64,000 nt of DNA from Acinetobacter cumulans (GTDB lineage Bacteria; Pseudomonadota; Gammaproteobacteria; Pseudomonadales; Moraxellaceae), in contig NZ_CP035936.1 of the NCBI RefSeq assembly GCF_003024525.3, forward strand, positions 1 through 64,000, given 5' to 3'. Position 1 is the first letter of the stretch. Every line of letters starts with the position of its first letter. The notes under the pieces were generated by a model. The model did no database searches. It saw nothing but the letters and a program-made list of their open reading frames with translations, and had not been told where the DNA came from. The position numbers were made by a program, and so were the translations under genes. Below, in pieces: positions 1 to 64,000 of the stretch.

Positions 1-1665
1 ACGCCAGTTTACAAACGTGTGGATACATGTGCTGCAGAATTCGAATCTGACACAGCTTACATGTACTCAACTTACGATGAAGAATGTGAAGCAAATCCTT
101 CAACTCGTGACAAGATCATGGTAATTGGTGGCGGTCCTAACCGTATTGGTCAAGGTATCGAATTCGATTACTGCTGTGTACACGCAGCGCTTGCTATGCG
201 TGATGACGGCTATGAAACAATCATGGTGAACTGTAACCCTGAAACTGTTTCTACAGATTACGACACATCAGATCGTTTGTACTTCGAACCAATTACACTT
301 GAAGATGTACTTGAAATCGTGCGTATCGAGAAGCCTAAAGGCATTATCGTACAGTACGGTGGTCAAACACCTTTAAAATTGGCTCGTGCTTTGGAAGAAG
401 CTGGTGCGCCAATTATTGGTACCTCACCTGACGCGATTGACCGTGCAGAAGACCGTGAACGTTTCCAACAAATGATTCAACGTCTACAACTTCGCCAACC
501 AAACAACAGCATCGTAAAATCTGCTGAAGAAGGTATGGCTGAAGCTGCGAAAGTTGGTTATCCACTTGTAGTACGCCCTTCTTATGTATTGGGTGGTCGT
601 GCAATGGAAATCGTTTACAACGACGAAGAATTAAAACGCTACTTACGTGACGCGGTTCAAGCATCAAACGAAGCGCCAGTACTTCTTGACCGTTTCCTAG
701 ATGACGCAATCGAAGTTGACGTAGACTGCGTATCTGACGGTAAAGACGTTGTGATCGGCGGTATCATGCAGCACATCGAACAAGCTGGTATTCACTCTGG
801 TGACTCTGCATGTTCTATCCCTCCTTACTCTTTATCTAAAGAAGTACAGGACGAAATGCGCCGTCAAACAATTGCAATGGCGAAAGAGCTTGGCGTAATT
901 GGTTTGATGAACGTACAGTTTGCTGTTAAAGGTAATGACGTTTACATCTTAGAAGTGAACCCACGTGCATCACGTACTGTTCCATTCGTATCTAAGTGCA
1001 TCGGCGAATCTTTAGCGAAAGTGGCTGCACGTTGTATGGCAGGTCAATCTCTAGAATCTCAAGGATTCACTGCAGAGATTATCCCTGAGCACTTCTCTGT
1101 AAAAGAAGCAGTGTTCCCATTCAACAAGTTCCCTGGCGTTGACCCAATTCTTGGACCTGAGATGAAATCTACAGGTGAAGTAATGGGTGTGGGTAAAACA
1201 TTTGGTGAAGCATTCTACAAAGCTGTTTTAGGTGCAAACGAACGTTTACCTGGCCTACCAACTGAAGGTGAAGTGAAACATGCATTTATTTCAGTGCGTG
1301 ATTCAGACAAGCCACGTGCTGCAGGCATTGCGAAACAACTTATTGATTTAGGCTTCAAGATTCTTGCGACTGATGGTACATTTAACGTTATCAGTGAAGC
1401 TGGTCTTGAATGTGAGCGCGTGAATAAAGTCACTGAAGGTCGTCCTAACATTGTGGACCGTATTAAAAACGGCGAAATCCACCTTGTGATCAACACGACT
1501 GAAGGTAAAAAGGCACAAGAGGATTCATTCTCTATCCGCCGTTCAGCACTCCAAGGTAAAGTGTACAACACCACTACATTAAACGGTGCAGATGCTGTAT
1601 GCCAAGCCCTAGCAATTAAATTGCCAATGGATGTATACCGCTTGCAAGACCTTACCAAAGGTTAA
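1..1665 (+). CDS. carB: Carbamoyl-phosphate synthase large chain, C-terminal half (5' truncated by window)
   Basis: CarB makes carbamoyl phosphate from bicarbonate, glutamine-derived ammonia and two ATP, for arginine and pyrimidine synthesis. The reading frame is open from base 1, so 554 codons of a protein normally about 1075 residues long are present. What remains is the second synthetase unit: a Rossmann-like start ([17 protein letters not shown]), an ATP-grasp domain ([11 protein letters not shown], and the metal-binding [12 protein letters not shown]), then the MGS-like allosteric domain ([18 protein letters not shown]). The start codon is outside the window; the GTG at 19 is internal. 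A terminator follows the stop codon. carA is expected upstream. The identification is secure. Confidence 0.97.
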
Positions 1666-1682
1666 TTAAGCTACCGAGAAGT

Positions 1683-1712
1683 CCCGTCACCTTCTTGGTG
1701 GCGGGCTTTTTT
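1683..1712 (+). terminator. Intrinsic terminator after carB
   Basis: A 9-bp stem (1683-1691 with 1697-1705, one G-U pair) and a 5-nt loop are followed by a run of T. It separates carB from greA. Confidence 0.85.
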
Positions 1713-1756
1713 CATTTATATACTTTGTCTTTTTGACAATTTTTTGAGGGACAACC

Positions 1757-2236
1757 ATGCAACGTTATCCTATGACTCCTGAAGGCAAAATTGCCTTAGA
1801 GAAAGAATTACACCAACTTAAAACTGTGGATCGCCCACGTATTACTGCTTCTATTGCTGAAGCACGCGAACACGGTGACTTAAAAGAAAATGCAGAATAT
1901 CATGCAGCCCGTGAGCAACAAGGTTTCTGTGAAGGTCGTATTCAAGACATCGAAGGCAAACTAGGTGCATGCCAAGTTGTTGATGTAAAAGACCTTGAGC
2001 AAAACGGTCGTGTCGTATTTGGTGTAACAGTGACGATTGAAAACCTAGACACTGAAGAACAAAAAACTTACCGTATTGTTGGTGATGACGAAGCTGATTT
2101 TAAAATTAATAAAATCTCTGTGAACTCACCGATTGCACGTGGTCTTTTGGGTAAAAATGAAGGCGACGAAGCAAAAATTCAAACACCAAATGGTGAAGTT
2201 GAATATGAAGTTGTTAAAGTTGAATACCTTTCTTAA
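1757..2236 (+). CDS. greA: Transcription elongation factor GreA
   Basis: GreA rescues backtracked RNA polymerase by stimulating cleavage of the extruded RNA 3' end through the secondary channel. The protein has 159 residues, close to the usual 158. It has the N-terminal antiparallel coiled coil with the conserved acidic tip ([15 protein letters not shown], residues 41-55, including D41 and E44), then the FKBP-like C-terminal domain ending in [18 protein letters not shown] ribosome binding site lies just ahead of the ATG. The gene sits between two terminators, so it is probably a single-gene unit; carB-greA adjacency is common in gammaproteobacteria. Confidence 0.97.
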
Positions 2237-2258
2237 TTGAAATGATTCACCATTGAAG

Positions 2259-2280
2259 CCCCTCTTTAGAGGGGTTTTTT
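2259..2280 (+). terminator. Intrinsic terminator after greA
   Basis: The stem CCCCTC/GAGGGG has a tight loop and is followed by six T. Confidence 0.85.
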
Positions 2281-2414
2281 ATTGCCATTTGAAAATACTT
2301 ACTTGCCAACTTGCAACAACATTCAAACGTTTAAATCATTATTGTCATTGCAAATTTTGCGCATTCTATTAGTGTAATCACATCAAATTAAAATAATTGA
2401 AGTGTGCATGCATT

Positions 2415-3287
2415 ATGAAAAATGGACGTGCCAGCAATACCGCTCAAGCAGCAGCCGCTATTCGCGCTTACGACAACCTTAGCAATCAGCCACCGTTATT
2501 TCATGATGCTTATGCTATCAACATGACCAGTCCCGCATGGCGATTTATACTTTCAAATAAGGCGCTCATGCGACTATTAAAAACGTCGCCCGTACGACAC
2601 GCATGGGATTTGCTGGTCACACAAGTTGCATTACGTTCGGCTTATAGTGAGGACTGGCTATACGAAGCGCTCGATCGTGGCGTAAAGCAATATGTGATGA
2701 TTGGCGCTGGCCTAGATTCTTTTGCTTTACGTGCTGCAGCCAAATACCCTGATGTCAAAATTTACGAAGTTGATCATCCAGATACTCAAGCACTAAAAAT
2801 TAAAATTTTAAGCGAACATGGAAAAATTCCAGAGAATGTCGCATTTGTGCCCATTAATTTTGAACAAGAAAAACTCAGTGAGGCACTTGGAAAAAGTAGC
2901 TACGATGCCAATCAAATTGCACATTTTTCTTGGCTAGGCACAACACATTATCTCAAACCAGAAACAACACTCAGTACTTTAAAAGATCTGGCAAGTTGCG
3001 CCGCCATTGACAGTGAACTTGTGTTTGATTATTCGGTGCCATATCAAAATTTACAGGGTATTGAACGCCTTGGCACCATGTTACTCAGTCAAGTGACACA
3101 CTTACTCAATGAACCAATCATTGGTTTTTTTAATACACAACAACTGCACGACTTAATGCGGGATTTGGGCTATCTTGTTGTAGAAGATTTAACTGGAAAA
3201 GATATTACAGAGCATTATCTAGCATGGCGTAAGAATGGAATACGTCATACAGATGCAGCACATTTAATCCGTTTACAGTTTATTTAG
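2415..3287 (+). CDS. Class I SAM-dependent methyltransferase, leucine carboxyl methyltransferase-like family
   Basis: This is a predicted cytoplasmic O-methyltransferase of the LCMT/PPM1-like family (PF04072 type); its substrate is unknown. The SAM-binding motif I is VMIGAGLDSFALR and the acidic end of strand 2 is YEVDHPDTQ, with the adenine-side segment FVPINFEQE after it. I chose the ATG at 2415 (product starting MKNGRASNTAQAA, 290 aa). The frame is also open from a TTG at 2397, but neither start has a good ribosome binding site. The gene follows the greA terminator and lacks one of its own before the next gene, so it may be co-transcribed with the acetyltransferase 57 bp downstream. Family assignment is firm, function is not. 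Confidence 0.82.
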   Translation: MKNGRASNTAQAAAAIRAYDNLSNQPPLFHDAYAINMTSPAWRFILSNKALMRLLKTSPVRHAWDLLVTQVALRSAYSEDWLYEALDRGVKQYVMIGAGLDSFALRAAAKYPDVKIYEVDHPDTQALKIKILSEHGKIPENVAFVPINFEQEKLSEALGKSSYDANQIAHFSWLGTTHYLKPETTLSTLKDLASCAAIDSELVFDYSVPYQNLQGIERLGTMLLSQVTHLLNEPIIGFFNTQQLHDLMRDLGYLVVEDLTGKDITEHYLAWRKNGIRHTDAAHLIRLQFI

Positions 3288-3343
3288 ACTTTTGCACCCA
3301 GTGATATAAAATAGCACTGCACTTGTTTAGCTTTTTAAATTGT

Positions 3344-3958
3344 ATGTCTGAAAAATTGATTAATTCTCCTGTGAATCATTGGTGTGAATTTGAGTTTATC
3401 TCTAAAACAGTTAAAAACCCCAATATTCATATTAAGGGCAATTATAGCTATTACTCAGCTTACTGGGATCAGGGCTTTGAGCGCTGTGTCGTGCGTTATT
3501 TGCATGACAAGCCTTCAACTGTAGATAAACCAATTGATCAGCTACATATCGGTAATTTTGTCTGTTTTGGCGCAGAGTGCGTGATTATGATGGGTGGCAA
3601 TCAATTGCACCGTACGGACTGGATTTCAGCTTTTCCATTCGATACGCGCAGTTTTGTACCTGCAGGCGATACCATTATTGGTGATGGTTGCTGGATTGGC
3701 TCTCGTGCCATGATTATGCAAGGTGTGACGCTTGGCGAAGGTGCTGTAGTCGCCACAGGTACAGTCGTAACCAAAGATGTGCCACCTTATGCAGTCGTAG
3801 GCGGTGTACCTGCAAAAATTATTAAATACCGCTTCTCCGAAGAAGATATAGAAAAACTGCTTTCTCTAAGACTCTATGACTTAGATGAAAAGCAGTTTTT
3901 AAAGATGCGGGATGATTTTCAAAGTAATGATATTGAAAGGCTTTTTAATATACTGTAA
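3344..3958 (+). CDS. CatB-like hexapeptide-repeat acetyltransferase (xenobiotic acyltransferase family)
   Basis: This is a left-handed beta-helix acetyltransferase of the XAT group (CatB chloramphenicol and Vat streptogramin acetyltransferases), which uses acetyl-CoA. It shows the family pattern: the [16 protein letters not shown] coil, the extended loop with the probable catalytic histidine ([15 protein letters not shown]), hexapeptide repeats ([54 protein letters not shown]) and a helical tail. I chose the ATG at 3344 (204 aa) over a TTG at 3323. The family includes resistance enzymes, but many chromosomal members have no known drug substrate. Without a close match to a characterised CatB, resistance should not be inferred. 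Confidence 0.85.
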
Positions 3959-3990
3959 ATTCATCCAACTATATTTTTGAAAATTTTTAA

Positions 3991-5430
3991 ATGCTTAGAA
4001 TAAATTTAAATGATGAAATTTTTGGTAATGAGGCTGGCGAAGATGAGGATATTAACGTTCTCGAAAGCTATTTCGTAGAGAATCCTAAATTTTCCAAATT
4101 TTTTAATTTTGACAAGAAAATTAGTGTAGTTAGCGCTAAAAAGGGTATGGGAAAATCTGCTTTATTATCAGTCTTTCACCAAAAACTTTTAGATAATAAT
4201 AAAAAGTTTGTAATTAGGGAAACAGGAAATAATTTATTAGGTCTTGGGAATTTCCATAGTACTGACCAAGCTTATCTCGAAAATTACTGGAAACAAGTAA
4301 TTTGCCAAAGAATAAATATTGAAATTGGTTCTAAAATTTCTATTGCACTGAATGATACAGATATATCTTTAGTTGAAGCATCCGAACTAAATGGTCTCAA
4401 GGGCAGAAATTTACTAAGTGCTTTGATCGATCGACTTACACTAAAGATCCCTTTATTACCCGAAAAAAAAATTACTAATAAAGTTGATCCAATTACATTG
4501 CTCAATAGATTCCAAGAAGAAAATCAAAATATTGAAATTTGGTTTCTTATAGATGATATCGATGCAAAATATCTAGATGACGCTCTCAATCAAGCACGTG
4601 TTGGCGCATTCTTCAGTGCTATTAGATCACTTTCCAATGAAATGAACGGTCTTTTTATAAGATCAACAATTAGATCTGATGTATGGTCCAATCTCAGAAC
4701 ATTAGAGGATTTAGATAAATGGGAACAGTACATTACAGAAATAAGTTGGTCATCTAGACAAATAAGAGACATTTTATCAAAACAAATATTAGCCTATATA
4801 AATAGGAAATATCCAACATCAAAAGAAGCAAAATATAATTATGAAAATCAATATCATGATTTAATTAAAGTTGTCTTTGAATCTCCTATTACTTGGCAAA
4901 ACAAAGAACAATCTATATTTTTTGCTATCCAATCTTTTTCAAATAAGAGACCAAGATGGCTAAATCAAGTATGTCGAATGGCATTAGAAAAAGCCGCCGA
5001 AAACCCACGTAAGCAAAAAGTAAGCTTAGAGCATATCAATCAAATTTTGCACACATTCGGTGAAAAAAGAAAATCTGATCTAATTAAAGAGCACAAGCAT
5101 CAATTTAAAGAGTTAGATAAATTCATTGATAGCTTTAGAGGCCATAAAAAAGAATATAATTATAACGAACTAATTTTTGCTATTGAGAGTTATTTCATAA
5201 GAGGACGTTCACCTGAACAAATAGGTAAAATTGATGGTTTAGATTACAAAGATGCACATGACCTAGGAAATTTTGCTTATAAAATAGGTTTAATTTCTCG
5301 AAAAGATGAAAATAACTTTACCTCATATAATGATGATCCTGATCTATTTAATACCCAGATGAATAGAAATAATGATTTCACTTGGTCAATACATATTTCT
5401 TATTGGGAATACTTAGGACTACGTAGTTAA
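3991..5430 (+). CDS. AT-rich P-loop ATPase, Sll1717-like family
   Basis: This 479-aa protein has a Walker A-like loop at residues 48-59 (SAKKGMGKSALL; the first glycine of the classical motif is replaced by alanine) and a Walker B at 185-197 (FLIDDIDAKYLDD). A following IRSTIRSDVWSNL segment could hold a sensor arginine. This layout recalls the uncharacterised 'P-loop ATPase, Sll1717 family', STAND-like proteins often found in accessory and defence regions. The C-terminal ~130 residues are lysine-rich and helical with no domain I recognise. The gene is clearly more AT-rich than its neighbours and stands alone between an acetyltransferase and tRNA-Met, which suggests horizontal acquisition. 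Fold is fairly sure; family and role are inference. Confidence 0.7.
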   Translation: MLRINLNDEIFGNEAGEDEDINVLESYFVENPKFSKFFNFDKKISVVSAKKGMGKSALLSVFHQKLLDNNKKFVIRETGNNLLGLGNFHSTDQAYLENYWKQVICQRINIEIGSKISIALNDTDISLVEASELNGLKGRNLLSALIDRLTLKIPLLPEKKITNKVDPITLLNRFQEENQNIEIWFLIDDIDAKYLDDALNQARVGAFFSAIRSLSNEMNGLFIRSTIRSDVWSNLRTLEDLDKWEQYITEISWSSRQIRDILSKQILAYINRKYPTSKEAKYNYENQYHDLIKVVFESPITWQNKEQSIFFAIQSFSNKRPRWLNQVCRMALEKAAENPRKQKVSLEHINQILHTFGEKRKSDLIKEHKHQFKELDKFIDSFRGHKKEYNYNELIFAIESYFIRGRSPEQIGKIDGLDYKDAHDLGNFAYKIGLISRKDENNFTSYNDDPDLFNTQMNRNNDFTWSIHISYWEYLGLRS

Positions 5431-5442
5431 TAAATCTAGTTA

Positions 5443-5470
5443 AAGCACCTGAAATTTAGGTGCTTTTTTT
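5443..5470 (+). terminator. Intrinsic terminator after the P-loop ATPase
   Basis: An 8-bp stem (AAGCACCT/AGGTGCTT) with a 7-nt loop runs into a T tract. Confidence 0.8.
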
Positions 5471-5494
5471 AATTAAAAAATATTTACCTTAGAT

Positions 5495-5526
5495 AAAAAA
5501 ACCCGCTCAATCGGAGCGGGTTTTTT
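5495..5526. terminator. Bidirectional terminator downstream of tRNA-Met
   Basis: The stem CCCGCTC/GAGCGGG (5502-5508 with 5514-5520) has A and T runs on both sides, so it can serve tRNA-Met on the minus strand and back up the ATPase terminator on the plus strand. Confidence 0.8.
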
Positions 5527-5533
5527 CAGAATA

Positions 5534-5610
5534 TGGTGGCTATGACGAGACTTGAACTTGTGACCCCCGCATTATGAGTGCGGTGCTCTAACCAACTGAG
5601 CTACATAGCC
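5534..5610 (-). tRNA. tRNA-Met (CAT), elongator type
   Basis: The minus strand folds as a complete 77-nt tRNA including an encoded CCA end. The acceptor stem GGCTATG pairs with CATAGCC, the D arm is AGCTCAGTTGGTTAGAGC, and the anticodon arm reads CGCACTCATAATGCG with anticodon CAT. The base-paired first position and overall similarity to the E. coli elongator Met tRNA argue against an initiator tRNA. Confidence 0.95.
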
Positions 5611-5687
5611 TTAAACTGTGCGCGCATTATGTGGTTTTATCCACGGTACGTCAAGTACCTAATGCGCTTAATTGATCAAAATTTGTT

Positions 5688-6068
<381 letters not shown>

Positions 6069-6087
6069 ATCTTAGCAAAAATTTGAA

Positions 6088-6859
<772 letters not shown>

Positions 6860-6980
6860 TTATTTTGTAGGACTATATTTTAGCAAAATCTTGTTTTTGG
6901 GTGAAGAAACTCCATCATTTAAAAACTTCATATCTATGTAAGTTCGGGTACAATAGTCTTAAGTTTGGAAGTATCAGATT

Positions 6981-7460
6981 ATGGCGAAAGCAAGTATTGT
7001 AGTTAAAAAAAATAACGGCGGCACTATTGCACTCAACAAGCGTGCACGCCACGATTATTTTATTGAAGAAAAATTTGAAGCAGGACTTTCTTTACAAGGT
7101 TGGGAAGTCAAATCAATGCGTGCAGGCCGTATGACCATTGTTGAAAGTTATATTACTTTTAAAAATGGCGAAGCTTTTCTATTTGGCGCGCAGATTCAGC
7201 CCCTACTCAGTGCTTCTACGCATGTTGTACCTGAAGCAACGCGTACACGTAAGCTTTTACTCAACCGCCGTGAAATTGAAAAACTCATGGGCGCGATTAA
7301 TCAAAAAGGTTATTCATGTGTACCACTGGCATGTTATTGGAAAGGTCCAAATGCCAAGCTGGAAATTGCCTTAGTAAAAGGTAAGCAATTGCACGATAAA
7401 CGTGCAACTGAAAAAGACCGTGACTGGCAACGTGACAAAGCCCGCATTATGCACAAATAA
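6981..7460 (+). CDS. smpB: SsrA-binding protein SmpB
   Basis: SmpB binds tmRNA and places it in the empty A site of stalled ribosomes for trans-translation. The 159-aa protein has the OB-fold core ([31 protein letters not shown]) and the basic C-terminal tail ([20 protein letters not shown]) that enters the mRNA channel. It is divergent from coaD and ends at a shared terminator. The tmRNA gene itself is not in the window. Confidence 0.97.
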
Positions 7461-7480
7461 AAATTTATTTTTTATCTGTA

Positions 7481-7508
7481 AAAAAACCTCCTAATGCGGA
7501 GGTTTTTT
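7481..7508. terminator. Bidirectional terminator between convergent smpB and the FilA-like gene
   Basis: The stem AACCTCC/GGAGGTT is flanked by A and T runs. Confidence 0.8.
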
Positions 7509-7546
7509 ACTTATATGCTTTAACTAAACCTGTTCAATGTGTTGGA

Positions 7547-8971
7547 TTAGCAGAATTTCAAACCACCATAGCAGTTAGATGCAAAGCTTTGGCCTTTTAA
7601 AATTAAGTTTTCAACATTTAATTTCAATGGCGTGTTACTCAAATCAATATTACCAATATTGGCAGTTAATGCACCTAGCTTTAACAAGCCCCCCAAATCA
7701 TTGGTTTTGGCAGGATTCTTTTGTAAATAATCACTGACGGCCGTACCAATTTGTGGGAACAGTTGATCAATATTAATCAAATCTTGTGGGATTACTTCAC
7801 CAATATTGACTGGATCTTTTGCAGACAACCACCAACCTTTTTGTGCAATATCATCATCATTGGTGCCCAACCATTTGACCGCTTGCTTTTGCAAACTTAG
7901 GGATACGGCGGAGTTGATCGGTAAATTATGAATTAAGCCCAAAGACTGATTCAATGTTAAATCCGCAGTTACGCCGGTAATTTTTCCGTTCATATATACA
8001 TTTTCAAACTTAGAGTTTGTTGGTGCCAATAAACAAGCCAATAAATTACAACTGGTCACGGTTGCTGTTACCTTTCCGCCCAAAGCAGTAACACCTGTTG
8101 GGTATCCAGTGGTTGGGTCGTAATTAACTTTACCTTCAGGCGCATAACCACTCTTATCATCGCCCAACAAAATATCAGGTACATTTACCCGAGATACCAG
8201 TGTGACGGATTTCATACGTGTACCATTCACCACGATTGCGGGCGTGGTAAATGGGTTGTTATTGATATCTGGAATATTAAAACCACCCGCCGTGGTGGTA
8301 AATGCAACTTCTGCAATTCCGCCTAAACCTAAGGCTTGTAATCGGCCATTAACAGAAAGATTGCCGTATTGATTTGAGCCATATAAATTGTATCGTGTGC
8401 CTGCAGTGCTGGCTAAGCCTTTAATGGTGCCACTGCTGTCTGACTGTACTTTCATATAACCAGATAAACTATTAATCCCATTAGGTTTAGAACTATTTTC
8501 AGTCCCCGTAGTGAGCGAGCCCACAACTTTATCTGCACTCAAACGGAAACCTACAATTTCACGTGCAGCTGCACTTTTAGGGTTTTTCACTGCAAACTCA
8601 ATAAATGGATTGGTGAGTTGAGCAGAAGATGATGCTCGTCCATCTGCAGTATTGCTTTGCCCGCTCAGGCTTAAATTATCAATATCGATATCACAGCCAC
8701 CTGCACCATTTACACCGCCACAGCCGAGTTTTAAGCTCTTCACATTAATGTTTAAATCCATGACAGCATCCATACCAAGCTTATAAAAGCCAATATTTTC
8801 TGCTTTCATTTGCACATTGGTAAATTCTGGATCGGTTACGGTCATGCTCAGTAAAGCTTGACCATTGACTTTGGAGAGCTCCTGATCGTCCAAGAGATTT
8901 AGCCCATCTGCTGCATATACGCTATTTGCAAAACAGAGCGTAAGCGCAACGACAAGTTCTGTTCTTTTCAT
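7547..8971 (-). CDS. Secreted FilA/DUF6160-like surface protein
   Basis: This 474-aa protein has a clear Sec signal peptide (MKRTELVVALTLCFANSVYA, cleaved before ADG). The mature part is rich in Asn, Gly, Ser and Thr and looks like repeated beta strands with no enzymatic motif. Right after the signal comes LDDQELSKVNGQALLSM, a pattern I associate with Acinetobacter proteins annotated as putative pilus assembly protein FilA or DUF6160. Two CxG-type cysteine clusters (LGCGG..GGCDI) and a C-terminal SNCYGGLKFC suggest disulphides. It is probably periplasmic or surface exposed. The FilA link is from memory of the motif, so the name is tentative. It has its own upstream region and is not in an obvious operon. 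Confidence 0.6.
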   Translation of the reverse strand: MKRTELVVALTLCFANSVYAADGLNLLDDQELSKVNGQALLSMTVTDPEFTNVQMKAENIGFYKLGMDAVMDLNINVKSLKLGCGGVNGAGGCDIDIDNLSLSGQSNTADGRASSSAQLTNPFIEFAVKNPKSAAAREIVGFRLSADKVVGSLTTGTENSSKPNGINSLSGYMKVQSDSSGTIKGLASTAGTRYNLYGSNQYGNLSVNGRLQALGLGGIAEVAFTTTAGGFNIPDINNNPFTTPAIVVNGTRMKSVTLVSRVNVPDILLGDDKSGYAPEGKVNYDPTTGYPTGVTALGGKVTATVTSCNLLACLLAPTNSKFENVYMNGKITGVTADLTLNQSLGLIHNLPINSAVSLSLQKQAVKWLGTNDDDIAQKGWWLSAKDPVNIGEVIPQDLINIDQLFPQIGTAVSDYLQKNPAKTNDLGGLLKLGALTANIGNIDLSNTPLKLNVENLILKGQSFASNCYGGLKFC

Positions 8972-9111
8972 TTTAGCTCATCCTTCTTTTCTTTTTTAAT
9001 CGCGCCGTCCTCGGCGGTTTTATGAGAAGATTAGAACAAGAAATATCTCAAATTTGTATATCATTATGTGACTAAATTCACACTAAAACCCTATAAAATG
9101 CCAATTTCAAG

Positions 9112-9150
9112 GCAAAAAAAAGCCAAAAGTAAGCAATTTCTTTTGGCTTT
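9112..9150 (-). terminator. Intrinsic terminator after the flavodoxin-like gene
   Basis: On the minus strand a 9-bp stem (AGCCAAAAG/CTTTTGGCT, 9121-9129 with 9140-9148) and a 10-nt loop are followed by seven or more T. It separates the flavodoxin-like gene from the FilA-like gene. Confidence 0.75.
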
Positions 9151-9203
9151 TCATTCATTTATAGTTGAAATATATATTAACAATTAATTCCAACAACACA
9201 TTA

Positions 9204-9755
9204 TTATTTAAGGCGACTTAACAATAATCCCAAATACTCACCAAACCAAAGTGCAGTTTGCAAATCTCCTGAAGGTGGTGTTACTTCTACAGGTGCATTG
9301 TCAGATTGTGTCATTAATCCTAAAAAGCTCGACATACGATTCAAATCTTGAGTGCCACGGCCTGTAGGCATCATCGGTAAACCTGACCACAACATGCCAT
9401 GTTGCATGGCAAATAAGTTAATTTGCTGTAAGACAGCCAACTTATCACCACTCAATCCACCACCATTGGTAAAACCCGCAGCTAATTTGCCTTGCCATGA
9501 ACGCGCGAGCCAACGCTTAGAAGACTGCTCCATAAATAGCTTTAAGCCCGAGGTAAGATTACCCATATAAGTTGGGCAACCAAATACAATCGCTTGAGCT
9601 GCATCTAGTGCTTCCCAATCTAAATGTTCAATATCCATTAAATGAACTTGAACCCCGACTTTTCGAGCCCCTTGTGCAATAAAATCAGCAACTTTAGCGG
9701 TATGCCCGTATGGACTGTGATAAACAATAGCGAGAGATTGATCAGACAAAGACAT
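9204..9755 (-). CDS. Flavodoxin-fold NAD(P)H-dependent oxidoreductase
   Basis: This 183-aa protein has a flavodoxin fold. The FMN phosphate loop is VYHSPYGHTAKVADF, followed by FGCPTYMGNLTSGLK and GFTNGGGLSGDK, the loops that surround the isoalloxazine ring in WrbA-like and flavodoxin-like reductases. It is probably a cytoplasmic FMN-dependent quinone or general reductase. It is transcribed in the same direction as pgeF but 40 bp apart. The exact substrate is unknown. Confidence 0.8.
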   Translation of the reverse strand: MSLSDQSLAIVYHSPYGHTAKVADFIAQGARKVGVQVHLMDIEHLDWEALDAAQAIVFGCPTYMGNLTSGLKLFMEQSSKRWLARSWQGKLAAGFTNGGGLSGDKLAVLQQINLFAMQHGMLWSGLPMMPTGRGTQDLNRMSSFLGLMTQSDNAPVEVTPPSGDLQTALWFGEYLGLLLSRLK

Positions 9756-9795
9756 AACAATTAAAAGCTGATAGATTCACTCAAGTTTAACATTT

Positions 9796-10542
9796 TCAAG
9801 CCATAAACACGAATGTTGCCATGCGCCCTGTTTCGGCATGACGGCGATATGAAAAATACTCGTTTGCTTGGCTGTATGAGCATTGATCGCCACCTAAAAT
9901 GGTCTGTACCCCATGTTGGGCTAAAATGTAACGCGCAATAGCATATAGGTCTGCATAATATTTATCGGCTTTTTCACCTGTTTTAAAGGCATCTTCTAAG
10001 GCAGGATATTTTGAGCAAAATGCATGTTTTACTTCTGCACCAATTTCAAAACACGCTTGGCTAATGGCCGCACCTAACCACGCCCATGTTGGCGCTGTTT
10101 GCATTTCTGCAATGGTGTTTTCAATAATACCGCCTGCCAAACCGCGCCAACCTGCATGCAAATTTGCAACTTCAGTGCCCATTGCATTGCCCAAAACCAC
10201 AGGTAAACAATCTGCTGTCATCATCATCAGCGCATGGCCTTGACGCTGAGTGACCAAGCCATCTCCCTCTAATGCTTCAAAAGGAATTTGTTCATTAATG
10301 GTATGACACATCGTGCTGTGGGTTTGCGTCATCCATGTGACTTTATTTACGCCATAAACAGCAAAGTCATTAAGCAAGGCCATACGGTGGTGTTGCACAC
10401 GCTGTGCATCATCCTGAACATGTAATGCTAAATTAAATCCACTGAGTGCTTCATTGCTAGTTGCCAAGGTCTGCGCGTGGTGTACACGGGTCTGACCAAC
10501 ATAGATCCCTTTTGGCAAGCCTTCAACAAACTGCATGTCCAT
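9796..10542 (-). CDS. pgeF: PgeF/YfiH family protein (multicopper 'laccase-domain' purine nucleoside phosphorylase / peptidoglycan editing factor)
   Basis: The family acts on purine nucleosides in vitro and in E. coli limits misincorporation of serine into peptidoglycan stems. The 248-aa protein carries the characteristic metal-site segments: TQTHS, TADCLPVVLGN, VANLHAGWRGLAGG, and GAAISQACFEIG. Length matches (about 243). It lies downstream of rluD in the same orientation, the conserved rluD-pgeF order, although a weak terminator-like hairpin lies between them. Confidence 0.92.
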   Translation of the reverse strand: MDMQFVEGLPKGIYVGQTRVHHAQTLATSNEALSGFNLALHVQDDAQRVQHHRMALLNDFAVYGVNKVTWMTQTHSTMCHTINEQIPFEALEGDGLVTQRQGHALMMMTADCLPVVLGNAMGTEVANLHAGWRGLAGGIIENTIAEMQTAPTWAWLGAAISQACFEIGAEVKHAFCSKYPALEDAFKTGEKADKYYADLYAIARYILAQHGVQTILGGDQCSYSQANEYFSYRRHAETGRMATFVFMA

Positions 10543-10574
10543 TCCCTTTCATTTACAACATTAAACCCATCATA

Positions 10575-10622
10575 ACGAAAAAAGCCCATACTCAGGCAAC
10601 TTAGATTGACTTTATATGGGCT
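10575..10622 (-). terminator. Possible terminator/attenuator between rluD and pgeF
   Basis: On the minus strand the stem AAGCCCATA/TATGGGCTT (10614-10622 with 10582-10590) encloses a 23-nt loop and is followed by TTTTTTCG. The large loop makes it weaker than a standard terminator. Confidence 0.5.
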
Positions 10623-10638
10623 TAATTTCATATTGAAA

Positions 10639-11691
10639 TTAGTACGCTTTATTTTCTGTGCGTAAGACTTCAACCAATTGTGTAAAGTCTTCAGGCCAAG
10701 GTGCTTCAAACATCATGTCTTCACGTGTACGTGGATGCACTAGACCGAGTTTAGCTGCATGAAGTGCTTGACGTCTAAAACCACGTAAAGTGTCTTCTAA
10801 TAACTCAGAAGCACCTGCAGGTAAACGCACACGTGGCACATATACTTGATCGCCCACCAAGCCATGACCAATATAAGTAAAGTGCACACGAATTTGGTGC
10901 GTACGACCTGTTTCTAAGCGAGCTTGTACACGTGTAAAATGTTGGAAACGTTCTTTGACGTTGTAATGTGTAACCGCATCTTTACCGCCTGGCAACACGG
11001 CCATTTTTACACGGTCAACTGGATGACGCTTAATCGGTTGATCTACTGTGCCACCCGCAATAATGTTGCCATATACAACTAAATCGTAAATACGGTAAAC
11101 CGATTTTTTCTCAAGTTGACGGCTTAAAGCGAACTGAGCTTCAAGATTTTTTGCAACAACCAATAAGCCCGAAGTATCTTTATCGATACGATGTACCAAA
11201 CCTGCACGTGCAAGTTCAACAGATTTTGGATAGTGATACAGCAAGGCATTCACCAAAGTACCTGTAATGTTACCGGCACCTGGGTGTACAACCATACCTA
11301 CGGGTTTATTAATGACAATAATATCATCATCTTCATAAACAATATCCAATGGAATATTTTCAGGCAAACTGCGTGTTTGAGGCTCTAATTCAACATCAAG
11401 GCTTAATAATTCAACACCTTCACATTTAAATTTTGGCTTTACGACTACGCCATCGACCAGCAAACTGCCGTCTTTAATCCATTGTTTTAGCTTCTCACGT
11501 GAAAAGTCTGACCAAACTGCTGCTGCAACTTGATCTATACGCTGTCCCAGATAGCTTTCATCCAATTGAAATTGCAACGATAAACGTGTTGCAGTTGAGT
11601 CTGAAGTATGGTTATCTGCATCCTCAGAATCTTCAAGTAAATTGAAATCAGTTTCAGGGAAAGTAGAATTGGAAGATTGTGCTTGACTCAT
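10639..11691 (-). CDS. rluD: 23S rRNA pseudouridine synthase D
   Basis: RluD makes pseudouridines at 1911, 1915 and 1917 in helix 69 of 23S rRNA. The protein has 350 residues. After an acidic N-terminal extension of about 35 residues comes an S4 RNA-binding domain (LGQRIDQVAAAVWSDFSREKLKQWIKDGSLLVDG). The RluA-type catalytic domain follows, with the active-site aspartate in GLVHRIDKDTSGLLVVAKN, then LETGRTHQIRVHF. It is divergent from bamD, a conserved arrangement in gammaproteobacteria. Confidence 0.96.
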   Translation of the reverse strand: MSQAQSSNSTFPETDFNLLEDSEDADNHTSDSTATRLSLQFQLDESYLGQRIDQVAAAVWSDFSREKLKQWIKDGSLLVDGVVVKPKFKCEGVELLSLDVELEPQTRSLPENIPLDIVYEDDDIIVINKPVGMVVHPGAGNITGTLVNALLYHYPKSVELARAGLVHRIDKDTSGLLVVAKNLEAQFALSRQLEKKSVYRIYDLVVYGNIIAGGTVDQPIKRHPVDRVKMAVLPGGKDAVTHYNVKERFQHFTRVQARLETGRTHQIRVHFTYIGHGLVGDQVYVPRVRLPAGASELLEDTLRGFRRQALHAAKLGLVHPRTREDMMFEAPWPEDFTQLVEVLRTENKAY

Positions 11692-11762
11692 TTGCTCATT
11701 CAGACAAAAGTGGTTTAATAGTGCAATTGTAGCTCATTGCCCGTAATAACAGAGGAATTTTT

Positions 11763-12755
11763 ATGTCACTACCACATTATAAAATGACAATGCTTGCTCT
11801 AACAATTGGCATTGCATCGGCAATGGTAGGCTGCAGCAGCAATCCCAAAAAAGAAGTTGTAGATACTGGCCCACTCTCTAGTGAGCAAGTTTATATTGAA
11901 AAAGCACAAAAAGCGTTAGATCGTCATCAATATACAGATGCCGCAAAACACCTAGAAGCTTTAGAAACGTATTACCCAACAGGTAATTATGCAACACAAG
12001 CGCAGCTTGAATTGTTGTATGTGAAATTCCAGCAAAAAGATTATGAAGGTGCAGTGGCTTTAGCAGACCGCTTTATTCGCCTAAACCCACAACACCCGAA
12101 AGTAGATTATGCTTATTATGTTCGTGGCGTTTCAAACATGGAACAAAACTATGATGGCCTACTTCGTTACACTTCTTTAAAGCAAGCACATCGTGATGTG
12201 AGCTATTTAAAACTTGCATATCAAAACTTTGTCGACTTTATTCGTCGCTATCCATCTAGCGAATATGCGGTAGATGCAGCACAGCGCATGAAATTTATTG
12301 GCCAAGAATTGGCTGAAAGTGAAATGAATGCGGCACGTTTCAATATTAAGCGTAAAGCTTATTTGGCCGCTATTGAACGTTCACTTTGGGTCATTGAACA
12401 CTATCCTCAAACCCCACAAATTCCAGAAGCACTGGCAACCACAGCATACGGTTATGAAAAACTTGGTGATAAAGCCACTGCTCAACAATATATTAACGTT
12501 TTAAAACAAAACTATCCTGAGCTTGTAAAAGCAGATGGCACAGTGAATATGCGTGCAGCACGTAGTGACGGCAGTTTAATCAACCGTGCCACCCTTGGTA
12601 TTTTTGGTAAAGAAGGTCGTACGCACTCTGAGCAAGACAGCAAGACCCAGTCTTCTGCTGACAATGACGACCGTAGCCTCACAAATCGTTTGAGTTTCGG
12701 CCTACTGGACCGTCCAAAAACTGAAACGACGACCATTGAGAAACCAGCTGAGTAA
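11763..12755 (+). CDS. bamD: Outer membrane protein assembly factor BamD
   Basis: BamD is the essential lipoprotein of the BAM complex that inserts beta-barrel proteins into the outer membrane. The 330-aa precursor has a lipoprotein signal with lipobox MVGC (Cys24). TPR-like helical repeats follow (YIEKAQKALDRHQYTDAAKHLEALETYYP and similar). The protein is longer than E. coli BamD (245) because of a low-complexity C-terminal tail rich in Asp, Ser, Lys and Thr, as in other Acinetobacter. A good AGAGGAAT ribosome binding site precedes the ATG. Confidence 0.95.
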   Translation: MSLPHYKMTMLALTIGIASAMVGCSSNPKKEVVDTGPLSSEQVYIEKAQKALDRHQYTDAAKHLEALETYYPTGNYATQAQLELLYVKFQQKDYEGAVALADRFIRLNPQHPKVDYAYYVRGVSNMEQNYDGLLRYTSLKQAHRDVSYLKLAYQNFVDFIRRYPSSEYAVDAAQRMKFIGQELAESEMNAARFNIKRKAYLAAIERSLWVIEHYPQTPQIPEALATTAYGYEKLGDKATAQQYINVLKQNYPELVKADGTVNMRAARSDGSLINRATLGIFGKEGRTHSEQDSKTQSSADNDDRSLTNRLSFGLLDRPKTETTTIEKPAE

Positions 12756-12787
12756 TTCCACCGCTATTCTGGGTGCAATTTTTCATA

Positions 12788-12813
12788 GGGCAAGTTATCA
12801 TACTTGCCCTTTT
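12788..12813 (+). terminator. Intrinsic terminator after bamD
   Basis: An 8-bp stem (GGGCAAGT/ACTTGCCC) and a 6-nt loop are followed by TTTTAT. Confidence 0.75.
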
Positions 12814-12977
12814 ATATTTTAGTTTTGGGCTTGTGCTCAACAGCTCAACAATTGTATAAAAGATAGACTTAAACCTTTTATCCTACAGCTACGCTTATTG
12901 AATCACTCAATATTTGTGCTGTAAAAACAATTTCTTATTTGTTTCACATTAAATTTCTAGATTAAATCGGCAACGGC

Positions 12978-14912
12978 ATGGCTATCCCTCAACATACAAT
13001 TGATCAAATTTTAGATCGCACCGACATTGTCGATGTGATTGGTCAATTCGTGAAATTGAAAAAGACTGGCCGTACCTATTCAGGCTGTTGCCCTTTCCAT
13101 CAAGAAAAATCACCTTCTTTTCATGTTTATCGCGATAAACAATATTTTCACTGTTTTGGTTGCCAAGCCAACGGGAATGCCATTCGCTTTTTAATGGATA
13201 TTGGCAGTCGCAATTTTGTGGATGTCATGAAGGATTTGTCGAGTCAGACAGGAATTGAGTTACCTAAAGATAACCGCGACGCCAATAAACTTAAATACAA
13301 ACGCGAAGCAGCCAAACCCAAAGTCACTGCAGCTACAGTTGCGCCAAATAAAGACAATCCAACTAAAGCACAAACCAGCAATGACGCATTTACCCCCAAT
13401 TTAGAACATGACCCATTTGCTGAATTTCAAGTATTTGACGAATCTGCTTTTCAAGACCCATTCGTAGGCTTTGATCAATTCAATGTGCCTGAAGAAGTCA
13501 CTCAAGATGGTAATTTGTATGATTTGTTGGAAAATATTGCGCAATTTTATGAACAAAAATTACCTCAAAGCCAAACAGCACAGCAATATTTTAAACAACG
13601 TGGCCTAACAAGCGACACCATTGCTTATTGGCGTTTGGGCTATGCACCCGAAGATTGGCAACATTTAGAAAAAGCATTTCCGCAAGATATTGAAGGCATT
13701 AAGTTACTGGGACTTATTCGTACCAATGATAATGGCCGTAGCTTTAACTTATTACGCGACCGTGTGATTTTCCCAATTCGAGATGTAAAAGGTCGGGTTG
13801 TTGGCTTTGGTGGTCGTGCACTTAACGACGAAATTAAACCCAAATATATCAACTCCCCTGATTCCGAAGTTTTCCATAAAAACCAATTGCTGTACGGCCT
13901 ATATGAAGGACGTAAGCAAAAAGCCCATGACTGGCTTATGGTCGAAGGCTATATGGACGTGATCGCCTTGCAGCAATATGGTGTTGCTGGTGCTGTAGCG
14001 ACTTTAGGAACAGCCAGCAATACAGAACATCTCAATATTCTTTTTAATCAAAATGATAAAAAGAATAACCGTATTACTTTGGCCTTTGATGGTGATGCTG
14101 CAGGCCAAAAAGCAGCCCGTCGCACACTGGAAATTGCCCTACCCTTACTCAATGATGGTCGTGAATTAAAATTCTTTGTACTACCAAATGATCACGACCC
14201 AGACTCATTAATCCGTCGTGAAGGAATTGAAAACTTCCGTCGTTTATTAGACACCTCTCCGCTTCTGTCCGAATTTGTATTTGCACAACTGACACGTGAA
14301 CAAGATATTGCTTCACCTGAAGGCAAAAGTCAGGTGATGGGTGAACTACGCAACTTAACTGAGCTTTTACCAAAAGCGGGGTCATATCGCTACTTATTAC
14401 AGCAGTATTTCCGAGAAAAGCTTGGTTTTAATAAACGTTGGCAACCTCAAGTCAACACAGATGCTTCCCTCAGCTTCAGTACTAAAATTGATGCTGAAGA
14501 ATATGTCATCGCAATTTTAATGAATCATCCTTACTTATATATTCACTTTGAACCTTTACGTGCGTTGGTTCCACAAGATCAACTGTTATTTAAAATCTTA
14601 AATGTCTTAAACATCATTTTTGATGACTTACCTGATGATCCAGAATTGTCGAGTTATTATGTGATGGGCGCTTGTGCTAATTACCATCATGAATTAGCCC
14701 AGATTCTACCTCAGGCCAATGTAGACGACTATACCTCTTCACCCGAACAGGCTGATAAACTTGCAGCCGACTTTTCGACCAAACTGCAATATCAATTCCT
14801 ACAGCAAAAATTAAAATCGAAAAAATTTGCCAGTTTGTCTGAGATGAGAAATTTAAAACAGCGCATTTATGATATTGATAAAAAAAGATCGCTTACCCTC
14901 ATAGACGAATAA
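12978..14912 (+). CDS. dnaG: DNA primase
   Basis: DnaG synthesises RNA primers for replication. The 644-aa protein has an N-terminal CHC2 zinc-binding domain (C38-x2-H41-x17-C59-x2-C62), an RNA polymerase domain (FPIRDVKGRVVGFGGRAL) and the TOPRIM domain starting near residue 318 (LMVEGYMDVIALQ) with the DGDAAG metal site. The C-terminal DnaB-interacting region is divergent. Between the zinc domain and the polymerase core is an unusually long linker (about residues 100-180) rich in Lys, Ala, Thr, Asn and Phe. The gene is not next to rpsU or rpoD here: rpoD is 20 kb away, so the enterobacterial macromolecular synthesis operon is split. Confidence 0.96.
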   Translation: MAIPQHTIDQILDRTDIVDVIGQFVKLKKTGRTYSGCCPFHQEKSPSFHVYRDKQYFHCFGCQANGNAIRFLMDIGSRNFVDVMKDLSSQTGIELPKDNRDANKLKYKREAAKPKVTAATVAPNKDNPTKAQTSNDAFTPNLEHDPFAEFQVFDESAFQDPFVGFDQFNVPEEVTQDGNLYDLLENIAQFYEQKLPQSQTAQQYFKQRGLTSDTIAYWRLGYAPEDWQHLEKAFPQDIEGIKLLGLIRTNDNGRSFNLLRDRVIFPIRDVKGRVVGFGGRALNDEIKPKYINSPDSEVFHKNQLLYGLYEGRKQKAHDWLMVEGYMDVIALQQYGVAGAVATLGTASNTEHLNILFNQNDKKNNRITLAFDGDAAGQKAARRTLEIALPLLNDGRELKFFVLPNDHDPDSLIRREGIENFRRLLDTSPLLSEFVFAQLTREQDIASPEGKSQVMGELRNLTELLPKAGSYRYLLQQYFREKLGFNKRWQPQVNTDASLSFSTKIDAEEYVIAILMNHPYLYIHFEPLRALVPQDQLLFKILNVLNIIFDDLPDDPELSSYYVMGACANYHHELAQILPQANVDDYTSSPEQADKLAADFSTKLQYQFLQQKLKSKKFASLSEMRNLKQRIYDIDKKRSLTLIDE

Positions 14913-14975
14913 GCGATCTTCATTTTCTTTTTGACTTAAAATACAGCACAAACTTTAAGCAACCTTTTCATGTAT

Positions 14976-16259
14976 TTACTTTTTAGGTTTACGACGCTTT
15001 TCTGCTGTTTCAATTAAATCTTGCTGAAGCATTTCAAAATATGCTGGATCTTCTGATGCTGCTGCATGACGCAATAATACAGATGTCGGATGGAGTAGCT
15101 TTTGAGTAAGTCGATGCGTTAGCTCTTCTACCACCTTGCTCGCATCTTCACCTTTTTGCAAACGTGCCAATGCCAAGCTCAGCTCTGCTTGACCCAACTC
15201 TTGCCCCTGCTGACGATAAGCATGAATTGTCTCACCCGCAAGATTCACTTTTTGCTGTGTAATTAATTCTGTGGCCAATTGATTGACCATCACCTCTGCT
15301 TCTACTGCAGCTTGGCGACGCTGTGCAAGGTTTTCATCGATTACAGACTGTAAGTCATCTACACCGTACAAATACACGCCATCTAGTGTTTCAACTTTAG
15401 GTTCAATATCACGTGGTACAGCTAAATCAACCAATAACATCTGCTTATAACGGCGCTTTTTGAGTGCTGCTTTTACATCTGCAAAATGAATGACCTGATG
15501 CAAACTCCCCGTACAGCTCGAAATCACATCTGCACGGTGCAGATTTTCTGCTAACTGAGAAAATTCGATAATTTCTACATCAACACGATGTGCGATTTCT
15601 TGTGCTAATGCTTCGGCACGACTGCGAGTGCGGTTACAGATAATGATTTTACCCACACCCATTTCAGCCAAATGCTTTGCCACTAAGCTATTCATTTCGC
15701 CAGCAGCCACCACCATGACGGTCAGCTGTTCAGGCTTACTAAACACCTGCAACGCCAGTTGCGCTACAGCATATCCCATTGATACAGCATGACTACCTAC
15801 AGCAGTTTCCGAGCGTACACGCTTGGCTGCATAAAAGGCATATTCAAAGATACGGTTTAAATTTGGTGAAACGGTAGAAGCATCTTTGGCCAAAGACAAT
15901 GCTGTTTTGACTTGACCCAAAATTTGTGGCTCGCCCAACATCAATGAATCAAGACCACTTGCCACACGCATCAGATGTGTTACCGCATTGGCATTTTCAT
16001 AGCGATAAACATGATTGCTTAACTGCCGAACATCTAAACCATTTGATTGTGCGAGCCAATTCATCACCATGTCTGCATTTTCAGACATCGCATAGACTTC
16101 AGTCCGATTACAAGTCGAGACCACAACCATGTCGTTTAAATCGGCACACTGACTCTGCTCCGCGAGTAAAGCACTTAACTTTTCTGGGTTAAATGCAATC
16201 TGTTCGCGTAGCTCTACAGAGGCGGTTTGATGATTGACACCTAATGCAAAGAAAGACAT
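14976..16259 (-). CDS. hemA: Glutamyl-tRNA reductase
   Basis: HemA reduces glutamyl-tRNA to glutamate-1-semialdehyde, the first step of tetrapyrrole synthesis. The 427-aa protein starts [23 protein letters not shown]. It has the catalytic cysteine in [12 protein letters not shown], the tRNA/substrate segment [17 protein letters not shown], an NADPH-binding domain ([33 protein letters not shown]) and the C-terminal dimerisation helices. It is divergent from the TPR-lolB-ispE cluster, a conserved arrangement in Pseudomonadales. Confidence 0.97.
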
Positions 16260-16367
16260 ATCAGGTCATCATTTCGCTAAATTTATGCTATTGTGCAACA
16301 TCGGTGTCATAAAAAGCATTACTTGGATCAAGAAAAATTGCGTCAAACAAATAACCGAATTAGCGGC

Positions 16368-18050
16368 GTGACAATAAAGCAGTATTCTACCACATTCTTG
16401 TTACTTGGTAGCATGGCTTCTAGTGCTCAAATTCGAGCATCTGGAGAATTTTACCATGCAAATTCAAATTATGATGCACTCAAGCAAAGCATGATTGCTG
16501 AGTTTGCACTGGCTTATGACGATATTCCTACCGCAGTTCATAATTACACTGTTTTGGCCATAAAAAGCAATTCAACAACGGTTAAACAACGCGCATTAAA
16601 TATTGCAATTGAACAAAATGATCTACGTGCGGCTTTAGACATCGCAACATTTTGGGTGGTACAAGAACCTGAAGATGTGCCAGCCATGTTCTACTTGGCG
16701 CATATTGCCCTCAAAACACATGAATATGATTTGGCTGCAGATACCTTAAATAAGATATTAAATATTGATCCAAATGCTGATTTAGCTCAAATTTTAACTG
16801 GAATTTCTCCTGAGTCTGAGGAAGATCGTGACTTTTTAATTCGCGCATTAAGGGCAAGCAAAGAGAGTTCCAACCCATCTATTTTGGTACTTATTGCAGG
16901 CTTAGAAGCTCAAAACAACCAGCTAGAGAATGCCCTCAGCACTATTAATCTTGCACTCAATAAGCGCCCTAAAGTCACCAGTTATATTTTATTAAAAGCC
17001 AATATTTTAAATGCCTTAGGCAATGTGGATGACACCGTCAATTGGTATGCTAAAGCCAGTCATAAGCATCGCAACAATATCGATATTCGCCTTGCGGAAG
17101 CAAAGTATTTAATCAATATCAATCGATCAGAATTAGCCCTGAGCAAACTAGAAGATTTACTCAAGAAATGGCCAAAAACCGATGAGGCACTTTTTATTGC
17201 AGGCTTAACCAGTATTGATTTAGAGCATTATGAACAGGCCGAAAAATATTTGGTCGAACTACGTTATTCAGCACAATATCAAAATGAAGCCTACTATTAT
17301 CTTGCAGTCAATGCTGAGCGAAAACAACACTTTGAAACTGCTAAAGCCTACTATCGCTTAGTAGACGGCAGTTTATATACGGTTTCACGTCGCAATATGA
17401 TTCATATATTTGCTGAACAAGACAAACTTAACGATGCACTACGATTTTTAACCCAAGAGCGTGTGAACTACCCCCAGCATGCCAGCTTTTTATATCTTGC
17501 TCAGGCTGATATTTTAAAGCGAATGAACAATAAAAAAGCAGCTGTGCGCTTATTAGATGAAGCCGTTAAAAACTTGCCTGATGATCCAGAGCTGATTTAT
17601 GCCGAAGTGCTGATGCTTGATCCTTTTCAAGATCGGGAAAAACTCGACAACTTACTCAAAAAACTACTCAGATTAGAACCCAATAGCCCAACCTATCTCA
17701 ATGCTTATGCCTACACCTTGGCAATGCAAAATAGACGCTTAGATGAAGCGCGTAGTTATGTCGAACATGCGCTGGAATATGCACCAGAACAAGCATCTAT
17801 TTTAGATACATTGGGCTATATTTGCTTTTTACAAAATGACTTTATCACCTCTGCACAAGTGCTCGAAAAAGCTTACAACTTAAGCCATAGCGTCAATATT
17901 GGCACACGCTATGCTCGTGCTATTTTTATGCAAGGTGATATGAATAAATTCAACCAAGTGTTACAGCAACTGCAACAAAAATACCCAAATGATCCGCAAT
18001 TAGATCAATTAAATTCGCTATTGTTACCTCAATATATTAAAAAGAGTTAA
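16368..18050 (+). CDS. Tetratricopeptide repeat protein (exported)
   Basis: This protein of about 560 residues is built from many TPR units (for example AMFYLAHIALKTHEYDLAADTLNKIL, EALFIAGLTSIDLEHYEQAEKYL, AYTLAMQNRRLDEARSYVEHALEYAPEQASILDTLGYI). I chose the GTG at 16368 because it gives a signal-peptide-like start (MTIKQYSTTFLLLGSMASSAQ). The frame is open back to 16293, but that adds a charged leader that would hide the signal. The gene lies between hemA and lolB, six bases before lolB, as in other Pseudomonadales, so it is probably co-transcribed with lolB. Its role is unknown; an envelope scaffold is a reasonable guess. Confidence 0.8.
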   Translation: MTIKQYSTTFLLLGSMASSAQIRASGEFYHANSNYDALKQSMIAEFALAYDDIPTAVHNYTVLAIKSNSTTVKQRALNIAIEQNDLRAALDIATFWVVQEPEDVPAMFYLAHIALKTHEYDLAADTLNKILNIDPNADLAQILTGISPESEEDRDFLIRALRASKESSNPSILVLIAGLEAQNNQLENALSTINLALNKRPKVTSYILLKANILNALGNVDDTVNWYAKASHKHRNNIDIRLAEAKYLININRSELALSKLEDLLKKWPKTDEALFIAGLTSIDLEHYEQAEKYLVELRYSAQYQNEAYYYLAVNAERKQHFETAKAYYRLVDGSLYTVSRRNMIHIFAEQDKLNDALRFLTQERVNYPQHASFLYLAQADILKRMNNKKAAVRLLDEAVKNLPDDPELIYAEVLMLDPFQDREKLDNLLKKLLRLEPNSPTYLNAYAYTLAMQNRRLDEARSYVEHALEYAPEQASILDTLGYICFLQNDFITSAQVLEKAYNLSHSVNIGTRYARAIFMQGDMNKFNQVLQQLQQKYPNDPQLDQLNSLLLPQYIKKS

Positions 18051-18056
18051 ACCCGC

Positions 18057-18671
18057 ATGATGCGCCAACTGTCCAAATACACCCTTCCCTTTTTTGCATG
18101 CAGTACTTTGGCTTTGACAGGTTGCCAACAATTTAGTAAACCACAGCTTCCCCCACAAGCTATCCAACCAACCGCGCCTGAAGAAACCCAAACGCAAAAC
18201 GTAGCTAAAGATCAGTTTGCCCTACAAGGAAAAATTGGTGTACGTACACCACAACAATCTGGTAGTGCATTTTTTACGTGGCAACAGCAACAAGATAAAT
18301 TTGATATCGAGCTAAGTGGCATCTTAGGCGTGGGTAAAACGCAAATTACAGGCCACACAGGCCAAGTAACGCTTAACAGTGCTAAAACTGGTGAAATCCA
18401 CGCAGATAGCCCCGAAGAGCTACTCGAACGCGCAACAGGATGGCATGCACCTATTACACATTTAATCAAATGGGTACAAGCAAAACCCGCGACAGCATCT
18501 GCCCAACTAAACAAAGATGAACAGCAACGCATAACTCAAATTATTGAAGATGACTGGAATGTTGACTTAAGCTATGCAGAACATGCAACCTTGCCAAATA
18601 AATTGATTTTGAAACAAGCCCTCGAATCGGGTAAAGAAAACCGCATTACCATGGTAATTCAAAATCGTTAA
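18057..18671 (+). CDS. lolB: Outer membrane lipoprotein LolB
   Basis: LolB accepts lipoproteins from LolA and inserts them into the inner leaflet of the outer membrane. The 204-aa precursor has a lipobox LTGC (Cys23). The LolA/LolB half-barrel follows (FALQGKIGVRTPQQSGSAFFTWQQQQDKFDIELSGILGVGKTQITG). Its partner LolA is encoded at 44396-45091. An ATG-ATG pair starts the gene; either codon could be used. Confidence 0.93.
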   Translation: MMRQLSKYTLPFFACSTLALTGCQQFSKPQLPPQAIQPTAPEETQTQNVAKDQFALQGKIGVRTPQQSGSAFFTWQQQQDKFDIELSGILGVGKTQITGHTGQVTLNSAKTGEIHADSPEELLERATGWHAPITHLIKWVQAKPATASAQLNKDEQQRITQIIEDDWNVDLSYAEHATLPNKLILKQALESGKENRITMVIQNR

Positions 18672-18994
18672 ACACCAGAGTTAAGGTATAGCCAAGCCCA
18701 ATCAACAAGTGCTTGGCTATAACCAGTGGCTAATCTTTTATTTTGATAATAAAACAGCAAATGAATACATCATGAGCTTTTTTTAATTTGCTCAACCTAA
18801 AACAAGCACAAACAAGCAAAGTACTAAACAACTCATGCCCATTTCTTTCGAGCAAAATTCCATCACTTATTTTTTTTCAAACTAAGCACATCCCTCACAA
18901 TTTCAAATTGCAATCAACACAAAACAATATTCGACTATAATGCCAGCCTATATATGATGCATTTATAAGCACAAAGCTTTAGGAAAAAACGATC
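18672..18994. other. Intergenic region lolB-ispE with strong hairpin
   Basis: The 323-bp gap has no convincing gene. An 11-bp perfect inverted repeat (TATAGCCAAGC at 18687-18697, GCTTGGCTATA at 18711-18721) with a 13-nt loop lies just after lolB but lacks a T run, so it may protect the mRNA 3' end rather than terminate. A TATAAT at 18936-18941 is a candidate -10 for ispE; no good -35 is visible. Confidence 0.5.
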
Positions 18995-19831
18995 GTGAAT
19001 GTAATTCGAGTTCCGTCCCCAGCCAAATTAAATTTGTTTTTGCACATTACGGGGCGCCGTGAAAATGGTTACCACGAATTGCAGAGCATTTTTCAGCTAA
19101 TCGATTTATACGACTGGATAGATTTTAAACAAACAAATTCAGAGAACATCGAAATTGATGGCATTGGTTCGGTTGAATTAGAACAAAACTTGATTTACAA
19201 AGCCGCACAAATCCTAAAACCGTATGCAAAAACACCGACTGGCTTAAAAATAAGCATCGAAAAGCATATTCCAATGGGTGCAGGTCTGGGCGGTGGGTCA
19301 TCTAATGCGGCCACTACACTGCTTATTTTGAATCAACTCTGGCAGTGCGGGCTAACAATTGAACAACTCGCAGCACTCGGCGTTCAATTGGGTGCAGACG
19401 TTCCAATCTTTGTACACGGTCAAAATGCATGGGCTGAAGGCATCGGTGAACACTTAACATTCATAGATTTAGCTCAAAAAAAGTTCATTGTGCTCAAACC
19501 TGACTGTTTTATCAGCACTCAACTACTTTTTTCACAAAAAACGTTGACAAGAAACTCAAAGCCCTCTAAATTTTGCGCCTATCAGTTAACGCCATCGAGT
19601 TTCGGCAATAACTTTGAGCCACTGGCAAGAAGTTTATATCCAGAAGTAGATGAAGCAATGCAATACTTAGATCAGTTCGGTACTGCAAAACTTACAGGTA
19701 CAGGTGCTTGTGTGTTTATTGAGTTAACCGAAAATTTGAATGTAAATGACATTCTTGAAAATTCACCATGTAAAGCTTACTTGGTCAATAGTTTACAAGA
19801 ATCGCCATTACGCAAATTCAAGGTGTGTTAG
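18995..19831 (+). CDS. ispE: 4-diphosphocytidyl-2-C-methyl-D-erythritol kinase
   Basis: IspE phosphorylates CDP-methylerythritol in the MEP isoprenoid pathway. It is a GHMP kinase of 278 aa: the substrate loop PAKLNLFLHITGRRENGYHEL, the ATP loop PMGAGLGGGSSNAAT, and the C-terminal motif LTGTGACVFIEL are all present. The start is GTG, supported by AGGAAAA eight bases upstream. Its TAG stop codon (19829-19831) overlaps the first two bases of the following tRNA-Gln gene, so mRNA end and tRNA 5' end must be separated by RNase P or by processing. Confidence 0.96.
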   Translation: MNVIRVPSPAKLNLFLHITGRRENGYHELQSIFQLIDLYDWIDFKQTNSENIEIDGIGSVELEQNLIYKAAQILKPYAKTPTGLKISIEKHIPMGAGLGGGSSNAATTLLILNQLWQCGLTIEQLAALGVQLGADVPIFVHGQNAWAEGIGEHLTFIDLAQKKFIVLKPDCFISTQLLFSQKTLTRNSKPSKFCAYQLTPSSFGNNFEPLARSLYPEVDEAMQYLDQFGTAKLTGTGACVFIELTENLNVNDILENSPCKAYLVNSLQESPLRKFKVC

Positions 19832-19904
19832 GGGTATCGCCAAGTGGTAAGGCACCGGGTTTTGATCTCGGCATCCGTTGGTTCGAATCCAGCTACCCCT
19901 GCCA
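19830..19904 (+). tRNA. tRNA-Gln (TTG), copy 1
   Basis: A 75-nt tRNA with encoded CCA. The acceptor stem AGGGGTA pairs with TACCCCT, the anticodon loop is TTTTGAT with anticodon TTG, and the T arm is GTTCGAATCC. It begins inside the ispE stop codon. Confidence 0.96.
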
Positions 19905-19932
19905 TTTAATTCACCTGTAGATGTACTGTATT

Positions 19933-20007
19933 AGGGGTATCGCCAAGTGGTAAGGCACCGGGTTTTGATCTCGGCATCCGTTGGTTCGAATCCAGCTACC
20001 CCTGCCA
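19933..20007 (+). tRNA. tRNA-Gln (TTG), copy 2
   Basis: This copy is identical over all 75 nt to copy 1, with a 28-nt spacer between them. Confidence 0.96.
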
Positions 20008-20025
20008 TCTTACAGTCATCAAATT

Positions 20026-20100
20026 AGGGGTATCGCCAAGTGGTAAGGCACCGGGTTTTGATCTCGGCATCCGTTGGTTCGAATCCAGCTACCCCTGCCA
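20026..20100 (+). tRNA. tRNA-Gln (TTG), copy 3
   Basis: This copy is identical to copies 1 and 2, with an 18-nt spacer after copy 2. Confidence 0.96.
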
Positions 20101-20151
20101 TTTTCTCAAAAAAGACAGAACATTCTTTTGTAGCTTCGATGTTAAATAATC

Positions 20152-20180
20152 TTGACAAAAAGCTGTAAAAATATTAAAGT
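20152..20180 (+). promoter_or_regulatory. Candidate sigma-70 promoter for tRNA-Gln copy 4 and prs
   Basis: A perfect -35 TTGACA (20152-20157) is spaced 17 bp from TAAAGT (20175-20180). It lies in the longer 91-nt spacer before the fourth tRNA, so it could drive tRNA-Gln 4 and prs independently of ispE. Confidence 0.55.
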
Positions 20181-20191
20181 TCTGCCGCATT

Positions 20192-20266
20192 AGGGGTATC
20201 GCCAAGTGGTAAGGCACCGGGTTTTGATCTCGGCATCCGTTGGTTCGAATCCAGCTACCCCTGCCA
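20192..20266 (+). tRNA. tRNA-Gln (TTG), copy 4
   Basis: The fourth identical 75-nt copy follows a 91-nt spacer that holds a candidate promoter. prs starts 37 bp downstream. Confidence 0.96.
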
Positions 20267-20303
20267 TCTATTTTCCCTATATATCAACCGCCAAGGGTGC
20301 TTC

Positions 20304-21257
20304 ATGCCCAATCTTGTCGTTTTTAGTGGAACTGCGCATCCACAATTCGCTCAAAAAGTCGTAAGCCATTTACATATTCCTCTAGGTGCTGCTGCCGTTT
20401 CTACCTTTTCTGATGGTGAAATTGCTGTAGAAATCACTGAGAATGTTCGTGGTAAAGACGTATTTATCGTACAGCCTACGTGTGCCCCAACAAATGACAA
20501 CCTTATGGAAGTCTTGGTTATGGCAGACGCTTTACGCCGTGCGAGCGCTGGCCGTATCACTGCTGTAATCCCTTACTTTGGTTATGCTCGTCAAGACCGT
20601 CGTCCTCGTTCAAGCCGTGTGCCTATTACTGCTAAAGTTGTAGCAGATATGCTCACTACTGTAGGTATTGACCGTGTTGTGATGATCGATCTTCACGCAG
20701 ACCAAATCCAAGGTTTCTTCGATATTCCTGTAGACAACATCTACGGTACACCTGCTCTTTTAGCTGATCTTCGTCAACAGTCACATGACAACCTTATGGT
20801 TGTATCTCCTGACGTTGGTGGTGTAGTACGTGCGCGTGCTGTTGCTAAACAAATGGGTGATATCGATCTTGCAATCATCGATAAACGTCGCCAAAAAGCA
20901 AATGAATCACAAGTGATGCATTTGATTGGTGATGTAAAAGGCCGTGACTGTGTCATTGTTGATGACATGGTAGATACAGCGGGTACTTTGTGTAAAGCAG
21001 CTGACGCATTAAAAACTTTTGGTGCGCGTAAAGTTGTTGCATACGCAACTCACCCAGTATTGTCTGGTAAAGCAATTGAGAACTTAAAGAACTCTGTTAT
21101 TGATGAACTTGTTGTTACTGACACAATTCCTCTTTCAGAAGAAGCTTTAGCTCTTGGCAAGATTCGTCAAGTTTCAGTAGCAAGTATGGTTGCTGAAACG
21201 ATTCGTCGTATTAACAACGAAGAATCTATTAGCGCAATGTTTGATTCTTATCTATAA
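20304..21257 (+). CDS. prs: Ribose-phosphate pyrophosphokinase
   Basis: Prs makes PRPP from ribose-5-phosphate and ATP for nucleotide, histidine and tryptophan synthesis. The 317-aa protein has the flexible ATP loop and metal residues ([39 protein letters not shown]) and the PRPP-binding loop [17 protein letters not shown]. An AAGGGTG ribosome binding site precedes the ATG. Codon use is strongly biased, as expected for a highly expressed gene. Confidence 0.98.
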
Positions 21258-21275
21258 TATAGCGCTGAATTCCGA

Positions 21276-21302
21276 AGCCCTGCCTTTTGGCGGGGCTTTT
21301 AC
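21276..21302 (+). terminator. Intrinsic terminator after prs
   Basis: A 9-bp stem (AGCCCTGCC/GGCGGGGCT, one G-U) and TTTT loop are followed by T residues. Confidence 0.8.
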
Positions 21303-21356
21303 TCACTAGACTGGTCGAAGGTCTAGTCAATTAAACTTAAATTAAGGATGTCTATC

Positions 21357-21653
21357 ATGGCAAACTTCGTATTAAATGCAGTAGCACGTGAAGAAGCAGT
21401 ACAAGGGAAAGGTTCGAGCCGCCGCCTTCGTCTTCAAGCTAAAGTTCCAGCAATCATCTACGGTGGCGAAGCAGCTCCTGTAGCAGTAACTTTAGAGCTT
21501 CGTGAGCTTGTTAAAGCTTTAGAAAACAAAGCTTTCTTTGAAGAAACTGTAGAAATCAACATCGACGGTAAAGTTGAAAGCGTTAAAATCCAAGCTTTAC
21601 AACGTCACCCGTCTAAAAACACTCCTATGCACGCTGACTTCAAACGCGCATAA
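21357..21653 (+). CDS. rplY: 50S ribosomal protein L25
   Basis: L25 binds 5S rRNA in the large subunit. The 98-aa product (MANFVLNAVAREEAVQGKGSSRRLR...) has the single-domain E. coli-like length rather than the long CTC form. I chose the ATG at 21357 because AAGGA lies eight bases ahead of it. The in-frame ATG at 21348 overlaps that ribosome binding site. It precedes pth, the usual neighbour. Confidence 0.96.
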   Translation: MANFVLNAVAREEAVQGKGSSRRLRLQAKVPAIIYGGEAAPVAVTLELRELVKALENKAFFEETVEINIDGKVESVKIQALQRHPSKNTPMHADFKRA

Positions 21654-21672
21654 GTGTTAATGGTGTAAATTA

Positions 21673-22248
21673 GTGTCAAATATTTCACTGATTGTAGGTT
21701 TGGGTAACCCAGGTTCTGAGTATGCCCAAACCCGCCATAATGCTGGCTTTTGGTTCGTAGAACGTTTAGCCGAAGCTTATGGTATCTCGCTCAAAGCAGA
21801 CCCAAAATTTCACGGAATTAGTGGTCGCGGTAATATTGAAGGTCAGGACGTTCGTCTGTTATTACCTACAACCTTTATGAACCTTTCTGGTAAAAGTGTT
21901 GTTCCCTTCGCAAAATTCTATCAAATTGCTCCTGAAGCAATGCTCATTGCACACGATGAACTGGACATGAATCCAGGTGTCATTCGCCTTAAAACAGGTG
22001 GTGGTCACGGTGGTCATAATGGTTTACGTGATATCGTTCCGCATACAGGTCCTAATTTCCATCGCTTACGCATTGGTATTGGTCACCCAGGTTCTAAAGA
22101 CCGTGTATCTGGACATGTATTGGGTAAAGCCCCTAGCAGTGAACAAGGTTTAATGGATGATGCTATTGCTCATGCTTTATCACGTAGCAAACTACTGATA
22201 AACGGAGACATACAACAAGCCATGAACCAAATCAATGCTTACAAATAG
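21673..22248 (+). CDS. pth: Peptidyl-tRNA hydrolase
   Basis: Pth releases tRNA from prematurely dropped peptidyl-tRNA. The 191-aa protein has the catalytic histidine in GLGNPGSEYAQTRHNAGF, PTTFMNLSGKSV, the catalytic aspartate in AHDELDMNPG, and GGGHGGHNGLRDI. The start is GTG with a GTG-less spacer of only 19 bp after rplY, so the two are likely co-transcribed. Confidence 0.97.
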   Translation: MSNISLIVGLGNPGSEYAQTRHNAGFWFVERLAEAYGISLKADPKFHGISGRGNIEGQDVRLLLPTTFMNLSGKSVVPFAKFYQIAPEAMLIAHDELDMNPGVIRLKTGGGHGGHNGLRDIVPHTGPNFHRLRIGIGHPGSKDRVSGHVLGKAPSSEQGLMDDAIAHALSRSKLLINGDIQQAMNQINAYK

Positions 22249-22399
22249 AACTGATCAATCCATAAATTGTTGAACAATGTTTCTTGCCATGTTGCTCATT
22301 TCAGAGCAAAATGCGCTTGCTTGCTGAACGTAATCTGTAAGTAGAAAACTGATTTAACCATAAGATCAAAATCTTAGGTCCACTAAGGAGACGCTAGCC

Positions 22400-22780
22400 A
22401 TGCTATCTCGTTTATTAAAAGCAAAAATCCACCGTTGTGTCGTAACACAAGCAGAATTACATTATGAAGGTTCTTGTGCGATCGATGGCATTCTTTTGGA
22501 TTTAGCCGGTATCCGCGAATATGAAGAAATTCACATGTGGAACGTGACTAATGGTAAGCGTTTTACAACGTATGCAATTCGTGGCGAAGAAGGTTCAGGC
22601 ATCATTTCTGTCAATGGTGGTGCAGCACTTCAAGCTGACGTTGGCGACCTAATGATTATTGCAACATTTGGTGATTTCACTGAAGCTGAAGCAAATGCTC
22701 ATAAACCTCGTTTGGTATATGCAAACCCAAACAATACTGTAAACCACACAGCTAACTGTATTCCAGTTCAAGTGGCTTAA
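22400..22780 (+). CDS. panD: Aspartate 1-decarboxylase proenzyme
   Basis: PanD makes beta-alanine for pantothenate. The 126-aa proenzyme carries the self-cleavage site HYEGSCAID, with Gly24-Ser25 giving the pyruvoyl group on Ser25. Tyr58-type and Asn72-type segments ([20 protein letters not shown]) are intact. A strong AAGGAGA ribosome binding site precedes the ATG. Its product feeds the same CoA pathway as coaD in this window. Confidence 0.97.
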
Positions 22781-22794
22781 AAGTCCAAGATTTT

Positions 22795-22822
22795 AAAAAA
22801 CCCGTAAACTGCGGGTTTTTTT
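22795..22822 (+). terminator. Intrinsic terminator after panD
   Basis: A short GC stem (CCCG/CGGG extended by A-T pairs) is followed by seven T. Confidence 0.7.
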
Positions 22823-22892
22823 ATACCTAAACACTCATAATTAATTGCATCACGCTTGCTCACAACGACTCAAAAAAAACCATTAATTTTAT

Positions 22893-23426
22893 TTAACTCA
22901 CTGGTTTTTCAGTACCCTCTTGCCATTTTTGTTGTGCTTCACAATGCAGTGGTTGCAATTGCTCATTCACCAAATCCGCCAGTAATGGTTTACCCTCAGC
23001 CGACACTTTAAATAAGGCGAACCGTGCTTGTTCATAACAACCTGCTAAACCCTCTGCAAAAAAGTAGCTGTCTGATGCTGGAAATGGGCGCTCACCATGC
23101 CCTATTTTGAGCTGTAAAGGATAAACACGGCCCTGCCCCAGCAATATATCTTGTTTAAAGCTGGTTTTTAAAACACGCCCTTGTGAGTCAACCAGCACAT
23201 AAGCCAAAGGCAATGCACCCCAGGGGGCTTGCACTATAGCACCCACAAAATTTAAGTTATAACGGAGCGCCATATAATCCCCTTGAAGCAATGCACGCGG
23301 GTCAGCTGGTGCCAAAGAAACATAAATGCTTTGACCTGTTGCTAAATGTTGCTCATTCTTTGCAATTAAGGTTTCAAATAAAATCAGACTTAAGATGGTC
23401 AACAAGATCGGAATTATTTTTTTCAT
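22893..23426 (-). CDS. GDYXXLXY-domain protein
   Basis: This 177-aa protein has an N-terminal membrane anchor (IIPILLTILSLILFETLIA) and carries the family's naming motif as GDYMALRYNL. Function is unknown. The family is typically encoded with a DUF2157/DUF4401 polytopic protein, which is exactly the upstream gene here: the two overlap by four bases, so they form a translationally coupled pair. Confidence 0.88.
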   Translation of the reverse strand: MKKIIPILLTILSLILFETLIAKNEQHLATGQSIYVSLAPADPRALLQGDYMALRYNLNFVGAIVQAPWGALPLAYVLVDSQGRVLKTSFKQDILLGQGRVYPLQLKIGHGERPFPASDSYFFAEGLAGCYEQARFALFKVSAEGKPLLADLVNEQLQPLHCEAQQKWQEGTEKPVS

Positions 23427-25222
23427 ATCTGCTCCTGCTGAGTATTTGGCAACTGATTACGGCGCACCAAATAAGCCAATAACAATACAGCGAGACCAGA
23501 AATAAAAATGCTCAGACTTTTCACCAAAAAGCTCAGCCCTAAGAAATAATATAAATGAGTAAGCAATAGACATAGTACGACAATACTGCATGCATAGATC
23601 AGCCGATCTTTGCGCTCCAACGCCCATGCCAGCATCAACATGCACAGAAAAATTTCAAAATACCCTAAAGCCAATAAAACTATGGAAAATATCCCCCACA
23701 GCGCCCACTGAAAAATCGTAAATCGTTGCGAACAAAAGTGTTGATATATATAGGCAAATGCAAGCCACCATAGACTTACAAAGATCAGCTTAGCCCACCA
23801 CTCAACAGTAATTAAACTGCCTGATGGGGCAAACAAGTCACGCCCCATCATGAGTGATGCTGGGCCAATTAATAAAATTGCTAAACCCCAAAACAATAAA
23901 CTACGCTGATATTTTTGATCTAAAACAAATAAACCAACCACGACCAAACTATATACAACATAATGCAAGGCATACCAAAGCCAACTAAACAGCTCCTGCC
24001 CCATCTGCCATTCATAAACTGCGAAGTTCAAACACAGCAATAACATCGAATAAAAAGAAATCAACTGTAACCACAGCAACCAAGCGCGTAGACATAATAC
24101 ATAACTAACCAGAATCAATGGAGGCATTACTAGCATTGCCCACACAGGATTTTTTGTCAGCCCAAGTACCCCACCATACATGCCAACTTGTGAAAAAATC
24201 AGTAAGCAATACAGTAATTGATTTTTAAAATGATGGCCGATTTGCTCTCCCTTTCTGAATTGAAAAACTACTACCACATACGCAATAGCGCCACACAGCA
24301 ATGCACCCCATGCGGAGCGCACCATGCCAAAAATAAAGGCCGAGAGAAATATGCCTGCTAACCATGCGCCAATCCCCAAGGGAATAGTACTCACATAAGA
24401 TTTTGGTAAGACCTGCAATATAAATCGTGTAATTAAATAAAAAATTCCAAGACTCAAAATGACCAAAATTAAAAACCCGAAGGTACCTAAATTTAATTGA
24501 TCAATCAGCCCATACGCTACCCACATTAAAATATTGATACCTATGCCTGCACTGAGCAAGCTCACAGCCAAGGTATCTTGCTTGCGGTAGCTTTGCCAAG
24601 CCAGCAAAGAAAGTGGCACAAAAGCACTGATCAATAAAACGGCAGCACTTAGGTGGTCTGCATAGAAAAAGCCAACCATGCTCACTACAGATAAGACCAC
24701 AATCCAAAGCAAAGTATATTTTTCTAAAGCATGATATTGCCAATAAGCCAGCAACCACATGCTACACCACCAAATTTGCAATAGCACAATACTCTGCCAA
24801 TCATGAAAACCCAACTGTACCGAGGCCAAGTAAAGTGCTAAAAAACCAGTCAAACCCAATAAAATAAAAATCCCTGCATTCTGCCGATACAACCAAGGAA
24901 GCAACAAAATAGACCACAACAGAAATAACAAATAACTGTTTGCTCCTGTTTGATACACCTGCCCAATCACTGCAAGAGACAAACCGAGCATTAACCCACA
25001 CAAAGCGTGTAACGTTTGTATCACCGCTTCAGACGCACGAGAAAAATACACACTCAGTACAGCAATAATCAACAGTAATACTTGTGGTAAAGCCAGTTGT
25101 ATAATCTGAGGTAGCATCCACCAATTGGCTGCAATTAAGTACAGGATGCTCACGCCCAATAAGCCAAAACCAATTGCAGCTAAATGATGCTGAAAACTCT
25201 GCCGATTCAGTAAATTTTCCAT
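23423..25222 (-). CDS. Polytopic membrane protein, DUF2157/DUF4401-like
   Basis: This 599-aa protein is almost entirely transmembrane helices (well over a dozen hydrophobic segments), starting MENLLNRQSFQHHLAAIGFGLLGVSILYLIAANWW. That N-terminus fits the DUF2157 pattern and the later part the DUF4401 pattern of large fused forms. No transport or catalytic motif is visible. It is the first gene of a two-gene unit with the GDYXXLXY protein. Confidence 0.78.
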   Translation of the reverse strand: MENLLNRQSFQHHLAAIGFGLLGVSILYLIAANWWMLPQIIQLALPQVLLLIIAVLSVYFSRASEAVIQTLHALCGLMLGLSLAVIGQVYQTGANSYLLFLLWSILLLPWLYRQNAGIFILLGLTGFLALYLASVQLGFHDWQSIVLLQIWWCSMWLLAYWQYHALEKYTLLWIVVLSVVSMVGFFYADHLSAAVLLISAFVPLSLLAWQSYRKQDTLAVSLLSAGIGINILMWVAYGLIDQLNLGTFGFLILVILSLGIFYLITRFILQVLPKSYVSTIPLGIGAWLAGIFLSAFIFGMVRSAWGALLCGAIAYVVVVFQFRKGEQIGHHFKNQLLYCLLIFSQVGMYGGVLGLTKNPVWAMLVMPPLILVSYVLCLRAWLLWLQLISFYSMLLLCLNFAVYEWQMGQELFSWLWYALHYVVYSLVVVGLFVLDQKYQRSLLFWGLAILLIGPASLMMGRDLFAPSGSLITVEWWAKLIFVSLWWLAFAYIYQHFCSQRFTIFQWALWGIFSIVLLALGYFEIFLCMLMLAWALERKDRLIYACSIVVLCLLLTHLYYFLGLSFLVKSLSIFISGLAVLLLAYLVRRNQLPNTQQEQI

Positions 25223-25478
25223 AATTTCTGTTTTAACCCTTTTCTTCTTTATCTTTGGGCCCGTAAAAGCTCAGTGCTACATATACATTTTTATTTTTAT
25301 CATACGTAAATAACGTGCATAGCACGCTATATTTTAATGCTAAAGCTTAAAGCGACACACCCAATAATACCAGTGATAAAGCACTATAAACCTAGCTTCA
25401 CAAAAGACTTTCCCATATTTTGAATATGTATAGCTTGACTAGTCATATAGAAAAGCTGGCCTTTATGCGCAATCGGCT

Positions 25479-25484
25479 TATAAT
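25479..25484 (+). promoter_or_regulatory. Candidate -10 element for the ribB riboswitch transcript
   Basis: TATAAT lies about ten bases upstream of the FMN riboswitch. No convincing -35 is seen at the right spacing; a TTGACT at 25435 is too far away. The rest of 25223-25478 shows no gene. Confidence 0.45.
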
Positions 25485-25494
25485 CAAATGACAT

Positions 25495-25641
25495 CGCTTC
25501 AGGGCGGGGTGTAATTCCCCACCGGTGGTAATTGGTTGGATATTAATCCCCCATAGCCCACGAGCCGATCTCATTGCATGAGATGGCAGATTTGGTGAGA
25601 TTCCAAAGCCGACGGTATAGTCCGGATGAAAGAAGACGACG
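25495..25641 (+). ncRNA. FMN riboswitch (RFN element) upstream of ribB
   Basis: The conserved RFN segments appear in order: CTTCAGGGCGGGGTGTAATTC, CCCACCGGTGGTAA, AGCCCACGAGCC, TTTGGTGAGATTCCAAAGCC, GACGGTATAGTCCGGATGAAA and GAAGACG closing the P1 helix. FMN binding normally represses riboflavin synthesis. Downstream a 7-bp hairpin (25652-25658 with 25668-25674) and about 70 nt of leader precede ribB. No clear terminator is seen, so control could be at translation initiation. Confidence 0.95.
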
Positions 25642-25745
25642 TCACATTTTAATAGCTTACTATTTTCAAGCTATGCCGTAACGCCACACTATTTCACATG
25701 TCCTGAAATGTTCAACCGTACCTTAAAACTTACGCGAGCGTTTCA

Positions 25746-26405
25746 ATGTCTAATTTAATTCAACCCGAAATTTTCTTTAAAGCCCTTCCCCCATCAGAAC
25801 AGCGTGTTTTACAAGCACTGGAAGATATTCGTCAAGGCAAACCTGTTTTAGTCATGGATGATTTTGACCGTGAAAATGAAGCCGACCTTATCGTTGCAGC
25901 AGAAACACTGAATGTCGAAACCATGGCACGTATGATACGTGATGGATCTGGAATTGTATGCTTTACGCTCACCAATGCACTCGCAGATCACCTTGAACTT
26001 CCACCTATGGTGCAAAACAACTCTAGCCAATTCAAAACAGCATTCACTGTCACAATTGAAGCTGCTCAAGGGGTTACTACAGGTGTTTCTGCACAAGACC
26101 GCACGACCACCATTCATGCGGCAATTAAAACAGGTGCTGTAGCAAGTGATTTAAACCGCCCAGGACATGTATTTCCTTTACGTGCACGTGATGGTGGCGT
26201 ACTTAGCCGCCGTGGTCATACTGAAGCCTCTATTGATCTTGCCCGTTTAGCAGGTCTTCAGCCCGCAGGAGTACTCTGTGAGGTCACAAATCCAGATGGC
26301 AGTATGGCCTCAGGCAAGCAAGTCTTAGATTATGCGAATGAGCACAAGCTCACGCTCATTAACATTGAAGAACTGGTACAGTATCGTCAAGCACACAATC
26401 TATAA
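25746..26405 (+). CDS. ribB: 3,4-dihydroxy-2-butanone-4-phosphate synthase
   Basis: RibB converts ribulose-5-phosphate into the four-carbon unit of riboflavin. The 219-aa protein has the active-site acidic loop [14 protein letters not shown], then [20 protein letters not shown] and the [16 protein letters not shown] motif, ending without a GTP cyclohydrolase II domain. It is a standalone form controlled by the FMN riboswitch upstream. Confidence 0.96.
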
Positions 26406-26425
26406 TTCATACGCAGTTTAAAATG

Positions 26426-26460
26426 CATCCCAGTTGGAACTCTCCTGCTGGGATTTTTTA
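26426..26460 (+). terminator. Intrinsic terminator after ribB
   Basis: The stem TCCCAG/CTGGGA (26428-26433 with 26448-26453) is followed by six T. Confidence 0.75.
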
Positions 26461-26499
26461 TGGATATGCAAGATCAGCTTTAGATCAAAATTTATTTTC

Positions 26500-27024
26500 C
26501 TACTTTTTCATCAAGCCTAAACCATATTCAGGCCACACTGCTCCTTTGCCAATATTGTTTACAGCATAAGCAACCAATACCAAACTCACCGCGCCCGAAA
26601 GCACTGGAAAAAGCAAAAAACTCCAATCATAAGCGGTTCTACTCGCAGTTAATAAAATAACCAATGGATTCGCTCCCGCGGGCGGATGCACACAGCGTAG
26701 ATATTGCATACCAACAATAGCGAGGCCTACCGCAATTGCAATTGTGAAAATATTAATAGGAAGATATAAAGCAAAAAATAAACCGATTGTCGCAGAAATG
26801 ACATGACCAAAAATAAGATTGCGTGGCTGGGCCAATGGCGACTGTACTGCTGCGTACAACAGTACACAGCTCGCACCAAAAGGTGCCATGATCCATGCAT
26901 GATGTGAATACTGCCCAATCAGCAACAAAATAAAGATACTGAGCGTTCCCCCACAAAATCCACGCAGCAAGGCCTGCCCTGATGGTCGAGGTGCTAGTTT
27001 CTCTTTACCCGCGAATATATTCAT
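26500..27024 (-). CDS. HPP family membrane protein
   Basis: This 174-aa protein has four or five transmembrane helices and the HPP family signature CVHPPAGANPLVI, plus IMAPFGASCVLLYAAVQSPLAQPRNLIFGH. Some family members outside this genus are linked to nitrite transport in chloroplasts, but bacterial roles are unclear. It is divergent from a TetR regulator, with a perfect 24-bp palindrome in the shared promoter region, so it is probably that regulator's target. Confidence 0.88.
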   Translation of the reverse strand: MNIFAGKEKLAPRPSGQALLRGFCGGTLSIFILLLIGQYSHHAWIMAPFGASCVLLYAAVQSPLAQPRNLIFGHVISATIGLFFALYLPINIFTIAIAVGLAIVGMQYLRCVHPPAGANPLVILLTASRTAYDWSFLLFPVLSGAVSLVLVAYAVNNIGKGAVWPEYGLGLMKK

Positions 27025-27040
27025 GCTGATTTCCTCTTGA

Positions 27041-27100
27041 TTGATATTAGATACAGCGCGCGCTATAATTAAAATAGTACAGATCTGTACTATTTGTAAA
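27041..27100. promoter_or_regulatory. Divergent promoters with a perfect 24-bp palindromic operator
   Basis: The palindrome at 27072-27095 has half-site AAATAGTACAGA. On the plus strand TTGATA (27041-27046), a 17-bp spacer and TATAAT (27064-27069) would start transcription inside the palindrome. On the minus strand TTTACA (27100-27095), an 18-bp spacer and TATTTT (27076-27071) place it between -35 and -10. This is the classic geometry for a TetR repressor controlling itself and its divergent neighbour. Confidence 0.75.
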
Positions 27101-27129
27101 TATGCTATTTCAGATGAGGTAAAACCGCG

Positions 27130-27693
27130 ATGTCTAAATCAGCACAGAAAATTTTAAATACTGCAGAACAGCTGTTTAATCAGCAAAGTTTTAGTGCTGT
27201 TGGTGTCGATCTGATTCGAGATGAATCAGGCTGTTCTAAAACTACGCTGTATACCTATTTTAAAAATAAGCACCAGCTGGTTTACAGCGTTTTGCAAGCG
27301 CGAGATGAACACTTTAGGCAAAGCTTACTGACAGCCATTCAAGAGTTTGAAGGTCTAGAGGCTTTAGAAAAAATTTATGACTGGCATATCCACTGGTTTC
27401 AAGCAGATCATTTCAAAGGCTGTCTATTTGTTCGAGCTGTGGGTGAATCAAATGCTGCAGACACAGATATACTTGCCATTTCTCAGGCACATAAACAATG
27501 GATCCGTGATTTAATTCAAAGCAAAACTGCCTGCCTTCCTCAGCAGCAGAAAATAAGTGCCTTGTTTTATCTTCAGCTTGAAGGACTCATCAGCACAATA
27601 TTGGTCGATGGTTTTAATGCCCAAACCTGCAACCAACAAAAAGCGCTGATCTTTCAATTAATCTATTTACTGATGGCTCAGCCTTCAAAATAA
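27130..27693 (+). CDS. TetR/AcrR family transcriptional regulator
   Basis: The 187-aa protein has an N-terminal TetR helix-turn-helix (ILNTAEQLFNQQSFSAVGVDLIRDESGCSKTTLYTYFKNKHQLV, residues 7-50). A ligand-binding domain of unknown specificity follows. A GAGGT ribosome binding site lies upstream of the ATG. It probably binds the 24-bp palindrome in its own promoter and regulates the divergent HPP gene. Its 3' end overlaps the convergent LysE-family gene by nine bases. Confidence 0.92.
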   Translation: MSKSAQKILNTAEQLFNQQSFSAVGVDLIRDESGCSKTTLYTYFKNKHQLVYSVLQARDEHFRQSLLTAIQEFEGLEALEKIYDWHIHWFQADHFKGCLFVRAVGESNAADTDILAISQAHKQWIRDLIQSKTACLPQQQKISALFYLQLEGLISTILVDGFNAQTCNQQKALIFQLIYLLMAQPSK

Positions 27694-28296
27694 AGCACTG
27701 TAAATGCCGTATAAAGCCACCACAACCAGTACGGCGCCACAGATTCCCAGTAATTTTGGATAGACTGCTGAGCGCGATAAACGATTAAAAGCTAAATAAA
27801 CTAAAGACAACGTAGCAAAATCTAGAATAATCCAACTGATGGTTAAAATACTCAGGCTCAAATTTAAATCCGCTGTAATACCTGTAAATTGCGGAAAGAA
27901 AGATGCAAAGAAAATAATATCTTTAGGATTAGAAATACCCACCAGCAAGCCTTGCTTAAAGCCACCTTGCGTATCTGGGAGTGCCACCTGACTTTGCTCA
28001 GGCTGAGCTTCACGTGCTTCTTTTAAAACCTGTAGACCAATATAAGCAATATAGATACATCCCAGCACCTTAATTGCATTGAGCCATTGCTCATTAATAT
28101 TCAACGCACCTTTTAAAATCAATACAGAAAATACAATAAGAACCAATGAGGCCAAATTCGTGCCAAAAATCGTTTGTAGGGCTTTTTTATATCCACCTTT
28201 TAAACCAGCACTTGCCACCAAAAGCATGACTGGGCCAGGCGTTGCAATCATCACAATCACAGCCACGCAATATAAAAAATATTCAGAGTAGTTCAT
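27685..28296 (-). CDS. LysE family exporter
   Basis: This 203-aa inner-membrane protein has about six helices and the family's N-terminal signature ATPGPVMLLVASAGLKGGYKKALQTIFGTN, with a second conserved stretch GLLVGISNPKDIIFFASFFPQF. LysE/RhtB members export amino acids or their derivatives; the substrate here cannot be read from the sequence. Confidence 0.92.
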   Translation of the reverse strand: MNYSEYFLYCVAVIVMIATPGPVMLLVASAGLKGGYKKALQTIFGTNLASLVLIVFSVLILKGALNINEQWLNAIKVLGCIYIAYIGLQVLKEAREAQPEQSQVALPDTQGGFKQGLLVGISNPKDIIFFASFFPQFTGITADLNLSLSILTISWIILDFATLSLVYLAFNRLSRSAVYPKLLGICGAVLVVVALYGIYSALF

Positions 28297-28330
28297 ATTT
28301 GTATACCAAGATCAGCTTATATTCCCTCAT

Positions 28331-28359
28331 TAAATAAAAAGAGGACTATTCGTCCTCTT
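28331..28359 (-). terminator. Terminator overlapping the end of the DUF1289 gene
   Basis: On the minus strand an 8-bp stem (AAGAGGAC/GTCCTCTT) overlaps the last codons and stop and is followed by TTTATTT. Confidence 0.65.
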
Positions 28360-28837
28360 CTTCATATCCTTTCAGTAAATGATGACTAATGCCATCTGCT
28401 CGCAAAAAGGCAAAATCATAACTGGCTGTCGCAAGTGCCAACACGCGACGCTCGAATTCTTCCCACAATGGGCGCACTTGTTTGTAGTGAATACCAAGTC
28501 CACTATCATCGGTAAAATGACGGTTTTTTTCACACAATTTTAAGGCATGGTACAACTTACGCCCTTTACTCGCATCTGGACGCAGACGCACACGCTTAGA
28601 CAAAACAAAACCTTCAACATGACGAAGATCTGCAAAGGGCAGCATGGGCACTAAAATTTGATCTAACTGTGCATCTAGGCGCTTCCACACAGCGGTTTGT
28701 TGTACTGGATTATAAGTATTCCACTGAATAACTTCATGATTGAATCGGCGACAGCCACGACACACTGCATCACCAAATACCGTTGAACAACGCCCTGCAC
28801 ATGGCGTAAGTGAAGCAATTCGACGGTCATTACTCAA
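28346..28837 (-). CDS. DUF1289 domain protein
   Basis: This 163-aa cytoplasmic protein begins with the short DUF1289 domain, including the cysteine pattern CAGRCSTVFGDAVCRGCRRFNHEVIQWN (four Cys, probably metal binding). The C-terminal two thirds are basic and helical, ending in an acidic EEEDE tail. Function unknown. It stands alone between LysE and trhO. Confidence 0.8.
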   Translation of the reverse strand: MSNDRRIASLTPCAGRCSTVFGDAVCRGCRRFNHEVIQWNTYNPVQQTAVWKRLDAQLDQILVPMLPFADLRHVEGFVLSKRVRLRPDASKGRKLYHALKLCEKNRHFTDDSGLGIHYKQVRPLWEEFERRVLALATASYDFAFLRADGISHHLLKGYEEEDE

Positions 28838-29026
28838 AACAAACTCCTAAAATTCTGCTGTTGCTATTAAAACAAAACACAACGTGAGGCCCCGAATATA
28901 CACGCAGTTGCACATGAATAGAAGTCATCTGCATGTACTGTTTTACTCGCATATTCCATCAATACACGTTAAAATATGTGCCTTTCGAAATTCCTGTTTT
29001 TTTATTTTTCTATTTTGGAGTACTCC

Positions 29027-29959
29027 ATGAACGCTACTGTAGAACAGCTTGCACCTGTAGAACAGCAAGCGACCACAGGTTGGGTTGTTGCCGCGCTATA
29101 TCAATTTAAAGAAGTTCAAGACGCAGCTGCGTTAAAAGAACGCCTATTGAACTTAGTCGGCTCAATCAATTTGTGTGGTACTCTTATTGTGGCAGACGAA
29201 GGTATTAACGGCACTGTTGCGGGCGACCGCGTTGCAGTTGACGCTGTACACCAATTTCTTTTAGACGAAGGCTTTACGTCTATGGAATATAAAGAGTCTC
29301 ACAGTTCGGAAAAACCTTTCCGTAAAATGAAAATTAAACTCAAAAAAGAAATTGTCACTTTAGGTGTAGAAGTAAAACCACGTGATCTAGTAGGCCATTA
29401 CTTAGACCCGAAAGAATGGAATGAGCTGATTGCGCGTGATGACGTGATTTTAATTGATACACGTAATGACTATGAATACAAAGCGGGTACGTTTAAAGGC
29501 GCGATTGACCCACAAACAGAAACTTTCCGTGAATTTCCAGACTACGTAAAAAAAGAGTTGGAACAACACAAAGATAAAAAAATTGCGATGTTCTGTACAG
29601 GCGGTATTCGCTGTGAAAAATCAACATCATTGCTTCTTCAAGAAGGCTTCAATGAAGTTTATCACCTCAAAGGCGGTATTCTTAAATACCTAGAAGAAAC
29701 CCCAGCTGACGAAAGCATGTGGGAAGGTGAATGTTTCGTATTTGACGGCCGTACCGCAGTAACACATGGCATGGAAGAAGGCGCAAACATTAAATGTCAC
29801 GCATGTGGTTGGCCACTTGTTCCTGCGGAAGTTGAACTTCCTAGCTACGAGCATGGTGTATCTTGTGTCTACTGCATCGACAAAACAACCGATAAGCAAA
29901 AAGAAGGCTTCCGTATGCGTCAATCACAAATTTTAGCGGCTAAACGTAAACGCCTCTAA
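29027..29959 (+). CDS. trhO: tRNA uridine(34) hydroxylase, rhodanese-like
   Basis: TrhO (YceA) hydroxylates U34 of certain tRNAs, a step towards cmo5U/mo5U. The 310-aa protein has an N-terminal acylphosphatase-like region (GTLIVADEGINGTVAGD) and a rhodanese domain with the catalytic loop FCTGGIRCEKST. A C-terminal cysteine cluster (CHACGWPL, CVYCID) is also present. I chose the ATG at 29027 because TTGGAGT lies just upstream; the frame is open from 28976, but that would add a hydrophobic leader unlike the family. Confidence 0.93.
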   Translation: MNATVEQLAPVEQQATTGWVVAALYQFKEVQDAAALKERLLNLVGSINLCGTLIVADEGINGTVAGDRVAVDAVHQFLLDEGFTSMEYKESHSSEKPFRKMKIKLKKEIVTLGVEVKPRDLVGHYLDPKEWNELIARDDVILIDTRNDYEYKAGTFKGAIDPQTETFREFPDYVKKELEQHKDKKIAMFCTGGIRCEKSTSLLLQEGFNEVYHLKGGILKYLEETPADESMWEGECFVFDGRTAVTHGMEEGANIKCHACGWPLVPAEVELPSYEHGVSCVYCIDKTTDKQKEGFRMRQSQILAAKRKRL

Positions 29960-29981
29960 GTTGTATTGAACTAACAGCTTG

Positions 29982-30008
29982 AAAAACCCTCCTCAGGAGG
30001 GTTTTTTA
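29982..30008 (+). terminator. Intrinsic terminator after trhO
   Basis: The stem ACCCTCC/GGAGGGT has a 3-nt loop and is followed by six T. Confidence 0.85.
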
Positions 30009-30149
30009 TTGTTCCTTAAATGGCAAGTACATGCTCTAAGTCTGCCTTAAACACAAATTTCATGATTTTGTAACACACAACAAGAACAATATCTTGCATA
30101 CTCAGATGAGATTTTCCTTTTATTTACCCCTATTACTTTTGGAAGGCCC

Positions 30150-30776
30150 ATGAATTTAACCGAATGGATATTAACCATCATGCAACAGCTCGGTTATTTG
30201 GGTATCGCCTTCCTCATGTTTCTAGATAATGTTTTCCCGCCCATTCCCTCAGAAATCATTATGCCTTCTGCGGGTTATACCGCATCGCAGGGCCAGCTTC
30301 TGCTCACAGGGGTCATTATTGCAGGAAGTATTGGTTCATTGATTGCAGCCGCTGTACTCTACTGGGTGGGCTATAAGTTCAATAACGAGCATATTTTTCG
30401 CTGTGTTGATAAATATGGAAAATATTTATTCATTAAAACAGAAGATGTTAAAACAGCATTGGCTTGGTTTGAGCAATATGGTCATCGTATTGTATTTTTT
30501 GGTCGCATGATCCCTGCTGTACGCTCACTGATCAGCATTCCTGCAGGCATGAGCCGAATGCCTTTTTGGAAATTCATGCTTTACAGCGCTTTAGGCACCA
30601 TTATTTGGACCACCTTTTTAGCCTGTGTTGGCTATTACTTTGGTGAAAACCAAGCACTCATGCATGAAATCTTCAGTCGCGTTGGCTACGTGATTATTGC
30701 GATCGCCATCATGATCATCTTATGGATTTTATACCGTCGCCAGCAACGTAAAAAAGCCGCATCACAACAAAAATAA
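30150..30776 (+). CDS. DedA family membrane protein
   Basis: This 208-aa inner-membrane protein has the DedA/VTT pattern: FLDNVFPPIPSEIIMPSAGY near the N-terminus, a central GRMIPAVRSLISIPAGMSRM with the conserved arginines, and C-terminal helices ending in a basic tail. DedA proteins are implicated in undecaprenyl phosphate or lipid translocation and proton-motive-force maintenance. A TTGGAAGG sequence provides the ribosome binding site. Confidence 0.93.
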   Translation: MNLTEWILTIMQQLGYLGIAFLMFLDNVFPPIPSEIIMPSAGYTASQGQLLLTGVIIAGSIGSLIAAAVLYWVGYKFNNEHIFRCVDKYGKYLFIKTEDVKTALAWFEQYGHRIVFFGRMIPAVRSLISIPAGMSRMPFWKFMLYSALGTIIWTTFLACVGYYFGENQALMHEIFSRVGYVIIAIAIMIILWILYRRQQRKKAASQQK

Positions 30777-30923
30777 ATGCACAGCCAATTGAGTGATATA
30801 TCAAATCGCTCAATGTCACTTCTACATGAATAAACAATCCCTTATACTCATTCATCACAAAAAAAATGCTTAACACCCTACTGTGGTGACGCCTTATACC
30901 AATAACATTCGAACCTAAAACTG

Positions 30924-31394
30924 ATGAAAAAATACATTATATATTTTGCTATAACCTATTTAATCGCTATGGCCATCATGGCAGTAATTATTTATTTCTT
31001 TAACCTACCTAACGGTACATCTGTTGCCTGCATCATGACTGCAGGCTTTGTAACTGCCAATAAATTCGTGCAAGACCATCAAAGAGCGCCTGAAGCAGCA
31101 GAGAAAATACAACTCATCTGGGGGTGTCTTGCAACCTCTATTGCAATCAGTCTCATCACCACCATCATCATTATACTTGTAGTATTTAAATCGCTTGCTA
31201 TTTTCACTTTATTCACAGCACTACCACTTTGGATCATCTGTGTTGCAGTCGGCTTTACCTTATTTATTCATTATTTAATTCTTGCCATGAGTTTTGGCTG
31301 GATGGCAAATAATGCCGTCAAAGGTTTACAAAAACAAAAACAAAAGCAAAAGCAAAAGCAAAAGCAAAAGCAACGTAAATCCAAAATAAGCTGA
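30924..31394 (+). CDS. Small membrane protein with C-terminal KQ repeat, ABZJ_00895-like
   Basis: This 156-aa protein has four predicted transmembrane helices and ends in a lysine-glutamine repeat (seven KQ pairs, then QRKSKIS). It looks like the Acinetobacter-specific small membrane family named ABZJ_00895 in public annotation; that name is from memory. The KQ tail is encoded by a tandem hexanucleotide repeat. Function unknown. Confidence 0.65.
   Translation: MKKYIIYFAITYLIAMAIMAVIIYFFNLPNGTSVACIMTAGFVTANKFVQDHQRAPEAAEKIQLIWGCLATSIAISLITTIIIILVVFKSLAIFTLFTALPLWIICVAVGFTLFIHYLILAMSFGWMANNAVKGLQKQKQKQKQKQKQKQRKSKIS
31330..31374 (+). repeat. Tandem hexanucleotide repeat AAAGCA/AAACAA
   Basis: About seven units of a 6-bp repeat encode Lys-Gln. 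The unit length is a multiple of three, so copy-number change would alter tail length without a frameshift. Confidence 0.8.
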
Positions 31395-31408
31395 ACGACA
31401 AACTTATA

Positions 31409-31439
31409 TAAAAAAAGCACCAAACTCGGTGCTTTTTTT
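31409..31439. terminator. Bidirectional terminator
   Basis: The stem AAGCACC/GGTGCTT is flanked by A and T runs between the convergent KQ-repeat gene and UPF0149 gene. Confidence 0.8.
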
Positions 31440-31453
31440 ATAACTTATTTGAA

Positions 31454-31978
31454 TTAGTTTGGTGTGTGATACATCAAATACAATTCGTTTAAGTTCTCTG
31501 GAATCTCTTCTGCAAGCTCATCCATTAATTGACCATTACGGCGGAAGGTTTCCATTTGAGGATCTTCTTCATCAATACCGCTAAACACCATAATTGGCAA
31601 AGTCAAATCAACTAATTGTTCTTCAAATTCAGGCGCGAACCATGCTTCTTCATTTAAGAACATTGCATCAACAAAACCAACGCTCCAGTCGCCTAGGCTT
31701 GACTCTACGTCTGCTTCTTCCACTTCAAAAGGAAATGAAATTCCTTCTTCATTGGCTAAGTTTTGACGCAGTGATTCTAACCAAGCTTTCACCTGAGCAA
31801 TAATGTCTGCAGGAACTTTTTTATGGTTATTGTCAAATAGTTCTTCTAACCATTTGTCAAATTGCGGGCCAACTGCAATTGCACACAAAAAACCATGAGT
31901 TGCAGCAAAATCCAGACCAAACTCATTCTGATCGCCGTCTAGATAGTCGCTCAAACGGTCTAAATCTAAAGCACTCAT
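31454..31978 (-). CDS. UPF0149 (YgfB/YecA-like) family protein
   Basis: This 174-aa acidic protein contains the UPF0149 pattern: LDRLSDYLDG, AATHGFLCAIAVGP, and WSVGFVDAMFLNEEAW. It lacks the C-terminal SEC-C zinc tail of YecA, so it is closer to YgfB. In Pseudomonas a YgfB homologue affects antibiotic resistance regulation; a similar role here is not shown. Confidence 0.88.
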   Translation of the reverse strand: MSALDLDRLSDYLDGDQNEFGLDFAATHGFLCAIAVGPQFDKWLEELFDNNHKKVPADIIAQVKAWLESLRQNLANEEGISFPFEVEEADVESSLGDWSVGFVDAMFLNEEAWFAPEFEEQLVDLTLPIMVFSGIDEEDPQMETFRRNGQLMDELAEEIPENLNELYLMYHTPN

Positions 31979-32047
31979 TTTACATCCACAAACATAGAAA
32001 CTTAATGTGTAAGCATAGCATTTAAAAACACTACGCCAAAACTGATT

Positions 32048-32257
32048 TTAGTCGTCTTCATCGCCAAAATCGTCGTCATCGTCAAAGTCATAGTCAAAAT
32101 CTTTGAGTTCACGCTCTAAACGACGTTGTGCAAGAAGTTCATCAATCAAGCGACGTTTTTCTAGCGATTCTTTAGCGCTAATTTTTCCGCCGGCCTCATC
32201 GAAATTAACATCATCATCACCGTAGTTATCATCTAGTTCAAAATCTGTCGAAGACAC
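32048..32257 (-). CDS. Small acidic protein, PA3496-like
   Basis: This 69-aa protein has a basic helical centre (ISAKESLEKRRLIDELLAQRRLERELKDFDYDF) between acidic ends, finishing in a run of Asp. The R-rich helix followed by an acidic tail resembles the short PA3496 family (putative envelope integrity protein). The gene is divergent from rpoD. TTGACA and TATAAA spaced 15 bp on the minus strand (32329-32324 and 32308-32303) are a candidate promoter. Confidence 0.6.
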   Translation of the reverse strand: MSSTDFELDDNYGDDDVNFDEAGGKISAKESLEKRRLIDELLAQRRLERELKDFDYDFDDDDDFGDEDD

Positions 32258-32664
32258 TGAAACTACCTCATAATGAAAAAATTTAAAGGGGTCTAGGCGC
32301 TATTTATATGGGTTATAGAACCTTGTCAAGTTTTATTTGTATTTTTAGCTGTTAAAGCCGTAAATTAGGCTTTTTTCTTAACCTAAGTTATGGCATGATA
32401 TAATCCACCCTGCGTCTTTCAGTTTTATGAATATCGAGATGATTTCATCTGACCAAATACGTACGGGATGAACTTGAAAACAACAATTTCAGCCCCACCT
32501 AAATTACTGAATTTAATTTTTTAATATTCCATCGAATCGTCTTTCAAATAAGACTGAATATTTGATGGAATAAGCAAGCTATTGATAAATTTTTATTGAG
32601 ATGAATCGTATAAGTCTACTATACGATTTTTTACTGTCACAGATTCAACGAAGAGTAAGCATAG
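32258..32664. promoter_or_regulatory. Divergent control region upstream of rpoD
   Basis: This 407-bp gap has no gene. On the plus strand an extended -10, TGATATAAT (32396-32404), is the best rpoD promoter candidate, with a weak -35. A 45-bp segment is bounded by TTCCATC/GATGGAA inverted repeats (about 32527-32571). Directly before rpoD an AATCGTATA/TATACGATT hairpin (32604-32628) is followed by T residues, terminator-like but A-T rich. Confidence 0.5.
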
Positions 32665-34554
32665 ATGAGCGATATGAATTCCCCTACTTCACAAGTAGCG
32701 GCGCTGATTAGCCGAGGCAAAGAACAAGGTTACTTAACTTTCGCTGAGGTCAACGATCATCTCCCGGATTCAATCACAGAAAGCGAACAGATTGAAGACA
32801 TCATTCAAATGTTGAATGACGTTGGTATTCCTGTACATGACCGTGCACCTGAAACTGATGATGCCATGTTTGAAGGTGGCAGCGACGCAACGGATGAAGT
32901 TGCTGAAGAAGAAGCCGCTGCTGTACTTGCATCAGTTGAAAATGAACCAGGCCGTACCACTGACCCTGTACGTATGTATATGCGTGAAATGGGTACAGTT
33001 GAACTCCTTACACGCGAAGGCGAAATTAGCATTGCAAAACGTATCGAAGAAGGTATTCGTGACGTTTTAAATTCAATCGCTTATTGGCCAAACGCAGTTG
33101 AAGTCGTTTTAAAAGAATATAAAGATTATGAAGCAGGTGAACGTCGTCTTGCTGATATTTTATCGGGTTACCTAGACCCTGAAACTGACGATGATATTCC
33201 TGAAGTTTTAGAAGATGAGTCTGAAGATCTAGACGAAGACGATGCATCATCAAACAAATCAACCAAAGATGTAAAATTGGATGATGATGATGAAGACGAA
33301 GAATCTGAAAGTGATGACGACTCTGAAGGTGATTCAGGCCCAGACCCTGAAATTGCCAAAGCACGTTTTACTGAACTAGAAAATGCGTGGACCAATACCA
33401 AATTACTGGTTGAAAAACATGGTCGTAACAGTAAAGAAGGCAAACAAGCACTCGAAGATTTAGCTTCTGTGTTTATGATGTTTAAATTTACACCGCGCCT
33501 ATTTGATATCATTAGTGAAATGATTCGCGGTACACACGAACAAATTCGTACCTCAGAACGTGAAGTGATGCGTTATGCAGTACGTCGTGGTCGTATGGAT
33601 CGTACGCAATTCCGTACCTCATTCCCAGGTCAAGAATCAAACCAAGCATGGTTAGATGAGCAAATTGCGAAAGCACCTGCAGAAATGAAAGGCTACTTAG
33701 AAAAAGTACGCCCTGATATTTTAGCTTTCCAGCAAAAAATCTCAGACATTGAAAAAGACCTTAATTTAAGCGTTAAAGAAATTAAAGAAATTTCTAAACG
33801 TATGGCTGTAGGCGAAGCGAAAGCACGCCGTGCTAAAAAAGAAATGGTTGAAGCGAACTTACGTCTTGTAATCTCGATTGCGAAAAAGTATACCAACCGT
33901 GGTCTACAATTCCTCGACTTGATTCAAGAAGGTAACATCGGCTTGATGAAAGCGGTAGATAAGTTTGAATACCGCCGTGGTTATAAGTTCTCGACTTATG
34001 CAACATGGTGGATTCGTCAGGCAATCACGCGTTCTATTGCCGATCAAGCACGTACGATTCGTATTCCTGTGCACATGATTGAAACCATTAACAAGATCAA
34101 CCGTGTATCTCGTCAATTGCTTCAAGAAATGGGCCGTGAGCCAACACCTGAAGAATTGGGCGAACGTCTAGAAATGGACGAAGTCAAAGTACGTAAAGTA
34201 CTTAAAATTGCCAAAGAGCCGATTTCTATGGAAACGCCGATTGGCGATGACGAAGATTCGCATCTTGGTGATTTCATTGAAGATGGTAACATTACCTCTC
34301 CAATTGATGCCGCAACATCTGAAGGCTTAAAAGAAGCAACACGCGAAGTACTGGAAAACTTGACTGAACGTGAAGCGAAAGTGTTGAAAATGCGTTTTGG
34401 TATTGATATGCCTACCGACCACACTTTGGAAGAAGTTGGTAAACAGTTTGACGTAACACGTGAACGTATCCGTCAGATTGAAGCAAAAGCATTACGTAAA
34501 TTACGTCATCCTTCTCGCTCTGAACACTTACGTTCATTCCTTGAGAATGACTAA
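32665..34554 (+). CDS. rpoD: RNA polymerase sigma factor RpoD (sigma-70)
   Basis: RpoD is the primary sigma factor. The 629-aa protein has region 1.1, region 1.2 ([21 protein letters not shown]), a non-conserved region with a very acidic insert (about residues 185-232), region 2 ([56 protein letters not shown]), region 3, and region 4 with the -35-binding helix-turn-helix ([21 protein letters not shown]). A strong hairpin (34583-34603) without a T run lies just after the stop. Confidence 0.98.
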
Positions 34555-34630
34555 CCCATCAGTGGGATAATACAGGCTTGAATATGGGGGAAGCTCCCCC
34601 ATAATAAGAGCATGTAGCAAATGAATCAAA

Positions 34631-34655
34631 ATACCTGCACATTGCAGGTATTTTT
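34631..34655 (+). terminator. Intrinsic terminator after rpoD
   Basis: The stem ATACCTGC/GCAGGTAT with a 5-nt loop is followed by TTTTTAAT. It lies upstream of the ybeD-like start at 34672. Confidence 0.75.
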
Positions 34656-34671
34656 AATATTGAGGTGTCCT

Positions 34672-34968
34672 ATGACTGACATGACTGATCGTACTCCATC
34701 ACGTGAATTACAAGAGCATCTTTGGGTCTTCCCAATGGACTACCCGATTAAACTCATTGGTAATGCAGGCGATGAATTACGCCAAGCAGTAAATGAAATT
34801 TTCGTGAAACATTTTCCAGAATTTGATGGTGCAAAAATGACTGTAACACCATCACGGACAGGGAAATACCACTCAATTACTGCACAGCTACGTTTTGAAG
34901 AACTTGAGCAAGTACATGCTGTCTATGCAGACCTTGCAGCTTGTCCACTGATCAAAACAGCACTCTAA
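34672..34968 (+). CDS. YbeD/DUF493 family protein
   Basis: This 98-aa protein has the DUF493 ferredoxin-like fold pattern (HLWVFPMDYPIKLIGNAGDELRQAVNEIF, SRTGKYHSITAQLRFEELEQVHAVYADL). E. coli YbeD is encoded just before lipB, as here, which suggests a link to lipoate metabolism, although its function is unproven. I chose the ATG at 34672 because GAGGTG lies upstream; the longer frame from 34621 would pass through the rpoD terminator. Confidence 0.92.
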   Translation: MTDMTDRTPSRELQEHLWVFPMDYPIKLIGNAGDELRQAVNEIFVKHFPEFDGAKMTVTPSRTGKYHSITAQLRFEELEQVHAVYADLAACPLIKTAL

Positions 34969-34970
34969 GA

Positions 34971-34998
34971 AAAACACGCTTTCGGGCGTGTTTTTTTA
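34971..34998 (+). terminator. Intrinsic terminator after the ybeD-like gene
   Basis: The stem AAACACGC/GCGTGTTT is followed by seven T. Confidence 0.8.
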
Positions 34999-35106
34999 TG
35001 CAAACCCCACCAAACGAACAGACAAAATCTGTCCATTCTCGTCCCCTATCCCATCCAATTTATCTATAATAGATTTTTATCATGCATTCCTTAAGGACTT
35101 AAAATC

Positions 35107-35763
35107 GTGGAGATTGAGGCTAAACCACAACTGATCATTCGTCATTACACTCAGTTAACCTCTTATGAAGAGCGTTTTCTGGAAATGAAACAATTGACCG
35201 AACAACGTGACGAACACACACCAGATGAATTGTGGATTTTGCAACATCATGATGTCCTTACACAGGGCCAAGCGGGCAAACCAGAACATATTTTATTGCA
35301 CAGTGACATCCCCGTTGTACAAAGCGATCGCGGTGGACAAGTCACTTGGCATGGCCCAGGTCAATTGGTGGCTTACTTCATGTTTGATTTAAATCGCTTA
35401 GGCTGGAATGTACGTACTCTGGTCAGCTATGCTGAAAACCTCATGATTGATCTGCTTAAAAAATATGGCATTGAAGCATACGCCAAAGCAGATGCACCCG
35501 GTGTATATGTAGACGAGCGTAAAATTGGCTCACTCGGCTTTAAAATCCGCAAAGGTCGCTCTTATCACGGACTAGCACTGAATATTGACTGTGATTTATT
35601 TGGCTTCCATACCATCAATCCATGCGGTTATGCAGGTTTAGAAATGGTCCGCGTACAGGATCTGGTAACAGACTACCCTAAATTTGAAAACTTATGCGTC
35701 GATATGATTGAAACATTGCAGAACAGCGGTTACTTTAAAGACGTTCAGGTCGAACAAAAATAA
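35107..35763 (+). CDS. lipB: Octanoyltransferase LipB
   Basis: LipB moves octanoate from acyl-carrier protein to lipoyl domains. The 218-aa protein has the family motifs [40 protein letters not shown] (with the active-site lysine) and [17 protein letters not shown] (with the catalytic cysteine). The start is GTG, with AAGGA upstream. lipA is not in the window. Confidence 0.96.
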
Positions 35764-35838
35764 AGCCTTTGCTTTCATACATAAAATAAATTAGAGTATT
35801 TACTCTAAATAAATAATATTTTGAAAAGGGATGAATAC

Positions 35839-36372
35839 GTGATTGCAACTAAATCCGTCAAGCCCGCTTTGCAGCTAGCCTATGTCAAACTCATGATGGA
35901 TGTGATTGGCAGAGGCTTAGTGATGGCGAGTCAAGTCGATGCAGAAGTTAAGCAGGAAGTCGCTCAGTTTCCAGATCATTTCACACTCTCAATGAATGTA
36001 TTCCCCAATGGGCCTGCATTCATTGCACGTGTGACGGCAAATAAACAATTAGAATTGGTTCCTGATTTAGCAACAAAGCCAGATTTAACCATTACCTTTA
36101 AGCATCTTAATCATGCATTTTTAGTATTTTCTTTCCAAGAAAGTACTGCGCAAGCATTTGCCAATGACCGCATGATTGCTAATGGTGATATTTCTTATGC
36201 GATTCGACTGGTTCGTTGCCTAAATAAAATGGAAGCGCTGATTTTGCCAAAACTGGTTGCAGAGCTGGCAGTCAAAGAATATCCAAGCGATTTAAGCCTA
36301 AAAGAAAAATTAACTGGAGCTGCAAATATCTATCTTAAGGTAGCTCAATCCTATTTCAAGCGGAGCGCATAA
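35839..36372 (+). CDS. SCP2-like sterol-transfer-domain protein
   Basis: This 177-aa protein has an SCP2-like core (FTLSMNVFPNGPAFIARVTANKQLELVPDLATKPDLTITFKHLNHAFLVFSFQES...NGDISYAIRLVRCLNKME), suggesting lipid binding. I chose the GTG at 35839 because AAGGGA lies eight bases upstream; a TTG at 35821 is also in frame but overlaps that site. The gene ends four bases before the alcohol dehydrogenase gene, so the two form an operon, possibly for handling a hydrophobic alcohol or aldehyde. That pathway idea is inference. Confidence 0.75.
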   Translation: MIATKSVKPALQLAYVKLMMDVIGRGLVMASQVDAEVKQEVAQFPDHFTLSMNVFPNGPAFIARVTANKQLELVPDLATKPDLTITFKHLNHAFLVFSFQESTAQAFANDRMIANGDISYAIRLVRCLNKMEALILPKLVAELAVKEYPSDLSLKEKLTGAANIYLKVAQSYFKRSA

Positions 36373-36375
36373 CAC

Positions 36376-37560
36376 ATGGCTAAACCATATTACGAATTTT
36401 TTTGTCCAGTTAAAGTCATTGCTGGGCATGCGGCGCTAGAGCATATCCCTTTTGAACTTGCAACTTTAGGTGCTACTCGTCCCTTAATTATTACAGACAA
36501 AGGCGTACGCAGTAACAACCTATTAGCACCGATTGAAGCAGCTTTTGAATCTACAAATGCCGTTATTGGGCATATTTTTGACGATGTACCACCCGATTCA
36601 AGCCTTGAAACTGTACGTAAAGCCGCTCAGCTTTATCGCGATAACAATTGCGACGCGATTATTGCTGTCGGTGGTGGTTCAGTCATTGATACCTCTAAGG
36701 CCACTAATATTTTAGTGTCTGAAGGTGGTGATGACCTGCTGAAATATTCGGGTGCACATAATCTGCCAAAACCTTTAAAACCTTTTTTTGTGATTCCAAC
36801 CACATCAGGCACAGGCTCAGAAGTGACCATGGTTGCCGTGGTTTCCGATAACCAAAAAAATGTCAAAATGCCGTTTGCATCTTATTACTTGATGCCACAT
36901 GCAGCTATTTTAGATCCGCGTATGACGCAAACTTTGCCACCGCACCTCACTGCGATGACGGCAATGGATGCCATGACACATGCAGTAGAAGCCTATACCT
37001 GCCTTGCAGCCAATCCAATTTCTGATGCTTATGCAACAGCAGCCGTTAAAAAGGTAAGTAATCATTTATTTAACGTACTGGATAACCCAACTGATGCACA
37101 AGGCCGCTTAGAATTAGCTCAAGCATCTACAATGGCAGGCATTGCATTTTCAAACTCGATGGTTGGCTTAGTACATTCTCTTGGTCACGCTTTAGGTGCA
37201 GTTGCACATCTGCCCCACGGCTTATGTATGAATCTATTTTTGCCTTATGTACTGGAATACAACAAAGAAGTGAATGCCGATAAAATCGCAGATCTTTTAC
37301 TTCCACTTGCTGGCCCAGATATTTACTCGCAAACCCCTGCTCACTTACGTGCAGATAAGGCGATTTCAACTATTTTAGCCATGCGTGATCGTATCTATAG
37401 CCTAACAAAATTACCACGTACACTGAGTGAGACTGGCAAAGTAACTCAAGCTCAGCTCGACGATGTTGCAGAAAAGGCTTTAAATGATGGTTCGATCATT
37501 TACAATCCGAAAGAAGCAACACTCAAAGATTTAAAAACTATCTTAGAAAAAGCTTGGTAA
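36376..37560 (+). CDS. Iron-containing alcohol dehydrogenase
   Basis: This 394-aa group III dehydrogenase has the NAD-binding motif GGGSVIDTSKA, the STGTGSE-like PTTSGTGSEVTMVAV, and the metal-binding histidine segments MDAMTHAVEAYTC and GLVHSLGHALGAVAHLPHGLC. It oxidises alcohols or reduces aldehydes with NAD(P); the substrate is unknown. It is co-transcribed with the SCP2-like gene four bases upstream and ends at a strong terminator. Confidence 0.93.
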   Translation: MAKPYYEFFCPVKVIAGHAALEHIPFELATLGATRPLIITDKGVRSNNLLAPIEAAFESTNAVIGHIFDDVPPDSSLETVRKAAQLYRDNNCDAIIAVGGGSVIDTSKATNILVSEGGDDLLKYSGAHNLPKPLKPFFVIPTTSGTGSEVTMVAVVSDNQKNVKMPFASYYLMPHAAILDPRMTQTLPPHLTAMTAMDAMTHAVEAYTCLAANPISDAYATAAVKKVSNHLFNVLDNPTDAQGRLELAQASTMAGIAFSNSMVGLVHSLGHALGAVAHLPHGLCMNLFLPYVLEYNKEVNADKIADLLLPLAGPDIYSQTPAHLRADKAISTILAMRDRIYSLTKLPRTLSETGKVTQAQLDDVAEKALNDGSIIYNPKEATLKDLKTILEKAW

Positions 37561-37594
37561 TTACTGAAAAATAAGCCAATATAGCGAAAATTCC

Positions 37595-37626
37595 AGCCTG
37601 ATGTTTTTTTAAGCATCAGGCTTTTA
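37595..37626 (+). terminator. Intrinsic terminator after the alcohol dehydrogenase
   Basis: A 9-bp stem (AGCCTGATG/CATCAGGCT) with a 10-nt loop is followed by TTTTA. Confidence 0.8.
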
Positions 37627-37766
37627 TCTGTAAGCCTTAAAAACAGCGACTTTCACTTTATCTTCATGTAAGTTGGCATGTTTTCTGCTCAGAAAAGAAA
37701 TAAAATCACTGGCAAAAATTTACATCTTGGAGTAAATTGGCGCGCTTTTGTTTCAAAATGTAGGGG

Positions 37767-37789
37767 GGATCGTTCGTCTCAAACGATCC
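37767..37789 (+). repeat. Hairpin in the leader of the permease gene
   Basis: A perfect 8-bp inverted repeat (GGATCGTT/AACGATCC) with a 7-nt loop lies 49 bases before the permease start. There is no T run, so it is not a standard terminator; it could be an operator or an RNA leader structure. Confidence 0.5.
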
Positions 37790-37837
37790 TGACACAATAA
37801 GACTGATCCTTGATCAACGATTAAGAGGATAACGCCG

Positions 37838-39226
37838 TTGACAAATTTATCTGGGACTCAATCGGCAGCTAAACTGCAAAAAACACTCGGGCTTTGGCAC
37901 ATCATTATCATTGGTTTGGCCTATATCCAACCGATGACCTTATTTGACACGTTCGGATTAGTATCTGAAGAAAGTCATTTTCATGTGCCTACCTCTTATA
38001 TTATTGCTTTAATTGCAATTTTATTTACGTCTATTAGCTATGGTCATATGATCCGTCGCTACCCTTCTTCGGGTTCGGCATATACCTACGCACAAAAGTC
38101 AATTCACCCAAACGTCGGTTTTATGGTGGGTTGGTCGTCTTGGCTTGACTATTTATTGTCGCCAATGGTCAACATTATTTTGGCCGTTATTTATCTTGAA
38201 GCATTATTCCCGTCTGTAAATCATTGGGTTTGGGTCATTGTGCTTACAGCATTTATGACGGGTGTTAACCTTCGTGGTGCACGCTTTGTTGCCAACTTTA
38301 ACAGCTTAATTGTATTGATTCAGCTGATCGTGATTGGCGCATTTACGTGGTTGGTATACAGCAAGCTTCAAGCTGGATTCAATGCAGATGGCCCAATTAC
38401 AGCAGAAACACGTGCGCAATTGTGGAGTCTCGAACCATTTTGGAATGAACTCACTAGCGTTGGTGCCCTCATTACTGGTGCAACTTTACTGTGTTTCTCA
38501 TTTACCGGTTTTGACTCATTAAGTTCACTGGCTGAAGAAACCAAAGATACTGAAAAAACCCTACCTAAAGCGATTTTCTTAACAGCGCTGATTGCAGGTG
38601 TAATTTTCATTATCAGTACTTATTTCATGCAATTGTACTTCCCTTCTGCACCAGGAACGTACTTTAAGAATATTGCCGAAACACAACCAGAAATTTTACT
38701 GCTTGTTGGTGGTTCATTATTCCAATCGTATGTACTTGCATTTGCAATCGTTACCGTTATGGCATCAGGGATCTCTGCGCATGCAGGTGTATCACGTTTA
38801 ATGTATGTTATGGGTCGTGATGGCGTAATTAACAAGAAGATCTTTGGTCATATCAGTCCAAAAAGCTTCACACCGTCTTATAACATTATCATTGTAGGCG
38901 TTGTTGCTTTAACTGCTGGTTTCATGGATCTTGATATTGTGATTTCTATGATCAGCTTCGGTGCCTTAACTGCCTTTACGTTTGTGAACCTTTCTGTCAT
39001 TTCACGCTATGCACTACGTGATGGTCGTACTAAAAACTTCAAGGATATCTTCAGTTTTGTCGTCATCCCAATGTGTGGTTTCCTCAGTATCTTTGCCATG
39101 TGGTTAGAGATTGAAGAAACAGCATTGAAATATGGTTTATGGTGGGCGATGTTTGGTATCTTGTACTTAGGCTACAAAACTAAGGGCTTTAAACACCCTG
39201 CACCACAGCATAATGAATTTGAATAA
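37838..39226 (+). CDS. APC family permease, PuuP-like putrescine importer
   Basis: This 462-aa protein has about twelve transmembrane helices. It closely follows E. coli PuuP in several stretches: GLAYIQPMTLFDTFGLVSEES, SGSAYTYAQKSIHPNVGFMVGWSS, LLCFSFTGFDSLSSLAEET and SGISAHAGVSRLMYVMGRDGV. Import of putrescine or a related amine is therefore likely but unproven. The start is TTG, supported by AGAGGAT eight bases ahead. The gene stands alone, with a hairpin in its leader and a 14-bp perfect hairpin after its stop. Confidence 0.85.
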   Translation: MTNLSGTQSAAKLQKTLGLWHIIIIGLAYIQPMTLFDTFGLVSEESHFHVPTSYIIALIAILFTSISYGHMIRRYPSSGSAYTYAQKSIHPNVGFMVGWSSWLDYLLSPMVNIILAVIYLEALFPSVNHWVWVIVLTAFMTGVNLRGARFVANFNSLIVLIQLIVIGAFTWLVYSKLQAGFNADGPITAETRAQLWSLEPFWNELTSVGALITGATLLCFSFTGFDSLSSLAEETKDTEKTLPKAIFLTALIAGVIFIISTYFMQLYFPSAPGTYFKNIAETQPEILLLVGGSLFQSYVLAFAIVTVMASGISAHAGVSRLMYVMGRDGVINKKIFGHISPKSFTPSYNIIIVGVVALTAGFMDLDIVISMISFGALTAFTFVNLSVISRYALRDGRTKNFKDIFSFVVIPMCGFLSIFAMWLEIEETALKYGLWWAMFGILYLGYKTKGFKHPAPQHNEFE

Positions 39227-39261
39227 TTTTAAGATAATTCATGCTTAATTAATCAAATAAA

Positions 39262-39293
39262 TTCTTTTTCCGTCCAACGGGACGGAAAAAGAA
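39262..39293. repeat. Perfect 14-bp inverted repeat downstream of the permease gene
   Basis: TTCTTTTTCCGTCC (39262-39275), a 4-nt loop AACG and GGACGGAAAAAGAA (39280-39293) form a near-palindrome. The T tract is on the 5' arm on both strands, so this is not a normal U-tailed terminator. Confidence 0.7.
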
Positions 39294-39399
39294 CACTTCA
39301 AAATAACTAACTTCTCAATAATCTAAAGACTCTTCCGTGCCTATTCTCTAAAAATATTGCTTTAAAATATCCACTCAAACCTTTACGTAATATATTTTC

Positions 39400-39867
39400 T
39401 TAACGTAAGCGGCAATTAAAGCCCATGCGCGTATCCACAATATTATCTTTATAGCCCAAGCTTTGAATAAATAAATTTCGATCGGTCAAAAGCTTCTGAT
39501 CTTGCTCACTCAAACGTTCACGATTAGTAACAGCACTATTAAACATTTCATCGACTGTACGTTGAAAAATACCGCAGACTTCTTGTCGCTTGGTTTTATT
39601 CAATTGACGCCCCAACAAAAAGCTACGTTCAAAGTCCTTATCTGTCAAAGTCTTCCCCCAATCTTCAATACGCTGGTTCTGACGTTGCATCATTTGTGCT
39701 AAACCTTGCTCCATTTCGGCAGAAGTGATTGGAGAGACAGTTGTTGTTGCTTGTGTAGCACTCGCACTCGGCTCGCTATCTGTAGCACTAGATGCATACT
39801 GAGAGAACAAAAAACTAACGAACAACATACTACTTACATTGATCCATTGGCGATATTTCAAAATCAT
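39400..39867 (-). CDS. Hypothetical exported protein
   Basis: This 155-aa protein has a probable signal peptide (residues 1-27, WINVSSMLFVSFLFSQYASSA), then a Ser/Ala/Thr-rich linker. A charged helical domain follows (ITSAEMEQGLAQMMQRQNQRIEDWGKTLTDKDFERSFLLG) with two cysteines (VCGIF and FNCRLR) that may pair. I do not recognise the family. It is monocistronic. Confidence 0.6.
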   Translation of the reverse strand: MILKYRQWINVSSMLFVSFLFSQYASSATDSEPSASATQATTTVSPITSAEMEQGLAQMMQRQNQRIEDWGKTLTDKDFERSFLLGRQLNKTKRQEVCGIFQRTVDEMFNSAVTNRERLSEQDQKLLTDRNLFIQSLGYKDNIVDTRMGFNCRLR

Positions 39868-39992
39868 CCCTCATCAGCTCAGTTTTTATTGTTTTTAGTT
39901 ATACACAGTTTCAACATCAAGCAAAATATTCAACACATTTTACTTACATAAAACACAAACTTTAGTCCCGCCTTTTGCTTATGAAATGGCAT

Positions 39993-40022
39993 AAAAAAAC
40001 CACTCTTTCGAGTGGTTTTTTT
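39993..40022. terminator. Terminator after trmL
   Basis: The stem ACCACTC/GAGTGGT with a 4-nt loop is flanked by A and T runs; it serves trmL on the minus strand. Confidence 0.8.
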
Positions 40023-40030
40023 ATGGAGTT

Positions 40031-40510
40031 TTAAACCAGTTCTTTAAAATCTTGCTGACGCCATGCTTCGTATAAAATCACAGCCGTCGCATTAGATAAA
40101 TTTAGACTGCGCGAATTCGCAGCCATTGGTAAGCGAATCCAATGAGACTGTGGGAACATTAAACGTACATCTTCAGGTAAACCACGTGTTTCTGGCCCCA
40201 TCAGCAAGGCAACAGGACGGTTTAAATTAGAAGTATGTGGCGTTTCTGTCCCTTTGGTCGTCAAAGGATAAATCGCATCTGCTGCAATGCCTACGCTATC
40301 TAAATGTGCTAGACACTCAGCAAAATTTTCCCATACTTTCATGTGTGCCCATTCATGATAATCCAATCCAGCACGACGCAATTTTTTATCATCTAACTCA
40401 AAACCTAATGGCTTGACCAGATGTAATTGCGCTCCTGTATTGGCACATAAACGAATGATATTCCCTGTATTTGCTGGAATTTCTGGCTCGTATAAAACAA
40501 CATGAATCAC
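40031..40510 (-). CDS. trmL: tRNA (cytidine(34)-2'-O)-methyltransferase
   Basis: TrmL methylates the wobble ribose of tRNA-Leu isoacceptors. It is a SPOUT methyltransferase of 159 aa with the knot motifs EPEIPANTGNIIRLCANTG, LLMGPETRGLP and IRLPMAANSRSLNLSNATAVILYE. It lies downstream of cysG on the minus strand. Confidence 0.95.
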   Translation of the reverse strand: MIHVVLYEPEIPANTGNIIRLCANTGAQLHLVKPLGFELDDKKLRRAGLDYHEWAHMKVWENFAECLAHLDSVGIAADAIYPLTTKGTETPHTSNLNRPVALLMGPETRGLPEDVRLMFPQSHWIRLPMAANSRSLNLSNATAVILYEAWRQQDFKELV

Positions 40511-40546
40511 AGGATTTACTCTACTCTTTTCAATGTCGCAAGGCGC

Positions 40547-41935
40547 TTAGCCTTGCCACTGTAATTGTTCACGCAAGCGTACTACTTCACCAATAATGGT
40601 TAGCGTTGGCGCTTGTATTTGATGATCACTCACTTTGGAGGCAATATCTGCCAGCGTTCCCACCACCACTTTTTGATCAGGTGTAGTGCCTTTAGACACC
40701 AAAGCCACTGGCATATCTGCACGTTGACCATGTTCAATCAAGCGTTGGCAGATTTTTTCCAATCCAACCAAGCCCATATACAGCACAAGTGTTTGGTTTT
40801 CATAAACCAATTCTTGCCAAGGGAGTTCAGGTGAACCTTCCTTTAAATGGCCCGTTAAGAAACGTACACTTTGCGCATAATCACGGTGCGTTAAAGGAAT
40901 ACCCGCATAAGCAGAACAGCCAGAGGCTGCGGTAATTCCTGGTACAACTTGGAAAGCAATACCTGCTGCAAACAGCTCTTCAATTTCTTCACCGCCACGT
41001 CCAAATATAAACGGATCGCCACCTTTTAGGCGACAAACACGCTTACCTTGCTGTGCATATTGAACCAATAAGGCATTAATACCTTCTTGGGGTACAGCAT
41101 GGTTTGAACGCGCCTTACCCACATAGATTTTTTCTGCATCACGACGACACAAATCCATGATTGGGGCAGAGACCAAACGGTCGTAAATCACCACATCAGC
41201 TTGTTGCATCAGACGTAAGGCTTTCAACGTCAAAAGCTCTGGATCGCCCGGCCCTGCACCAACCAAATACACCTCACCTTTCGGCTTGGTCCATTCAATT
41301 AAAGCTTGTTCAATTAAACGATCTGCCTCAGCAAGATTGCCATTAAACACCTGCTCTTTGAGTGGACTGGCGTATAAGTCCTCCCAAAAAATACGGCGTT
41401 CATCTGGATTGATAATTTTGGCTTTTACGACACTGCGCCATTTACCTGAAAACTCGGCCAAAGCTCCCATTCCATGCGGAATACTGGCTTCAAGCTGGGT
41501 ACGAATTTGACGAGATAACACAGGTGATGTGCCATTACTGGCAATAGACACAACCAACGGTGAACGATCTATAATGGCTGGGACCATAAAACGACAATAT
41601 GGCGGATCATCAACACTATTTACCAACACATTCTCAGCTTCACAGGCTTCAAATACATGACGATTGACTTCAGCATGATCTGTAGCCGCAATCACCAAGC
41701 GATATTGACGCAGTCGTATGTCAGCACTGAATGGTGCTTGTACATATTGCCCCTGCGATTGCTCAACGATCTCTAATAAGTTAGCTTCAATTGCTGGTGC
41801 AACAACATTGACTACCGCGCCTGCTTTGGCCAATAAGACTGCTTTACGATAGGCAATATGACCACCGCCAACAATCAGACAAGGTTGCTGTTGCAACTTT
41901 AACGAGATTGGAAAAATATCCACAAGAGACCTCAA
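40547..41935 (-). CDS. cysG: Siroheme synthase CysG (multifunctional)
   Basis: CysG converts uroporphyrinogen III to siroheme for sulphite and nitrite reductases. The 462-aa protein is the full fusion. The N-terminal ~205 residues are the precorrin-2 dehydrogenase/ferrochelatase domain (FPISLKLQQQPCLIVGGGHIAYRKAVLLAKAGA). The rest is the SAM uroporphyrinogen methyltransferase (VYLVGAGPGDPELLTLKALRLMQQADVVIYDRLVS, RLKGGDPFIFGRGGEE, VPGITAASGCSAYAGIPLTHRDYA). It is downstream of serS but behind a terminator. Confidence 0.96.
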   Translation of the reverse strand: MRSLVDIFPISLKLQQQPCLIVGGGHIAYRKAVLLAKAGAVVNVVAPAIEANLLEIVEQSQGQYVQAPFSADIRLRQYRLVIAATDHAEVNRHVFEACEAENVLVNSVDDPPYCRFMVPAIIDRSPLVVSIASNGTSPVLSRQIRTQLEASIPHGMGALAEFSGKWRSVVKAKIINPDERRIFWEDLYASPLKEQVFNGNLAEADRLIEQALIEWTKPKGEVYLVGAGPGDPELLTLKALRLMQQADVVIYDRLVSAPIMDLCRRDAEKIYVGKARSNHAVPQEGINALLVQYAQQGKRVCRLKGGDPFIFGRGGEEIEELFAAGIAFQVVPGITAASGCSAYAGIPLTHRDYAQSVRFLTGHLKEGSPELPWQELVYENQTLVLYMGLVGLEKICQRLIEHGQRADMPVALVSKGTTPDQKVVVGTLADIASKVSDHQIQAPTLTIIGEVVRLREQLQWQG

Positions 41936-41956
41936 AAAAACTATATCTGACTGCTT

Positions 41957-41985
41957 AAAAAAAAGTGCACACTTTTGTGTGCACT
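41957..41985 (-). terminator. Intrinsic terminator between serS and cysG
   Basis: On the minus strand a perfect 9-bp stem (AGTGCACAC/GTGTGCACT) with a 4-nt loop is followed by seven T. Confidence 0.85.
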
Positions 41986-42000
41986 TGATTCAACTCGAAC

Positions 42001-43317
<1,317 letters not shown>

Positions 43318-43403
43318 TCATGCTAAAAAATACAGTGACTGGGCATACAGCTGTGCCTTATTAGAACAATATTGCGAAGATTTTGTACAAATCCTCATCG
43401 CGA

Positions 43404-44192
43404 TTATTGATTGTTATATTTTGGCAAACTTGGCAAATATTGCGCCTGAATCACTTCACCCGCAGATTCATAGGGCAATTTAAGCTCAGACATTCCCTCA
43501 GCATAGCTGGCCAATTCATACAATGGATAAACAAACATCAGACCATTCGGGCCATAATAAAAATTATCGCTGAGTTTTAACTGCGCCTTTTCAATTTTAT
43601 GGTTATATAACCAGTTGATATTGGCATCATAGAGTGAATCTAGTACTTTTTGCTCCGCACCTTTTTTCAATATATCTTGTAAAGACAATCGTTTATGCGT
43701 TTTTAAATCAAAATTTACATATTCAATATGATACATACCATGTGCAGCCCCTGCACTGTAGCTATAGCTATAAATTGCAAACGTCGCAAGATTATACTGC
43801 TGACCAATATAACGAACAGACATATTTTGCTGATTTAAACCCGCTTGACTCCCTTCAGAAACATCCACCTTTTGTGGCGCATGTTCTGCAAATGCAATCG
43901 GTTCAGCCTTACGAATACGATCATTAAAATAATCATCGATCCAAGGCACACCCGACTCAACGGTTTGCAACACAAACTGAGTACAACCTTCTTTTTCACA
44001 AACATTCTTCTGGTAATTCGCTACATTCACCGCTTTAACTTGTAACAACGGAACAGATGGTGTCTCAGCGACCACAGGCGCAGATGCTGCAGCCTCTTGA
44101 TCTTTTTTAGGTAAGTCATGGCGCTGACAACCTACAAACATTGTCGCCAGCAAGGTCATTAACAACACTGGTTTAAGTTGTACTGAGTTCAT
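43404..44192 (-). CDS. DUF3298 (RsiV-like) lipoprotein
   Basis: This 262-aa protein has a lipoprotein signal with lipobox MFVGC (Cys22). After a Ser/Ala/Pro linker comes a domain resembling DUF4163/DUF3298 (YSYSAGAAHGMYHIEYVNFDLKTHKRLSLQDILKKGAEQ, and FYYGPNGLMFVYPLYELASYAEGMSELKLPYE). That fold is shared with the extracytoplasmic part of RsiV and binds peptidoglycan-like or muramidase ligands in some members. Role unknown; it is likely periplasm-facing. Confidence 0.78.
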   Translation of the reverse strand: MNSVQLKPVLLMTLLATMFVGCQRHDLPKKDQEAAASAPVVAETPSVPLLQVKAVNVANYQKNVCEKEGCTQFVLQTVESGVPWIDDYFNDRIRKAEPIAFAEHAPQKVDVSEGSQAGLNQQNMSVRYIGQQYNLATFAIYSYSYSAGAAHGMYHIEYVNFDLKTHKRLSLQDILKKGAEQKVLDSLYDANINWLYNHKIEKAQLKLSDNFYYGPNGLMFVYPLYELASYAEGMSELKLPYESAGEVIQAQYLPSLPKYNNQ

Positions 44193-44338
44193 CCGAAATC
44201 CCTATGGTTATTTCTAGCCGAAGTAAAGTTGAATTTTCACATTATTCAAAGTCAAAAGTATAGCCAAAACACCAAAGCTCCTAAAAATAATTCATTGATG
44301 CATCAGCGTTATATACTTAACTCACTCAGCATAGACAT

Positions 44339-44366
44339 AAAAAAAGCAAGCCTCAGCTTGCTTTTT
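44339..44366. terminator. Terminator after lolA
   Basis: A perfect 8-bp stem (AAGCAAGC/GCTTGCTT) with a 4-nt loop is flanked by A and T runs. Confidence 0.8.
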
Positions 44367-44395
44367 GTATCTCAGATTTATTCAAGATCATCATC

Positions 44396-45091
44396 TTACT
44401 GATCAATAATATCTGTGCCTTTTGGCGGGGTAAAATTAAAGGTCGATGCTGGAATAGACGCATTCACTTTTACATTATTAAAGCGCACATAAGTGGTTTG
44501 ACCTAAAGAATCCGCTAAAATCATTAAGTTTGGTGCTTTATTGACACCAAAGCTGATGGTTAAACTTTGAAAAACACCATCTTTTTGTTTTGGATATAGC
44601 GTGTAGTAAGTTTTAGCTTTGTTTGGCTGTGTTACACGATATGACTGCATAATTTGATTGGTATTACCCGAAAGTAACAATGCAGGTGTATTTGCAACTT
44701 GATCATCCAAACCTTGTCTTACTGCTTGCTGTAAGTCTGGATCATAAATCCATACCGTCTTACCCGAAGTCACAATAGTCTGCTTAGATGGGCTGGTGGT
44801 TTCCCAGTAAAATTTACCTGGGCGTTCAACCTTCATCACCCCTTTAAAAGTTTGATTCATGTGCTGTGCAGATAAACCTTTTTTCTGCACAGGCTTTGCA
44901 CCTGCAGTTGCTTTAGAAGTTTGCTCAAATGTTGCACTTAGACTACGAATGCCATTTAACTGCTTAACTAAGCTTGCTGTCGCTTGCTGCTCCGACGCTG
45001 CTGTAGCAGCAAACACAGTCGTACTCATGGCTGGTGCTAACATTACTACACCCAATGTCATTGCACATACGGTTTTACGAAGCATTTTCAT
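44396..45091 (-). CDS. lolA: Outer-membrane lipoprotein carrier protein LolA
   Basis: LolA shuttles lipoproteins across the periplasm from LolCDE to LolB. The 231-aa precursor has a signal peptide (TVCAMTLGVVMLAPAMSTTVFA), then the half-barrel pattern LNGIRSLSATFEQTSKATAG, GVMKVERPGKFYWETTSPSKQTIVTSGKTVWIYDPDLQQAV and the C-terminal VRFNNVKVNASIPASTFNFTPPKGTDII. An extra basic loop (GAKPVQKKGLSAQHMNQ) lengthens the N-terminal part compared with E. coli LolA. Confidence 0.94.
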   Translation of the reverse strand: MKMLRKTVCAMTLGVVMLAPAMSTTVFAATAASEQQATASLVKQLNGIRSLSATFEQTSKATAGAKPVQKKGLSAQHMNQTFKGVMKVERPGKFYWETTSPSKQTIVTSGKTVWIYDPDLQQAVRQGLDDQVANTPALLLSGNTNQIMQSYRVTQPNKAKTYYTLYPKQKDGVFQSLTISFGVNKAPNLMILADSLGQTTYVRFNNVKVNASIPASTFNFTPPKGTDIIDQ

Positions 45092-45256
45092 AATTCACCT
45101 TTTCTAATATTTGCGTGATCGCAATTTCAATCTATGCACACATCTTAAACCAATTTGAATCACTAAAATGAGAGAAAATAAGAAGTTTTGTATTGTTATT
45201 AATGCAAAATGCATAGTTTTATTCATCATGATGAAGACGTTTGTCAAATTTTAAGC

Positions 45257-45288
45257 ATAAAAAAACCCACTTTACAGTGGGCTTTTTT
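45257..45288 (-). terminator. Intrinsic terminator after rpmA
   Basis: On the minus strand the stem CCCACT/AGTGGG with a 4-nt loop is followed by TTTTTTT. Confidence 0.85.
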
Positions 45289-45300
45289 CTATATCAGCGA

Positions 45301-45555
45301 TTAAGCGTCAACAGATACGTAGCGACGGCCAAACTGACCTTTCACTTCAAATTTTACTACGCCATCAGCAGTAGCAAAAAGTGTATGGTCACGACCCATA
45401 CCTACGTTTTGACCAGCGTGGAATTCAGTACCACGTTGACGAACGATGATGTTACCAGCAGTCACAGATTGACCACCGTAGATTTTAACACCCAACATTT
45501 TTGGGTTCGAGTCACGACCGTTTTTAGTCGAACCACCGGCTTTTTTAGATGCCAT
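45301..45555 (-). CDS. rpmA: 50S ribosomal protein L27
   Basis: L27 reaches into the peptidyl-transferase centre. The 84-aa protein begins [29 protein letters not shown], the conserved N-terminal tail, without the cleaved extension of Firmicutes. It follows rplU by 19 bp in the universal rplU-rpmA operon. Confidence 0.98.
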
Positions 45556-45574
45556 GTCTCTTTACTCCTCGTAA

Positions 45575-45886
45575 TTAGCCTGAAATAGCTGTAATTTTCA
45601 ACTCAGTGAACCATTGACGGTGACCTTGTTGTTTACGATAGTGTTTACGACGACGCATTTTGATGATGCGGATTTTGTCGTGGCGACCATGGCTTACTAC
45701 TTCAGCAGTAACAGTAGCGCCAGCAACAACTGGAGCACCGATTTGAATGCTGTCGCCGTTTACAAGCATCAATACGTCATCAAACGTAATTGTTGAGCCA
45801 GTTTCAGCTTTCAATAATTCTACTTTAAGGGTTTCACCCTCAACTACACGGTGTTGTTTACCACCGCTTTGGATAACTGCGTACAT
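45575..45886 (-). CDS. rplU: 50S ribosomal protein L21
   Basis: L21 binds 23S rRNA near the base of the large subunit. The 103-aa product starts [25 protein letters not shown] and ends [26 protein letters not shown] chose the ATG at 45886, with TTGGAGT upstream; the frame is open from 45955, but the added residues are not part of L21. Confidence 0.97.
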
Positions 45887-46339
45887 AACGTACTCCAAAC
45901 ATGCCCGTGTCGTCGTGCCGATAAAGGAATATACCGATCTTAATACGATCGCCACTGGGGTTATACAAGGGCAAGGATTTTAAGTGATAATAGAACAAAC
46001 AACAAGTCATTTGCACAAAAAATTATCTAGAATTAACGATTATTTAATAAACAATATCTTAGAACATGATTAAATATTGCTTAAGGCTTATACTTCTTTG
46101 AAAAATGACATAGATTTTTAAAAACTATTCGTTACTATAGTCCTTATAAACATAAGCACATGCGCTATTATTGCCAGAAATCAGCCATGTGCATTCGCAT
46201 AGGGAGATTAGAAGGATGATATTTGTCGCATGAAAGCCTTATGCTTGCGACAAAACTGGTCGCTTCTATCTGTAAATACCACCACAATTGCTCTTTTAAA
46301 ATTTAGAGTAATTTCAAACCAAATGAGGTTTTTCTTCAC
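45887..46339. other. Divergent intergenic region rplU-ispB
   Basis: This 453-bp gap holds the rplU-rpmA leader on the minus strand and the ispB leader on the plus strand, with no convincing gene. A 9-bp perfect hairpin, TTTGTCGCA (46222-46230) with TGCGACAAA (46246-46254), lies in the ispB leader. A TATAGT at 46136 is a possible ispB -10 without a good -35. The minus-strand leader of rplU is over 70 nt long and could hold regulatory structure I cannot identify. Confidence 0.5.
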
Positions 46340-47317
46340 ATGACCATCGACTTTAAGCAAGATATTCTCGCTCCTGTTGCAACTGATTTTGCCGCGATGG
46401 ACACATTTATTAATGAAGGAATTACCTCAAAAGTGGCTTTAGTCATGGCCGTAAGTAAGCATGTTGTAGAAGCAGGCGGTAAACGCATGCGTCCAATTAT
46501 GTGTTTACTGGCAGCCAAAGCGTGTGGTGCAGAAGATTTAGAAAAACACCGTAAATTAGCCGCAATTATTGAAATGTTGCACACAGCAACGCTTGTTCAT
46601 GATGACGTGGTTGATGAATCTGGTTTAAGACGTGGTCGTCCGACAGCAAATGCAACATGGAACAATCAAACTGCGGTATTAGTGGGCGATTTTCTTATTT
46701 CTCGTGCTTTTGACTTATTGGTTGATTTAGACAATATGGTCTTGCTCAAAGACTTTTCGACTGGAACTTGCGAAATTGCTGAAGGCGAAGTCCTACAATT
46801 ACAAGCACAGCATCAACCAGATACAAATGAACAGACCTATTTAGATATTATTCACGGCAAAACTTCACGTTTGTTTGAATTAGCAACTGAAGGTGCTGCT
46901 ATTTTGACAGGCACACAGGACTACCGTGAACCGCTACGCAAATTTGCGGGTCACTTTGGTAATGCCTTCCAAATTATTGATGATATTTTAGATTACACCT
47001 CAGATGCTGAAACATTAGGTAAAAATATTGGTGATGATTTAATGGAAGGTAAACCAACTTTACCTTTAATCTCAGCATTGAAAAATACACAAGGTGAAGA
47101 ACACGACATTATTCGTCGTAGTATTGCCACTGGTGGAACAGCAGATTTAGAGCGCGTGATTGCTATCGTACAAAGCTCAGGCGCACTCGATTACTGCAGC
47201 AAACGTGCTGAGGAAGAAACACAAGCAGCATTAAATGCACTGCAAGCTCTACCCGATACAATTTACCGCCAAGCGCTGATGAATTTGGCACAGTTGGCAC
47301 TTCATCGAATTCAGTAA
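46340..47317 (+). CDS. ispB: Octaprenyl (polyprenyl) diphosphate synthase
   Basis: IspB elongates farnesyl diphosphate to make the ubiquinone side chain. The 325-aa trans-prenyltransferase has both aspartate motifs: LVHDDVVDESGLRRGRPT (first DDxxD) and IIDDILDYTSD (second), plus GGKRMRP near the N-terminus. The side-chain length (C40 or C45) cannot be read from the sequence. It is divergent from rplU, as in E. coli. Confidence 0.95.
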   Translation: MTIDFKQDILAPVATDFAAMDTFINEGITSKVALVMAVSKHVVEAGGKRMRPIMCLLAAKACGAEDLEKHRKLAAIIEMLHTATLVHDDVVDESGLRRGRPTANATWNNQTAVLVGDFLISRAFDLLVDLDNMVLLKDFSTGTCEIAEGEVLQLQAQHQPDTNEQTYLDIIHGKTSRLFELATEGAAILTGTQDYREPLRKFAGHFGNAFQIIDDILDYTSDAETLGKNIGDDLMEGKPTLPLISALKNTQGEEHDIIRRSIATGGTADLERVIAIVQSSGALDYCSKRAEEETQAALNALQALPDTIYRQALMNLAQLALHRIQ

Positions 47318-47341
47318 TCTTTTATCATTTTTACTTTGCCT

Positions 47342-49393
47342 ATGCATATAAATTTCAACGATTTATTTTTATCTATGCAACATCAGCTCGAGCAACCTCG
47401 GGCTGTGTTAGATGACCAATTACTGATTGATCTCGTTGATCGTATCCGTCCAGAAAACAGTAAAAATAACGAAGAAATACATACGAAGTTTAATGCTTTT
47501 TTACAAGCACTCCTACTAACACCAGATGCAGCATCTACACTGCAAAGCTTTGTTTTAAAGCTCATTAGCCAATATAAGCAAACAGGACTGTATGCTGATA
47601 CAGGTATTTTATCGCTCGATGGCTTTTGGAATCAGCTCTCACAACGTCTAGGTGCACATTTTTTACCGCTGATTAATGATCAAAGCCAGTTACAAGACCT
47701 AGTCCGCCGTGTATTTCACGAACGTAGTGATAAATATTGGCTTGATCAAATTGATGCGCATGAATGGCAAAAGCTGTTTAAGCTTCTCAATCAAGGCCAC
47801 AGTAACCAAGACGAAAAAAAACAAATTCGCCGTGAATTAATTAAAGCTATAACGGTACTGTCCTATCGTGTGAGTGGAATTGGTTTATACCCCGAGTTTA
47901 TTAATGCACAGCCAGATTTAACCGAATACGAATCGCCTTTTTTGGTTCAAAACCGAGAAATAAACGAATTTATTCATCAATATAAACAACTTCACCAATC
48001 GACAGAACTCATGCATGCAGTTGTGCCACCCGACGCATCACAAGCGCTCGTCATGTTGGATCAATGTCGTGAAGTCGTCCTTAAAATTCGCCGTGCCACT
48101 AAACGAATTGGCGTGAGCGTCAGCCTCACCTATTTGTTGTCTTTATTAGAACAGTGCCTCGACCGCGTAGAACTTCTCTTAAAACTCATTGTTGAAGAAG
48201 ACAACGAGCGTTACTTTGCCTTAGGCACACTCCTTGCAGATATCACTGATGCAATCTACAGTGAGCAAAGCGTACGCTCTTTACTGGCAACCAACAGTGA
48301 ATTGATGGCCTTACAGGTCACAGAAAATGCCAGTAAAACTGGTGAACATTATGTAAGTACAGACAAAAAAGGCTTTTTTTCGATGTACAAATCGGCAGCA
48401 GGTGCCGGTGTGATTATTGCCATTATGGCAACACTTAAAACCCTGATGGCACGCGTATCGATGGCCCCGTTAATGCAGGCCTTTAGCTATAGCATGAATT
48501 ATTCTTTAGGCTTTATGCTCATACATGTGATGCACTTTACCGTAGCTACCAAACAGCCAGCTATGACAGCGGCAGCACTTGCAGCCACAGTACAACATCG
48601 TAAAGGCTCAAAGACCACGCAAATTGCAGAATTGGCCGCCCTGATTATTAATATTATCCGCACTCAATTTATTGCAATTCTAGGTAATATTTCAATTGCG
48701 ATTCCCGTGGCCGCGCTCATTGTGATGTTTTGGGATGTGGTGTTACATGAACACCTCATGACACATGCCAAAGCAACCAAAACTTTGCATGACCTCAACC
48801 CCTTTACCTCTTTGGCCGTTCCCCATGCAGCCATTGCGGGTATTTGCTTGTTTTTGTCAGGCCTGTTGGCAGGGTATTTTGACAATATGGCCATTTATCG
48901 TAAGGTTGGGCCTCGAATTAAAGCTCATCCTAAGCTGAAAAAAATAATGAGCCAAGAGCGCTTAAACGCCTTTGCAGCCTATATTGAACGGAATTTAGGT
49001 GCTTTAGCAGGTAACTTCTTATTCGGGATTATGCTCGGCAGTATGGGCACTATTGGCTATATTTTAGGTCTACCTTTAGATATTCGACACATTGCTTTTG
49101 CGTCTGCCAATTTTATTCAAGGCTTAATGCAAATTAATGGTAGCCCAGATATCGGACTCATTATTGTGTCCTTTATGGGCGTACTCATGATTGGTTTAAC
49201 CAACTTATTTGTGAGTTTTACTTTAACCATTATTGTGGCACTTCGTGCACGTCGTGTACGATTTGAACAATGGAAACCGCTCGCAAAACTAGTGCTAACA
49301 CATTTCCTCACACGTCCAAGTGATTTTTTCTGGCCACCTAAGCAAGCTTTAGAAATTCGTGAAAATAACGCCCCTCAAAAGAATTCCCACTAA
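47342..49393 (+). CDS. Gcr-type 'site-specific recombinase' family membrane protein
   Basis: This 683-aa protein matches the family annotated as site-specific recombinase (PF10136, named after gonococcal Gcr). The N-terminal half is soluble and helical. From about residue 350 on, six or more transmembrane segments follow (AAGAGVIIAIMATLKTLMA, SLGFMLIHVMHFTVATKQPAMTAAALA, AAIAGICLFLSGLLAGYFDN, NLGALAGNFLFGIMLGSMGTIGYILGLPLDIRHIAFASANF). No tyrosine- or serine-recombinase motif is present, so the name probably misleads. I chose the ATG at 47342 over a TTG at 47336. It follows ispB by 24 bp and may be co-transcribed. Confidence 0.8.
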   Translation: MHINFNDLFLSMQHQLEQPRAVLDDQLLIDLVDRIRPENSKNNEEIHTKFNAFLQALLLTPDAASTLQSFVLKLISQYKQTGLYADTGILSLDGFWNQLSQRLGAHFLPLINDQSQLQDLVRRVFHERSDKYWLDQIDAHEWQKLFKLLNQGHSNQDEKKQIRRELIKAITVLSYRVSGIGLYPEFINAQPDLTEYESPFLVQNREINEFIHQYKQLHQSTELMHAVVPPDASQALVMLDQCREVVLKIRRATKRIGVSVSLTYLLSLLEQCLDRVELLLKLIVEEDNERYFALGTLLADITDAIYSEQSVRSLLATNSELMALQVTENASKTGEHYVSTDKKGFFSMYKSAAGAGVIIAIMATLKTLMARVSMAPLMQAFSYSMNYSLGFMLIHVMHFTVATKQPAMTAAALAATVQHRKGSKTTQIAELAALIINIIRTQFIAILGNISIAIPVAALIVMFWDVVLHEHLMTHAKATKTLHDLNPFTSLAVPHAAIAGICLFLSGLLAGYFDNMAIYRKVGPRIKAHPKLKKIMSQERLNAFAAYIERNLGALAGNFLFGIMLGSMGTIGYILGLPLDIRHIAFASANFIQGLMQINGSPDIGLIIVSFMGVLMIGLTNLFVSFTLTIIVALRARRVRFEQWKPLAKLVLTHFLTRPSDFFWPPKQALEIRENNAPQKNSH

Positions 49394-49470
49394 AAGGATT
49401 TGTTATTTTATTTTACACAGTGTTAAAAAAGTACGAAAAAGAAATTAGCATAATTTACACACACTTGAAA

Positions 49471-49496
49471 TAAAGTGTACTGATGAGTACACTTTA
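49471..49496. repeat. Perfect 11-bp inverted repeat upstream of the PAP2 gene
   Basis: TAAAGTGTACT, a 4-nt loop GATG and AGTACACTTTA form a 26-bp hairpin 50 bases before the PAP2 start. No T run follows on the plus strand. It could be an operator for the PAP2-adeIJK unit or a weak transcript end for the upstream gene. Confidence 0.55.
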
Positions 49497-49546
49497 ACCC
49501 ATTATTTAACCCAGTTTCACTCGGTTAACATGACAAGGATACATGC

Positions 49547-50152
49547 ATGCCAAAGCAATTGCTGTTCCTCGGCGGTTTGTTGTTGTTAATCAGTATAATT
49601 TTACTGAAAATTCCTGCATTTAAAGCTTCTGATTTAGGTGCAGTGCAATGGATGTTTGCTCATCGTAGCCACAGTCTCAACAGCATCGCTATTGGATTAT
49701 CAATTATTGGTGGCATGCCATTTGTATTATTTATGACCACGCTATGGTGTTTAACTTTGGCATGGTATAAAAAATATATAAATATTGTTTTTATCAGTAT
49801 AGGAATTATTGGAAGTATTGTTCTCACTTGGGCACTCAAATACTTCATTTCTCGACCACGTCCACCTGAAATGTATTTCTTAGTGCAAACCTATGGAGAT
49901 TCATTTCCAAGTGGACATAGCCTCTATGCGGCAACGCTGGGGTGTCTTGCAATGTACGTATATCTGCAGCATACACACCATAAACTCATTTGTTTAGCGA
50001 TGAGTTTATGGATGATTGTTATGGGTATATCCAGAGTGTACGCAGGTGCGCATTATCCTTCCGATGTTCTTTCTGGCTGGAGCATAAGTTTTATTTGGAT
50101 CACGCTTTTATATCTCGCGATAAGCAAATACCAAAGCGCAAATAAAAAATAA
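49547..50152 (+). CDS. PAP2 superfamily phosphatase
   Basis: This 201-aa inner-membrane protein has five or six helices and the three PAP2 catalytic motifs: KYFISRPRPP, FPSGHSLYAATLG and SRVYAGAHYPSDVLSG. It is a candidate undecaprenyl-pyrophosphate or phosphatidylglycerophosphate phosphatase. It ends 32 bp before adeI with no terminator, so efflux genes may share its transcript. Confidence 0.92.
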   Translation: MPKQLLFLGGLLLLISIILLKIPAFKASDLGAVQWMFAHRSHSLNSIAIGLSIIGGMPFVLFMTTLWCLTLAWYKKYINIVFISIGIIGSIVLTWALKYFISRPRPPEMYFLVQTYGDSFPSGHSLYAATLGCLAMYVYLQHTHHKLICLAMSLWMIVMGISRVYAGAHYPSDVLSGWSISFIWITLLYLAISKYQSANKK

Positions 50153-50184
50153 ACTTTAGATATAAATCTAATTGAGGTGGAAGA

Positions 50185-51432
50185 ATGATGTCTGCAAAGC
50201 TTTGGGCCCCTGCCCTAACCGCTTGCGCATTAGCAACAAGTATTGCACTTGTTGGTTGCAGTAAAGATCCAAAGGAGGCACAGCAAGCAGGCGCTGCTCA
50301 GCAAATGCCACCAACTGAAGTTGGAATTATCGTTGCGCAACCGCAAAGCGTTGAACAGTCTGTTGAACTTTCAGGCCGTACGACAGCATTTGAAATTTCT
50401 GAAGTGCGTCCGCAAACCAGCGGTGTCGTTCTGAAACGTCTTTTTGCTGAAGGAAGTTATGTACGCGAAGGTCAAGCATTATATGAAATCGACTCAAGTA
50501 CCAATCGCGCTAATGTAGACAATGCACGTGCCTCGATTGCAAGTGCAGAAGCGAATTTAGGCGTATTACGTGTTAAAGAAGGTCGTTACCGCCAATTAGT
50601 TGGTAGCAATGCGATTTCAAAACAAGAATACGACGATATCGTTGCACAGGTTAAACTTGCTGAAGCTACATTAAATGCAAGCCGTGCAACACTGAAAAAT
50701 GCCGAAATCAATTTAGGTTATTCTACAGTTCGTGCGCCAATTTCTGGTCAAACTAACCGCTCTACAGTGACATCTGGTGCTTTGGTAACAATGAACCAAG
50801 AAAGCCCATTGGTCACAATTCAGCGTTTAGATCCAATTTATGTTGATATTAACCAATCAAGTGCAGAATTGCTTCGCCTACGCCAGCAATTAAGCAAAGG
50901 TTCTTTGGACAGCAGTAACAACACTAAAGTGAAGTTAACGCTAGAAGATGGTAGTGAGTATTCACAAGAAGGTCGTTTAGCTTTCTCTGATGCCAGCGTG
51001 AATCCTGATACTGGTACAGTAACACTGCGCGCGGTGTTCCCTAACCCAAATCACCTCTTGCTTCCTGGTATGTTTGCCAATGCTAAAATCGTTCAAGGCG
51101 TAATTCCAAATGCATATTTGGTACCACAAATTGCGATTACACGCACACCTACTGGCCAAGCGATTGCCATGATTGTGAATGCTAAAGGTGCTGTAGAGTC
51201 TCGCCCTGTAACCACAGCTGGTGTACATGGCAAAGATTGGATTATCACTGAAGGTCTAACCACAGGTGATAAAGTGATTGTAGACGGTATTGCAAAAGTA
51301 AAACCTGAGCAACAAGTGGTCGCTAAACCTTACCAGCCTCAAGCTGCTGCACCGCAAGGCGCTCAAGGTCAAGCCAAACCAGCTTCTGAAGCTACCGCAA
51401 AACCTGAACAAAAAGCTACTTCAAATACATAA
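50185..51432 (+). CDS. adeI: RND efflux periplasmic adaptor AdeI
   Basis: AdeI links the inner-membrane pump AdeJ to the channel AdeK. The 415-aa precursor has a lipobox ALVGC (Cys25), then the HlyD-type lipoyl, coiled-coil and beta-barrel domains (VEQSVELSGRTTAFEISEVRPQTSGVVLKRLFAEGSYVREGQALYEID, APISGQTNRSTVTSGALV, NPNHLLLPGMFANAKIV). Its N-terminus (MMSAKLWAPALTACALATSIALVGC) is the one I know from A. baumannii AdeI. A TGAGGTGG ribosome binding site is present. AdeN, the known repressor, is not in the window. Confidence 0.93.
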   Translation: MMSAKLWAPALTACALATSIALVGCSKDPKEAQQAGAAQQMPPTEVGIIVAQPQSVEQSVELSGRTTAFEISEVRPQTSGVVLKRLFAEGSYVREGQALYEIDSSTNRANVDNARASIASAEANLGVLRVKEGRYRQLVGSNAISKQEYDDIVAQVKLAEATLNASRATLKNAEINLGYSTVRAPISGQTNRSTVTSGALVTMNQESPLVTIQRLDPIYVDINQSSAELLRLRQQLSKGSLDSSNNTKVKLTLEDGSEYSQEGRLAFSDASVNPDTGTVTLRAVFPNPNHLLLPGMFANAKIVQGVIPNAYLVPQIAITRTPTGQAIAMIVNAKGAVESRPVTTAGVHGKDWIITEGLTTGDKVIVDGIAKVKPEQQVVAKPYQPQAAAPQGAQGQAKPASEATAKPEQKATSNT

Positions 51433-51444
51433 GGGGTAGACTGA

Positions 51445-54400
51445 ATGGCACAATTCTTTATTCATCGCCCCATTTTTGCGTGGGTGATTGCATTAGTCAT
51501 TATGTTGGCGGGTATTATCACGCTGACAAAAATGCCGATTGCACAGTACCCAACCATTGCTCCACCAACGGTCACGATTTCTGCGACTTATCCTGGTGCA
51601 TCTGCTGCCACTGTTGAAAACACAGTTACACAGATTATCGAACAGCAAATGAATGGCCTTGATGGCTTGCGCTACATTTCTTCAAACAGCGCAGGTAATG
51701 GTCAAGCATCGATTGCGTTAAACTTCGAACAAGGCGTTGATCCAGATATCGCCCAAGTTCAAGTACAAAATAAACTTCAATCTGCTACTGCACTTTTACC
51801 TGAAGACGTACAACGTCAAGGTGTAAAAGTAACCAAGTCTGGCGCAAGCTTCTTACAAGTTTTAGCGTTTTACTCACCAGATGGCAACTTGTCAGCAGAT
51901 GACATTAAAGACTATGTAAACTCAAATATTTCTGAACCTCTAAGCCGTGTGGCAGGTGTAGGTGAAGTACAAGTATTTGGTGGCTCATACGCTATGCGTA
52001 TTTGGATGGATCCATCCAAAATGGCCAACTTACAAGTCACTCCTAGCGATATTGCAAGTGCGCTCAAAACCCAAAACGCACAAGTTGCAGTGGGTCAGTT
52101 AGGTGGTGCACCTGCGGTACAAGGCCAAGTGCTAAATGCGACAGTCAATGCACAAAGCTTATTGCAAACGGCTGATGAATTTAAAAATATCTTCTTAAAA
52201 AATACATCTAATGGTGCTCAAGTTCGCTTAGGCGATGTTGCGCGCGTAGAACTTGGTGCCGATAGCTATCAATTCGACTCTAAGTTCAATGGTAAGCCCG
52301 CTGGTGGTGTAGCCATTAAACTGGCTACAGGCGCAAATGCCCTAGATACTGCAAAAGCAGTAGAAGCGCGTTTGGTTGAACTGCGCAAGAACTATCCAAC
52401 AGGTATGAAAGACCAATTGGCCTTTGATACAACACCATTTATTCAACTTTCAATTGAAAGTGTTGTACATACACTGATTGAAGCGGTGATCTTGGTATTC
52501 CTTGTGATGTTCTTGTTCTTACAGAACTGGCGCGCAACGATCATTCCAACCATGGCTGTACCAGTTGTTGTACTTGGTACTTTTGCTGTAATTAATGTAT
52601 TTGGTTTCTCAATCAACACTCTCACTATGTTTGCGATGGTACTTGCCATTGGTCTTTTAGTGGATGACGCGATTGTTGTGGTCGAAAACGTTGAACGTAT
52701 TATGGTGGAAGAACACCTAGACCCAGTACATGCGACTGAAATTTCAATGAAGCAAATTTCGGGTGCATTAATTGGTATTACCTCTGTATTGTCTGCGGTA
52801 TTCGTACCTATGGCATTTATGAGTGGTACAACAGGTGTTATTTACCGTCAATTCTCTATTACGCTTGTAACGGCAATGATTTTGTCATTAGTTGTGGCTC
52901 TTACCTTTACCCCGGCCCTTTGTGCGACCTTGTTGAAACAACATGATCCAAACAAAGCGCCGAGTAACAGCTTACCTGCCCGATTCTTCCGTTGGTTTAA
53001 CACAAGCTTCGATAAAGTTGCAGGTAAATACCAAAACGGCGTTAACCGCATGACCCATGCCAAGCTCTTCTCTGGCTTGTTATACGGTGTTGTAATCGTC
53101 ATTTTAGGCTTCTTGTTTACCAAACTGCCTTCTTCATTCCTACCAGATGAAGACCAAGGTGTAGTCATGACTTTGGTTCAGTTACCACCTAACGCAACCT
53201 TAGAACGTACTGACAAAACCATTAACACCATGACAGACTACTTCCTGCATAAAGAAAAAGATTATGTTGAATCTGTATTCAGCGTATCTGGTTTCTCGTT
53301 TACAGGTGTGGGGCAAAATGCCGGTTTGGCATTTATTAAGTTAAAAGATTGGTCTGAACGTACTTCACCTGAGTCTCAAGTAGGTGCAATTATTGGCCGT
53401 GGTATGGCATTAAACATGATTGTTAAAGATGCGTCTTACATCATGCCATTACAACTACCAGCAATGCCTGAATTGGGTGTGAGCGCAGGCTTTAACTTAC
53501 AGTTGAAAGATTCTGGTGGTGCTGGTCATCAACAGCTTCTAAATGCACGTAATGCAATCTTAGGCATGGCTGCTCAAGACAAACGCTTAATGGGTGTGCG
53601 TCCAAACGGCCAAGAAGATACACCTCAGTACAAAATCATTGTTGACCAAGCGCAAGCAGGTGCAATGGGTGTCAGTATTTCTGAAATCAACACCACGATG
53701 GGTATGGCTTGGGGCGGTTCGTATATCAATGACTTCATTGACCGTGGCCGTGTGAAAAAGGTATATGTTCAAGGTGAATCAGACTCACGCATGATGCCTG
53801 AAGACTTGAATAAGTGGTATGTACGTAATAAACAAGGTGTAATGATTCCATTCTCAACATTTGCTACTGGCGAATGGACTTATGGTTCACCACGTCTTGA
53901 GCGTTATAATGGTATTTCATCCATGAACATTCAGGGTACGCCAGCACCAGGTGTGAGCTCGGGTGATGCGATGGCTGCTATGGAAGAAATCATTGCGAAA
54001 TTGCCTTCTATGGGCTTACAAGGTTTCGATTACGAATGGACTGGGTTATCTCTTGAAGAACGTGAGTCTGGCGCACAAGCTCCATTCTTATACGCACTTT
54101 CATTGCTTATCGTATTCCTGTGCTTAGCAGCGTTGTATGAAAGCTGGTCTATTCCATTCTCTGTATTATTGGTCGTACCTTTGGGTGTAATGGGTGCTGT
54201 TGCATTAACATTCTTAGGTATGGTGTTGTTTAAAGATCCGAACCTGTCAAATAACATTTACTTCCAAGTCGCGATCGTAGCAGTCATTGGTTTGGCTGCC
54301 AAAAACGCGATTTTGATTGTAGAATTTGCCAAAGAACTTCAGGAAAAAGGCGAAGAGCTATTTGATGCAACAATGCATGCAGCAAAAATGCGTTTACGTC

Positions 54401-54624
54401 CAATCATTATGACAACTTTAGCTTTCGGTTTTGGTGTATTACCGCTTGCCTTAGCTTCTGGCGCGGGTGCAGGTAGTCAGCATTCTGTAGGTTATGGTGT
54501 CTTGGGTGGTGTAATCAGCTCGACGCTGTTAGGTATCTTCTTCATTCCTGTGTTCTACGTATGGATTCGAAGTATCTTTAAATACAAACCAAAACAACAA
54601 AACAATCAGGAGCACACATCGTGA
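51445..54624 (+). CDS. adeJ: RND multidrug efflux pump AdeJ
   Basis: AdeJ is the proton-driven inner-membrane transporter of the intrinsic AdeIJK pump, which exports beta-lactams, chloramphenicol, tetracyclines, fluoroquinolones and other compounds. The 1059-aa HAE1-type protein has twelve helices, two large periplasmic loops, and the TM4 proton relay aspartates (GLLVDDAIVVVENVERIM). The second repeat has the matching GLAAKNAILIVEFAKE. The N-terminal MAQFFIHRPIFAWVIALVIMLAGII is typical. It lies 12 bp after adeI and overlaps adeK by four bases. Confidence 0.95.
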   Translation: MAQFFIHRPIFAWVIALVIMLAGIITLTKMPIAQYPTIAPPTVTISATYPGASAATVENTVTQIIEQQMNGLDGLRYISSNSAGNGQASIALNFEQGVDPDIAQVQVQNKLQSATALLPEDVQRQGVKVTKSGASFLQVLAFYSPDGNLSADDIKDYVNSNISEPLSRVAGVGEVQVFGGSYAMRIWMDPSKMANLQVTPSDIASALKTQNAQVAVGQLGGAPAVQGQVLNATVNAQSLLQTADEFKNIFLKNTSNGAQVRLGDVARVELGADSYQFDSKFNGKPAGGVAIKLATGANALDTAKAVEARLVELRKNYPTGMKDQLAFDTTPFIQLSIESVVHTLIEAVILVFLVMFLFLQNWRATIIPTMAVPVVVLGTFAVINVFGFSINTLTMFAMVLAIGLLVDDAIVVVENVERIMVEEHLDPVHATEISMKQISGALIGITSVLSAVFVPMAFMSGTTGVIYRQFSITLVTAMILSLVVALTFTPALCATLLKQHDPNKAPSNSLPARFFRWFNTSFDKVAGKYQNGVNRMTHAKLFSGLLYGVVIVILGFLFTKLPSSFLPDEDQGVVMTLVQLPPNATLERTDKTINTMTDYFLHKEKDYVESVFSVSGFSFTGVGQNAGLAFIKLKDWSERTSPESQVGAIIGRGMALNMIVKDASYIMPLQLPAMPELGVSAGFNLQLKDSGGAGHQQLLNARNAILGMAAQDKRLMGVRPNGQEDTPQYKIIVDQAQAGAMGVSISEINTTMGMAWGGSYINDFIDRGRVKKVYVQGESDSRMMPEDLNKWYVRNKQGVMIPFSTFATGEWTYGSPRLERYNGISSMNIQGTPAPGVSSGDAMAAMEEIIAKLPSMGLQGFDYEWTGLSLEERESGAQAPFLYALSLLIVFLCLAALYESWSIPFSVLLVVPLGVMGAVALTFLGMVLFKDPNLSNNIYFQVAIVAVIGLAAKNAILIVEFAKELQEKGEELFDATMHAAKMRLRPIIMTTLAFGFGVLPLALASGAGAGSQHSVGYGVLGGVISSTLLGIFFIPVFYVWIRSIFKYKPKQQNNQEHTS

Positions 54625-56072
54625 TGCAAAATATATGGTCTATTACAGGTCGTAGCATTGCGGTTTCTTCACTTGCGCTTGCTTTGGCTGCCTGCCAAAG
54701 CATGCGCGGTCCAGAACCGGTCGCACAGGCAAATATCCCACAAAGCTATACAGCAAGTGCTTCTGGCACGTCTGTGGCTGCGCAAGGTTACAAAGACTTT
54801 TTCGCTGACCAGCGTTTGGTTCAAGTTCTTAATTTGGCTTTAGCAAACAACCGTGATTTACGTACTGCTGCACTCAACATTCAACGTGCACAACAACAGT
54901 ATCAAATTACGGCAAATAACCAACTTCCAACCATTGGTGCAAGTGGTGATGTGCTACGCCAAGACCAAGGTGCGGGTGCCCAAACACGTTATAACGTCGG
55001 CCTTGGTGTGACTGCTTATGAGCTTGATTTTTGGGGTCGTGTACGTAGCTTAAAAGACAATGCTTTAGACAGTTATCTTGCCACTGCCAGCGCACGTGAT
55101 GCGACTCAAATTGCACTCATCGGCCAAGTTGCACAAGCATGGTTAAACTACTCATTTGCCAATGCGAATCTAAAGCTTGCTGATCAAACTTTAAAAGCAC
55201 AGCTTGAGTCTTATAACCTCAACAAAAAACGCTTTGATGTAGGTATTGACAGTGAAGTTCCTGTTCGTCAGGCACAAATTTCTGTAGAAACTGCACGTAA
55301 TGATGTTGCGAACTACAAGACCCAAGTTGCTCAAGCACAAAACTTACTCAACCTCTTGGTGGGTGAGCAAGTGCCTGAGAGTTTGTTAGCGAAACAACGT
55401 GTAACACGTATTACGTCAAACAATACTATTGGCTCTGGTCTACCAAGCGAACTCCTGAACAACCGTCCTGACATTCGCGCTGCTGAATATAAATTATCAG
55501 CTGCAGGTGCAAATATTGGCGCAGCCAAAGCACGTTTATTCCCAACGATTAGCCTCACAGGCTCTGCGGGTTATGCGTCTACAGACTTAGGTGATTTATT
55601 TAAGTCAGGTAGCTTTGTTTGGGGTGTAGGTCCAAGCATAAACTTACCAATCTTCGATTGGGGTACACGTCAAGCCAACATTAAAATTTCAGAAACAGAC
55701 CAGCAAATTGCTTTGTCTGATTATGAAAAATCAATACAGTCAGCATTCCGTGAAGTGAATGATGCACTAGCTGTACGTCAAAACATTGGCGACCGTCTAT
55801 CTGCACAAAAACGCTTAGTTGATGCAACCAATACGACTTACAAACTATCGAATGCCCGCTTCCGTGCTGGTATTGATAGCTACTTAACTGTATTAGATGC
55901 ACAGCGTACGTCTTATGCTTCTGAACAAGGCTTGTTGCTCCTTGAGCAAGCAAATTTAAACAACCAAGTTGAGTTATACAAAACACTCGGTGGTGGTATT
56001 AAGGCTAACACTAGCGATGCTGTACAACAACAGCCATCAAGTGCAGAACGTAAAGCAGCAACTACCAAATAA
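54621..56072 (+). CDS. adeK: Outer membrane efflux channel AdeK
   Basis: AdeK is the TolC-like outer-membrane channel of AdeIJK. The 483-aa precursor has a lipobox LAAC (Cys25), then the OprM-type pattern: FFADQRLVQVLNLALANNRDLRTAALNIQRAQQQYQI, YELDFWGRVRSLKD, LLNNRPDIRAAEYKLSAAGANIGAAKARLFPTISLTGSAGY and NLPIFDWGTRQANI. Its ATG overlaps the end of adeJ (ATGA), so translation is coupled. A terminator follows. Confidence 0.94.
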   Translation: MMQNIWSITGRSIAVSSLALALAACQSMRGPEPVAQANIPQSYTASASGTSVAAQGYKDFFADQRLVQVLNLALANNRDLRTAALNIQRAQQQYQITANNQLPTIGASGDVLRQDQGAGAQTRYNVGLGVTAYELDFWGRVRSLKDNALDSYLATASARDATQIALIGQVAQAWLNYSFANANLKLADQTLKAQLESYNLNKKRFDVGIDSEVPVRQAQISVETARNDVANYKTQVAQAQNLLNLLVGEQVPESLLAKQRVTRITSNNTIGSGLPSELLNNRPDIRAAEYKLSAAGANIGAAKARLFPTISLTGSAGYASTDLGDLFKSGSFVWGVGPSINLPIFDWGTRQANIKISETDQQIALSDYEKSIQSAFREVNDALAVRQNIGDRLSAQKRLVDATNTTYKLSNARFRAGIDSYLTVLDAQRTSYASEQGLLLLEQANLNNQVELYKTLGGGIKANTSDAVQQQPSSAERKAATTK

Positions 56073-56092
56073 TTGCGCGACACTTAATAAAG

Positions 56093-56115
56093 AGCTCACT
56101 TCGGTGGGCTTTTTT
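56093..56115 (+). terminator. Intrinsic terminator after adeK
   Basis: The stem AGCTCAC/GTGGGCT (one G-U) with a TTCG tetraloop is followed by six T. Confidence 0.8.
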
Positions 56116-56179
56116 ATTGCTTTTTAGCTATAACTTTTCTATCTTCACTGTATTCTTTTTTTGATATTGATCACTAAAA

Positions 56180-56536
56180 ATGCTACTGAGTAATCTTGAA
56201 TCTGTACCTGGCCATACCATTACCCAACAACTTGATGTGGTTTATGGGAGCACTGTACGTAGTAAACACGTGGGACGTGACCTATTAGCAGGACTTAAAA
56301 ATATTGTTGGTGGCGAACTTACAGCCTATACCGAACTATTAGAAGAATCACGCCAAGAAGCCATGGACCGTATGGTGGCAAAGGCGCAAGCTTTGGGTGC
56401 CAATGCAATCGTGGGTATTCGCTTTTCGACTTCAAATATTGCGCAAGGTGCATCTGAATTGTTTGTTTATGGGACTGCTGTGCGCGTAGAAGCCAATCAG
56501 CCAAAACTGCCTGATCCATTCCCAACACAAGGCTAA
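56180..56536 (+). CDS. YbjQ/UPF0145 family protein
   Basis: This 118-aa protein has the YbjQ fold pattern: SNLESVPGHTITQQLDVVYGSTVRSKHVGRDLLAGLKNIVGGELTAYTELLEESRQEAMDRMVAKAQALGANAIVGIRFSTSNI. The family forms pentamers and is labelled heavy-metal binding on weak grounds. The next gene, four bases downstream, encodes a membrane-anchored paralogue, so the two probably work together. Confidence 0.9.
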   Translation: MLLSNLESVPGHTITQQLDVVYGSTVRSKHVGRDLLAGLKNIVGGELTAYTELLEESRQEAMDRMVAKAQALGANAIVGIRFSTSNIAQGASELFVYGTAVRVEANQPKLPDPFPTQG

Positions 56537-56540
56537 GGCT

Positions 56541-56975
56541 ATGGATGCTTTTCTTTTTAAAGTTGTCATTTTTGTTATTTTATTTGCTATCGGTTGGGGT
56601 TTTGGCCGTCGTGCCGAAAGTAAACACTTGGCTGAGCTTGAGGTACAGGAAAAACGTCTTGCCTATATCCGCTTAGACAGTAGTCGTTTTAAAACCAGCG
56701 AACAGCCGGGACAAATGATCAGCAGCAATGTGGTCATTTCTCATGATTATTTTAAATATGTGATTGCCAATATTCAGAATTTTTTTGGCGGCAACCTGAG
56801 CAGCTACGAAACAGTCGTAGAACGTGCGCGCCGCGAAGCCGTAGTTCGCTTAAAGCTTGAAGCAGAAAAAATCGGCGCATCTGAAATATTAGGGTTACGC
56901 CTCAGCACCACTGAAATGGGCATGGAAGGTGGTATGGTAGAAGTATTTGCTTATGGAACAGCCATTCAAAAATAA
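56541..56975 (+). CDS. Membrane-anchored YbjQ-like paralogue
   Basis: This 144-aa protein has one N-terminal transmembrane helix (FLFKVVIFVILFAIGWGFG). A shorter YbjQ-like domain follows (VISHDYFKYVIANIQNFFGGNLSSYETVVERARREAVVRLKLEAEKIGASEILGLRLSTTEMGM). The NFFGGNLSSYETVVERARREA segment aligns with NIVGGELTAYTELLEESRQEA in the upstream protein, showing an old duplication. Function unknown. Confidence 0.78.
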   Translation: MDAFLFKVVIFVILFAIGWGFGRRAESKHLAELEVQEKRLAYIRLDSSRFKTSEQPGQMISSNVVISHDYFKYVIANIQNFFGGNLSSYETVVERARREAVVRLKLEAEKIGASEILGLRLSTTEMGMEGGMVEVFAYGTAIQK

Positions 56976-57007
56976 TAAATCGTTAGAAAAAATATTCGGC
57001 TTAAATC

Positions 57008-57433
57008 ATGAATAAGAAAAAAGTTATTGGTTATATTTTAGGTGGAATTGGTGGGTATATATTTAGTCACTATGTGATTTCACCTTATTTTTTTGGAAGC
57101 AATGCAGATAAAGTTCAAGAGCAGATCACAATAGCACTTGATGAAGAATTAAATCATTTACGTCGTAAATTACCACTAAGAATAGATAAATATAGTACGT
57201 TAATTGCTATTGATCGACGTGAATTAAGTGTTGCCTACACATACGAACTGAATGCTGCACAGATTCAGAATAGTCCTTTAATGAATTATTCAACTCAAAG
57301 ACACAAGGAAAATTTATGCGCATCAGTTGCTCATACATTTGAACATAACATTCACTACGATTTTATTTATAAGGATACCAACAACCAAATTCTACAAACT
57401 ATTCCAATTGATAAAAAGTTGTGCAGAATTTGA
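57008..57433 (+). CDS. Hypothetical membrane-anchored protein
   Basis: This 141-aa protein has an N-terminal membrane segment (KVIGYILGGIGGYIFSHYVISPYFFG) and a domain of about 100 residues with two cysteines (LCASV and KLCRI), probably in the periplasm. I recognise no family. It is 32 bp behind the second YbjQ-like gene in the same direction and is a little more AT-rich than its neighbours. It probably belongs to the same transcript. Confidence 0.6.
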   Translation: MNKKKVIGYILGGIGGYIFSHYVISPYFFGSNADKVQEQITIALDEELNHLRRKLPLRIDKYSTLIAIDRRELSVAYTYELNAAQIQNSPLMNYSTQRHKENLCASVAHTFEHNIHYDFIYKDTNNQILQTIPIDKKLCRI

Positions 57434-57456
57434 TGCCCAATGTAGTGGCATATCTC

Positions 57457-57484
57457 ATGACGCTTAAATTTAAATAAGCGTCAT
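57457..57484. terminator. Hairpin between convergent genes
   Basis: A perfect 10-bp stem (ATGACGCTTA/TAAGCGTCAT) encloses an 8-nt A-T loop. The T tail is short on the plus strand, so termination strength is uncertain. Confidence 0.55.
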
Positions 57485-57524
57485 TTCACTTTATATTTAA
57501 TTTAATGAATGTGAGATCAAAAAA

Positions 57525-58331
57525 TCACTTCACTTTCATTTTACGGATCATTTTATATAGCGTACTTGGCGACAGGCGTGATACCCATGTGCCCAAAACT
57601 TCTTTACGACCACCAACCACAATGTATTCTTCCCCTTTGAGCAATGCATTTACTGTAATTTTTGCAAACTCATCTGCTTCTAAACCATTGGCCGTGGCTT
57701 CATTATCATAGCCTTGCGCCTTGCCCTCTCCATTTAAAGCATTAATAGAGACATTGGTTTTGACAAAGCCTGGGAAAATGACAGATACATCGACCCCTTG
57801 CTCAGCAACTTCTGCACGTAAACTGTTGGCCCATAAGTGAATGGCTGCTTTAGCTGCCGAATATGAAGCGCGATACTGCGTACCCAATAGACCAGCCACG
57901 CTAGAAACAAACACAATGCGGCCTGATTTTTGTTGCAAGAAAGATGGTAATGCTGTTTTGGTCAAAAATACTTGTGAAAAGTAATCCAGCTCCATAATGG
58001 CGCGTTCAGTCTGCATGGTGGTTTCTGTAATGAGCGCGCGCTGGCTTAAGCCTGCATTATTAATCAGCCAATCGATACGACCTTTGCACTGTAAGACCTG
58101 TTCATAGGCATGGCGGACTTGATTTTCATCAGTAATATCCGCTGCTATAGATAAATGCTGTTCAGGTTTTAGTAAGCCAACACGTACATTTTCCAACTCC
58201 TCAAAACGACGTGCAGTTAGCACAACGTGTGCACCTTGCAATGCACATTCCTGTGCCAGCGCCTTGCCTAAACCAGATGAAGCACCTGTAATCCAAACAA
58301 CTTTGTCTTGCAAACTTTTCAGTTGCGCCAT
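57525..58331 (-). CDS. Short-chain dehydrogenase/reductase
   Basis: This 268-aa SDR has the cofactor loop WITGASSGLGKALA, the NNAG motif, the catalytic serine in VFVSSVAGLLG and YxxxK as YSAAKAAI. The basic residue after the second strand (TARRFEEL) favours NADPH. The C-terminal KMIRKMKVK is basic. Substrate unknown. It is convergent with the YbjQ cluster. Confidence 0.9.
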   Translation of the reverse strand: MAQLKSLQDKVVWITGASSGLGKALAQECALQGAHVVLTARRFEELENVRVGLLKPEQHLSIAADITDENQVRHAYEQVLQCKGRIDWLINNAGLSQRALITETTMQTERAIMELDYFSQVFLTKTALPSFLQQKSGRIVFVSSVAGLLGTQYRASYSAAKAAIHLWANSLRAEVAEQGVDVSVIFPGFVKTNVSINALNGEGKAQGYDNEATANGLEADEFAKITVNALLKGEEYIVVGGRKEVLGTWVSRLSPSTLYKMIRKMKVK

Positions 58332-58372
58332 GTTCTTCCCCTGTTATGCGAACTGCAAATCAAACTCGATAT

Positions 58373-59038
58373 TTAACTTTTTACTGCTTCTTGCTGAATA
58401 AAGCCAATAAAATGATCAAAATATGGGCTTATTGCTTGGGCATTATAAATTGAACCCAATTTATCAAAGCGCTTGTAGCCCAGCTGAGTAGTTAGATTAA
58501 TCACCCCATTTAAGGTTTTATCCACTACTATATTGAATTTCAACATTTTTTTAGGCTCACGCACCAAATGTGTAACCCCTTGATCGACCACTTCGGTAAA
58601 TGCCTTCAGTGCAGTCGGTACATATTGGTTATTACCCAGTTTAATCTGTTCAACACAGCCCAGTAATTCTGTAATCAAGGCATTGTCGACTGGATAAGTT
58701 ACAAAGGTGTTGCCATTTTGATCGACAGTCAGCTCATGCAGATAATTGACCATGGGTTTGAGACGATCATTGCCAAAAAATGACACCGACCACGGCATAT
58801 ATTTGCGGGTCATTTCAGTCACCTGCTTAATGATTTTTTCTGACTCATGATCACTTGAGCTGGACATTTTTGCCATACTTCCAAAGACTTGATCGATAAT
58901 ATCGCAGGCTATATCCGCCAGAGTATCCCCCAAGGGCTTTGCCATGCTATCGGTATTATTTTCGTTGATTTTTTGATGTATGCCCATAAAACGTTGGTGT
59001 GTTTCTGGCTGAATTTTAAGGAAAATTGTATAACTCAT
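58373..59038 (-). CDS. Hypothetical protein
   Basis: This 221-aa protein has no signal peptide or transmembrane helix and is mostly helical and charged. No family is recognised. The central part (IIDQVFGSMAKMSSSSDHESEKIIKQVTEMTRKYMPWSVSFFGNDRLKPMVNYL) recalls regulators of lipid-storage loci only vaguely, so I assign nothing. It lies 41 bp upstream of the SDR gene in the same direction, suggesting a two-gene operon. AGGAGG lies just ahead of the ATG. Confidence 0.6.
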   Translation of the reverse strand: MSYTIFLKIQPETHQRFMGIHQKINENNTDSMAKPLGDTLADIACDIIDQVFGSMAKMSSSSDHESEKIIKQVTEMTRKYMPWSVSFFGNDRLKPMVNYLHELTVDQNGNTFVTYPVDNALITELLGCVEQIKLGNNQYVPTALKAFTEVVDQGVTHLVREPKKMLKFNIVVDKTLNGVINLTTQLGYKRFDKLGSIYNAQAISPYFDHFIGFIQQEAVKS

Positions 59039-59216
59039 TGCAGGCCTCCTTGTTATAGTGTTTAACGGTCTACGTGTTCTTTTCTTAAGCCTATCATAAT
59101 GCTAAGGATTGGTACTGCCAATTGGCGAAAGTTTACATTCTTGCAACATCCCTAAATCTCCATTTTTTTTGCTACAATAGGTCTAATTTTTTATCCACTT
59201 TTGATCTGTTTAGACT

Positions 59217-62111
59217 ATGACTGATTCAGCGCAAAATATTGCTACGACCTACGATCCAACCGAGATCGAAAAAAAATGGTACCAAACTTGGGAAGAGCGC
59301 GGTTACTTCAAACCGTCTGAAAAAGGTGAATCATTCTGTATCATGATTCCACCGCCAAACGTCACTGGTAGCTTGCACATGGGTCATGGTTTTAACAATG
59401 CCATCATGGATGCTCTGACTCGTTATAACCGTATGTCTGGCAAAAATACGCTTTGGCAACCAGGTACGGACCATGCGGGTATTGCAACGCAAATGGTTGT
59501 TGAACGTCAGTTGGGTGCTGAAGGTATTAGCCGTCATGACCTTGGCCGTGAAAAGTTCATTGAAAAAGTGTGGGAATGGAAAGAACAATCTGGCGGTAAC
59601 ATTACCCGTCAAATTCGTCGCTTAGGTTCTTCTGTAGACTGGTCTCGTGAACGCTTCACGATGGACGAAGGTTTATCAAATGCGGTGAAAGAAGTATTTG
59701 TTAAGCTACATGAAGAAGGCTTAATTTACCGCGGTAAACGCCTTGTAAACTGGGACCCTAAACTACAAACTGCCCTTTCTGACTTAGAAGTAGAGTCTGA
59801 TAAAGAAGAAGCAGGTTCATTATGGCACTTCAAATATTTCTTTGAAGATAAGTCACTTCGTACCCACGACGGTAAAGATCACATCGTTGTTGCGACGACT
59901 CGTCCTGAAACATTGCTTGGCGATACAGCCGTTGCAGTTGCACTGGATGATGAACGCTATGCAGCACTTGTTGGCAAAAACATTATCTTGCCAATTACAG
60001 GCCGTGCTGTTCCTATCGTTAAAGACGAATATGTAGACAAAGAATTTGGTACAGGCTGTGTGAAAATCACCCCTGCGCACGACTTCAATGACTATGAAGT
60101 GGGCAAACGCTGTGAACTTCCAATCATCAACATCTTCAACAAAAATGCGGAAGTTCTTGCTGAGTTTGAATACATCGCGAAAGCGGGCGAGCAAATTTCT
60201 AAAACCATTCCTGCACCTGCGGACTACATTGGTTTAGAACGTTTTGCTGCACGTAAACAATTGGTTGCTCAAGCAGAAGCTGAAGGCTGGTTAGACCAAA
60301 TTCAACCGTACACATTGAAGCCACCTCGCGGTGACCGTTCAGGCGTGATCGTTGAACCACTACTGACTGACCAATGGTACGTAAAAATTGCGCCGCTTGC
60401 TGAGCCTGCAATTAAAGCAGTGAAAGATGGCGAGATTAAATTCGTTCCTGAGCAATACAGCAACATGTACATGGCGTGGATGAACAACATCCAAGATTGG
60501 TGTATTTCGCGTCAATTGTGGTGGGGTCACCGTATCCCTGCTTGGTACGATGCTGAAGGTAACGTATTTGTAGGTCGTGATGAAGCTGAAGTTCGTGCGA
60601 AAAACGGCATTGCACCTGAAGTTGAATTGAAACAAGACGAAGACGTGCTTGATACATGGTTCTCTTCTGGTCTTTGGACATTCTCAACTTTAGGTTGGAC
60701 TGGCGATGCGGCGAAAGATAAAGAAAACTATTTCTTAAATACTTTCCACCCGACTGATGTGCTTGTGACTGGTTTTGACATCATCTTCTTCTGGGTTGCC
60801 CGCATGATCATGATGACCATGCACTTCATGAAAAATGAAGATGGCACACCGCAAGTTCCGTTCAAAACTGTGTATGTACATGGTTTAGTTCGTGATGGCG
60901 AAGGTCAGAAAATGTCTAAATCTAAGGGCAACGTGCTTGACCCATTAGATTTGATTGACGGTGTTGATCTTGAAACTTTAGTACAAAAACGTACGACTGG
61001 TTTGATGAACCCGAAACAAGCAGCGAAGATTGAAAAATCAACACGTAAAGAATTCCCTGAAGGCATTCAATCTTACGGTACAGATGCGGTTCGTTTCACT
61101 TTCTGTGCGCTTGCGAACACAGGCCGTGACATTAAGTTCGATATGAAGCGTGTTGAAGGCTACCGTAACTTTGCCAACAAAATCTGGAACGCTACGCGTT
61201 TCGTGATGATGAACTGTGAAGAGCAAGTGATTGGTCAAGAAGTTCGTCAAGACCTTTGGGAATTGCCTGAACAGTGGATTGTTAGCCGTTTACAAAAAGC
61301 GGAACAAGCGGTGCAAACTGCATTTGCAACGTACCGTTTAGACTTGGCTGCGCAAGCGATTTACGAGTTCATTTGGAATGAATACTGTGACTGGTATGTA
61401 GAGCTGACTAAGCCTGTTCTAAATGATGAAAACGTATCGGTTGAGCGTAAAGCTGAAGTACGTCGTGTTCTACTTGCTGTGATGGAAGCGTCTTTACGTT
61501 TGGCTCATCCGTTGATGCCTTACCTAACAGAAGAAATTTGGCAAACGCTTGCGCCGAAACTGAACATTTCTGGCGAAACGATTATGCTTGCACAGTACCC
61601 TGTTGCTGAGCAAGCATTGATTAACGAACAAGCTGAAGCGGATATGCAATGGCTGCAAGGTTTGATTGGTGCGGTACGTAACATCCGTGGTGAGATGGGC
61701 TTAGGTAATGCTCGCTTGTTGCCTGTTCTTCTGCAAAACACGACGGATGCTGAAAAAGCACAGATCACGCGTATCGAAGCGTTATTCACTGCGTTGGCGA
61801 AAGTTGAAAGCATTACTTTCCTTGCTGATGGTGAACAACCGCCATTGTCTTCTTCATCTGTAGTGGGTCATGTATCTGTATTCGTTCCAATGAAGGGTTT
61901 AATTGACCCTAAAGCGGAATTGGGTCGTTTGCAAAAAGACTTAGACAAGGTTCAAAAACAGCATGACCAAATTGCGACTAAGTTAGGCAATGAAGGTTTT
62001 GTAGCGAAAGCACCTGCTGCTGTGGTTGAAGGCGAGAAAGTGAAACTTGCTGAATTTGCTGATCAGTTAGCGAAGATTAAAGCAAATATGGAGCAAATTG
62101 CAGCGCTTTAA
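59217..62111 (+). CDS. valS: Valine--tRNA ligase
   Basis: ValS charges tRNA-Val and edits threonine. The 964-aa class I synthetase has the HIGH motif in [15 protein letters not shown], the CP1 editing domain ([15 protein letters not shown]), the KMSKS motif in [14 protein letters not shown], the anticodon-binding helical domain and the C-terminal coiled-coil arm ([40 protein letters not shown]). Length matches (about 950). It ends at a terminator beyond which the AT-rich retron begins. Confidence 0.98.
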
Positions 62112-62127
62112 TGCTGTAGTTTGATTC

Positions 62128-62158
62128 AAAAAAATCCCCTCTAATGAGGGGATTTTTT
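62128..62158. terminator. Shared terminator of valS and the retron
   Basis: The stem AATCCCCTC/GAGGGGATT with a 4-nt loop has A and T runs on both sides. It abuts the stop codon of the reverse transcriptase, so it ends both convergent units. Confidence 0.85.
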
Positions 62159-63173
62159 ATTGAATAAGATTACTTAGTATTTTTTTATATTCAGTAAACT
62201 CTAAGTTATTTGGCTCAACATTTAAAACAAAATTTACACGCCCTATAAGAGAAGCTAAATAATCAGGGTTTTTAATTTTTTTCTTATTTACATGAGAAAT
62301 AAAACCATATTTTTCTATATAGTAAATCTCTTGCTTCAATTTTCTTTTATATTGTTTAGGTACGGAGAGGATATTACCTTTAATTTGAATTCCTGTAATG
62401 ATATTTTGGGATGCATTTACCTTAAGTCTAGTTTTCTTTGTATTTATTTTAAAACCATAATTCTTAATGAGAAAACTACAAAAATTCCTAAAACTTAATG
62501 AAATATAATTACCTGAAAATACAAGATCATCAGCATAGCGGCTATATTTTAAATTATTTTTTAGAGCATATTTATTTAATTTCCTATCTAAATTAACTAA
62601 TAAAATATTAGATAGAGCCGGACTACAAGATGAACCTTGCACTAAACAATCTTTAAAACAACAAAGCCTGGATAAGTAAAAAGAAATTTTTTTTGAATAC
62701 CCTAAACTATAAAAAAAATTAACTATCCAACCAATTGGAATTGATGAAAAAAAATCTTTAATATCTAAATGTAAAAAAACACTGGAATTAATGTGCTCTC
62801 TAGCATTGGTAATAATAGATTTTCCATCGAGAAACCCATGTGCATATGCATTTTTATTTTTTACTTTTAAAATGTTTATATATATCCATTGTTGAACCTT
62901 TTTTAAGGACTTAAATGGAGCATTAATTTTTCTGGTGCCACCTTTTTTCTTAGGTATTTCAAATTCACGATAAAATTTTTCGGGAGAAAAAATCATTGAG
63001 TATAATGTTTTTACATTTATACCAACTAATTTTGATAAATGCTCTATCTCAAAAATTACAGGGACTTTATTTTTTAATAGCTTTTCGACAACCAAGCCAT
63101 ATTCATTTATATATGCTTCTTGTAAACCTACATCATTAAAATAGGCTACCCATTCTTTTGCTTTATTAGACAT
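62157..63173 (-). CDS. Retron-type reverse transcriptase (RNA-directed DNA polymerase)
   Basis: This enzyme reverse-transcribes part of its cognate RNA into msDNA. With the ATG at 63173 the product has 338 aa. Motifs seen: AHGF (111-114), NAREH (123-127, the retron NAxxH), LDIKDFFSSI (136-145), QGSSCSPALSN (179-189), the catalytic YADD (213-216) and a VTG-like IITG (258-261). No maturase or endonuclease domain follows, which fits retrons rather than group II introns. The frame is open up to 63236, but the extra 21 codons run through the msd hairpin and a2 repeat, so I reject them. The gene is strongly AT-rich and starts seven bases after the msr-msd RNA. Confidence 0.92.
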   Translation of the reverse strand: MSNKAKEWVAYFNDVGLQEAYINEYGLVVEKLLKNKVPVIFEIEHLSKLVGINVKTLYSMIFSPEKFYREFEIPKKKGGTRKINAPFKSLKKVQQWIYINILKVKNKNAYAHGFLDGKSIITNAREHINSSVFLHLDIKDFFSSIPIGWIVNFFYSLGYSKKISFYLSRLCCFKDCLVQGSSCSPALSNILLVNLDRKLNKYALKNNLKYSRYADDLVFSGNYISLSFRNFCSFLIKNYGFKINTKKTRLKVNASQNIITGIQIKGNILSVPKQYKRKLKQEIYYIEKYGFISHVNKKKIKNPDYLASLIGRVNFVLNVEPNNLEFTEYKKILSNLIQ

Positions 63174-63180
63174 AAAAAAC

Positions 63181-63373
63181 CTGTAAGGATTACTCAAATT
63201 ACTTGCTTTGTAAGAAACAAATTTATTGGGAAACATCCAAATAAATTTGTTTCTTACTTCGAATCAGCAAATGCTGTTCGACCCTCTCATTAAATCTTTG
63301 ATTTAATGAGAGTAAAGGTCATAGACCCGTTAACACTAGAAGCGACTACACTTCAACATACTAATCCTTACAG
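63181..63373 (-). ncRNA. Candidate retron msr-msd RNA
   Basis: Read on the minus strand, the 193-nt segment begins with CTGTAAGGATTA (a1, 63373-63362) and ends with its perfect complement TAATCCTTACAG (a2, 63192-63181). Just after a1 comes G at 63361, a possible branching guanosine. The msr part folds into GAAGTG/CGCTTC (63354-63339), a 13-bp perfect stem CTCTCATTAAATC/GATTTAATGAGAG with AAA loop (63312-63284), and CGAACAGC/GCTGATTCG with one bulge (about 63280-63260). The msd is an 18-bp perfect stem (63257-63240 with 63227-63210). This order and position, immediately upstream of the RT gene, is what retrons show. Exact ends and branch point are inferred. Confidence 0.88.
63210..63257 (-). 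repeat. msd hairpin, 18-bp perfect stem
   Basis: On the minus strand GTAAGAAACAAATTTATT (63257-63240) pairs perfectly with 63227-63210 around a 12-nt loop, TGGATGTTTCCC. The loop itself can add a GGA/TCC pairing around TGTT. This is the segment expected to become single-stranded msDNA. Confidence 0.88.
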
Positions 63374-63382
63374 GTGCTAATG

Positions 63383-63410
63383 AGTATATCTGCTTTCTTT
63401 TTTAAAGCAA
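63383..63410 (-). promoter_or_regulatory. Candidate promoter of the retron RNA
   Basis: On the minus strand TTGCTT (63410-63405), a 16-bp spacer and TATACT (63388-63383) would start transcription near 63376, within three bases of the a1 repeat. The fit between the predicted start and the RNA's 5' end supports it; the elements alone are moderate matches. It overlaps the last codons of the upstream gene. Confidence 0.5.
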
Positions 63411-63722
63411 ACTTCTTTTAGGGATATACAGTTCATTAACCTCAAGTTCATTTTTTGAAAGAAATTTTTTTGGAATAAATGTTTCTTTAACTTGACGATT
63501 ATTAACATTTAATAAAACTTTTTGTTCACCAGTCATTGTGAGTTTTACAAAAACCCCATCAATAATTAATAATTTTTCATCGCGCAGCTTAAAAATTAGT
63601 TTAAAAAAATCACTCGGAGGAACTGATAACCTCTGATTTAAAGTATAAGCTTGTAAAGTTTTATTTGAAGATGAAAAAAGTATTTCAAGCAGCTTGTTTG
63701 ATATAATTTCACTTTTTCTCAT
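63402..63722 (-). CDS. Small winged-helix-like protein of the retron operon
   Basis: This 106-aa protein has a predicted winged-helix fold: ISNKLLEILFSSSNKTLQAYTLNQRLSVPPSDFFKLIFKLRDEKLLIIDGVFVKLTMTGEQKVLL looks like helix-turn-helix plus wing (residues 6-70). A basic tail follows (VKETFIPKKFLS...LYIPKRSLL). Its ATG overlaps the upstream stop by one base (TAATG), so translation is coupled to the preceding gene. Small winged-helix partners accompany several retron types and may help bind the RNA-DNA or control the effector. The family is not recognised directly; the role is inferred from position. Confidence 0.62.
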   Translation of the reverse strand: MRKSEIISNKLLEILFSSSNKTLQAYTLNQRLSVPPSDFFKLIFKLRDEKLLIIDGVFVKLTMTGEQKVLLNVNNRQVKETFIPKKFLSKNELEVNELYIPKRSLL

Positions 63723-64000
63723 TAAGCATCATCCATTGCTCTATGTAATAAAACATCTCGTACTCTATTATCTGAATAGTATTTCCACCAAAACACAGGA
63801 AAAACATTATTGGGTGTGTTTTTACTCTCTATAGAAAGTGCAACTTGTGATTCGCCATAGCCAAGACTAGGGAATTCTCTTTCATTATATGAGCTAGATA
63901 ATTTTCTCTCTATTAATCTCATCAAATCTTTTTTTTGCTCTACTTCACTTAAATCATATATTTTCTCTAAAAGCTTATCATCGACTATATAATAAGATGA
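63722..64000 (-). CDS. Candidate retron effector, C-terminal 92 residues (cut by window edge)
   Basis: The frame is open to the last base of the window without a convincing start, so this is the 3' part of a longer gene. The visible tail has SNxTPNN-like and tryptophan-rich segments (GYGESQVALSIESKNTPNNVFPVFWWKYYSDNRVRD). This recalls the C-terminus of phosphoribosyltransferase-like proteins of conflict systems (PRTase-CE type), which occur as retron effectors. That likeness is from memory over a short stretch and is uncertain. Coupled translation with the winged-helix gene and the same AT-rich composition place it in the retron operon. A shorter TTG start at 63925 is possible but unlikely. 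Confidence 0.5.
   Translation of the reverse strand, partial: SSYYIVDDKLLEKIYDLSEVEQKKDLMRLIERKLSSSYNEREFPSLGYGESQVALSIESKNTPNNVFPVFWWKYYSDNRVRDVLLHRAMDDA

Follow-up and report, generated by a model that had tools for sequence, protein, structure and literature searches.

Retrons are bacterial phage-defence elements that produce a small, branched DNA linked to RNA (msDNA). In type III-A retrons, the non-coding RNA (ncRNA) lies between a winged-helix (WH) gene and the reverse transcriptase (RT) gene. The III-A class is that of Mestre et al. (2020), adopted by PADLOC, which contains msr-msd models, and by PMC12548924. Retron-Bpu1 (Bacillus pumilus) and Retron-Ppe1 (Pseudomonas peli) are assigned to type III-A and came from isolates chosen by an RT-DNA band; Bpu1 yields RT-DNA in E. 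coli but did not protect against any phage of the panel, and transformation of E. coli with Ppe1 failed (PMC12548924). Retron-Sda1 (Sphingobacterium) likewise has a III-A1-like RT and a III-A1 ncRNA (PMC12548924), but HipA and DUF3037 replace the phosphoribosyltransferase (PRTase) there, whereas the locus described here keeps PRTase and WH. This locus lies at the end of a 64,000-nt stretch of Acinetobacter DNA (the window) and shares with Ppe1 and Bpu1 a PRTase, a WH and an RT gene encoded in one direction; its RNA sequence, with the branch site TAGT, appears to be its own. We consider it very likely that the element between WH and RT is the msr-msd of a complete type III-A retron on the Acinetobacter chromosome, with an effector step that we infer. 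The class is already described, and the RNA appears to be new to it: among the matches listed in a literature search that covered few subscription papers there was no publication on this RNA or on an Acinetobacter III-A retron, and Rfam 15 gave no match over the element at the gathering cut-off, the families listed at E values up to 10 being far below their cut-offs. An earlier note on this DNA had not recognised the sequence from characterised retrons, which agrees with the Rfam result, although the class itself is known.

The gene order is PRTase-WH-ncRNA-RT on one strand (Table 1), and the PRTase, WH and RT proteins all match PADLOC III-A models, in what is putatively one operon. A longer ORF in the frame of the RT opens at 63236, inside the msd, and the relatives align from the start at 63173. 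Retron RTs are marked by YADD, by NAXXH in region X and by VTG in region Y, and the change of V to I in VTG is also known from Vc81 (PMC6868368). The window RT carries NAxxH (as NAREH), YADD and ITG, and NAxxH, YADD and [VI]TG are kept in eight aligned RTs. At the sites that read FFPSI and QG[AS][APS]TSP in seven aligned relatives, its sequence is FFSSI and QGSSCSP, two substitutions at otherwise kept RT motif sites that would suit a decayed retron with an inactive RT and a relic RNA. We think such decay very improbable, since the three ORFs are open, the catalytic YADD and the retron motifs are intact, and no mismatch interrupts the 14 pairs of a1/a2 or the 18 of the msd. Against the NCBIfam model retron_St85_RT (NF038233), the RT scored 218.6 and did not reach the curated cut-off of 235. 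The best sequence match to the RT family among solved structures is Retron-Eco1/Ec86 (II-A; 3.5e-64), and no solved structure labelled III-A was found for the RT family or the PRTase family. Retron-Eco1/Ec86 has the same overall a1/a2, msr and msd plan, and its effector is a nucleoside deoxyribosyltransferase; in effector and RNA it differs from this locus.

Relatives of the RT are sparse. At E 1e-30, matches occurred in 4 of 175 genomes of the genus, and at E 1e-55 in 2 of 369 of the class and 3 of 390 of the order, this genome being counted each time; the phylum draw added no new RT relative among 398 genomes at E 1e-55, and 200 genomes of one family returned only an already-known one. A Bacteroidales MAG, two viral-collection contigs and plasmids supplied additional relatives. 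Scanning the viral contigs with the single RT sequence found no relative; with an RT alignment as query, the best 80 of 430 loci were considered, from which L022-L026 were inspected and L022 and L023, whose RTs are 47% identical to the window RT, were used for the RNA. The RNA set thus comprised ten loci, this one included, with RTs 43-62% identical to the window RT. Two Blautia loci (L007, L008) with a related RT were excluded from it because no PRTase or WH ORF was seen by eye in the upstream stretch inspected. Two plasmids have other gene contents. A Tritonibacter mobilis plasmid (L021:661-2288) carries, by eye, HipA-like and DUF3037-like ORFs before a III-A-like RT and resembles Sda1; on a Priestia megaterium plasmid (L017:1023-5987), two hypothetical proteins stand where PRTase and WH would be expected beside a retron RT, and the unit converges on genes whose annotations are retron HNH endonuclease and AAA ATPase and which may be another effector pair.

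The PRTase gene lies upstream of the RT on the same strand, overlaps the WH ORF by one base and crosses the window end. The whole gene (L005:14356-15228, 290 aa) matches PRTase_III-A of PADLOC (3.2e-89) and PRTase-CE of Pfam (2.4e-22). PRTases of all ten RNA-bearing loci match PDLC02932 (E 8.5e-83 to 6.6e-99). The same holds for PDLC02975 and the nine scanned WH ORFs (E 4.8e-22 to 2.1e-29); at the WH place, L023 has a 139-codon open frame in which no ORF of 80 aa starts with ATG. The predicted WH fold resembles MarR-type winged helices. For the PRTase, a structure model of the relative in L022, not of the window protein (mean pLDDT 65.8, core blocks above 80), matched mainly orotate, uracil and adenine phosphoribosyltransferases in Foldseek (E down to 4.7e-5), at a TM-score (query) of only about 0.33. 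The motif [VIF]D[NE]FxGxGxT, present in 8/8 PRTases examined, is PRPP-loop-like, and we take it to be the PRPP loop. The literature surveyed, as far as it was accessible, names no PRTase substrate for III-A.

Table 1. Coordinates of the retron features in the window.
Feature	Position	Strand	Length, basis or remark
Whole msr-msd RNA, a1 to a2	63179..63375	-	197 nt; fold, covariation, R1 match
a1 arm, 14 nt	63362..63375	-	perfect repeat; covariation in 10 loci
a2 arm, 14 nt, contains AGGT	63179..63192	-	perfect repeat; covariation
Predicted priming (branch) G	63361	-	in TAGT, directly 3' of a1
msr hairpin 1, GAAGTG..CGCTTC	63339..63354	-	fold; alignment
msr hairpin 2	63316..63328	-	fold; 5 pairs
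Hairpin 3	63284..63312	-	13 bp, 3-nt loop
Hairpin 4	63259..63281	-	fold
msd hairpin (hairpin 5)	63210..63257	-	18 perfect pairs, mismatch, 3 more pairs, 4-nt loop
Single-stranded tail AAAGCAAGTAATTTGAG	63193..63209	-	precedes a2; partly conserved
TATACT, -10-like hexamer	63383..63388	-	7 nt to a1; possible ncRNA promoter
Retron RT, 338 aa	62157..63173	-	RVT_1 1.7e-21; RT_III-A 1e-134
Winged-helix (WH) protein, 106 aa	63402..63722	-	WH_III-A 1.4e-24
PRTase gene, C-terminal part	63722..64000	-	crosses window end

The earlier note had read the segment before the RT gene as a candidate msr-msd with a perfect 12-bp terminal repeat, three msr-type stems and an 18-bp msd stem, and had judged so many nested repeats in so short a span unlikely by chance. 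The terminal repeat is indeed perfect and proved to be longer, 14 bp, enclosing msr and msd and falling within the general retron range of about 8-30 complementary bases. The msd stem was found as described (63210-63227 with 63240-63257), reaching 21 of 22 pairs past one mismatch, as were the three msr-type hairpins, including the 13-bp one with a 3-nt loop, to which hairpin 4 is added. The element also lies directly before the RT gene, with a 5-nt gap between a2 and the RT ATG (63173-63171). As for chance, the folding energy of the 231-nt strand is -87.4 kcal/mol compared with -44.0 (sd 4.6) for shuffles (z = -9.4), with none of 200 shuffles equally stable; perfect distant helices reach 14 bp and perfect hairpins 18 bp in the 197-nt element, as against 9 and 10 at most in 200 dinucleotide shuffles. 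The complementary strand of the msd hairpin also folds as DNA (z -8.8). A priming G is present at the a1 end in the context TAGT, for which TAGC is the commonest form elsewhere. Upstream on the minus strand (63410-63383), TTGCTT is followed after 16 nt by TATACT and after 7 nt by a1, and the related locus L010 has TTGCTT, 16 nt, TATAAT and 7 nt at the equivalent place. Judged by these motifs, TTGCTT/TATACT is possibly the ncRNA's own promoter, with a poor -35; the TATACT hexamer was not among the promoters listed by a promoter scan.

The pairing was then followed across the ten RT-bearing loci. When the arms were located solely by TAG[TC]A for a1 and [AG][AG]GTA for a2, pairing was seen in 128 of the 140 cells of the 14 columns, a value reached in 1 of 20,000 permutations in which a2 was exchanged among loci. 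The arms keep 9/14 pairs in L006 and L016 and 13/14 in L022 and L023. In alignment A5, two-sided changes occur in 11 of the 14 a1/a2 columns, two are invariant, and 91.4% of cells pair. Because the MAFFT alignment is unreliable over hairpins 2-5, the ten-locus count was limited to a1/a2 and hairpin 1. Four of five whole-structure measures in the ten loci lay above all 500 shuffles, and the number of further pair types did not (293/500). Given no structure, RNAalifold predicted from the ten loci a1/a2, hairpin 1, two hairpin 2 pairs and one lone pair, with two-sided changes in 13 of the 23 predicted pairs. TAG is invariant in the ten-locus alignment, followed by T in 8/10 loci and by C in 2/10, TAG[TC]A having served as the search anchor for a1; in the tail before a2, G-T and [AG]GTA columns are conserved.

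The whole fold was counted in the four Acinetobacter loci, with the structure taken from one row of their alignment and with L011, which is misaligned at hairpins 4 and 5, counted as it was. Over 68 pairs, 89.0% of cells are paired compared with 79.5% in shuffles, and two-sided changes occur in 21 pairs compared with 7.0 (0 of 500 shuffles as high); when the fold was slid along the alignment, at most five pairs had two-sided changes. Hairpin 2 has no two-sided change among its five pairs in this count. Single-sequence folds place hairpin 1 in 9/10 loci (absent in L023), the long last hairpin in 10/10, and a hairpin of 7-17 bp at the hairpin 3 place in 10/10, short or interrupted in L006, L012, L014 and L023. 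The 13-bp hairpin, which the earlier note had thought unusual for an msr stem, is therefore ordinary here; its position is kept in the relatives and its sequence changed. Hairpins 3, 4 and 5 vary in sequence, and hairpin 1 is nearly fixed, the most conserved of all hairpins in the alignment. The search for compensatory change in RT-bearing homologues that the earlier note had called for thus favoured the msr-msd reading, and the covariation demonstrates, at the level of sequence comparison, that the fold is under selection.

A covariance model of the four Acinetobacter loci, this locus among them, was designated R1. On the window it matches the element used in building it, and in this genome it finds a single place, which is present on two contigs. 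R1 was searched in 40 of the 91 non-building loci from other genomes, with L051-L101 left out. Full-length matches were obtained in L015, L022, L014, L006, L016 and L023 (E 1.2e-15 to 4.3e-10), all of them immediately upstream of the RT; the other 34 of the 40 gave no significant match, the best of them at E 0.23. R1 links this RNA to nine other III-A loci, three of them model-building loci. These results bear on the reading that the element is no retron RNA at all and consists of transposon, integron or terminator repeats that stand before an RT gene by chance. Many inverted repeats in a short span would fit it; yet no other copy exists in the genome except the same stretch on the second contig, the element precedes related RTs in six loci outside the model with compensatory change, and a scan listed no terminator-like site within it. 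We hold this reading to be extremely improbable, and the single genomic place together with the lack of a listed terminator-like site led us to reject a terminator or mobile-element repeat.

R1 was silent in the PRTase-WH-RT loci L019, L020 and L025 and in the PRTase-RT locus L026. Since it misses PRTase-RT loci of the class, the RNA family spans one branch and not the whole class. The PRTases of L019, L025 and L026 have PDLC02931 as best PADLOC III-A model, that of L020 fits PDLC02932 beside an RT only 35% identical, and a WH-sized ORF in L026 matched no PADLOC model. With RNAs that R1 misses, L019, L025 and L026 would make up another RNA branch within type III-A, one that could be modelled separately. 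The locus offers an intact III-A system whose RNA is mapped; with the four diverged versions at one genus site and a working covariance model, it gives a set suited to testing which RNA parts the RT and the effector read, and it adds an RT for ssDNA production.

In retrons, the G that follows a1 provides the 2'-OH at which the RT begins to copy the msd (PMC6868368). If this holds here, a1/a2 would keep the transcript closed, and the RT would recognise the msr hairpins, link G63361 2'-5' to the first base of the DNA and then copy the msd, beginning near A63194 and running through its stem. Set beside the Eco1 RNA, this RNA would have A63194 as first template base, and the predicted cDNA start lies opposite it. 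The msDNA would be roughly 65-70 nt with an 18-bp hairpin, if synthesis stops just past the msd stem. We give some, clearly minority, weight to a III-A retron with a longer reverse transcript, in which hairpins 5, 4 and 3 are copied from 63194 to about 63313 (about 120 nt) and the msr consists of hairpins 1 and 2. The variability of hairpins 3, 4 and 5 beside the nearly fixed hairpin 1, and the compact, msr-stem-like form of hairpins 1 and 2, point in that direction; on the other hand, the long stem nearest a2 would by itself give a typical msDNA, and in PMC12548924 RT-DNA was assumed to cover the longest stem-loop where data were absent.

In the general retron model, RT-msDNA restrains the effector and phage releases it (PMC12548924), and we infer such holding and release for the PRTase class. 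RT-msDNA together with WH would keep the PRTase inactive until the msDNA is altered or bound by a phage product; the freed PRTase would then spend PRPP or damage a nucleotide pool, stopping the infected cell. The a2 arm could have a second role. Its AGGT is the best ribosome-binding-site-like match ahead of the RT start; in 5/10 loci a2 contains AGGT at a distance of 5-9 nt from the RT start (in L011 with the last base just beyond the 14 counted pairs), weaker four-base matches lie in a2 in 3/10, and 2/10 have none. These motifs are weak, and it is rather unlikely that a2 also serves as the RT ribosome-binding site. If it did, the folded, RT-ready ncRNA would block translation of its own RT and fix the RT-to-RNA ratio, and the overlap would possibly tie effector release to RT shortage.

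Each of the four close retrons found in the genus occupies the interval from valS to a DnaJ-like gene (site intervals: window 62111-64000 and L005:12928-16793; other loci L134, L135, L136 and L104-L133). The RT adjoins valS in this genome and in G174; between RT and valS, G066 has one extra ORF and G020 several, two of them transposase-like by eye. G174 and G020 are 96% identical in the valS C-terminus and 91% in the DnaJ-like protein, and their retron proteins are 42% (PRTase), 30% (WH) and 54% (RT) identical. Flanks so nearly equal around different retrons make an exchange of the cargo more probable than its inheritance along with them.

Thirty-one genomes were drawn, and 30 valS loci were read downstream for up to 1.5 kb. 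Retrons stood in two (this genome and G066), the DnaJ-like gene was reached in four, other ORFs of at least 100 aa occurred in 22, and two had none, one of these ending after 38 nt. Seven of ten chosen valS-site proteins match PADLOC families at E 1e-5: three PtuA-like, two PifA-like, one Old/GajA-like and one PDC-S15, PADLOC's authors noting that such ATPase models overlap. Among the three PADLOC-negative proteins, Pfam marks one as caspase-like and one as containing DUF4062. The interval between valS and the DnaJ-like gene, which in other species carries different and often defence-like genes, would thus appear to be a variable defence hotspot of Acinetobacter; nothing on such a hotspot stood among the matches listed in a literature search (20 of 1,277). 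Beside valS in G036, a 407-aa protein (L130:2060-3280, minus strand) with no Pfam match at E 0.001 and no PADLOC match at 1e-5 is a candidate uncharacterised cargo of the site. The queried kilobase occurs twice in the assembly of this genome at 100% identity (C1:962949-963948 and C2:63001-64000, on contigs of 3.4 Mb and 177 kb), which looks like assembly redundancy (assembly contamination 6.35). Over about 80% of its length, the window segment 50185-62111 matches A. baumannii records at about 78% identity.
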